Virus record (IMG/VR): IMGVR_UViG_3300032118_000034
Coordinates: 1 to 32,824 of that record
Source: a virus
Length of the DNA stretch: 32,824 nucleotides
Reading direction: 5' to 3' (one strand)
The notes beneath the pieces are model-generated. The model ran no database searches. It worked only from the letters and a program-made list of their open reading frames with translations, and was not told where the DNA came from. Of this stretch, positions 1 to 32,824 are shown one piece after another (within the stretch, counting starts at the first letter, position 1; each line of letters starts with the position of its first letter). Both the position numbers and the translations under genes were made by a program.

Positions 1-101
1 AAGGGTAATATACCTATATTAACCGAAAGATACTAGTTATACCATCGACTGTATGAGAAGTATCTAATAGATGTGTCCTTGATAGGGAGGGTGTAGGGAC
101 A

Positions 102-1049
102 ATGCACTCCTTAATCAACCGCCTGAGAAGAAGACCTATTAGCATATGTGGAGAGATCTTTGGAGAGAGCACGATTCTCTCAACCGGCGAAGTAGTATGT
201 GGCTGTGTTGATCCTCTAGGTATCAATCCTTTAGGGAATATTAATCAGCAAAGTATTAAGGATATATTCTATGGAGACAAATATAGATCTCTGAGAGATC
301 AAATTCTGTCTTCCTCAAATGACTCTTTTTGCCCCGCCTTATCTTGTGATTGCTGCTTCAAAACATTGCCAGCTAAAGACGTTAATATTAGAATCCCTGT
401 AATAAAGAAATTGACTATTGAAACCACCTCATTCTGCAACCTTAGATGCCTAGATTGCAGTGTCCCCCGGTGGATGAGTGCCAAGTCTCCGAGACTCGCG
501 AAACTTGATCATAGGAAGATTGAGCGGGCTATAATGGATACCAGGGACGATCTTCAGCAAATATCATTATATAATTATGGCGAGCCCTTCTTAGATCATG
601 ACTTAATCCCCCTCTTACGATTTATAAGACAGAAGACCAAGGCCTGGATTTATATCCACACCAACGGCACCATCATGGCGGAAGGGGTGCCGGAGATCAT
701 AGCGCGAGAACAACTGATCCATGCCATCTCCTTCTCTATCGATGGCACTTACCAGGAGAGTTATGAAAGATATAGAATTGGCGGAGATTTCGAGAAGGCA
801 TTTAATAATATGATATCTATTCATAAGTATAAAAACATCTATAAAAACCAGTATCCTACTATTATATGGCAGTATATATTGTTTGATTGGAATGATTCCG
901 AGGAGGAAATAAAAAGAGTGCAAGAGCTGGCAGAACAGTACCAGCTCGATGTTCTGTGGGTCGCAACGCATTCAGTGGGGGCTTCTAAAAAATATGCCTA
1001 TGGCTCCCAGCGATTCAAAGATCTACCAGGAGCCAAGACGTTTAGGTAG
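102..1049 (+). CDS. Radical SAM protein with an N-terminal SPASM-like cysteine domain
   Basis: This is a 315-residue protein. The radical SAM [4Fe-4S] motif CNLRCLDC (CX3CX2C) is at residues 112-119, followed by a barrel-like region with the motifs ISLYNYGEPFLD and IHTNG. Residues 16-85 resemble a SPASM/twitch auxiliary-cluster domain: Cys16, Cys33, Cys35, the segment PLGNINQQSIKDIF, then Cys77, Cys82, Cys84 and Cys85. In most SPASM proteins this domain lies after the barrel, so the order here is swapped. Such enzymes usually modify peptides or other macromolecules by radical chemistry; the substrate cannot be read here. A GGGAGG at 85-90 lies upstream of the start. It is the only plus-strand gene and ends 30 bases from the end of the tail-tip gene, so it may be viral cargo or flanking host DNA. 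Confidence 0.85.
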   Translation: MHSLINRLRRRPISICGEIFGESTILSTGEVVCGCVDPLGINPLGNINQQSIKDIFYGDKYRSLRDQILSSSNDSFCPALSCDCCFKTLPAKDVNIRIPVIKKLTIETTSFCNLRCLDCSVPRWMSAKSPRLAKLDHRKIERAIMDTRDDLQQISLYNYGEPFLDHDLIPLLRFIRQKTKAWIYIHTNGTIMAEGVPEIIAREQLIHAISFSIDGTYQESYERYRIGGDFEKAFNNMISIHKYKNIYKNQYPTIIWQYILFDWNDSEEEIKRVQELAEQYQLDVLWVATHSVGASKKYAYGSQRFKDLPGAKTFR

Positions 1050-1079
1050 TTACGCAGTTATATAGTTAGGTTGGTAGGT

Positions 1080-2579
1080 TCAGACCGCGGGCCAGACAAA
1101 GGTAGACGGTCCTGTACCTGCTCCATTCAGTGGTAGAATTGATTTGGTGAGGTCACTATCGTCTACATTTGCCCGCCCTATATTTGAGTAGACGTTATTC
1201 CAGACGTGGTTTTGGACTCCAGTGTGATTCCCACCGCTATTAGCGGGATATGTTGTGCTGCCGCCTGTGTGGATTCCGACCATCTGCAGATTGACGCCGC
1301 TCATGGTGGCTCCCTTGACTGCTGCACTACCAGGGACGGCCAGTAGATAGATATAACCAGTAGACGCATCTATGCGGTCAATCCTGTTCCACTCAGTTAC
1401 GGTCTTGTAGACGATCCTCACCAGCATTCCTTCCTGCCATCGATTGATAGCTTGTACAGTAATGTACTTCTGGCCGGCTGGATGAGTTAAAATGCTGTCG
1501 GTGATGGTGGAAGCCACACAAGTGCATTCATTGTTACTTACTACAGTATTCTTTGAATAATTCTGGATATCAATACCCACCCGATCAGCATAGGCGTTAA
1601 CATCATTACATTGTCCGTTGTCGTTACATATGTTATTCGTGACCTTGCATCCATCACTATACCAGTAATCTATTCCACATGAGCCATTGAATCTGCAGAT
1701 ATTGTGGTCAATCCAGCTATAGCAGTCGTCTCTCAGTCCCCCAAACGAAGTTGGAATTATACCAGATTGACCGCATCCGTAAACCTGATTATATTCTATC
1801 CAACATCTGCAGGCATTGATACCTGATCCGCTAGAGGTGGCCACAGTGGACCCTTTGTTCCCATGAGAAATAATTGTGTTTTGCCAAGCATGGCAATACT
1901 TTAGAGAGAACGCAGGAGAGTTTGCTATCGTGGTCATCGCGCCTGTGTTCCTTACTATGTTTCCATGTATCTTTGCATAGAAGACCGTACTTGCAGTAGG
2001 TACACCATTAGTAGGCCCGGGAACTGGATAGGGATCTTTCCCTACCATATAGATATGAACTCCTGAAGATCCGATGAAGTTATTTGAATATATATCTATA
2101 GCGCATCCACTATCTCCAGAGATACCACATCCCCAATTACTTGTGCTTGTGCTGGTATACCCCATGAAGACACAATGATGGATACTGGACCCATCCGCTG
2201 ATGCCAATACCCTTATGCAATTGGAAACATAGTTATTGGCATTAAACACAACGTTAGATATCTCGAATTTTCCATTAGTAGACGATATTATTGGCTGCCC
2301 GGAAGTGGATTTTAGTTGCGGCCAATTGGTGAGATCATCTGCCATCAATTTATATATAGTATCGGATGCATTTATGTTAATCGGGTTTCCGATGTTATAT
2401 ATCCCTGGCTTGAGGTGGACCGGCAACTTCGTAGCAAGCGCCGTATTAATTTCGGCTTCGTCGTTATAGCCATCACATATATAGTTGGCTCCAGATCCGG
2501 CTGGCCCCACGGTCTTATAAGAAACTGGAGTGGGGGGAGCTGGTGGATCCTGGGAGGCTACGCTCCCAAGCAAAAACAT
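1080..2579 (-). CDS. Right-handed beta-helix tailspike-like protein
   Basis: This 499-residue protein begins with a Pro-rich linker, then a segment like pectate-lyase-type tailspikes (YICDGYNDEAEINTAL, then HLKPGIYNI), where a numbered set of entities is expanded into a beta-helix. Residues 100-350 carry many short Asn/Gly/Ile turns such as VTNNICNDNGQC and WIDHNICRFNGS, typical of parallel beta-helix coils. No catalytic residues of a named enzyme could be identified. It is the last gene of the tail-tip block and overlaps the preceding gene by 22 bases. The start has no clear ribosome binding site. It probably binds or degrades a surface polysaccharide of the host; the substrate is unknown. 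It is unusually rich in Cys for an adhesin. Confidence 0.8.
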   Translation of the reverse strand: MFLLGSVASQDPPAPPTPVSYKTVGPAGSGANYICDGYNDEAEINTALATKLPVHLKPGIYNIGNPININASDTIYKLMADDLTNWPQLKSTSGQPIISSTNGKFEISNVVFNANNYVSNCIRVLASADGSSIHHCVFMGYTSTSTSNWGCGISGDSGCAIDIYSNNFIGSSGVHIYMVGKDPYPVPGPTNGVPTASTVFYAKIHGNIVRNTGAMTTIANSPAFSLKYCHAWQNTIISHGNKGSTVATSSGSGINACRCWIEYNQVYGCGQSGIIPTSFGGLRDDCYSWIDHNICRFNGSCGIDYWYSDGCKVTNNICNDNGQCNDVNAYADRVGIDIQNYSKNTVVSNNECTCVASTITDSILTHPAGQKYITVQAINRWQEGMLVRIVYKTVTEWNRIDRIDASTGYIYLLAVPGSAAVKGATMSGVNLQMVGIHTGGSTTYPANSGGNHTGVQNHVWNNVYSNIGRANVDDSDLTKSILPLNGAGTGPSTFVWPAV

Positions 2580-3046
2580 CCGAAGTAGGTATTAGGCCAC
2601 TGAATTGTCTGAGTGAGACCTGTGTCTTGGATGCACCAGACGGTAATGATATCTCCTGCGTTCAGAGAAGCTACACAGCTCGTAAATCCATTTACATTGC
2701 TGTTGGATGGAACGGTTACATATGCCAGATTATTACCTAACCCATTCCTATATATGCCTACTCCCTGGCGATTTGCGGAATTACCACCAGGCGACATCCA
2801 CATGGCTACAAATAGCTGATATTTGCCAGCTACTGGGGCTACAAATTGTTTAGCGGATGCACTCCATCCACCCGAGTTCCAGATAACCGTGTCTAGAGGG
2901 CTTGTTACCTGTGTCCAAGTATTATTCAGTATACTTTGCGCATTATATGCGCTCCCCTTTATATAACATCCAACTGCGCTTTCCACCATCTTTTTACCAT
3001 CTCCTATTTCTCTCAAACCGTTCAAAAATACGATTCTTCGATGCAT
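2558..3046 (-). CDS. C1q/TNF-like jelly-roll tail-tip protein
   Basis: This 162-residue protein has a C-terminal half with the C1q-like pattern: VAGKYQLFVAMWM, then IYRNG, then SLNAGDIITVWCIQD and a final FGCFCLGA strand. Such domains trimerise and act as receptor-binding tips of phage fibres. The first 30 residues may not be translated: an internal ATG at 2989 is preceded by AGGAG about 11 bases upstream, while the outer ATG has no clear ribosome binding site. The gene overlaps the start of the beta-helix gene, suggesting coupled translation and perhaps joint assembly. The function assignment is by pattern only. Confidence 0.72.
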   Translation of the reverse strand: MHRRIVFLNGLREIGDGKKMVESAVGCYIKGSAYNAQSILNNTWTQVTSPLDTVIWNSGGWSASAKQFVAPVAGKYQLFVAMWMSPGGNSANRQGVGIYRNGLGNNLAYVTVPSNSNVNGFTSCVASLNAGDIITVWCIQDTGLTQTIQWPNTYFGCFCLGA

Positions 3047-3061
3047 GGACCAGAATTTAGT

Positions 3062-4108
3062 CTAGCCCACTCGCATCAGATACAGTTTATTCCCGTATTG
3101 GCATGATAGACTCTCGCCGGATGTCTGCATAACATACAGTTCTACATAGTCGTTGACAGCCAGCGAAGCAAACCCTACTCCTGTGACCTGCCCCCACCCA
3201 GAGGTTGCTGCAGCAGCCAAGATCACGCCCTCGAGCACCTGCACGTTATTCACGCGGATATGGATACGCCGATCTCCTGTGATATTGCCCGCAAAAAAAG
3301 CACACCCGAACATGAAGTAAACGCCTGCCTCTTTACAGATGTATTTTTTGTTGACGCCATCCCAACCGCTCAACGTGTCAATTGTAGCGGTCGCTGACAA
3401 TCCCGCAGCAATTTTTGTGTCGGTTGAAGCGGTAATAGTCTGCAGGGTAGAAGTAGTATCTATAATCCCTAACACTAATTTTTTCGCATTTCCGAGCGTC
3501 ATCTTCCGATATGCCGCATCGGCAATACTGTAAATCAGCAGGGGATCGTCATCGACAAATGCTGTCTTCGCGGTCAGCGTATTGAAATTGTCATCCAAGG
3601 CCTGAGTGTGCTTCTTGGTGATGGCATCAACTATGTTGGTATGGGCGAGCCCGCCGTCCTTGATGAGCTTTCCCGTCGTTCCGTCAAACTCCACCACGTC
3701 AGAAGCTGTAGCCGAACCTGGCCCGACCACATCTCCGGCGGATGAATAATAGACCTCTACCCAGTATGAAATGTTGGGTGGGACCTGATTCAAATTTGAG
3801 CCTACTATGCTCACATAGGCTTTACCGCCATAAGTGCAACCATCTCCTGCCGCATATGTCGTAGCCCCACTCCAGGCTCCTTTCCATGAGACGGATCCCA
3901 GGGGCGTGCCCACAGGTATAACCAAGACCCAGTAAGTCGGATTTGGCGGCTGGTTGCCTCCAGCCGAAGTGTGGGCCAGGATGCACTCATAGACGTTGTT
4001 CCCGCTAGTGTACCAGTCCCCTACGTACATCGATATACTGGAACTCCACGCCCCTTTTAGATGGTCATGCTTGGCAGCATCGGCCGTAAGAACAAATTTT
4101 GCTTGCAT
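3062..4108 (-). CDS. Tail fibre with two chitin-binding-like modules and a C1q-like tip
   Basis: The 348-residue protein has three parts. Residues 20-60 and 74-120 are two copies of a CBM5/12-like module, with the spaced pattern W...Y..GD.....N.VYEC......N.PP.P.YWV. A middle linker includes VEFDGTTGKLIKDGGL, a segment common in phage fibre proteins. The C-terminal 130 residues form a C1q-like jelly roll (YICKEAGVYFMFGCAFF through LAVNDYVELYV). CBM5/12 modules usually bind chitin-like or other N-acetylated glycans, so adhesion to a glycan on the host envelope or sheath is a reasonable inference. It follows the distal tail gene by ten bases. Confidence 0.8.
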   Translation of the reverse strand: MQAKFVLTADAAKHDHLKGAWSSSISMYVGDWYTSGNNVYECILAHTSAGGNQPPNPTYWVLVIPVGTPLGSVSWKGAWSGATTYAAGDGCTYGGKAYVSIVGSNLNQVPPNISYWVEVYYSSAGDVVGPGSATASDVVEFDGTTGKLIKDGGLAHTNIVDAITKKHTQALDDNFNTLTAKTAFVDDDPLLIYSIADAAYRKMTLGNAKKLVLGIIDTTSTLQTITASTDTKIAAGLSATATIDTLSGWDGVNKKYICKEAGVYFMFGCAFFAGNITGDRRIHIRVNNVQVLEGVILAAAATSGWGQVTGVGFASLAVNDYVELYVMQTSGESLSCQYGNKLYLMRVG

Positions 4109-4117
4109 GGTATAACC

Positions 4118-5323
4118 TCAATAATAAAATATATCTCTATAATAAAACTCAAGCTGTTTCAGCGCTAGGCCGCCGCCGCCTTCGACAGTGATGCTGAAGG
4201 AGAGACCAGGGTCAATCAGGTAGATACTCGAGGGGGCAATATATCTCTGGACAACTCCCTTTATGCTGGAGATGGTGATAGCATCTGACGCCCCGCAGAC
4301 AATTCCGAAAAAGATATCCGTCTTGCCCAGGGCACAAGGCATGTAGATCTTGTTATAGCCCAGCTGCAGCACCCCATTCCAGCCGGGAAGGTCGGCCAGA
4401 TCCGCCAGGAAGCCACAGTTAATATAAGGATTCCCTGTGATTGAGGTGACCCGGACCTCTATATAGGGATTCGCGGTGATGGGCAGCGGGCCCAACAGCG
4501 GGAATATCAGTTTTCCATTGTTCCCTATATGGAGAGCATTCAGGGCTATTGAGCCGCCAGAGCCATAATTACAGTATGTAGATCCCTGAAAGTCGATCTG
4601 CAGATCTGAATAAGTCATAGGGAAGATTGTAGAATACTGATGAGACACTTCACCCCATCGGTTCATCTCAAACCTGTCATTCCTCATCATTTTAGTGCAA
4701 AGCAAGATATATCCCTGCAGTTCGGTATAATTGCTTAGGTAAGTGTTAACTGCCAGATTTGTGAGATACTGGGCGCTCTGGTAATCTCCAGATGCTAGGA
4801 GATAATCCAAGCCGGCCGGCAGAACACCGTTGTTGGTGAAGCTCTTTGTCTGCCAGAGAGAGACATCATTTGCTAGCGGGAACCCCTGGTCCGGCGCGTA
4901 CATCCAGGATCCCCGAACTATGATCTCGGCTATAGCAATATAACGCCAGCATCCTAATCCGGTTGTTGGATGAACCACCCAATTAGGTTTTATGGTCTCA
5001 GCATGAGCCGCTTGGATATAGCCGCAACGATCATCAGATTCAGGATAGAACTCACTGTCCACCGGCGCATTATTAACATAATCGCAAAACTCATCTATAT
5101 CGGAACGGGTGAGACTGGCCACTTCAACCTTGTACTTCCTGAGCTGCCTGCCCCCATGGAGTGCCGTGGCATAATCTCTCCATGGATAATTGTATTCATC
5201 GATCTTCAGACCACCTCCGGATGGCGTCACACATCCTGAATGGGTGACGTGCAATCTGGCCGGATCTGAGCCTCCGGGCACTAGCACCAAACCATTAATT
5301 TCGACATAAGGAGACGTAGCCAT
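4118..5323 (-). CDS. Putative distal tail or minor tail protein
   Basis: A 401-residue protein located between the tail-hub-like gene and the fibre genes. The N-terminal 130 residues (SGCVTPSGGGLKIDEYNY, DEFCDYVNNAPVDSEFYPES) resemble a beta-rich domain of distal tail proteins, which connect the tail tube to the tip. The middle and C-terminal parts are beta-rich with many Gly, Tyr and Asn residues, and may form a carbohydrate-binding or galectin-like domain. No catalytic motif is visible. The assignment rests mainly on gene order: tape measure, then tip proteins, then fibres. It starts four bases before the previous stop region ends, so it is probably cotranslated. Confidence 0.6.
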   Translation of the reverse strand: MATSPYVEINGLVLVPGGSDPARLHVTHSGCVTPSGGGLKIDEYNYPWRDYATALHGGRQLRKYKVEVASLTRSDIDEFCDYVNNAPVDSEFYPESDDRCGYIQAAHAETIKPNWVVHPTTGLGCWRYIAIAEIIVRGSWMYAPDQGFPLANDVSLWQTKSFTNNGVLPAGLDYLLASGDYQSAQYLTNLAVNTYLSNYTELQGYILLCTKMMRNDRFEMNRWGEVSHQYSTIFPMTYSDLQIDFQGSTYCNYGSGGSIALNALHIGNNGKLIFPLLGPLPITANPYIEVRVTSITGNPYINCGFLADLADLPGWNGVLQLGYNKIYMPCALGKTDIFFGIVCGASDAITISSIKGVVQRYIAPSSIYLIDPGLSFSITVEGGGGLALKQLEFYYRDIFYY

Positions 5324-5327
5324 CTTG

Positions 5328-7253
5328 TTAACCCCATAGATCTAATCTTTTGTAAAAGTTCATCGTCACGTTAGCAGTTAGGTTAGTATTGGTGCTACAG
5401 TTTGTCGAACCTTGGATGTTCCCCATATAATATAATGTTATATATATAGTATTCACATGACCATGATAAACAATGTCTGTTATGTCTATGTCACTAATAG
5501 TATCCCCAAATGCATAATTATAAATGATCGAATCCGCACCGATATATGTATCACGGGAAATTATAACGAAACATCGCCATGGGTCCATGGTCTGTTGGTT
5601 TGGTGGTGCTGGTGTAACTGATATGGAGACATCCAGGGTTACGCGAGGATTGTTCTCATCTGGTCCGGAGAGATCGGGACAAGTTAGGGAAACCGAACCC
5701 ATAGCACATGTTGAGAAAAGCGAAGATCTCATAGCGAAAGTAGTGGAGGCTGAAACGCTATCTTTGGTCTTCTCCATGAGGTAGTTGGTATAAGGGTTAC
5801 TCAGCATCCCGGCGTTCAGCCAGGCATTCGTCAACTTAGGTGTCTTGCAGTTCAGCTCAAGTTCTGTATAACCATCACTACGGTTTGTGATAACGTTAAT
5901 AGGAAGATTGATCGGATAGTTCACTGAAGACTCAAAAGCCCCATCAAGGGCAGGCCGGATTGCCACCAGGTCCCCGGGACGAGCAACGATCTTTCGTGTC
6001 GTCTTGATGTAATACTGATAGTCCTCAAAGCGGTTCGTGAATTCTGCGTTTGTCCCACTCTGCAGAATACCGTCTGCATCCCTATATCCATGGGATACTG
6101 AGAAAAGATCTTCATACCAGATCCCTTTGATGTCATAGTTCGCCCAGGAGTAGACCTGTCCAGCATCCCCGTAGCCCCGCAAACAATGGACACGTGGCTT
6201 GTTCGGGACGGAACATTCAAAGGCGATAGTCTCCTTATCTTTTTCGTCTATGGTGTAGACTACACCATACGGATCCGGTTCATAAAATGTAGTCATGCCA
6301 TAAATATACGTGGCATCTGGTTGATCGAATAAGTACGGATAGAGGCCGAAGCTCTTTATTATTCCAAAAAGAACATCTGCGATATTATCAGTATGTTTGG
6401 TTCTGAGGAACCCTACTAATGGCGTGTCTCCCCATTCAACAGAACCTATGCGGAGTTTAGTATCAAACGCATTATCTGCCAGTATTCGACCATTCCAGTA
6501 CCAATAATCCACCGCTCCTGTTATGTTGGGAGATCCGGCAATAGCATTTCCAACAGCCAGGTTTGCAGTATTCCTGATATAAAGGTCGTTGGCATCCACG
6601 AAATAAGATTGATCATTACTTTGGAGATCTGCCAAAGCCCCCCTCAACGTGAGTGGATAGATGCCAGCATCATCCATATAATAAAGAGTTGGTGCGGCTC
6701 CCAACCTACTCTTTGCACCCCAGTTAGCATACTTTATGATATGCTTTACAGCATCGTAGACTGTGAACGGCATGCCCCACGGCATCATGGAGTTAGCTAC
6801 ATGCAATAGGCCAGGGCAGTTATCTGTATTACCATAAGAGATAGGATAGACTGGTGAGTAGTGATCCTTGATAACATTATTAAAAGTGAAGACCGTTCCG
6901 GTACCGTCTGCATTTCCCACCAAGGCATAATTCCATTTGTGGCAGAAGCGATGGTAGAGGAGGTTCTCGATACCTTTACAGGTCCAGACACTCTCTTTCT
7001 GGGTCCTCTTGTATCGCTCCACATATCCCCTGAAACATACCTCTGCCCCGTCCATGGCTAGGATTTCAGCGAACTGCTGGAGAGGTACTTCTGGTTTGGT
7101 GGTGAGTTGCAGGTCCCGGGCATTTGTTGAGATGTCCTGATATCTTTTGAGCGTCCATTTCTCCGCATCGAAAAAGAACTCTTGGCCGTTGGGGTTGATG
7201 CATTTAAAAGAGGTTGGGATAGACCAGTCCTGCATCATCTCGGGCCCAGTCAT
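5328..7253 (-). CDS. Tail hub / tip protein (baseplate-like)
   Basis: A 641-residue protein directly after the tape measure gene, where siphoviruses encode the tail hub (Tal or gp27-like). The reading frame is open further upstream to 7358, but that part overlaps 100 bases of the tape measure gene; the ATG at 7253 lies four bases after the tape measure stop and is preferred. The N-terminal third (FFFDAEKWTLKRYQDIST, VCFRGYVERYKRTQKESVWT) has the look of a hub domain that is wrapped around a central channel. The segment TRKIVARPGDLVAIRPALDG (about residue 430) is also typical. The C-terminal 100 residues are a beta-rich domain of unknown type. The function is inferred from gene order and general pattern. 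Confidence 0.68.
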   Translation of the reverse strand: MTGPEMMQDWSIPTSFKCINPNGQEFFFDAEKWTLKRYQDISTNARDLQLTTKPEVPLQQFAEILAMDGAEVCFRGYVERYKRTQKESVWTCKGIENLLYHRFCHKWNYALVGNADGTGTVFTFNNVIKDHYSPVYPISYGNTDNCPGLLHVANSMMPWGMPFTVYDAVKHIIKYANWGAKSRLGAAPTLYYMDDAGIYPLTLRGALADLQSNDQSYFVDANDLYIRNTANLAVGNAIAGSPNITGAVDYWYWNGRILADNAFDTKLRIGSVEWGDTPLVGFLRTKHTDNIADVLFGIIKSFGLYPYLFDQPDATYIYGMTTFYEPDPYGVVYTIDEKDKETIAFECSVPNKPRVHCLRGYGDAGQVYSWANYDIKGIWYEDLFSVSHGYRDADGILQSGTNAEFTNRFEDYQYYIKTTRKIVARPGDLVAIRPALDGAFESSVNYPINLPINVITNRSDGYTELELNCKTPKLTNAWLNAGMLSNPYTNYLMEKTKDSVSASTTFAMRSSLFSTCAMGSVSLTCPDLSGPDENNPRVTLDVSISVTPAPPNQQTMDPWRCFVIISRDTYIGADSIIYNYAFGDTISDIDITDIVYHGHVNTIYITLYYMGNIQGSTNCSTNTNLTANVTMNFYKRLDLWG

Positions 7254-7257
7254 GTGT

Positions 7258-10200
7258 TTACCGCCATTGTGTGGACGCCACCAGTTGCTCAATCTCTCGG
7301 GTATGTTCCGCGAACCGTTGATCAAGGTCAGATACGCCATAGATCGGGGCATTGACAATGAGGGGCGCGTTTAAGGTTACTGATCCGCCCCTGCCCCCAC
7401 CCTCTCCAGCCATCCTCTGCACCCGTTCGGCTGAGAGCACATACTCACCACCAGGTCGATCTCCCACCACGGCCAGCGTGGGACGCGGGACAAATCCTTC
7501 ATCCTGAAATGATGGAATGTCCATAAGGGACGTATTGGGGGATCCTGAAAAGGGAATATTGCCTACATTATAGATACCACTGCGATTATATTCTCCGCTA
7601 GATACTAGCATATTTTGGAAAATACCACTGGTCCCACCGCCGCCCTTTACGGTAATAATATAGATATATTTGTATTCTGGCGTTGTCAGGTCATCGATCT
7701 TGGCCCGGGCGGATTCATAGCCTCCAAGCTTGATCGGCATATCTTTTCCCTGGCCGGCAATATCTCCTAGGTTGGTGATGCTGTCTTCCGCATCCCTGAT
7801 GTCTGCCGTTACTTGCATTGTTTGGGTCTCGCTTGCCCTCTCTTTGGTGTCAGTGATTGATTTGTCTGCGTTCGTTGTGTCCGCAACTATATTTGCTGTT
7901 ATGACATGTAACTCGTGGGCCACCTCCTCACCGCCAGCACAACCTAGCCAATCCCCGCCTCCACCTTCTGGTTTAGCGTAAACCGTGCTAACTATCATAC
8001 CCTCCCTGGTTAGGGCCCCTCCCTCTGGGATGACAGACATATAATAATCTCTATATTCGGCCTCTGTTTTCCCAGCGATACTTCCGAGCCTTAGGGTTTC
8101 AGCTTTGCCCATCAGCTCGGGATGTTCGATAGACCAAAGTGCCGTAGGCCCCACGAATGATGCTTCGTACATGGAGCCGAGATTCTCGACGGCGGAACGG
8201 AATGATAGAGGATCGAGTGCTTCGGTCCCGGTCAGAGCCTGGAGCTGTCCAATAATTATTTGTGTCGCTGCATTGTTAGCCTGAGTGCAACTCTGGCAAC
8301 TCTGGCCTAACGCATTTACGCTATCTTTGTTTCTCTCCATGCTGTCGCTGTCTTGATCGGTCTTATCTTTCAGGCCTTCCAAAGTATCATTAAGCAGTCG
8401 TTGAGCAATTGATACATCTTCGCGTTCTTTAGAAAGATCGGGCTCGTATTTGCCCAATCGCCCGCCCATCTTTTCTATATACTCCCGATTATATTGGTCC
8501 CAGGTTTTTAGAACTTCTGTGTTCTGAGCAATTTGAGAAGATGATTTAGCTATTGATCCTGTATTAACCTCTGATAATCCACTAACACCTTTGGGCTGTG
8601 GAATTCCGATGCCAGCGCCTATCTTCGGCACGTTTTCCCTGCCCCATTTATCGATTCCTGTTGATAACTCATTGGGGATACTGTCAAAAAAATCGGTTAT
8701 GGGCTTACTTATGGTGTTAGGCAAATTATCCATTGTAAATACAAAATCAGAGTATGCTCTTGTAATGTCAGATGCTCCAAATGACGCGGTATACCCCGTC
8801 CCCATCAATTGAGCTGGCGCTATTTCGACGGGCAACCCTGTCATCCTTGAAAGCCTGTCTGCATAACTCTTAAGCCCCCCGACTGATTGGATCAACATCG
8901 CGCCCGCATCGTCTGATTTATCTTCGAACTCCTGAGAGGCTCTAGCGTATGCATCCAGTGCTTGGGTGTCTTTGTTTACTGACGGTATAAATCCAGACGA
9001 ATCAGCAGTATCGCCAGAAACAACCACCGGAGGCACGTATGTGCTTATGTTAGTGGTTGGAATAAGTTTGAACCCTAATATGGCAGTGGACGCATCATTA
9101 ATAGCACCTACAAGCGTACTAGCAAAAGCATCTGCTAGCATTCGTACTGAAGCCAGAACACCTGCAATTGCCATTACTGCTTCATCATGGAAAGTGTAAA
9201 TTGCCTGGACGGCTCCGACTGATCCCTCTTTCATCTTCAGTTTCATTTCCGCAGCAATGAGCCCGAACTCGGCACGGAAGATCTGTTCAATTGGTTTTAG
9301 GAAGGCATCTAACGGAGTTTTACCTGTCAAAAAGGACCAATCCCATTTTATCAAACCGCGAGCAAGATCAAAACCTTCGCTAATTTGAGATGCTATATTT
9401 TTACCAAGTTCTCCAGCAAATTTATCCATCTTTGCGCCGACGCCTGAGAAATCTCCCGACCCCAGGCCCTCGATAAAGGCCATAATCGCATCATAACCAG
9501 AGGTACTAAATATGTCCAGGAGAGGCTGGATATCGGCCTGCATATCAGCACCTATCTTTTCTTTGATACCCTCGGCGGCCTGGCCGGCTCGGTCCCAGGA
9601 TTTGGTAAAGATTCCATCGACGGTGGAGGCCATGACTTTCGTGGTGCCTGTCGTATGCTCCATCTCATCGGAAAGTTCCCGGATGCCATCAATGTTATCG
9701 GCAATATTGGATATTAACATGCCGGTTCTAGCTCCAAAAATCTCTTTGAAATCAGAGAGAGAGGCCCCGGCATCATGCATCTTTTCAAGCGTGTCTAAAA
9801 GAGGTTCGGCTTTTACGCTACTGGCCGTCATACCTAACTTTTTAAGTGCTTCGGTGCCATCGGTTACGCCCGTCCATTTGATTTTCCCGGTTTTTTTATC
9901 ATATTCAGCTACAGGGTCCTTCATATTGGAAAGAGCCATAACGCCCATTCTAATAGCCGTAGTAGGATCGGGAAGGTCTTTTGCGCTCAGAACGGATAGC
10001 ATAGCTGCCGTATCCTCAAGAGACATTCCCCCCTCTTTGGCGGCCATGCCCAGAGTTTTCAGATCGATTGCAGCGGGCTCTAAATTGGATGAAGTGATAG
10101 CCTTTGCCCATACATCTGCTATATGGGAGTTATCCTCCATCGTCTTACCGAAATGAACCTGAGAGGATTCAACCAAATTGGTAGCAGTGACCATGTCGGT

Positions 10201-10728
10201 GTTAAGGGCGTGAGACAGCTCATGGAACGGCTCTAATATGGCTTCGGTCGGTGCGCCAGTAAAGCCGTATCCGTAAAGCTTCTGTAATGACTTGTTAATC
10301 TCTTCGCTGCTATCACCAGTAGCAACAGCATAATCCCGAGCAAACGCCTGGATCTCTTTGCTACGCGCCTGGAAACCAGAAGTGGTTGTCTCGCCGGTCT
10401 TGAGGGCCGTCTGTGTCGCGGCAGCCTCTGCGGCACTGGCGATCTGGACGGCTTCGCTTAATAACTCGAATGCTTCCTTAACCACATAAACAGCAGCGGC
10501 TAGTAAAGCGAGCTGACCAACTGCCGAGGAAGTGAAGCTACTGATCGCCCCTCCAGCGGATGCTGTCCCACTCTCCACTCCTGACGCATCGGCCTCAAGC
10601 TTGACGATGCCCGCGTCCTTAGCTTCATCCGCAAAGCTCTTTACTTTGTTCTCGGCATCGCTGAGTTTGCTCTCCAAGTCGTCCAGCTCAGCGGTTATCT
10701 TAACCTTAACTTCGCCAGCATCCGCCAT
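7258..10728 (-). CDS. Tail tape measure protein
   Basis: At 1156 residues this is the longest gene. It begins with a coiled coil (residues 10-45), followed by an Ala-rich hydrophobic stretch near residues 60-100. The next 300 residues match the TP901-type tape measure core: SREIQ-like AFARDYAVATGDSSEEI, LVESSQVHFGKTMED, LKTLGMAAKEGGMSLED, and FKEIFGARTGML. The C-terminus has the common FVPRPTLAVVGDRPGGEYVL segment, often seen at the end of tape measures. It sets tail length and helps to deliver DNA; at about 0.15 nm per residue the tail would be roughly 170 nm (an inference from length). A GGAGTT lies nine bases before the start. It follows the G/GT chaperone, as is usual. Confidence 0.93.
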   Translation of the reverse strand: MADAGEVKVKITAELDDLESKLSDAENKVKSFADEAKDAGIVKLEADASGVESGTASAGGAISSFTSSAVGQLALLAAAVYVVKEAFELLSEAVQIASAAEAAATQTALKTGETTTSGFQARSKEIQAFARDYAVATGDSSEEINKSLQKLYGYGFTGAPTEAILEPFHELSHALNTDMVTATNLVESSQVHFGKTMEDNSHIADVWAKAITSSNLEPAAIDLKTLGMAAKEGGMSLEDTAAMLSVLSAKDLPDPTTAIRMGVMALSNMKDPVAEYDKKTGKIKWTGVTDGTEALKKLGMTASSVKAEPLLDTLEKMHDAGASLSDFKEIFGARTGMLISNIADNIDGIRELSDEMEHTTGTTKVMASTVDGIFTKSWDRAGQAAEGIKEKIGADMQADIQPLLDIFSTSGYDAIMAFIEGLGSGDFSGVGAKMDKFAGELGKNIASQISEGFDLARGLIKWDWSFLTGKTPLDAFLKPIEQIFRAEFGLIAAEMKLKMKEGSVGAVQAIYTFHDEAVMAIAGVLASVRMLADAFASTLVGAINDASTAILGFKLIPTTNISTYVPPVVVSGDTADSSGFIPSVNKDTQALDAYARASQEFEDKSDDAGAMLIQSVGGLKSYADRLSRMTGLPVEIAPAQLMGTGYTASFGASDITRAYSDFVFTMDNLPNTISKPITDFFDSIPNELSTGIDKWGRENVPKIGAGIGIPQPKGVSGLSEVNTGSIAKSSSQIAQNTEVLKTWDQYNREYIEKMGGRLGKYEPDLSKEREDVSIAQRLLNDTLEGLKDKTDQDSDSMERNKDSVNALGQSCQSCTQANNAATQIIIGQLQALTGTEALDPLSFRSAVENLGSMYEASFVGPTALWSIEHPELMGKAETLRLGSIAGKTEAEYRDYYMSVIPEGGALTREGMIVSTVYAKPEGGGGDWLGCAGGEEVAHELHVITANIVADTTNADKSITDTKERASETQTMQVTADIRDAEDSITNLGDIAGQGKDMPIKLGGYESARAKIDDLTTPEYKYIYIITVKGGGGTSGIFQNMLVSSGEYNRSGIYNVGNIPFSGSPNTSLMDIPSFQDEGFVPRPTLAVVGDRPGGEYVLSAERVQRMAGEGGGRGGSVTLNAPLIVNAPIYGVSDLDQRFAEHTREIEQLVASTQWR

Positions 10729-10746
10729 TTGATTTGAACTCCAAAA

Positions 10747-11483
10747 TTATAATGCATCAGGAATATCCTTCTCTTCTGCTATTCGCTCGCATTCCTCGAT
10801 AGATCGTTTCTGGGGTTGCGATTTTATCAAAACGTCATCCAAAAATTCATTAGGTTTCTCGGCTCTGGACGTTGCTCCGGCGATCCAGGCCTGATATCGT
10901 TCTTCATTGATACGGTCGCGGCGGTGCTCTACCAGGAGATTAAGTTCAGAAAGACTCAGTCGCCAGAAGTCTCCGGGGAGGAGTCCGAGCTTTCCGGTTC
11001 CGAGTTCAATGGTTCCTCGCCAGGAGAAGGGGACTCTGTCTCCTCCGTCTCCTCCTTCACCCGAATCCGAGAAGGGGGGCCGAGGAACACATTTACAGCT
11101 TCCGTGAGCTTGTTCATAAGGTTAGCCTTAGCGCCGATTGTGACGAGATACTGCTTGCCATCGTTCCCGGCCTGCTCTTCCTCATAAGGTTGATAGGCAT
11201 TGGCATAGGCCGCATAGATAGCATCCACATCAGAGAGCTTGAACTTGCCCCGCTCGTGGTCAGTCAGAGCTCCATAGAGGCCGCACCAGAACAGGATACG
11301 GAATCTATCCATACTCATACGCTTGCGGTCATTAATAATGGTAGTAAAGTCCGCCCGGTCGTCTGGCTTCCGGCCTTCGGCGGTATTGACTATCGTCTCG
11401 ACCTTAGCCATGGTAGCAAAATCAAATTTGAGTTCCCGGGGCTTCTCGCCCGCCATGATTATGATTATTGGATTGTCGTCCAT
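10747..11483 (-). CDS. Tail assembly chaperone GT fusion made by -1 frameshift
   Basis: The first 137 codons are those of the G protein. At CCCCCCT (11073-11079) a -1 shift would continue in the second frame for another 108 codons to a TAA at 10749-10747, giving about 245 residues. The second frame has no usable start but is clearly protein-like: FSWRGTIELGTGKLGLL, GDFWRLSLSELNLLVEH, then RYQAWIAGATSRAEK. The 'LP.DFWRL...EL' pattern is that of the T part of tail assembly chaperones. The -1 frame is open from 11121. In lambda and many other tailed phages, G and GT bind the tape measure before tube assembly. The tape measure start is 18 bases downstream. The shift itself is inferred from the sequence, not shown. 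Confidence 0.82.
10956..11483 (-). CDS. Tail assembly chaperone G (unshifted product)
   Basis: A 175-residue product. The N-terminal 130 residues are folded (LKFDFATMAKVETIVNTA, MDRFRILFWCGLYGAL), and the last 40 residues are acidic and Ser/Pro/Glu-rich (ETESPSPGEEPLNSEPESSD). The low-complexity tail overlaps the second frame of GT, which explains its odd composition. The G form is expected to be made in excess over GT. AGGATGG lies six bases or so before the ATG. The position between the major tail protein and the tape measure is exactly that of G/GT genes. Confidence 0.85.
   Translation of the reverse strand: MDDNPIIIIMAGEKPRELKFDFATMAKVETIVNTAEGRKPDDRADFTTIINDRKRMSMDRFRILFWCGLYGALTDHERGKFKLSDVDAIYAAYANAYQPYEEEQAGNDGKQYLVTIGAKANLMNKLTEAVNVFLGPPSRIRVKEETEETESPSPGEEPLNSEPESSDSSPETSGD
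11073..11079 (-). other. Slippery heptamer CCCCCCT for -1 frameshift
   Basis: On the minus strand, the codons GGC CCC CCT of gene G contain C CCC CCT, which fits the X XXY YYZ rule for tandem -1 slippage (CCC/CCT re-paired as CCC/CCC). It lies inside the part of the -1 frame that is open (11121 to 10747), and upstream of the conserved T-like region. A purine-rich stretch, GAAGGAGGAGACGGAGGAG, follows 16 bases later; whether it helps as an SD-like stimulator is a guess. Confidence 0.75.
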
Positions 11484-11519
11484 AAATCCATCCTGCTATC
11501 ACGAAAATATTATAAAATA

Positions 11520-11558
11520 GTTTTGAGGTCAAAAGATATGGGTTTTCAACCTCAAAAC
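11520..11558 (-). terminator. Stem-loop between tail tube gene and G/GT
   Basis: A perfect 10-bp inverted repeat (GTTTTGAGGT at 11520-11529 and ACCTCAAAAC at 11549-11558, 19-base loop) begins immediately after the stop codon of the 330-aa tail protein. An inner AAAA/TTTT pairing could lengthen the stem. On the transcribed strand it is followed by a U-rich run (CTATTTTATAATATTTTC). It may be a partial terminator or an RNA processing or stability element that lets the abundant tail-tube message exceed that of the genes below. The same U-rich run also looks like a TATA box for G/GT. Confidence 0.5.
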
Positions 11559-12551
11559 CTATGGAGAATACGTCTCCCAAACAAACTTTCCCGTACCGTC
11601 GAAGGTCAGGTCCTCGGCCTGGGCATTCTTGATGTCCATGTCTACGTTGATCTGGTTCAAGCGACCCCATCCAGCGAAATTCTGTTTGCTAGTACTGTCC
11701 TCGACGAAGCAAACGATCATGGCCGGGATATTGGTATCCACGCCGCCATTAGCTAGATGAGTGTGGCCCAGAGCGGCAACTATGCCAGCTCCCGTCTCAC
11801 CGTCTGCAATCCTGGCCCGGAAGCCTATCGCCTTGCAGGCCGCGCTTGCTTCGATGGCTGCCGCTACCTGAAGAGCGGTGCTGGTGATACCGGCCGTGTA
11901 AGCTAATGTCACAGCGACCGCGTTGACCACAACGGCAATGCTCAGTACCCCTGGAGCACCTGGATTTATCATTTCGATGCTCAGAGCATCTCCCCCAACG
12001 CCAGCATCTTCGTCATAGAATAGGAGATGGCTGTGAGCATTTCCGCCTGATGTCAGGAGACGAGAGTGGGATGATTCCATGTAGAGCCTCCAGGTCTGCT
12101 CTTTAACATGGTGCTCCTTGGCGGTGACCTGCCACTCTTTATGGCCCTGTAGAAACTCCTTCCACCTACCCGAATCGATAGACGTAACTTCGATCTTATC
12201 CTTCTTGGGCTTGATGGAATAGCCGAGCTGTTCATCCAGTTTTCGGGCAGGCACTCTCTTCCCAGAAGCCCGCACCTTATCGTCTGCATTCAGGGCTCCA
12301 GACAAAGTAATCATGCCCCGGAGATAATCGAAAGTGCAAAGGCTAGTTATATCACTCCATCCACCAGATCCGTGTATCTGCTTTTCGATTAGAAATACTT
12401 CACCCGATTTCCAGTAGCGATAGTTAAAGGCAGCTGCCCAGCTCTTGTGATCACCCTGGTCAACTAGGTTGGTAGTCGTAAAGGTAGTTAGAGGGGCGGC
12501 GGGATCGCTAACATAGACCGCAGCCACCGCCCCCGTTAAGGCTTGTGTCAT
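11559..12551 (-). CDS. Major tail tube-like protein with an inserted domain
   Basis: 330 residues. It shares with the next upstream gene the blocks DKIEVTSIDS and WKEFLQGHKEW (at about residues 117-141), so the two are paralogues of the TP901-1-type tail tube family. An extra domain occupies about residues 170-285 (GDALSIEMINPGAPGVLSIA, STALQVAAAIEASAACKAIG, then GIVAALGHTHLANGG). This is the kind of Ig-like or decoration domain often inserted in phage structural proteins. The N-terminus also has about 90 extra residues. The C-terminus (LNQINVDMDIKNAQAEDLTFDG) closes the tube fold. It may be a decorated tube subunit or a specialised first or last ring. Confidence 0.75.
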   Translation of the reverse strand: MTQALTGAVAAVYVSDPAAPLTTFTTTNLVDQGDHKSWAAAFNYRYWKSGEVFLIEKQIHGSGGWSDITSLCTFDYLRGMITLSGALNADDKVRASGKRVPARKLDEQLGYSIKPKKDKIEVTSIDSGRWKEFLQGHKEWQVTAKEHHVKEQTWRLYMESSHSRLLTSGGNAHSHLLFYDEDAGVGGDALSIEMINPGAPGVLSIAVVVNAVAVTLAYTAGITSTALQVAAAIEASAACKAIGFRARIADGETGAGIVAALGHTHLANGGVDTNIPAMIVCFVEDSTSKQNFAGWGRLNQINVDMDIKNAQAEDLTFDGTGKFVWETYSP

Positions 12552-12560
12552 GCCCGCTCC

Positions 12561-12965
12561 TTAAGTGTATGCCAGAGCTGCAGTACCCTGGAACGTCATG
12601 GTAAGTTTCTGGCCATCTTTGAACGGCAGATCGGCGCCTAAATCGGTGACGAAGACGTCTCCACCGAAGACATTTCCTCCGGAATAATCCGCAATAGTCA
12701 GGGCGGTGGCCCCGGTCAGTAGGGCATCGTTAATGTAGCTGTCCACTAAGACTTTCTGGCCTGTGGTATCTCCCATGTAGAGCATCATCTCCAATGTGAA
12801 GCTCCATTCCTTATGACCCTGCAAGAATTCTTTCCACATGGCACTATCAATGCTCGTTACCTCAATCTTATCTTTCCCCGCTTTTATGGAGGCTCTGGTC
12901 CATTCCGCGACAGGCGCTGCCCCGATAAGTACAACGCCCAAATATCCTGCACGTGCTGCTGTCAT
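12561..12965 (-). CDS. Major tail tube protein (short paralogue)
   Basis: 134 residues, the size of a minimal tail tube protein. DKIEVTSIDS and WKEFLQGHKEW are shared with the 330-aa neighbour. The end (LPFKDGQKLTMTFQGTAAL) is the usual final strand of TP901-1-type tail tubes, FxxGDxVTxxFxG-like. Tail tube proteins polymerise as hexameric rings around the tape measure. The two paralogues lie 9 bases apart. Which of the two is the main tube subunit cannot be decided from sequence. Confidence 0.78.
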   Translation of the reverse strand: MTAARAGYLGVVLIGAAPVAEWTRASIKAGKDKIEVTSIDSAMWKEFLQGHKEWSFTLEMMLYMGDTTGQKVLVDSYINDALLTGATALTIADYSGGNVFGGDVFVTDLGADLPFKDGQKLTMTFQGTAALAYT

Positions 12966-13004
12966 TTATCTTTTACACCTCAAAACTGTTTTACCATTTT
13001 AATT

Positions 13005-13394
13005 TCATTCATAAACAAAAAACGTGACTACAAATTTGTGCCGATTGCTGGTATCCATTCCCAGATAGACGGAACCGCTACAATCCGCGAAGATGGCCTG
13101 ATGGCCAGCTATTCCGAGATTGTTATCCAGAGCCACTAGGATAGCCTGGGCCATGCTCCGCGCGGTGGCCTTGCTTGTATTCCTGACTTGGATATCCAGC
13201 CCCGGAATCCGGAATACGGAACCTCCAGAAGCATGCCAGGGTAAGAGGCCCCTAGATGCAATGACGATGATCTGGTTCGCTGGGAGATCCTGCCACTCGT
13301 CCAGGAAGATCGAATTAAGGGATGGGGTGACATTATTATATTTGCCGTAACCCAGCGTATCCAGATGGGCAGCAATATCAGCAGGATAAGTCAT
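13005..13394 (-). CDS. Tail terminator / minor capsid-type protein
   Basis: 129 residues upstream of the tail tube genes. The pattern resembles tail terminators: an N-terminal helix with IAAHLDTLGYGK, then IFLDEWQDLPANQIIVIAS, PGLDIQVRNTSKATARSMAQ and a C-terminal beta-strand. Tail terminators (the lambda gpU family and the Phage_tail_terminator_2 group) cap the tail when it reaches its final length. Its ATG overlaps the TGA of an upstream Cys-rich frame (ATGA). Confidence 0.72.
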   Translation of the reverse strand: MTYPADIAAHLDTLGYGKYNNVTPSLNSIFLDEWQDLPANQIIVIASRGLLPWHASGGSVFRIPGLDIQVRNTSKATARSMAQAILVALDNNLGIAGHQAIFADCSGSVYLGMDTSNRHKFVVTFFVYE

Positions 13395-13516
13395 TGCTCG
13401 ATTTTCTCCTCAGCTATCTCTTTCAGCCAATGGCATTGATCCGGCCTGAATCGACAGCGGCATCGTCATAAATCCTTTTTCTCAATCTTCTTTTGATGGG
13501 CATCGCAGAACCACAT
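13391..13516 (-). pseudogene. Small Cys-rich frame interrupted by one TGA
   Basis: One reading frame encodes 16 residues (MWFCDAHQKKIEKKDL), then TGA at 13468-13466, then 24 more residues (RCRCRFRPDQCHWLKEIAEE and four others) ending in a TGA that overlaps the ATG of the tail terminator. Both halves contain Cys/His pairs that fit one small zinc-binding domain. No ATG, GTG or TTG occurs between the TGA and the second half. It may be a broken gene, a read-through gene (UGA followed by C is a leaky context), or an artefact. A second 15-codon frame starts at 13529 with an ATGA overlap to the gene above; it may be a competing start. Confidence 0.35.
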
Positions 13517-13525
13517 GATAGTCTT

Positions 13526-13786
13526 TCATGGCACCAGAGGGATGCTAGTAGGTCCGAATATGTATCTTCCGCAAATGAGAATTAGAAGACCTATCAGCAT
13601 GACGGTTTGGTAAATTCGCCACTTTTTCAGCTCATCGATTTCAGCTTGATTTTGCTTGAGAGCATCGCATACCCCGCCTTTGCCTTCTAATTTATTTTTA
13701 ATCGATTTTACATCCCCGGCTATCCGAGTTAACCATTCTCGATCTGTTTGTGGTTCATCTGAAGGAAACTCTCCAAGCAACGCCAT
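13526..13786 (-). CDS. Small membrane protein with coiled coil
   Basis: 86 residues. An N-terminal charged part (SDEPQTDREWLTRIAGDVKS) leads into a coiled coil (KNKLEGKGGVCDALKQNQAE), a short WRIY step, and one transmembrane helix (TVMLIGLLILICGRYIFG). This design resembles XhlA-like proteins encoded next to phage holins. The 66-aa two-helix membrane protein lies directly before it. GAGGT lies three bases before its ATG. Role in lysis is possible but not shown. Confidence 0.65.
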   Translation of the reverse strand: MALLGEFPSDEPQTDREWLTRIAGDVKSIKNKLEGKGGVCDALKQNQAEIDELKKWRIYQTVMLIGLLILICGRYIFGPTSIPLVP

Positions 13787-13792
13787 TCAACC

Positions 13793-13993
13793 TCAAATTT
13801 TGTCGCCGGTCTGCCCACGAGTGGCGAACCAGAAGGCAACAATTGCGGTCACGCCCGCAGAAAGGGATGTCACTATTTGAACCGCCGGATTGCTTTCTCT
13901 TACGATGGCAACGAGAGCTAAAACTGTGAACATAAGAAAGAAAGCAATGGTCACAAAGAAGCCCTCACCAAACTTAGAGACATCGATATTCAT
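13793..13993 (-). CDS. Two-helix membrane protein, holin-like
   Basis: 66 residues with two predicted membrane helices (FFVTIAFFLMFTVLALVAIV and VQIVTSLSAGVTAIVAFWFA) separated by a short charged turn (RESNPA), and a polar C-terminus. This matches small class II holins and also the small membrane proteins of tail regions. The start at 13993 is chosen over the longer frame from 14068 because AGGAGGT (14003-14009) stands nine bases before it and the extension would overlap the 53-aa gene. Its ATG overlaps the stop of the gene above as ATGA. Confidence 0.72.
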   Translation of the reverse strand: MNIDVSKFGEGFFVTIAFFLMFTVLALVAIVRESNPAVQIVTSLSAGVTAIVAFWFATRGQTGDKI

Positions 13994-14151
13994 TTCACAG
14001 GCACCTCCTGAGATTCTATGCAGTATCCTCGTTCGATCAGATCCCGGGCTTTCTCCTCGTTCATGCAATTGATATTAGAACCTTCGGGATAGACTATTAG
14101 ATCTCCTGAATCTGTTTTGATAGAGTAATCAATGATAAAGTAGATCCACAT
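13990..14151 (-). CDS. Small hypothetical protein (53 aa)
   Basis: A short gene that fills the gap between two others: its ATG follows the upstream TGA by one base and its TGA overlaps the next ATG. The product starts MWIYFIIDYSIKTDSGDLIV, has one central Cys and ends CIESQEVPVK. The C-terminal half has a helix (NEEKARDLIERGYC) that resembles a small DUF seen in other phage proteins, but I do not recognise the family. The tight start and stop positions support real coding. Confidence 0.7.
   Translation of the reverse strand: MWIYFIIDYSIKTDSGDLIVYPEGSNINCMNEEKARDLIERGYCIESQEVPVK
14003..14009 (-). promoter_or_regulatory. Shine-Dalgarno AGGAGGT that sets the holin-like start
   Basis: AGGAGGT with nine bases to the ATG at 13993. 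It lies inside the coding sequence of the 53-aa gene and decides the start of the two-helix membrane protein. Confidence 0.7.
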
Positions 14152-14152
14152 C

Positions 14153-14593
14153 TCATCGCCCCACCTTAAAAGCCTGTCCGGCCATGCTTGGGTTCTTCTT
14201 CAGGTGGCAAGCCGGATCGATCCCGTAAGTATACATATAGGGTCTCTTCCGCATGACGAGGCCTCCGCCTCCGGGTCTGTAATAGGTGACCCCGAGATCA
14301 TCATAGCTTCCACTGGGGATTTTCTCCTGGCCAAGGTCGAGCATGGGCAGACATGGGCAGATGTCATCTGGATCTTCCGCCGCCTCCACAAACCACTCGT
14401 CCAGAGCAGCCCCATCCCCAGGGATTTCCTCGGGAAGCACCAGTGCCCGACAGCACTCATTGCAACTCACCAGGATTAGGCCACCCGTATATTTTTTATG
14501 CTGGATTGCTAGCTTGATCTCTCGGGCGGTAATTTTAGTCTCCATCTCGCAGACGGGACAATCGATCAGGATCTCTTTAATTTCGTTAAACAT
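14153..14593 (-). CDS. Zinc-binding hypothetical protein
   Basis: 146 residues with a CPVC (about residue 12) and a CNEC (about residue 46) pair, the arrangement of a zinc ribbon, and a Gly-rich C-terminal half with RPGGGGLVMRKRPYMYTYG. The ATG at 14593 is preferred to the one five codons upstream because GGGGAG lies seven bases before it. The next gene starts one base after the stop. No specific function; the neighbours are neck and membrane genes. Confidence 0.65.
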   Translation of the reverse strand: MFNEIKEILIDCPVCEMETKITAREIKLAIQHKKYTGGLILVSCNECCRALVLPEEIPGDGAALDEWFVEAAEDPDDICPCLPMLDLGQEKIPSGSYDDLGVTYYRPGGGGLVMRKRPYMYTYGIDPACHLKKNPSMAGQAFKVGR

Positions 14594-14611
14594 GATTAAT
14601 CTCCCCAAATC

Positions 14612-14953
14612 TTAGATGCTCGGGGTTAGCGGTGGAACAATGTCGAGCCAATCTTTTGCCATTTTTTGGAAATCAACCGTCACTGATAGATCGTTTGCCC
14701 GGAAATGAGGTGGCCCGAGTGGAGCGAGTTTCATGTCTGGATCCTTGAGCATCTTGGGATCCGTTCCCGATAGAACTACAATCTGGCCAGGAGCTTTGTG
14801 TTCGATCAGGTCAGACGGTTTTTTGATGCTGGAAGATAACACGTAATCTTCACTTACCAGGATATCTTTAATTGACATATTGGGAGTGCCCGAGAAATCG
14901 CTAGCCATCGCAAACCCGACGATTATTAATATAGCCACACTTTTATAGATCAT
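14612..14953 (-). CDS. Small exported protein
   Basis: 113 residues. The N-terminus (MIYKSVAILIIVGFAMASDF) is a clear signal peptide: a Lys, a hydrophobic core and a cleavage-like AMA-S. The mature part has no membrane helix and no known domain. The start at 14953 is preferred to the upstream ATG (14965) because GGAGGT lies four bases before it and inside the longer version. Such a protein in the neck region may act at the host surface. The function is unknown. Confidence 0.65.
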   Translation of the reverse strand: MIYKSVAILIIVGFAMASDFSGTPNMSIKDILVSEDYVLSSSIKKPSDLIEHKAPGQIVVLSGTDPKMLKDPDMKLAPLGPPHFRANDLSVTVDFQKMAKDWLDIVPPLTPSI

Positions 14954-14965
14954 CTTTACCTCCAT

Positions 14966-15148
14966 TTAACGGGGATTGAAACAGTCAGAACGCCGTCTTC
15001 GTGGGGCTTCCATGCCAAATTGAGTGGGATCGCCGCCTCCGACCCGGATAGGATCTGGATCAAGGAAGCACTTGAAGCTCCATGTACGGTCCTCATGGCT
15101 CTCACACACTAGATGCCGGCAGCCAATACAAAGGGAGACTTCGGCCAT
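14966..15148 (-). CDS. Cys-rich hypothetical protein
   Basis: 60 residues with LCIGCRHLVC near the N-terminus, two more Cys residues (KCFLDPDP, SDCFNP) and a basic PRRRR segment. The pattern suggests a zinc-binding fold. The TAA overlaps the start region of the exported protein (TAAATG). It follows a 36-residue Cys-rich frame by six bases. I do not recognise the family. Confidence 0.55.
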   Translation of the reverse strand: MAEVSLCIGCRHLVCESHEDRTWSFKCFLDPDPIRVGGGDPTQFGMEAPRRRRSDCFNPR

Positions 15149-15154
15149 TTAATT

Positions 15155-15265
15155 TCAGTTCTCCCAGTCTATCAGTCTCTGGTATCTACAGGAGCAGTTG
15201 TTATCAAGCGTCCGGCCGTCTCGCATCCGCACGCAAGCACAGGCTACGTCGTGCTTACAAAGCAT
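15155..15265 (-). CDS. Putative 36-aa Cys-rich micro-protein
   Basis: A frame encoding MLCKHDVACACVRMRDGRTL followed by DNNCSCRYQRLIDWEN. Cys and His are spaced as CxxH...CAC...CSC, as in small zinc-binding phage proteins. It ends six bases before the next gene. AGGA lies directly before the ATG, so the ribosome binding site is poor. A second frame in the same bases (MNDDIAEIQECF, then TAG) is an alternative. Low to moderate confidence. Confidence 0.45.
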   Translation of the reverse strand: MLCKHDVACACVRMRDGRTLDNNCSCRYQRLIDWEN

Positions 15266-15297
15266 TCCTGGATTTCTGCTATGTCATCGTTCATTGG

Positions 15298-15495
15298 TTA
15301 CCCCATACCGGCTAAAGGTGCCGAGGCAAGATCGCTAGACGTAAGAGGAACAAAGTGAATCTCAGCCCAGAGGAGCATGTAAAATGAGACAATCTCTGAA
15401 AAATCCAGATGTTCATCCTCTGTCGGTAGTGGCTCATGGTAGACTGTCCTTTGAAGACTGTTATGAAAATACCATTCCCTCTCTCGGATAGGCAC
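15298..15495 (-). CDS. Small hypothetical protein
   Basis: 65 residues from a GTG start: PIREREWYFHNSLQRTVYHE, then LPTEDEHLDFSEIVSFYML and a hydrophobic end. An overlapping frame (15312-15530, MNNQELIQFVAPCLSE...) has a start closer to the upstream gene, but its second half looks like an out-of-frame shadow. The real gene may start in that frame and shift, or start at the GTG. No family is recognised. Confidence 0.4.
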   Translation of the reverse strand: MPIREREWYFHNSLQRTVYHEPLPTEDEHLDFSEIVSFYMLLWAEIHFVPLTSSDLASAPLAGMG

Positions 15496-15522
15496 GGAGC
15501 AACGAATTGGATCAACTCCTGA

Positions 15523-15825
15523 TTATTCATATCCTTTCATAGCAGTTGGCGGCGTGGTGTTGCTGATTACTTCGGCATTCTTGTTTAGTTTCTCGAAATA
15601 CTCAGTCTTAACTTTCTCGACCGCTTGGGTGTAATCCCCTTGCCAGACGATTCTTATAACAAGACGTAGAGGGATAGCGACGCCAGTATTAGCTTCATGG
15701 CCGATGCATTCCAGGAGTCCAGGACCGAAGCGGACTTCATCGCATGATATGGCCGGGGCTATCCCTCGGATATGGAATTTGATCTTTTCGATCAATGTTT
15801 CAGGCCAAAGTAGAACTTGGACCAT
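15523..15825 (-). CDS. Hypothetical neck-region protein
   Basis: 100 residues; GAGGT is seven bases before the ATG. The segment SCDEVRFGPGLLECIGHEAN is followed by beta-strands (IPLRLVIRIVWQGDYTQAVE) and a helix. Position between a gp10-like protein and the tail genes suggests a role in the neck or tail completion. The family is not recognised. Confidence 0.6.
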   Translation of the reverse strand: MVQVLLWPETLIEKIKFHIRGIAPAISCDEVRFGPGLLECIGHEANTGVAIPLRLVIRIVWQGDYTQAVEKVKTEYFEKLNKNAEVISNTTPPTAMKGYE

Positions 15826-15829
15826 AGTA

Positions 15830-16192
15830 TTACCTCAAAGCCTCTGTAACTTTGGCTTCAATCAGTGCCCGGATGTTCTCTTTGTTGTCGTCCAGAGCAT
15901 CCCTTCCAGCGTGAGCCTTCCTGCCCGCCAGGGATAATGGATTCGTGGGGTCTGGGTGTCGCAGGGTCGCATCGAACTCTTGAGCCGCTGCATAAGGTCC
16001 GGAGCTGGATACCTGGACGCCATGCTCCATGTCGGTCACCGTCAAGGTAGACGCGAGGTCACCAGTAGCCCAGGGAATAGTTTCCTGCCACACTCTCAGG
16101 ACAATCTCCCCGGAGAGGTGTAGAGCTTCCTTGGCTGCTGTCTTGGCCTTCGCCAGGATCTCGTCACCATGCCAGATAACCTCCGTGCTCAT
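15830..16192 (-). CDS. HK97 gp10-like head-tail connection protein
   Basis: 120 residues. The order is: N-terminal helix, then WQETIPWATGDLASTLTV, a VQVSSSGPYAAAQEFDATLR motif, and a C-terminal helix. The 'tGdL..S......v.s..pYA..qEf' pattern is that of the HK97 gp10/tail-completion family. The ATG at 16192 overlaps the stop of the head-closure-like gene (ATGA), which supports this start over the longer frame. Confidence 0.72.
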   Translation of the reverse strand: MSTEVIWHGDEILAKAKTAAKEALHLSGEIVLRVWQETIPWATGDLASTLTVTDMEHGVQVSSSGPYAAAQEFDATLRHPDPTNPLSLAGRKAHAGRDALDDNKENIRALIEAKVTEALR

Positions 16193-16641
16193 AGGGCCAC
16201 CTGCCTCCACTGCACAACGCGATTATCGTCTTTGGCCTCTTTCACCAAACCTTTCACAGGCCAATCCCTGCTTGAGATCGTCAGCAGATCGCCAGGAACC
16301 ACGGCCTCCACACAAGTTACCAAAGCCTCACAGCTCAGCTCGTCTCCCTGGATGGTGCGGATTGTGCGAGACTGAAAGATGATATCACAGGCAATATCCG
16401 CAACAGAATAGATATCATCTTCCCCGTTATTTCCAATCTTGTATTTCCAGGATGCGGTATCTAGCAGAGGGATCTCTGGACGCAGCCATTCTGACAGGTC
16501 AACAACTAGTTCCCCATCAATTTCTTCACCGACGAGGTAACGTTGGGACGGTGGGGGAGGCGGGACGATGGGATAATCTGGGCCTAGGTCTACTATCACC
16601 TCTCCGTTTACTTCTTTGCCAATGATATACTTTTTAGCCAC
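16189..16641 (-). CDS. Head-closure-like protein with N-terminal repeats
   Basis: 150 residues. The N-terminus contains two 16-residue repeats (YIIGKEVNGEVIVDLG at 5-20 and YLVGEEIDGELVVDLS at 35-50) joined by a PPPPP linker. The C-terminal half (GDDIYSV..., VPGDLLTISSRDWPVKG, then DNRVVQWRQV) matches the small beta-barrel of head-closure proteins of the SPP1 gp16 type. The repeats are unusual for this family and may be surface decoration. Order of connector, closure, gp10-like and terminator genes supports the call. Confidence 0.6.
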   Translation of the reverse strand: MAKKYIIGKEVNGEVIVDLGPDYPIVPPPPPSQRYLVGEEIDGELVVDLSEWLRPEIPLLDTASWKYKIGNNGEDDIYSVADIACDIIFQSRTIRTIQGDELSCEALVTCVEAVVPGDLLTISSRDWPVKGLVKEAKDDNRVVQWRQVAL

Positions 16642-16653
16642 TCCTCAACCTCT

Positions 16654-18132
16654 CTAGCTCATATCATCAGCATAGACAGATCCGGCGGTTCCGGTGACCC
16701 TAATCCTTAACTCCATTACCCCGTCCTCGTCGATTGAACCCGATGGACCCGTAAGAGTTGTCTGGGCTACGTAGCTCGTGGTCATCGCCCAGGTATCCCA
16801 ACCGTCTATAATTTCTCCCTTCCACCACAGGCTGGCTTCAACCGTGCCATTAAAATCAGCGGACTTTTTCATGTAGACTGAGATAGACCGATCAGTGGAG
16901 GCCGCTACTGCTATTAGCCGCTGGAAATAGAAATAATAAGTTGCGGACGAGGGGATAATCTCTACGCATGATCCTGATTGTGCTGCCGCAGTATTCTTTT
17001 TCAAGTATCCGTATGTACCATAGGCTCGATCATCGTTAGTTGTAGTATTGAATTTCTTGAATTTGATATAATTATTAATTCTACCATCCGAACTATAAAT
17101 AATGCCTATGTTAGAACAGTTATAAAATTTTACTTCTGTTATATATCTAGGATAAAGAACCAAATTCATATTTCCAAAATCACAGTCGATAAAAGTTACT
17201 GGGCCAGTACTGTTCGAGGAGGGATACATTACGTCCGCGGCTGCCCCAAGACATGTGCATGAATCGAATAATATATCACCGAACTCCCAGGTAAGCCCGA
17301 AACCATTTGCCCACTTGCAATTTGTCACAGTGCCGAGGTAGGAAGCCTTGTAAGTTCTACCATTTAAGTTGAGCGCGCCCCGTTCACAATTTACGATGGT
17401 TGATGATTGCGCGCAAAGCTGGAGACCATTATTCGAGACGGCTATTGAATTTGATATAGCTATATTTGTCCCAAGGGCCAGCTCCCCAACAAAGAAATCA
17501 TAATTATAATTTAAAAAATTTAGTTTATCTATCGTGATGTAATTTATTGATGAACTGCCATATAATCCATATCCGTTAAGTGTAGTTCCTCCCGATTGAT
17601 AAAACCAAGTTTCGCCGGTCTGGACGGGAGGATTTTGTGATAGATCCCAGCCGCCGCTGATTTGCAGTTTGGAGCTGGCAGACGTTCCAGATGCCGAAAC
17701 AGCTTGCACTTGAGTGGTGGCTGCTGCTGCCGCTCCAGTATCGAAACAATTCGTCGCATTTAGTTTTGTTGCCGCGCCATTGGTTACGGTTGTGCCCCTG
17801 AAAGCGAAAGTAAGCGTAATCGTTTTCGCCCCGCCATTCACCGACACGACTTTCCAGTAGAGATTAGAGCCGCTTCCAGAGTTAGGGCGGATAAAATCGT
17901 TGGCCGCTACTTCTGCGGACAAATCAACAGACGTATTAACAGTTACAGAATCTTTCGTAAATGTAAGAGTGCCACTAAGAGCGGTTGCAGCTGGACTCGC
18001 CGCGCATTTGATGTGGTCGTTTCCCGTTCGCCCCGTTGTGGCTGATGTAATCGTCTTTTTTGGCAAAGTTCGGTCTAAGCCGGTATTAGCATCGTCGCCC
18101 GGAGCGGCCCAAGAAACGAATATATCAGTCAT
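16654..18132 (-). CDS. Beta-helix virion surface protein
   Basis: 492 residues. The start MTDIFVSWAAPGDDANTGLD, followed by PKKTITSA, is typical of parallel beta-helix proteins (the 'ddantGl....P.kTI..A' pattern). The middle contains many short beta coils (YLGTVTNCKWANGFGLTWEF, GDILFDSC). The C-terminal 120 residues form a separate beta-sandwich (YYFYFQRLIAVAASTDRSIS, then WKGEIIDGWDTW), perhaps a carbohydrate-binding module. It lies among neck genes rather than at the tail tip, so it may decorate the head or collar. No catalytic residue is identified. Confidence 0.7.
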   Translation of the reverse strand: MTDIFVSWAAPGDDANTGLDRTLPKKTITSATTGRTGNDHIKCAASPAATALSGTLTFTKDSVTVNTSVDLSAEVAANDFIRPNSGSGSNLYWKVVSVNGGAKTITLTFAFRGTTVTNGAATKLNATNCFDTGAAAAATTQVQAVSASGTSASSKLQISGGWDLSQNPPVQTGETWFYQSGGTTLNGYGLYGSSSINYITIDKLNFLNYNYDFFVGELALGTNIAISNSIAVSNNGLQLCAQSSTIVNCERGALNLNGRTYKASYLGTVTNCKWANGFGLTWEFGDILFDSCTCLGAAADVMYPSSNSTGPVTFIDCDFGNMNLVLYPRYITEVKFYNCSNIGIIYSSDGRINNYIKFKKFNTTTNDDRAYGTYGYLKKNTAAAQSGSCVEIIPSSATYYFYFQRLIAVAASTDRSISVYMKKSADFNGTVEASLWWKGEIIDGWDTWAMTTSYVAQTTLTGPSGSIDEDGVMELRIRVTGTAGSVYADDMS

Positions 18133-18136
18133 CTTT

Positions 18137-18544
18137 TCATCTCATCATGAGGAGAGTCGGTTTCAGGTAGAACCCTGTCATGTGGAATTCGATTGATCCG
18201 ATTGTTCCTGTTCCAAGGTAGAGCTTGATCTGCTTGCCTGCTTCTATCAATCGGGATGCTCCCTTGCTCTTTTTGCCTATTGCCTTAACGAAATCAGCAT
18301 CCTCCATATACCTAGAGGGATTCTGGTCATCGCCGCAGCTCAGAGTTCCGTCGAAGGGCTCTGTGATGCGGTACATGTAGTTCTGTAAAATGAAATCATA
18401 AGGCAGCGCCTCAGTCAACACATAGGCGGCGGGCTTAGAGATAGCGGCAACACATAGATCGGCAACCTTAGCCGTCTCCTCGCCAAGAAAATCCTCTCTA
18501 ATGAGAATCCCATCGAACCTTACTGGTATCTGAATTTCTGTCAT
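18137..18544 (-). CDS. Hypothetical virion-region protein
   Basis: 135 residues. It begins MTEIQIPVRFDGILIREDFL and continues with a Cys- and Asp-containing loop (TLSCGDDQNPSRYMED) and a basic helix (KAIGKKSKGAS). The C-terminus is beta-rich. It has AAGGAT before the ATG and ends just before the beta-helix gene. No family is recognised; it may serve as a connector or chaperone for its neighbour. Confidence 0.6.
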   Translation of the reverse strand: MTEIQIPVRFDGILIREDFLGEETAKVADLCVAAISKPAAYVLTEALPYDFILQNYMYRITEPFDGTLSCGDDQNPSRYMEDADFVKAIGKKSKGASRLIEAGKQIKLYLGTGTIGSIEFHMTGFYLKPTLLMMR

Positions 18545-18566
18545 TTAAATCAATCCTTAAATTTAA

Positions 18567-18710
18567 TCAACCGCCCCAAGTGCCACCCCAGACCTGCGAC
18601 GCAACATAAACCAATATTAGCGCTCCATCCCAACCAGAATCAAAGGAACCGTCATTATCCAGATTGCCAGGAGAACCATCCCAGCCAGAATCGAAATCAG
18701 CTACCAACAA
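18567..18710 (-). CDS. Small repeat protein or in-frame extension after a TGA
   Basis: After the TGA of the 78-aa gene (18713-18711) the same frame continues for 47 codons to a TGA at 18569-18567. The product is LLVADFDSGWDGSPGN, then LDNDGSFDSGWDGALILVYV and ASQVWGGTWGG. The seven-residue FDSGWDG occurs twice, so coding is likely. The first codons are TTG TTG, so the gene could start at TTG, or be read through as an extension of the 78-aa protein. It has no clear ribosome binding site. Confidence 0.5.
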   Translation of the reverse strand: MLVADFDSGWDGSPGNLDNDGSFDSGWDGALILVYVASQVWGGTWGG

Positions 18711-18947
18711 TCAAATCACCATTGCCACCCAATCAAATGCTTTTCCAGAAGTGACGGTAACATAGATGTTAGTGTTATCTTTTCCGAGTCCTTTTACGGA
18801 TGCAGAGGCGTCCGTAACATCTGGAGTAACCGATACAAGGTTAGGTTTTGCCCCGAGTCCATGGGCTATCGTCTGTTGCCCTCCCGTGCCCGTGGAACTG
18901 CCGGTACTTACGGCTCCCTTTACAATCTCTTTCCAGGTGACGGCCAT
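18711..18947 (-). CDS. Small fibre protein with 'WKE' N-terminal module
   Basis: 78 residues. It begins MAVTWKEIVKG, as do the two 136-aa genes upstream, so the first ten residues look like a common attachment tag. The remainder (GGQQTIAHGLGAKPNLVSVT, then YVTVTSGKAFDWVAMV) is a beta-rich module seen at the ends of viral fibre proteins. The TGA is followed in frame by a further 47 codons. The role is inferred from similarity among neighbours. Confidence 0.65.
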   Translation of the reverse strand: MAVTWKEIVKGAVSTGSSTGTGGQQTIAHGLGAKPNLVSVTPDVTDASASVKGLGKDNTNIYVTVTSGKAFDWVAMVI

Positions 18948-18959
18948 TAGTTCTCTCGA

Positions 18960-19277
18960 TTACTGCGGAATTTTGGCTGGATACTCTTTTGTAGGTTTAA
19001 TTTCATCCGGGATATTGGCGGTCTGAGTGGCTTGGAGGGCTTTGCTCCTTTGAGCTGTGACAAAACCGCTTGTTGCTTCTTGCCTGATCATCTCCGTCAC
19101 AGTCAACATCTCAGATACCGTAGCTGCCCTAGAAGTGAAAAGTCCGATAACAGAGTTCCGCATCTCTACCAAGCGGTCGGCTTGGGCTTGCTCCTGTCGC
19201 AGCTTCCAGGCCTTGATCTCCGCTAGTTCTGCGGCCAGCTCCTGGAGCAATTCCTCAGGTTTGGTTGATTTCGTCAT
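18960..19277 (-). CDS. Coiled-coil protein of the fibre cluster
   Basis: 105 residues, largely helical: PEELLQELAAELAEIKAWKL forms a heptad-like coiled coil, followed by RMNSVIG-like and TVTEMIRQEATSGFVTAQRS segments. The ATG at 19277 is preferred over the one at 19292 because GGGAGAG lies six bases before it. It may be a trimeric stalk or chaperone for the adjacent fibre proteins. The family is not recognised. Confidence 0.62.
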   Translation of the reverse strand: MTKSTKPEELLQELAAELAEIKAWKLRQEQAQADRLVEMRNSVIGLFTSRAATVSEMLTVTEMIRQEATSGFVTAQRSKALQATQTANIPDEIKPTKEYPAKIPQ

Positions 19278-19291
19278 CGAATTCTCTCCCA

Positions 19292-19702
19292 TTAAGACTT
19301 AGCCGTGCAGACATAGAGTTTTTTAGTCGCACTATCCTGGAACCACTTCCCCACGACTCCAGTGGGCGGGGATCCTATGGTTGCCTGGTGGACTACCATC
19401 TCCTGGGCTTCCTGGCCAGCAAAATCCAGATTGGCGGAGAGGGCTTCAATGTGTTCCGAGCCTACCGCATCATCATGAATATTAGCTTCCGTGACTCCAT
19501 CAGCCACCACACGCAGAGCATTTGCATTTAGTTCTATCGAAGTCCCATCCACCGTCCCGGAACCAAGAATATGAACGTGGTCATGCCGGGAGGCGTCCAC
19601 TGCTTCCCCTGCTGCTGCTTCTGTACCTATATCATGCGCGGTATATTCTGATAGAGAGGCTACGTCATCTACAAAGGCAACCTCTTTCCAAGTGTCTGCC
19701 AT
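19292..19702 (-). CDS. Fibre protein, 'WKE' module and HDHVH motif (copy 2)
   Basis: 136 residues, paralogous to the next gene. The N-terminus is MADTWKEVAFVDDVA; the middle contains DASRHDHVHILGSGTV, then DDAVGSEHIEALSANLDFAG; the end is VVGKWFQDSATKKLYVCT. The 'aS+.DHvH' pattern is very common in tailed-virus fibres, and HxH sites can bind metal in trimeric needles. AAGGTGAT precedes the ATG by eight bases. Confidence 0.7.
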   Translation of the reverse strand: MADTWKEVAFVDDVASLSEYTAHDIGTEAAAGEAVDASRHDHVHILGSGTVDGTSIELNANALRVVADGVTEANIHDDAVGSEHIEALSANLDFAGQEAQEMVVHQATIGSPPTGVVGKWFQDSATKKLYVCTAKS

Positions 19703-19720
19703 TTTTATATCACCTTGGAA

Positions 19721-20131
19721 TTAAGCTGATGATGAGGTGCAGATGTAAAGCTTTTGATCATCGCTATCATGCCAGAGCTTGCCGACTACTGGCGTGGTCG
19801 GAGCAGTAGATTTCTGATGGATGACCATGTCCAGAGACTGATAGCCCGCAAAATCCAGGGCTGCGCTTAGGGCTTCGATGTGTTCTGATCCCACAGCATC
19901 ATCGGCTATCTGAGCTGCCCCGATGCCGTCTGCCTTGATGCTCAGAACTCCCGCGGTGTTGGCAATCGTCGAATTATCTACACACGCTGCACCAAGAACG
20001 TGAACGTGATCGTGCTTAGACGCGTCTGTTGCAACTCCCGCCGCAGCAGTAGTTCCTATGTCATGTGCTGTCTGCGCAGACAGCAAGGCCACATCTTGGA
20101 CAAACGCTATTTCTTTCCAAATTACAGCCAT
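19721..20131 (-). CDS. Fibre protein, 'WKE' module and HDHVH motif (copy 1)
   Basis: 136 residues. It begins MAVIWKEIAFVQDVA, has DASKHDHVHVLG in the middle and VVGKLWHDSDDQKLYICT at the end. It is a tandem duplicate of the downstream gene: the same length, the same motifs and DDAVGSEHIEALSA in both, but with many substitutions. The short, separate polypeptides that share a common N-terminus suggest alternative or hetero-oligomeric fibre subunits. It is placed between head-tail and neck genes. Confidence 0.7.
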   Translation of the reverse strand: MAVIWKEIAFVQDVALLSAQTAHDIGTTAAAGVATDASKHDHVHVLGAACVDNSTIANTAGVLSIKADGIGAAQIADDAVGSEHIEALSAALDFAGYQSLDMVIHQKSTAPTTPVVGKLWHDSDDQKLYICTSSSA

Positions 20132-20146
20132 TTAATCAACCCCATT

Positions 20147-20305
20147 TTACTCGATCCTCACATAAATTTTTTTATCTACAATTACCTGGTCGCCAATACT
20201 GGAAGAAATAGGAAGCTCCTCGACCACAGGGATGCCTTCTGATTTGTCAATGATGTTATCAGAATCGGTATCAAATTCCTCTTTAGTCATCAGTTTCCAG
20301 GACAT
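20147..20305 (-). CDS. Small protein with an EF-hand-like loop
   Basis: 52 residues. DTDSDNIIDKSE fits a 12-residue calcium loop (acidic at positions 1, 3, 5, 9 and 12, Ile at 8). The rest is a short linker and a beta-strand (GDQVIVDKKIYVRIE). Such loops are frequent in fibre and tail-collar proteins. The ATG at 20305 is chosen because it lies just after the stop of the adaptor gene and GAGGGGG is about ten bases upstream. Confidence 0.55.
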   Translation of the reverse strand: MSWKLMTKEEFDTDSDNIIDKSEGIPVVEELPISSSIGDQVIVDKKIYVRIE

Positions 20306-20310
20306 TAGAT

Positions 20311-20808
20311 CTAGACCCCCTCTACTGCCCCAGTTATCCAACCGCTCAGTTTTTGCTTTGCCCGGGTGCTGAGGAGTTTGCCCTGGCCAGATCCCGGGGC
20401 ATAACTGAATGAGGTGTCTCCCATCCTCATCGATGTTACCCCTTGCTGCTGCATTTCGAGCCGCTGAGTATTCATCCTCCTCAGGAGCTCAAGGGCTTCC
20501 AGGCAACAAGCATCCAGGACTTCTTGTGGCACCTCCGAATAGTCCTCTATCGATTGGAAATTGATCTCCGAGTCGTAAGGGATTATCTGGGCGGCCCTGT
20601 CAGGAATCCGGGGGAACTCGCGGGGCTGAGTCTCTTTATCAGTATACCTGTAGCCTTTCAGATATAGAGAGTCTATATGGTCGGAAGCCTCTATCAGAGC
20701 TGCTGCTTGCTTTCCGGTATTGTTGCTCCAAGCAGCGATATCAACTAAATGAGCCGTGAGCCAGGTATTGGCAGCCGCAACTTGGATATAGGCATCTATA
20801 TCTGCCAT
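20311..20808 (-). CDS. Head-tail adaptor (gp6-like / DnaT-like connector)
   Basis: 165 residues, mostly helical. The pattern ADIDAYIQVAAANTWLTAHL, then SDHIDSLYLKGYRYTDKETQ, REFPRI, and VPQEVLDACCLEALELLRRM matches the tailed-phage adaptor family that binds the portal from below. The C-terminus (GKLLSTRAKQKLSGWITG) is also typical. It is the first head-tail connection gene after the capsid group. Confidence 0.75.
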   Translation of the reverse strand: MADIDAYIQVAAANTWLTAHLVDIAAWSNNTGKQAAALIEASDHIDSLYLKGYRYTDKETQPREFPRIPDRAAQIIPYDSEINFQSIEDYSEVPQEVLDACCLEALELLRRMNTQRLEMQQQGVTSMRMGDTSFSYAPGSGQGKLLSTRAKQKLSGWITGAVEGV

Positions 20809-20817
20809 TCCGACTTA

Positions 20818-21234
20818 TCACCTCTCCACAAAGAACCAAACTTCTATCGTCTGGTTTGCATCCGTGACATCCGTGCTATTTGCGGCGAAAGTTAGCGGCC
20901 CAGTTATGGTGCTCATGTTTCCAGATTCAGTCCTATAGCCGATAGTGATATTTCCTCCGGATAGATCATATATTGCCAGTACCCCGACATAAGGGCTGGT
21001 GTTGCCAATAGTAAGCACCCCTTTTGTGGCCCCCCTGGCATCATAGGCAATCGCATTCAAGAACCCATAGATACCCTCAGAGGTGTAATCTATAGTCCCA
21101 TTTATGTCTGCTGTCATAGTGACGTTATAAATCTGGAGGCCGGAAAGGCTACGAGGCTCTGGGAATAAGGGTGTAGCTGCCGCTAAGCCGAGCAACAGCA
21201 GCATCAAAAGAAAGGATGGAAAGGGCTTAGGCAT
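20818..21234 (-). CDS. Exported beta-rich protein after the capsid group
   Basis: 138 residues. The N-terminus (MPKPFPSFLLMLLLLGLAAA) is a signal peptide. The mature part is a beta-sandwich rich in Thr, Asn and Gly with several N-x-S/T sites. Its pattern (GIYGFLNAIAYDARGATKGV, then PYVGVLAIYDLSGGNITIGY) resembles small head-decoration proteins of tailed phages, but those lack a signal peptide. It starts four bases after the repeat protein's stop. Surface display on the host, or a virion role, are both possible. Confidence 0.6.
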   Translation of the reverse strand: MPKPFPSFLLMLLLLGLAAATPLFPEPRSLSGLQIYNVTMTADINGTIDYTSEGIYGFLNAIAYDARGATKGVLTIGNTSPYVGVLAIYDLSGGNITIGYRTESGNMSTITGPLTFAANSTDVTDANQTIEVWFFVER

Positions 21235-21236
21235 CG

Positions 21237-23249
21237 CTAAACCCTCTTCACCATTATGGTTATTTCGCCTTCGGCAGCAGTCAGTACTCCCGTAAAATCC
21301 ACGGAGATAGAGTCTGCTGCTGCCAAGGTTATGCCACCTGATAGAGTTGCAGCTTGGATCGTGTCTGCGGCTCCTTTCATGTCGAATGCTGCGGTTTGGG
21401 CTGCCGCCCCAGCCGATGGGGCTTCGGTATCATCGCAGATCATGACGCTAGCCGTCACTGCACCCATATCAGATCCTACCACTCTTGGCAGTAGCCGTAT
21501 TGCGGTAATCTGATAAGCTCCGGTCGCCGTGAATATATGAGTATCCACCGAACTCGCATCATAATGGAATGTCACGGGTATCTCCTGTGGTACTTTGACG
21601 TTATTGACGGTGAGGCCATCCGTGTCGTTGATTCCAAGAGATTTGATCAGAGAGGCCGCTCCTGCCTTCAGCTCGCCCGTGACATGAGCCTTATTTACGT
21701 CCGCATCTCCAGAAGCTGTTAGTGTCACCGCAGATACGGAGCTATTGCTTGTGATAGCCTGACCCGTGAGCTGAGTACCAAAGAGGCCCGTTCCTGTGGC
21801 ATGGACATTAAGGGTATCAACATCTCCGGATGCTGTCAAGGTCACGCCCGAAACAGACGCATTGCTGGCTATATTAGCTCCCGTTATCGTTCCGCCCGCT
21901 TTCATCTCACCGGCAACATGGGCTTTATTGGAATCCATATCACCAGACGCTGTTAAGGTCACACCTGATACGGAGGCATTTGAAACGACATTAGCGCCGG
22001 TAATCGTTCCGCCCGCCTTCACTTCTCCTGCGACATGGGCCTTGTTGGAATCCAGGTCTCCGGATGCTGTTAAGGTCACTCCAGACACTGAAGTATTGCT
22101 AGCCACTGCCTGACCAGTTATAGTTCCACCAGCTTTGACTTCTCCTGCGACATGGGCTTTGTTAACATCCGCGTCACCAGAAGCCGTTAGGGTGACCCCT
22201 GACACGCTTGCGTTACTTGCTACGTTAGCCCCGGTAATTGTCCCGCCCGCCTTGATCTCACCAGCGACATGGGCTTTATTCGAGTCCAGATCCCCCGATG
22301 CGGTGAGTGTGACTCCCGACACAGAGGCATTAGATACGATATTAGCCCCTGTAATCGTTCCGCCTGCCTTCACAGCCGCCGAAAGGTGAGCATCGGCTCC
22401 ATCAATATCACCGGCAAAGGTGGCCGTTGAATTTGCTTTGAATGTGGCTACAGTAGCCAATCCACCGACCTTGATTGCTCCGGTGGCATCCATCGTGGTG
22501 AAATCGGCATCAATCCCAGCCACTCCCGCATCACTGGCAACCCTCCCGGCAGTCAGTATGTCTACAACGTCAAAATCGTCCGCTATAACTCCGTCATCGG
22601 TGCTGACGAGATGCTCTGCCGTCATAGTCTCTGATACATCTGCTTTTCCGAGCACAAGTATATCATCGTTGATAGTAGCATCATCAGTCGAGGTGAGCTG
22701 TTCCGCGGCAACGGTGCCTGAGAAAGTTCCAGCCGTGCCAGAAGTGCCGTTCAAGAACGTTATCGTACCGCCGTCTGCCATCATTCCGGTGGAGCCCAGC
22801 GTGAACATGGAAGCTCCGACCATCGTCCATCCGACGCCATCGATACCCAACACGGGACCGTTCAAAGTTACTATGTTGGTCCCACCGCCAAGAGTCACGG
22901 CTCCTGTAGTTGTCTTGTAATTTCCTGTCCCAAGACTCCAATCGAAAGCAGTATCCCCGGCCGTAACTGTAAAGTCGTATCCTGCACCCATCGCCAAATC
23001 TTGGCCGAACACTCCTCTAGCTATAGTGCCACCACCGGCGCTAATGCTACCAGTTACTGAGAGGTCGCCAGCAACGAGCGCATTCCCGGAATTGTTGAGG
23101 TCTCCCCCGATAGAGATATTCCCGCCGACCGTGACATCATGAGCAAAGTTAGGATTTGCTCCCTGGCCGTACCAAGAACTCTTAGCTCCGGCCATGCCAG
23201 TAACGGCAATCACCGCCAGAGCCGCCAAAAGAATGAGAAGTTTTCCCAT
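21237..23249 (-). CDS. Exported repeat protein with decoration-like C-terminus
   Basis: 670 residues in three parts. A signal peptide (MGKLLILLAALAVIAVTGMA, cleavage near AGAK) is followed by a beta-rich region with VGGNISIGGDLNNSGNA. Residues 294-527 consist of six copies of a 39-residue repeat (KAGGTITGANIVSNASVSGV, then TLTASGDLDSNKAHVAGE). The last 120 residues (VPQEIPVTFHYDASSVDT, then DSISVDFTGVLTAAEGEITI) resemble a domain often found in phage head fibre or decoration proteins. The gene directly follows the major capsid gene. It may form long surface fibres; why a virion protein would be exported is unclear. Confidence 0.72.
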   Translation of the reverse strand: MGKLLILLAALAVIAVTGMAGAKSSWYGQGANPNFAHDVTVGGNISIGGDLNNSGNALVAGDLSVTGSISAGGGTIARGVFGQDLAMGAGYDFTVTAGDTAFDWSLGTGNYKTTTGAVTLGGGTNIVTLNGPVLGIDGVGWTMVGASMFTLGSTGMMADGGTITFLNGTSGTAGTFSGTVAAEQLTSTDDATINDDILVLGKADVSETMTAEHLVSTDDGVIADDFDVVDILTAGRVASDAGVAGIDADFTTMDATGAIKVGGLATVATFKANSTATFAGDIDGADAHLSAAVKAGGTITGANIVSNASVSGVTLTASGDLDSNKAHVAGEIKAGGTITGANVASNASVSGVTLTASGDADVNKAHVAGEVKAGGTITGQAVASNTSVSGVTLTASGDLDSNKAHVAGEVKAGGTITGANVVSNASVSGVTLTASGDMDSNKAHVAGEMKAGGTITGANIASNASVSGVTLTASGDVDTLNVHATGTGLFGTQLTGQAITSNSSVSAVTLTASGDADVNKAHVTGELKAGAASLIKSLGINDTDGLTVNNVKVPQEIPVTFHYDASSVDTHIFTATGAYQITAIRLLPRVVGSDMGAVTASVMICDDTEAPSAGAAAQTAAFDMKGAADTIQAATLSGGITLAAADSISVDFTGVLTAAEGEITIMVKRV
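21669..22370 (-). repeat. Six tandem 117-bp coding repeats
   Basis: The repeats encode 39 residues each (starts at residues 294, 333, 372, 411, 450 and 489). Protein copies are very similar in the central three or four, whereas the DNA copies differ at many third codon positions, so they have been conserved by protein selection. The sixth copy is more diverged (TGLFGTQLTGQ). Confidence 0.9.
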
Positions 23250-23260
23250 GGTCTCCTCAC

Positions 23261-24259
23261 CTAGGGCGTCAGGACTGCGAACGGGAACTGAGTGCTGGCA
23301 TTTATCAAGTTCTTCGGGTTCGGCAATGCCCAGCCCATCCTCATAGTGACCCTCAAGGCCACCATGTCATCCTGGAAGAGGTTGTAAATGAGGGCACCTG
23401 TATTATCGTGGATGGAAGCTTCCGTGGCCACCTTGAAGGTTATGTCGGTCCTGATAGAGTAGACTGCCTGGGACCAATCCCCGACCGCCAGCAGGACAGC
23501 CGCTGGATCGAAAGCGCCATTGTTGGGGAAAGATAGAGGGACACCTGCGAGCCTGTAATCGTTGGCCTCTTTCATGTCGTTCATGAATATGAACTGGCCA
23601 TCGGTGGCTCTGATGCCCCGCAGTCTCCCCATCATGGCAATGGCACCCAACGCACCGTTCACGATATAGCCATCCTGCTCGACTAATGAGAAGAGGCCAT
23701 TATCGGCAAGAATGGCGTCTGCATAATCGGCAAAATCCAGACCGGCTCCGATCTGCGCGGATATATCCACCACATTTGATGCCGCCACTGCCTGAACCAC
23801 GATGCCATCCGGCCATGACGCGGGAGCTATGCTACCACTGCTGTCAAAGAGTATGGCAGAATCGATCTTAGCTCCAATGGCCTCCAGGAGACGAGGCTTT
23901 GCTTCCGCCCACAGGTCATATCCACCAGACGCCATATCCTGCAGGACGCTCTCAGGAACGGGAACGATAACTGCCAGCTCTTCGGCTGTCAGATCGACGC
24001 CAGTCCATGCGAGACTCGTGGTCTTCTTGGTGTTGGTGGCATCTCTTGCCCCCGTAACCTCTCCCACGAAGTAGGCGGCAGCGAAGGAATTCAAGACCGG
24101 CATCTTGTAGGTCTTGGCATTCATGTTCGGCAACTTCTTCATCATTCTTAAACAGAACGAGGAAGTTGGAAGAGCCTGGATGATCTCTTTACTGTACTGA
24201 TCCGGCAGCAGGTAGTTAGATGCGTCTGCCCGGCTTACATACTGATCGTAGTCAGTCAT
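23261..24259 (-). CDS. Major capsid protein (HK97 fold)
   Basis: 332 residues. Features typical of the phage capsid family: N-terminal arm (YVSRADASNYLLPDQYSKEI), LGPTSS-like LPTSSFCLRMMKKLPN, VPESVLQDM in the E-loop region, then a long A-domain (GIRATDGQFIF, DWSQAVYSIRTDITFKVATE) and the final VALRVTMRMGWALPNPKN strand. A GAGGT ribosome binding site is eight bases before the ATG. It follows the scaffold gene, as expected. The capsid shell is built of 415-type hexamers and pentamers of this subunit; the triangulation number cannot be read. Confidence 0.9.
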   Translation of the reverse strand: MTDYDQYVSRADASNYLLPDQYSKEIIQALPTSSFCLRMMKKLPNMNAKTYKMPVLNSFAAAYFVGEVTGARDATNTKKTTSLAWTGVDLTAEELAVIVPVPESVLQDMASGGYDLWAEAKPRLLEAIGAKIDSAILFDSSGSIAPASWPDGIVVQAVAASNVVDISAQIGAGLDFADYADAILADNGLFSLVEQDGYIVNGALGAIAMMGRLRGIRATDGQFIFMNDMKEANDYRLAGVPLSFPNNGAFDPAAVLLAVGDWSQAVYSIRTDITFKVATEASIHDNTGALIYNLFQDDMVALRVTMRMGWALPNPKNLINASTQFPFAVLTP

Positions 24260-24286
24260 ATTAAATTACCTCAATTAAATTATTAA

Positions 24287-24808
24287 CTATCGTCCACCCC
24301 TGCCAGCAGCATGCAGAACGTAAGCATTGAAAGGCTGGGTGTTTGGAGAGGCCGCCCCGGGTGGAGTCGGGCCGCCTGCCTTATCGAGACCTCGGGCCTT
24401 CGCCCACTCCTTGGCATCGTCCTCAATCTCTTTCGGATCAGAGCCTCGGAGACGGTCCCAATCAGCCTCTGGAATGTTATACTTTCGCCCGAACTTATTC
24501 CGGGCTTTATCGAGTTCAATCGAAGCTTTCAGAGCACTATTCTCCTTCTCGAGAACGGCAGCCTTTTCAGTTGCCTTTTGCTCTTCAGACTTCTTCGACT
24601 CTTCTTGTTTATCCCAAGCATCCGCCTTGGCCTTCAACTCCGATTCTCGTTTCTGCCAAGCTCGTTTTTCAGCAGCGACCGCACGGTTTAATGCGTCCTG
24701 GCTGAAACTCTTGCCTTTGTCCGTTTCAGGCGGATCATTTGCTGGTGGTGTCGATGTTCCCGGAACTCCTTCGCCTCCGGTTGGTGGTTGTGCTGGATTT
24801 TCTGACAT
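24287..24808 (-). CDS. Scaffold protein
   Basis: 173 residues: a Pro-rich N-terminus (PAQPPTGGEGVPGTSTPPAN), a long charged helix (about residues 35-115, with AAEKRAWQKRESELKAKADA and EEQKATEKAAVLEKENSALK), and a C-terminal domain that may bind the capsid. This is the usual architecture of siphovirus scaffold proteins next to the capsid gene. GGGGAG lies six bases before the ATG. It is preceded by the clearest promoter-like gap in the window. Confidence 0.82.
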   Translation of the reverse strand: MSENPAQPPTGGEGVPGTSTPPANDPPETDKGKSFSQDALNRAVAAEKRAWQKRESELKAKADAWDKQEESKKSEEQKATEKAAVLEKENSALKASIELDKARNKFGRKYNIPEADWDRLRGSDPKEIEDDAKEWAKARGLDKAGGPTPPGAASPNTQPFNAYVLHAAGRGGR

Positions 24809-24861
24809 AGAATACTCCCCGTCTAAAATCGATTGAACCCGCGACGGTTGCGGTAATTCTC

Positions 24862-24892
24862 ATTAAAATAATATTATAATTACGAAATATAA
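24862..24892 (-). promoter_or_regulatory. AT-rich promoter-like region before scaffold and capsid
   Basis: This is one of the few real intergenic gaps (24809-24892). On the minus strand it reads TTATATTTCG, then AATTATAATATTATTTTAAT, with archaeal TATA-box character. It lies 55-80 bases before the scaffold start. Placement before the most highly needed structural gene pair is sensible for an extra late promoter. Confidence 0.4.
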
Positions 24893-25084
24893 TTATTGAA
24901 TTTTGCCTTGTGAGAACATGATGGCAACACCAATCTTGCGAACCCGTTCGCGTGCTTTCAGCTTTGAAATTTCGCTATTGGGATCGTAAGTCACGCAAAC
25001 GCCATCTGGCCCCACTTGAACCCGGGCCTGCCGCCCTGTTCGCAGTCCATGATTGGCATTTAGTCTCCGGTCAGCATTATTCAT
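24893..25084 (-). CDS. Small basic hypothetical protein
   Basis: 63 residues. The product is basic with NADRRLNANHGLRTGRQARV, then ISKLKARERVRKIGVA near the C-terminus. The start overlaps the end of the upstream gene by eight bases. Between minor capsid and scaffold, it may bind DNA or the capsid interior. No family is recognised. Confidence 0.6.
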   Translation of the reverse strand: MNNADRRLNANHGLRTGRQARVQVGPDGVCVTYDPNSEISKLKARERVRKIGVAIMFSQGKIQ

Positions 25085-25262
25085 CTTCTTTCTTCTTGGG
25101 CTTGGGTTTGGATTTAGCCTTCTTGGGGTTCTCTTCCTTTTCCGCGTCCTTAATTACGGATTCTGGGTTTGCTTCCATTCTGAGAGTTGCCATCATTGGT
25201 CGGATGAATCTCTCCGGTTCCTCTGCCTTCTTTGATTGTGTATTGGTATTGTACCAAGACAT
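25077..25262 (-). CDS. Small Lys-rich hypothetical protein
   Basis: 61 residues with a Lys/Glu-rich C-terminal tail (EKEENPKKAKSKPKPKKKED). Its ATG is one base after the minor capsid gene stop. Lys-rich tails often bind DNA, but no function is known. Confidence 0.6.
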   Translation of the reverse strand: MSWYNTNTQSKKAEEPERFIRPMMATLRMEANPESVIKDAEKEENPKKAKSKPKPKKKEDE

Positions 25263-25263
25263 C

Positions 25264-26070
25264 TTAATCAGCCTCCTCTTCTCCTTTCGCTTCTTCTATT
25301 GCTTCTTCAAATGAAATGGCCGCAGCATATGAATGGATGCAGTTTGGGTGGAAAAGACCTTCGTCCTCAGCCTCTGCCAACGTTGGATAGCCGTCTGTCT
25401 TGCCTGTCAGGCTCACCACCTGGCCAACCCACTTTTCGCAGGCCTCACAGGTCTTCTCGGATACGCCGCCTGTGATCTCGACCAGATCGATATCATGCTC
25501 CAGCAGACGATTAGCCGTACCTTTGAGCATCGTTTCCCGGGTGCTGGTGCGGGCCACCATCTCAGAGTAGGTCTTCATGCTCCATTCGCGGCCCATCGAA
25601 TCTGTGAAACCCGTGATGCCCTTGTCAGCCAACTTCTCTCGATAGGCTTGGGCCACTTGCTTCCAGGTCTGGAAGCCAGCCACTGAGCCACGGATATTTT
25701 CCAGGGCCAGGTTCCTGTAAATGTCATCAGTCCGGCGACCTATGACCTGATCAACGTAAACCATCCGCTGATATGTATTTTCCGCCAGGACAAGCATTGC
25801 CTGTTGGTGGAGGGCGCCGATGGAGGTAACGGCGCCCATCCCCGCTTCGTTCATCCCCTCGACATAAGCTGCAGGAAGAGCCTGCTCTGTCCAGGTTCGC
25901 GCACCGGCCAATAGGTCTTCCCGGATGGTCTGGACGTTGTTAAGAACTACCTTCAGGTTCCTGGTGGAATTGCCTTTCATCAGGGCCTTGGCCAGCTCGC
26001 CTAAGATCTCTCTCTCCCCATCCGAGTAGAGCTGAGTGAGCCGTTGAGCCTGGGCATCGGAGAAGTCCAT
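25264..26070 (-). CDS. Minor capsid protein (SPP1 gp7 / min_cap2 type)
   Basis: 268 residues, next to the portal gene as is typical. The C-terminal part carries TYSEMVARTSTRETMLKGTA, a CEACEKWVGQVVSLTG motif and GLFHPNCIHSYAAA, as in the Phage_min_cap2 / Mu gpF family. The Cys-x2-Cys followed by a His-Pro-x-Cys fits a metal-binding head morphogenesis domain. It probably enters the procapsid with the portal. It starts five bases after the portal stop. Confidence 0.82.
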   Translation of the reverse strand: MDFSDAQAQRLTQLYSDGEREILGELAKALMKGNSTRNLKVVLNNVQTIREDLLAGARTWTEQALPAAYVEGMNEAGMGAVTSIGALHQQAMLVLAENTYQRMVYVDQVIGRRTDDIYRNLALENIRGSVAGFQTWKQVAQAYREKLADKGITGFTDSMGREWSMKTYSEMVARTSTRETMLKGTANRLLEHDIDLVEITGGVSEKTCEACEKWVGQVVSLTGKTDGYPTLAEAEDEGLFHPNCIHSYAAAISFEEAIEEAKGEEEAD

Positions 26071-26075
26071 CTATC

Positions 26076-27512
26076 CTATCCTCCGGGCTGGAGTGGGGGG
26101 AGCTGGATCCTCGGGCCAGGTACTGCAGAACGTTGGACTTGAATCTGAGCTTGCTGTGCCGGAGTAGTACCATGGAGCTTATCCAGAGCGTCCTGTAAGG
26201 CTTTCCCCTCCAGCTTGAACAGCATCTTCAGGGCCTGCTCGTCCCAGATCAGCCCCTGGGCTTTCAGCAGGCTCACGTTCTGCACCGTCTCTTGCCAATC
26301 CTCTGGGAGTCCGTCCTGCCAGGAGATAGAGATCTTCTCAAGCGGCATCGCTCCTGAATAGCCTTTTGCATTTTCAAAGGCCATGAAGGTCTCCAGCTCC
26401 TGTCTGATGATGGGGTCCGCATTCAATTTGAGTCGATCAACCTTCTTGAGCGGTACAAAAAGCATCAACCTCAGAGCTGTGCCGGAGACCTGAGCGCCTA
26501 ACTTAGCAGGCTCAAAGCAGGCCTCACTGGTCTCGGAAAGAAGATAGAGTTGCTTCATGAGAGCATCGAGTTCCAAAAAGGCGGCCGCGAGTTGCCCTTC
26601 CCAGGTCACATATCCGGGTTTCTCGCCGCCTTTGGGCAGGGAGAGGATCCGTTTCTTGGGATCGTAAATGTATGCTCCAGTTTCTGTTTTTGTGAAGATA
26701 CCTGAATCCTCGTCAGCATACATCATAGGCTCTGAATGGACGTCCAGGATGCGGCCGACTCTCGTAAGACGGCTCTCCATCCGCTTGATAATAGTATCCA
26801 GGTCCCCATAATCGTCCTGAAGCTTGTCGCTTGAGGTCTTCAGGTTCTGGATGACGGAGACGAAAGGCTGATCGATGCCGGTCTCCACTGTAGTTACATT
26901 TGACGGCCCAGAGATAATCTTTGAAGTGGATGAGACCACATACTCCCGGCTCTCGATCTCCCCGGGCCGATGGATGCGCACAAAGAGTTTGCTTTGCTTG
27001 ACATGATCCACAAAGGCAGGATCGTCTAGCCACGCTATCATGTGGGCCATGACGCGCCCAGATGAATCTCCAATAGGGAAGTACTTTGAGGGATGAACAA
27101 CCTGGAGTTTACATCCATCCTCATAGTAACCTTCAATTATCCCATGCCCGAAGCGGGAGACATCAATCTGCCTGGTATGCTGCAGTGACCAGTATTGAGT
27201 CCGGTCGATGAAATCCTTGCAGTATTTAGCTTCCTTCGACTCGGGATCTTCATTAACGGCAGCCCGGGGCTGCTCACCATACAAGAAATCTGCCCAGAGG
27301 GTGGAGAGCCTTTTATGCCAGTTTAGTATAACTATGAGCTTATTATATTCTGCTGTATGGGAGCTGAAGAGGTTGAGCAGGACCAAAAAAACCTTGGAGT
27401 GATCTCCGTCAAAGAGGGCCTCGTTCTGCTCATACCTCTTGAGCCTGGAGAGTTCGCTCTCCGGAGGCCATGGTTTTCCTATCTGCAGAACGTCATCAAG
27501 ATTTTTAATCAT
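26076..27512 (-). CDS. Portal protein (SPP1 gp6-like)
   Basis: 478 residues. The order fits Phage_prot_Gp6: N-terminal helices (ESELSRLKRYEQNEALFDGD), KLIVILNWHKRLSTLWADFL, YGEQP, then VHPSKYFPIGDSSGRV, a wing region, the long helix DLDTIIKRMESRLTRVGRIL, LYLLSETSEACFEPAKLGAQ with VSGTALRLML, and a Pro/Gln-rich C-terminus. Twelve subunits form the DNA channel. Its ATG overlaps the stop of the 58-aa gene (ATGA). Confidence 0.9.
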   Translation of the reverse strand: MIKNLDDVLQIGKPWPPESELSRLKRYEQNEALFDGDHSKVFLVLLNLFSSHTAEYNKLIVILNWHKRLSTLWADFLYGEQPRAAVNEDPESKEAKYCKDFIDRTQYWSLQHTRQIDVSRFGHGIIEGYYEDGCKLQVVHPSKYFPIGDSSGRVMAHMIAWLDDPAFVDHVKQSKLFVRIHRPGEIESREYVVSSTSKIISGPSNVTTVETGIDQPFVSVIQNLKTSSDKLQDDYGDLDTIIKRMESRLTRVGRILDVHSEPMMYADEDSGIFTKTETGAYIYDPKKRILSLPKGGEKPGYVTWEGQLAAAFLELDALMKQLYLLSETSEACFEPAKLGAQVSGTALRLMLFVPLKKVDRLKLNADPIIRQELETFMAFENAKGYSGAMPLEKISISWQDGLPEDWQETVQNVSLLKAQGLIWDEQALKMLFKLEGKALQDALDKLHGTTPAQQAQIQVQRSAVPGPRIQLPPLQPGG

Positions 27513-27685
27513 GCCATCTCTATCTTCAGGATTGATTGGATTGGAATTATTAAAAGTGGATCAGTTAAAAATTCAGACACTGGGGGAAGGGTAATATATA
27601 CAAATAACTCTTCCAATGAGGAGATGTTTGGTAGATTTAGATATTCATATTGCCCATTTATTAAAGTAATTCTAAATTGCGTCAT
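27509..27685 (-). CDS. 58-aa micro-protein between terminase and portal
   Basis: A short gene that exactly joins two neighbours: its ATG overlaps the terminase TGA and its own TGA overlaps the portal ATG. The product is MTQFRITLINGQYEYLNLPN, then ISSLEELFVYITLPPVSEFL and PLLIIPIQSIL. It looks well folded and beta-rich. Its composition (many ATA, TTA codons) is somewhat more AT-rich than its neighbours. I do not recognise the family; placement suggests a role in packaging or portal assembly. Confidence 0.72.
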   Translation of the reverse strand: MTQFRITLINGQYEYLNLPNISSLEELFVYITLPPVSEFLTDPLLIIPIQSILKIEMA

Positions 27686-29049
27686 AATAGTCTCATTTGT
27701 CTCAGATTCCTTGTGGCTTCACGGGATAGATAGCGACTACAATCGCAGATATGGTCAGGGCTTCCCGATCCTCCTTTCTGGAACATATCCTCGCCCCGTT
27801 CTTGTGCTTTAGGATCCCACTGCAGATTATCGATTCCCCAGATCGTCTTTTCGCAGCTCCGAAGGATCTTTAGTTTTCCCAGGGATAGGAGGGTCGTGAG
27901 GTCCTCGATTCCGGGCATGATCTTATTATCGGCATCCCGGACATTGGAGAGATGGATGTGGTCGCTTTGTCGAATCTCTCTTCCAAATCCATTCATTTCC
28001 TCGGGTGGGACCAAGATCTTGATAGGCGCTTTGCGTTCGCCGTTCCAGAAACACAACCTGGCCAGGTCCTCGATATATTCATGATTGGTCTTCTGCTTCT
28101 GTTCTATCTTGGAATCCCAGTAGAACTCCCGGAGGATATACCAGACTCCACCAGACAGGCCCCAGAGTTGCGCTGCAAAGGGATTGGTGATACCGAAATC
28201 CAGCCCAGCGAGGTACATGGTGAAGTTATCCGGAACCTGCTCTACCACGAAGCCTTTCACCAGATCGTCATCAAAGAATGAGTACACGCGGCCTTCTGCC
28301 GCGGCCCTGAGACCGAGGACGTACCGCTTGTGGAGGACTGTACCGACTGGCCACTGACTCTTAATCCGGGCCTTGGCTTCCTCCGAGAGGGATGGGTTAT
28401 CATCCATCACCAGATGGAGATAGAGGAGCTTGCCTTCCGCCTGGAGGGGGTCGAGCGTCTCAACGTAAAGCTTATGGGTCGGTGTCTCCGGGTTATTGAT
28501 GAACCAGGCCTTTGCACCTTCGACCGAGAGTCTGGCCAATCCTTGGTTGATGAATGATTGGGGCATCAAGGGCGCTTCGTCCAGCAGGATCCCGGCCAAC
28601 GTCTTACCCTGGATCAGGTCCTGACTCGACTCATCCTTCCCGCCATAAATCCAGAAGATATTCTCGTGGTCAAGGTCCTTCTGGTAAGTGATGAGATGCG
28701 AGCCTTCCTCCCGACCACGCCGAAATGTCACCTCATAAGACGGCTCGACTGATAGCATCTTCATCAGAGGCCGGACCACGTTCCTGATGCAGGTGCCGAT
28801 AGTTTTGGAGCAGAGGGCGAACTCCTCGGCATCATATGAGAAGTTCGCCCAGTTCACGTAAGAAAAGGTAGCGGTTGCGGTCTTGCCGCACCGGACGGCC
28901 CCCTCCATCTCGATGTAAGCTAGATCTTTAAATGGGCTAGAGGGCGTCCACCAATAAAGGATTTGCTCTTGTTTGGCGCTCGGACGTTGCCACTCAAAAG
29001 CCGGCTTATCAAATCGGCGGGCCCTGATCTTTTGCTTGTGTGAGGGCAT
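27682..29049 (-). CDS. terL: Terminase large subunit
   Basis: 455 residues. Walker A GAVRCGKT is at residues 50-57; Walker B is AGILLDE (152-158) followed by APLMP; the coupling segment AWFINNPETP follows. The nuclease domain begins at about 280 with GLDFGITNPFA (Asp284) and ends with SPDHICDCSRY (Asp432, Asp436), the usual acidic triad arrangement. It cuts and pumps viral DNA into the procapsid. The start overlaps the small terminase gene by 41 bases, and GGAGG lies three bases before the ATG. Confidence 0.93.
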   Translation of the reverse strand: MPSHKQKIRARRFDKPAFEWQRPSAKQEQILYWWTPSSPFKDLAYIEMEGAVRCGKTATATFSYVNWANFSYDAEEFALCSKTIGTCIRNVVRPLMKMLSVEPSYEVTFRRGREEGSHLITYQKDLDHENIFWIYGGKDESSQDLIQGKTLAGILLDEAPLMPQSFINQGLARLSVEGAKAWFINNPETPTHKLYVETLDPLQAEGKLLYLHLVMDDNPSLSEEAKARIKSQWPVGTVLHKRYVLGLRAAAEGRVYSFFDDDLVKGFVVEQVPDNFTMYLAGLDFGITNPFAAQLWGLSGGVWYILREFYWDSKIEQKQKTNHEYIEDLARLCFWNGERKAPIKILVPPEEMNGFGREIRQSDHIHLSNVRDADNKIMPGIEDLTTLLSLGKLKILRSCEKTIWGIDNLQWDPKAQERGEDMFQKGGSGSPDHICDCSRYLSREATRNLRQMRLL

Positions 29050-29479
29050 AGACCTCCTTTGCCCGCTTTAAGTAAGCCTTTGAGAAACCGGAATCCTTTT
29101 GAGCATCTAGTGGCCTTTCATCCCCTTTTCCTAGCAGCTCTAAGACCTTTACTGCCGGAGAGATGCAAGAACCAAGCGCTCTTAAATCCTCCGCTTCAGC
29201 CTTCTTCGCTCCCTTGAGACAAAGATCATAAATTTCCTGGGCACATTTACTGATATTTAATCCTATTTGTATAGTATTATTATTATCAATTAGCTTAGCA
29301 GCATCTTCAACCGCTTTTGGAATATGCTTATATCTTACATGGTTTTTTATAGTTTGAATAGGATCTTTGCCCTTTATCTTAAATTGGTGCGCTATAGTGT
29401 TATACGGTGTTTTGGCTAAGATAAGATCATCTATCTGGCATCGGTTTTTGTGAGTGCAGATAGAGCACTTTCTAGACAC
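29009..29479 (-). CDS. Terminase small subunit-like protein
   Basis: 156 residues starting with GTG. The N-terminus (CSICTHKNRCQIDDLILAKT) carries a zinc-knuckle-like Cys cluster and then a helix-turn-helix-like segment (PYNTIAHQFKIKGKDPIQTI). The C-terminal part is helical. It lies directly before the large terminase and overlaps it. It would recognise the packaging site. The assignment rests on position and the N-terminal DNA-binding pattern. Confidence 0.7.
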   Translation of the reverse strand: MSRKCSICTHKNRCQIDDLILAKTPYNTIAHQFKIKGKDPIQTIKNHVRYKHIPKAVEDAAKLIDNNNTIQIGLNISKCAQEIYDLCLKGAKKAEAEDLRALGSCISPAVKVLELLGKGDERPLDAQKDSGFSKAYLKRAKEVYALTQAKDQGPPI

Positions 29480-29485
29480 ATAGAA

Positions 29486-29620
29486 TCAATCCTTGACAAT
29501 CTTGAGAAGGTTGGGGAATGGCCGGTAACTCAAGTCAACCCCGGGCGGCCTCGCTGGACCTGCTGAGATGATTGCCCGGGAGCTGGGCTTCAGCTCTTCC
29601 TTAATTTCTTCTAATATCAT
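29486..29620 (-). CDS. 44-aa micro-protein before the small terminase
   Basis: The frame starts MILEEIKEELKPSSRAIISA, continues GPARPPGVDLSYRPFPNLLK and ends IVKD. Its ATG overlaps the TGA of the upstream transmembrane micro-protein, and it stops six bases before the next gene. The composition resembles its neighbours, so it is likely a real gene. The family is not recognised. Confidence 0.55.
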   Translation of the reverse strand: MILEEIKEELKPSSRAIISAGPARPPGVDLSYRPFPNLLKIVKD

Positions 29621-29718
29621 TTTAGCCTAGAGACATAGATAGCAATAGCCATGATTCCCAGCACTCCACCCAGGGAGATCTCAGCCAATAGTTTCCACAT
29701 TTTGTAGCACATAAGCAT
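29617..29718 (-). CDS. Single-pass membrane micro-protein (33 aa)
   Basis: The frame starts MLMCYKMWKLLAEISLGGVL and ends GIMAIAIYVSRLK, a single membrane helix with a basic end. The start could also be at 29712 or 29700. The TGA overlaps the ATG of the 44-aa gene (ATGA). It has no clear ribosome binding site. A stem-forming inverted repeat lies just upstream. Small membrane proteins of this type are often regulators or part of lysis and exclusion systems; the function here is unknown. Confidence 0.5.
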   Translation of the reverse strand: MLMCYKMWKLLAEISLGGVLGIMAIAIYVSRLK

Positions 29719-29725
29719 AAGAAGG

Positions 29726-29791
29726 AAAGGGCCGGGTTGTATATCAAGGGGAATAGCAGAAGGGATAGAATCAAAACAGACCCGGCCCTTT
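29726..29791. repeat. 12-bp perfect inverted repeat (stem-loop)
   Basis: AAAGGGCCGGGT (29726-29737) and ACCCGGCCCTTT (29780-29791) are perfectly complementary, with a 42-base loop. It lies between the Cys-rich protein gene and the micro-protein genes. It could be a terminator for the early block, an operator for one of the wHTH proteins, or a packaging signal near terminase. Confidence 0.6.
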
Positions 29792-29859
29792 TGTCCGTTC
29801 GCCCCCAGCCTCGCGGCTCGGGGACTTGGTTATTTTCATGGCACGGACACGACCGATGA

Positions 29860-30168
29860 CTATGATCTCCGCCCTTTCCGGGCCTTATGCCTCCATCCAC
29901 ATCCCGGGCATGTCTCTGGCCTTATTAAGCCGTTCTGATCTCCCATCAAACCACATGAATGAACAGCTACTGGCCATGAAGGCGATATATCGAGGGGGCG
30001 AAAGTCTGTAGATACGTCAACATGCGCTATCTCCTGCCCACATAAACAGAAATTGCATTTGCAACCATCGATAGTCTCCCCTTGGATTCCGTGCCCCTGC
30101 TCCTGTTCCACCACAGGACCAGATACGGCTTGAGAAGACGGCTCAAGGTCCCTAGGTTCGCTCGACAC
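29860..30168 (-). CDS. Zinc-ribbon-like protein
   Basis: 102 residues from a GTG. The C-terminal two thirds contain GCKCNFCLCGQE, a VAVHSCGLMG segment and PETCPGCGWRHKARKG, so Cys and His are spaced as in zinc ribbons, and the end is basic. The first 30 residues are low in structure and the true start may be later. It lies downstream of two wHTH genes and may regulate transcription or bind nucleic acid. Confidence 0.6.
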   Translation of the reverse strand: MSSEPRDLEPSSQAVSGPVVEQEQGHGIQGETIDGCKCNFCLCGQEIAHVDVSTDFRPLDISPSWPVAVHSCGLMGDQNGLIRPETCPGCGWRHKARKGRRS

Positions 30169-30217
30169 CCAATAGGTTATATCTCATTATATTTATCTTC
30201 TTGGTAAATAACATAGA

Positions 30218-30454
30218 TTAATCTAATCTCTTGGAAATTTTCCAACCTCTCTGAGATTCTATGAGACCTACCGTTTTCATCCGCTGCATGATGGATTGCG
30301 TTTTTGACATCTCCCATCCAGTGGCTTTGGAGATCGCTCTTACTGTCATCGGACCATTAGCCTCCAACAAACCAATCACTCTTTCCCGATTTGCTTGGGT
30401 TGCCAGACATTGATTGTATTTAGGACTGTTTTCCAGGTACTCTTTGATCTTCAT
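30218..30454 (-). CDS. Winged helix-turn-helix protein (78 aa)
   Basis: 78 residues. Residues 23-72 (RERVIGLLEANGPMTVRAIS, then WEMSKTQSIMQRMKTVGLIE, then the wing) form a wHTH domain. GGAGG lies six bases before the ATG, which overlaps the preceding wHTH gene by 35 bases. A likely regulator of early or late viral genes. Confidence 0.75.
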   Translation of the reverse strand: MKIKEYLENSPKYNQCLATQANRERVIGLLEANGPMTVRAISKATGWEMSKTQSIMQRMKTVGLIESQRGWKISKRLD

Positions 30455-30668
30455 CTAGCGCCTCCACCTTCCGCCATCCCACCCTAGCTTCTCTCGTCAC
30501 GTAGCTGCCTGTTCTCACCGGCTGTAAATTATCCTTGGTGATGCATCCTTTTCTGGCCAATCTATCCAAAGATTTCCGCAGATTGCCATCGTTCATCTGC
30601 AATCTTTTCGCCAATTCTCTGGATGAGATAGCCTTTTCAATAGATAAAATCGCTAAAATTTTCTCCAT
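30420..30668 (-). CDS. Winged helix-turn-helix protein (82 aa)
   Basis: 82 residues, using the ATG at 30668 that has AAGG seven bases upstream. The longer version (to 30704) would overlap the Cys-rich gene by 19 bases. The domain is MEKILAILSIEKAISSRELA, then MNDGNLRKSLDRLARKGCIT. It forms a pair with the next wHTH gene, suggesting two regulators or a heterodimer. The tail is polar and charged. Confidence 0.72.
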   Translation of the reverse strand: MEKILAILSIEKAISSRELAKRLQMNDGNLRKSLDRLARKGCITKDNLQPVRTGSYVTREARVGWRKVEALDEDQRVPGKQS

Positions 30669-30685
30669 GGATTTGCCTTGTTGAT

Positions 30686-30886
30686 TCAAGACCTGCTCCT
30701 CCATTTCGCAATATCAGTCTCGATTACCGGTGGCCAGCACTCCAGCTCGTCATCATGGCCAACCCAAGCCGAGCATCCATTGAGAGGCAAATCCCGCAGA
30801 CCCGTGGGCGAGCACCTAACCTTATGGATGCCACCGATCATGAATATCCCCAAAGACCGGACACATGTAGTGCAGTTGTAGAGCAT
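30686..30886 (-). CDS. Small Cys-rich protein
   Basis: 66 residues: MLYNCTTCVRSLGIFMIGGI, then HKVRCSPTGLRDLPLNGCSA and WVGHDDELECWPPV. A CxxC pair and three further Cys residues suggest zinc binding. The start overlaps the stop of the gene above (TAATG). No family is recognised. Confidence 0.6.
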   Translation of the reverse strand: MLYNCTTCVRSLGIFMIGGIHKVRCSPTGLRDLPLNGCSAWVGHDDELECWPPVIETDIAKWRSRS

Positions 30887-31077
30887 TACGGTTTCCTACC
30901 TCGTAACCCTTCGAGCCTGGTTGAGCAGCGTTTTTCCTCAGCGATCAGAACATTGATGGCAAATCTGAGATGTCTGATGTTATCCTCTTCCTCAACGATG
31001 GCCCGGGCTACCTGGTGCTGCTGCTGGAGTCGGTTGCGCTCGGCAGCTTCTTGGGAAGGAATGGAGGAGCGGGTCAA
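30886..31077 (-). CDS. Coiled-coil small protein
   Basis: 63 residues, mostly a charged helix: SQEAAERNRLQQQHQVARAI, then EEEDNIRHLRFAINVLIAEE. It starts with TTG that overlaps the stop of the gene above (TTGA), with GGAGG about ten bases upstream. It may be a dimeric adaptor. No family is recognised. Confidence 0.6.
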   Translation of the reverse strand: MTRSSIPSQEAAERNRLQQQHQVARAIVEEEDNIRHLRFAINVLIAEEKRCSTRLEGLRGRKP

Positions 31078-31256
31078 GGTATGATCTCCTCCTTACATGG
31101 ACATTCCCCCGATATTGATGATCTCCAGATGGCCTCACATCGAGGCGGCTCTCCTTTCGCCAAGCCATGAGTGTACCGCTCAAAAAATGGATGGCAACAA
31201 AATACTTGTTTCAAGTCAGTATCAAGCCGCATATACGCACAGGAGATGAGGGTCAT
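31074..31256 (-). CDS. Small Cys-rich protein
   Basis: 60 residues: MTLISCAYMRLDTDLKQVFC, then CHPFFERYTHGLAKGEPPRC and SGECPCKEE near the end. It starts three bases after the stop of the RadA-like gene. Cys and His pairs suggest metal binding. No family is recognised. Confidence 0.6.
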   Translation of the reverse strand: MTLISCAYMRLDTDLKQVFCCHPFFERYTHGLAKGEPPRCEAIWRSSISGECPCKEEIIP

Positions 31257-31259
31257 GAT

Positions 31260-32300
31260 CTAGGCCTCCTGCACTACCATCTTAATCGAAGCCCCAGTGT
31301 TGTTGACCTCCACCTGGAAGATCGGCTCACCCCAAGCATGATCTCTGAGCCTGTAGACCTGGAACACTCCCGCCGATCCCTGCGATGAATCCTTGGTCTT
31401 CTTGGAGAGCAGCAGAGCACCAGGGATGTAGTTGCCCTTGTCCCCAAAAGGCATGCGGTAATCGCCTTTTTCTTTGGGGTTGGTCTTGCCGAACTCGCTC
31501 TGCGGTTGGTTGATAACGATAGCTATCGCGTTGTGGTTGAATGTCCATTCCTTCAACACGCCGAGCCATTTGATGATATCAAGCAGTGCATCCCCCCGTT
31601 CTCTGGCATTCATGGATGCGAACCTACGCAAGACCGGCATCCCGATGGAATCCACTATCACCAGATCGACATCCATACCAGGAATGTCTTTGCAGATCTT
31701 ATCGTCTATCTGGGTTAGGATGGGAGTATACTCATATTTGATTCCCGCTTCGTACAGCCGCGCAACATCTCTGGGTGAGAGGTTGCGTTCCGTGTCAAGA
31801 TAATATACATGCTTCCCGGTCTGGGCTGCATTAAGAGCTATGGCAATCATGCCTTTTGACTTCAACGTGCCTGTCTCGCCGAAGACCTCTAAGAGATCCG
31901 GGCCGAAATGATAGAGAATTTGGTCGTAGATCGATCCTGGCTTGTCCTGGCCCGCGTCCTCGGACTTTCCCTGGTTCGGCTGGGTTTGGGATACCACGGC
32001 CTGGAGATCTGCCATCAATGGCACTCTAGTAGGTTTTCGCTCTCCTGTGCCTCTCTCCTTCATCCAAGGCTTCAGCCAATCATTAAAATTGGTTCCAAAG
32101 GTCGGATTGCTACATTGTAGTTTTCCGTTGTCCTGCCAAACGATGATATCTTGGGTCTCGGATGTGCCATTCTCCGAGAGGACGAAATGGCCTTCTGGTG
32201 TCTTCCGGCAGAGCCAGGACTTGTTCTCCTCCAACTCCGACCATTCCTTGAGGGCCTGCTCCAGGTATTCGGTGGAGAGGTCCTGTGGTTTCCCGGCCAT
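31260..32300 (-). CDS. RadA/RecA-like ATPase
   Basis: 346 residues. The C-terminal two thirds form a RecA-type core: Walker A-like GETGTLKSK (141-149), MIAIALNAAQTGKHVYYLDT with the Glu in LDTERN, Walker B VDLVIVDS (211-218) and IVINQPQSEFG, which matches the conserved NQ motif of RadA. The usual Gly before Lys in Walker A is Leu here (GxxxxLKS), which is odd for an active ATPase. The first 125 residues are a separate domain (WLCRKTPEGHFVLSENG, then IIVWQDNGKLQCSNP). It probably acts in recombination or replication. ATG at 32300 is preferred over TTG at 32309, which would lie too close to GGGGAGG. Confidence 0.8.
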   Translation of the reverse strand: MAGKPQDLSTEYLEQALKEWSELEENKSWLCRKTPEGHFVLSENGTSETQDIIVWQDNGKLQCSNPTFGTNFNDWLKPWMKERGTGERKPTRVPLMADLQAVVSQTQPNQGKSEDAGQDKPGSIYDQILYHFGPDLLEVFGETGTLKSKGMIAIALNAAQTGKHVYYLDTERNLSPRDVARLYEAGIKYEYTPILTQIDDKICKDIPGMDVDLVIVDSIGMPVLRRFASMNARERGDALLDIIKWLGVLKEWTFNHNAIAIVINQPQSEFGKTNPKEKGDYRMPFGDKGNYIPGALLLSKKTKDSSQGSAGVFQVYRLRDHAWGEPIFQVEVNNTGASIKMVVQEA

Positions 32301-32305
32301 CTTTC

Positions 32306-32695
32306 TCAATCCTCCCCGACAGCCGCAGCGATCTTCTCTCTGATATCCTCCATCAAAAAGAGCGATTCACTAACCTTCTGGCAGAGAAGATCAGTTCTAC
32401 GATCTGCTCCCGTTGCGATCTGCATCAAATCCATCGCCTCCTGGATCTCGATTGCGAGCGCGTTCAGGAGCGGGGTGAGGTCGCCCTTAGGCTTGGGTTT
32501 GCTCTGGGCCTTCCTAGATCTGGTCGGCTTCACATTCTCGGACTGATTTGGTGCTCGTGTTATGTTGGCCTCAACTCGACTATCCGAATCAGCTTCACAT
32601 GATGGCCATCCTTTCAAAACTGGCTCAGTCATTTTAAACGTCGGCTCATCCGGGATTCCAAAATCCTGTTCCTGTTCCTTTTTTTCTTCCTGCAT
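32306..32695 (-). CDS. Helical protein with basic linker, upstream of RadA-like gene
   Basis: 129 residues: an acidic N-terminus (EEKKEQEQDFGIPDEP), a Lys/Arg/Pro-rich linker (PTRSRKAQSKPKPKG) that could touch DNA, and a helical C-terminus (LTPLLNALAIEIQEAMDLMQ). GGAGG lies seven bases before the ATG. The TGA overlaps the RadA-like gene region, suggesting a partner role in recombination. No family is recognised. Confidence 0.65.
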   Translation of the reverse strand: MQEEKKEQEQDFGIPDEPTFKMTEPVLKGWPSCEADSDSRVEANITRAPNQSENVKPTRSRKAQSKPKPKGDLTPLLNALAIEIQEAMDLMQIATGADRRTDLLCQKVSESLFLMEDIREKIAAAVGED

Positions 32696-32735
32696 TTCTA
32701 TTCCTCCACATTTATTTTACTACCACACAACTTCT

Positions 32736-32824
32736 TTAATCTGTTTCCTCCAACTCACGGGAAAATCTATATTGATAGTGTTCATAGCCTCCCTCAAACT
32801 TGGTGATCGTAGAGCAAGCGGATC
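32736..32824 (-). CDS. Partial protein, C-terminal end only
   Basis: One frame is open from the window edge to TAA at 32738-32736 and reads SACSTITKFEGGYEHYQYRF, then SRELEETD. A second frame (from ATG at 32783 or so, MNTINIDFPVSWRKQIKEVV) is possible, with a GGGAGG just before it. I favour the first because it looks more like the end of a longer protein. The remainder lies outside the window. Confidence 0.4.
   Translation of the reverse strand, partial: SACSTITKFEGGYEHYQYRFSRELEETD

Follow-up and report, generated by a model that had tools for sequence, protein, structure and literature searches.

Among the closest described systems is the gpG/gpGT pair of phage lambda, in which G and a T frame that lacks its own start lie between the tail tube and tape measure genes and are joined by a −1 frameshift at G_GGA_AAG, a heptamer of the X_XXY_YYZ type inside G. 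In lambda, both G and the G portion of GT attach to the tape measure protein, and T attaches to the tail tube subunit (PMC5009743). Frameshifting of this kind is conserved across a wide range of long-tailed phages (PMC5009743; PMC8211752). Among haloarchaeal viruses, a −1 shift has been predicted in HVTV-1, HCTV-1, HCTV-2 and HCTV-5 and a +1 shift in HSTV-2 (PMC5009743; PMC8211752). The heptamers given are G_GGA_AAC for HCTV-1, A_AAA_AAC for HCTV-2 and G_GGA_AAG for HCTV-5 (cited in PMC5009743, PMC7911831), and Hardycor1 has a predicted −1 shift at G_GGA_AAT (PMC7911831), while a +1 G/T frameshift is predicted for the HF1 group (PMC7230728). A preliminary description of the DNA studied here had regarded archaeal examples as few, a statement that needs amending, as there are already several (PMC5009743, PMC8211752, PMC7911831).

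We analyzed a stretch of 32,824 nucleotides, called here the window, that covers positions 1 to 32,824 of the IMG/VR record IMGVR_UViG_3300032118_000034, from an uncultured virus. It shares with lambda the tail tube-G/T-tape measure order, the unstarted −1 T frame and an X_XXY_YYZ heptamer inside G, but differs in the heptamer itself (C_CCC_CCT), in the family of T (Phage_TAC_6) and in an overlap of ca. 165 nt. With HCTV-1, HCTV-2, HCTV-5, HVTV-1 and Hardycor1 it shares a predicted G/T frameshift of the −1 type ahead of the tape measure gene, in what may also be an archaeal tailed virus; however, the hosts of those viruses are halophiles, and neither G nor T of the window had a sequence match to any of the five in the phage collection. 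Streptomyces phage OnionKnight, whose chaperone is annotated as a joined gene, and myovirus ctGfd272 also have Phage_TAC_6 in a frame shifted by −1 relative to the chaperone ORF that precedes it, although their hosts are bacterial or unknown and the similarity of their T is remote (E about 2-3). Of the annotated viruses, the nearest is vir515 (BK063672), with its host given as Methanosarcinales, which has the same G/T layout but a different heptamer (G_GGA_AAC), with G annotated as hypothetical and T left unannotated. Our literature search, with most subscription papers outside its coverage, found no report of a G/GT frameshift in methanogen viruses. Such frameshifting is already known from haloarchaeal viruses, and what is new is probably a case in a lineage linked to methanogens.

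Two overlapping frames upstream of the tape measure gene

The features of the locus are as follows.
7258..10728, minus strand: tape measure protein (phrog_167, E 9.8e-16), with its start 18 nt past the T stop
10747..11121, minus strand: T, the −1 open frame, ending at TAA 10749-10747 and predicted to yield a 245-aa GT
10921..11028, minus strand, −1 frame: Phage_TAC_6 (PF09550) domain, straddling the G stop codon
10956..11483, minus strand: G, zero-frame tail assembly chaperone, an ORF of 175 aa from ATG 11483 to TGA 10956-10958
11073..11079, minus strand: C_CCC_CCT, a slippery heptamer read in G as GGC CCC CCT and thus in phase, the sole perfect X_XXY_YYZ of the overlap
11559..12551, minus strand: tail tube-like protein directly upstream of G (phrog_1407, E 2.4e-4)
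12561..12965, minus strand: major tail (tube) protein (phrog_1407, E 9.5e-14; PF06199 at cut-off)

The two frames are confirmed as first described, that is, a G of 175 aa that ends at 10956 and a −1 frame open from 11121 to 10747 that has no usable start. The last in-frame stops upstream of 11121 are at 11130 and 11124, and the open frame holds neither ATG nor GTG, its only TTGs (10842 and 10830) both lying 3' of the conserved domain. The heptamer, too, is where it had been placed, perfect and in phase with G. If ribosomes shifted there, the translated part of T would be 11073..10750 (108 aa), translation of 11121..11080 in the −1 frame not being expected; 137 codons up to the heptamer plus 108 beyond it give the 245 aa that had been estimated for GT. 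When the 32 minus-strand ORFs were compared, G was the only one with a long shifted-frame extension lacking a start near the junction, and in the others long extensions mostly corresponded to the neighboring gene, with a start near the stop. Past the end of G, the codon score is highest for the −1 frame, which is also free of stops there. By synonymous resampling, in which the amino acids of G were kept fixed and the codons redrawn according to the codon usage of the virus, the −1 frame of the window stayed open through the overlap by chance in 0.45% of the draws, and an open frame together with an in-phase heptamer appeared in 0.1%.

The strongest single point in favor of a G/GT pair is the match of the −1 frame to Phage_TAC_6, which agrees with its earlier description as T-like and is above the curated cut-off of 23.4 (30.7 bits by hmmscan and 31.6 bits in a six-frame search), over 36 of the 58 profile positions. 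The domain starts 70 nt upstream of the G stop, and its complete synthesis would thus need frameshifting rather than reinitiation at that stop. Ribosomes that make the entire domain have to enter the −1 frame upstream of 11028, where it contains no ATG, GTG or TTG. G matched phrog_2115, a tail protein family (E 8.7e-9), and found no match in the phage collection by tblastn. Profile searches of the PDB detected no relative, single-sequence AlphaFold modeling of G and T gave poor, mostly helical structures (pLDDT 48.5), and a Phage_TAC_6 search in 45 more distant viral records gave only two weak matches, both below cut-off.

Along the direction of transcription, the order is major tail protein, second tail tube-like protein, G/T and tape measure protein, matching the V-G-T-H order of lambda. 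This order, Phage_TAC_6 and phrog_2115 all support the proposal that the pair is a G/GT tail chaperone. The gene directly upstream of G is 46% identical over 115 aa to the vir515 gene at 16479-17477. Both homologs carry a similar-looking insert at different positions (in the C-terminal half in the window and near the N-terminus in vir515), which resembles a mobile domain that decorates the tail tube. The adjacent genes at 11559-12551 and 12561-12965 (minus strand) have the stretch KDKIEVTSIDSxxWKEFLQGHKEW in common, suggesting a tandem duplication. The gap in front of G (11484-11558, minus strand) is AT-rich and contains TTTTATAATATT, which may be a separate promoter for G/T.

The heptamer and its counterparts in related viruses

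Taken alone, the heptamer is weak and insufficient evidence, since a perfect in-phase one appeared in the G overlap in 31% of the resampled draws. Comparison with other viruses gives strong evidence. Searches of IMG/VR detected nothing closely related to G, the tape measure protein or the upstream tail protein, and an alignment of T alone was too divergent for scanning. Conservation was compared over three divergent lineages, namely the window, vir515 and IMGVR_UViG_3300042808_000057.

Identity between the window and vir515 is 43% for the terminase, 47% for the minor head protein, 46% for the tail protein and 37% for T, and the order of tail tube, G/T and tape measure is the same. In the vir515 record a hypothetical gene at 17549-17965 (G) is followed by nothing annotated up to the tape measure gene at 18257. 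Judged by its sequence, T fills this gap: over 17749-18252 the −1 frame is open and has Phage_TAC_6 above cut-off, and a single perfect heptamer, G_GGA_AAC at 17779, is present in the overlap. Read from an upstream TTG at 17507, G would have 152 aa and matches phrog_2115 (E 2.1e-6), which indicates that the public record probably starts G too late. The second lineage, IMGVR_UViG_3300042808_000057 (terminase 45% and tape measure 27% identical), has the same gene layout: G is 169 aa long, T lies in the −1 frame, and the overlap again contains exactly one perfect heptamer, A_AAA_AAG. As in vir515, T matches phrog_2066. Two contigs that are near copies of vir515 (L174 and L175) keep the vir515 G/T junction and were left out as non-independent of it. 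L174 (IMGVR_UViG_3300001592_000754) carries, toward the end of T, a small indel by which the last residues are read in another frame; this could be an assembly error.

The preliminary description had proposed examining related viruses for conservation of CCCCCCT. What is conserved across the three lineages is the X_XXY_YYZ class of motif, while the letters differ. Both independent relatives retain a perfect in-phase heptamer along with the two frames, and neither has a T start able to make the conserved part. The chance of a perfect heptamer per overlap is 0.31 in the window, 0.15 in vir515 and 0.16 in IMGVR_UViG_3300042808_000057, and the product of these values, i.e., the joint chance for all three lineages, is ca. 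0.007; the chance of a −1 frame open through the overlap is 0.003-0.005 in each. The heptamers are 14, 10 and 6 codons, respectively, from the upstream end of the overlap, a closeness with P of ca. 0.02 if they were randomly placed. A working shift site is expected near this edge because the −1 frame must be stop-free only beyond the site. Folding of the sequence downstream of the three heptamers found no stimulatory RNA structure that stands out (z −1.1 to +1.0), and the lack of an evident hairpin would fit a low slip rate such as that of lambda. No Shine-Dalgarno-like stretch was seen by eye just upstream of C_CCC_CCT.

Taking these data together, we assign a probability of roughly 90% to a lambda-type G/GT pair produced by −1 frameshifting at C_CCC_CCT.

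Other readings of the junction

A sequencing or assembly error that dropped one base from the C run of a continuous gene, or a real mutation disrupting it, appears very unlikely. The predicted shift site is a homopolymer, a kind of sequence prone to indel errors and mutations, and the window virus is represented by a single assembly. However, the same two-frame layout is present in two divergent relatives at different sites, one of which (G_GGA_AAC) is not a homopolymer, and the maintenance of the motif class with different letters makes it less likely that the C6 run contains a sequencing error. Furthermore, the two other assemblies close to vir515 preserve the junction, and in the window both frames remain open for ca. 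39 codons beyond the heptamer.

We give equally little credit to a −1 shift elsewhere in the overlap, for example at the tetramer C_CCT near 11031 or at a C_CCG further on. Slipping near 11031 would retain almost the whole Phage_TAC_6 domain, and tetramers of this kind, which do occur in the overlap, are mildly shift-prone in E. coli (C_CC.Y, including C_CC.U; PMC4066793). However, they are much weaker than the best heptamers of that study, whose consulted text lists no value for C_CC.C_CC.U, and all three lineages have a single perfect heptamer near the upstream edge of the overlap.

Separate synthesis of T, through reinitiation or initiation at a non-canonical codon close to the end of G, seems less probable still. 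CTG 10959 overlaps the TGA of G in a manner that resembles coupled genes, but the Phage_TAC_6 domain begins at 11028, before every ATG, GTG or TTG of the frame as well as before CTG 10959 and ATT 11010. The situation in vir515 is the same, as the open stretch has no ATG, GTG or TTG until 18160, past the conserved domain at 17926-18036. Finally, polymerase slippage on the C run, leading to a mixed mRNA, is the most improbable of all, in spite of the homopolymers found in the window (C6) and in one relative (A6), since the longest run in the GGGAAAC of vir515 is three, unfit for transcriptional slippage, and even six bases are short for this to be efficient.

Proposed mechanism, host and significance

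Under the frameshifting reading, most ribosomes would read G to the TGA at 10956, and a minority would move into the −1 frame at C_CCC_CCT (11079-11073), where CCC would again offer a perfect match to one or both tRNA-Pro. The slipped ribosomes would then continue in the T frame to 10747, giving the 245-aa GT with Phage_TAC_6 at its C-terminal end. By analogy with lambda, we infer that many copies of G and few of GT would coat the tape measure protein, encoded next, with the T part recruiting the tail tube subunit; the G:GT ratio would be set by the frequency of slippage.

An archaeal host is plausible for the window virus, mainly through its relationship to one virus, vir515, which is the nearest relative for the terminase, minor head protein, tail protein and T. 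The capsid protein is closest to those of gut-sample phages and of phages with Firmicutes as hosts. No tRNA genes were found in the window. A provirus scan by terminase alignment, in which the matches listed were all bacterial and almost all from Firmicutes at ca. 37-41% identity, was not informative for the G/T gene. The more specific reading, in which G/GT frameshifting operates in a lineage of tailed viruses of Methanosarcinales, with one perfect heptamer replaced by another between lineages while the −1 layout is kept and, in this case, a proline heptamer C_CCC_CCT read by archaeal tRNA-Pro with no evident stimulatory structure, stands at about even odds.

Other genes of the window also drew our attention. 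Just downstream of the major capsid gene (21237-23249, minus strand) there is a 670-aa protein with a signal-peptide-like start, no family match and at least 5 repeats of 39 aa (117 nt), KAGGTITGANVxSNASVSGVTLTASGD. A Radical SAM/SPASM-like protein (102-1049, plus strand) is encoded on the strand opposite to the structural genes. The product of 14153-14608 (minus strand), of unknown family, is 60% identical to one in IMGVR_UViG_3300042808_000057 and far more conserved than the surrounding structural genes.

The general picture of G/GT frameshifting is unchanged by this case. The conserved tail chaperone frameshift probably extends to viruses linked to methanogens, and two genes appear to have been missed by annotation, namely T in the window and the one filling the gap before the vir515 tape measure gene. 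Given that there are few experimental cases of archaeal recoding (PMC8211752), the three heptamers would provide a useful natural set for testing slippage by archaeal ribosomes.
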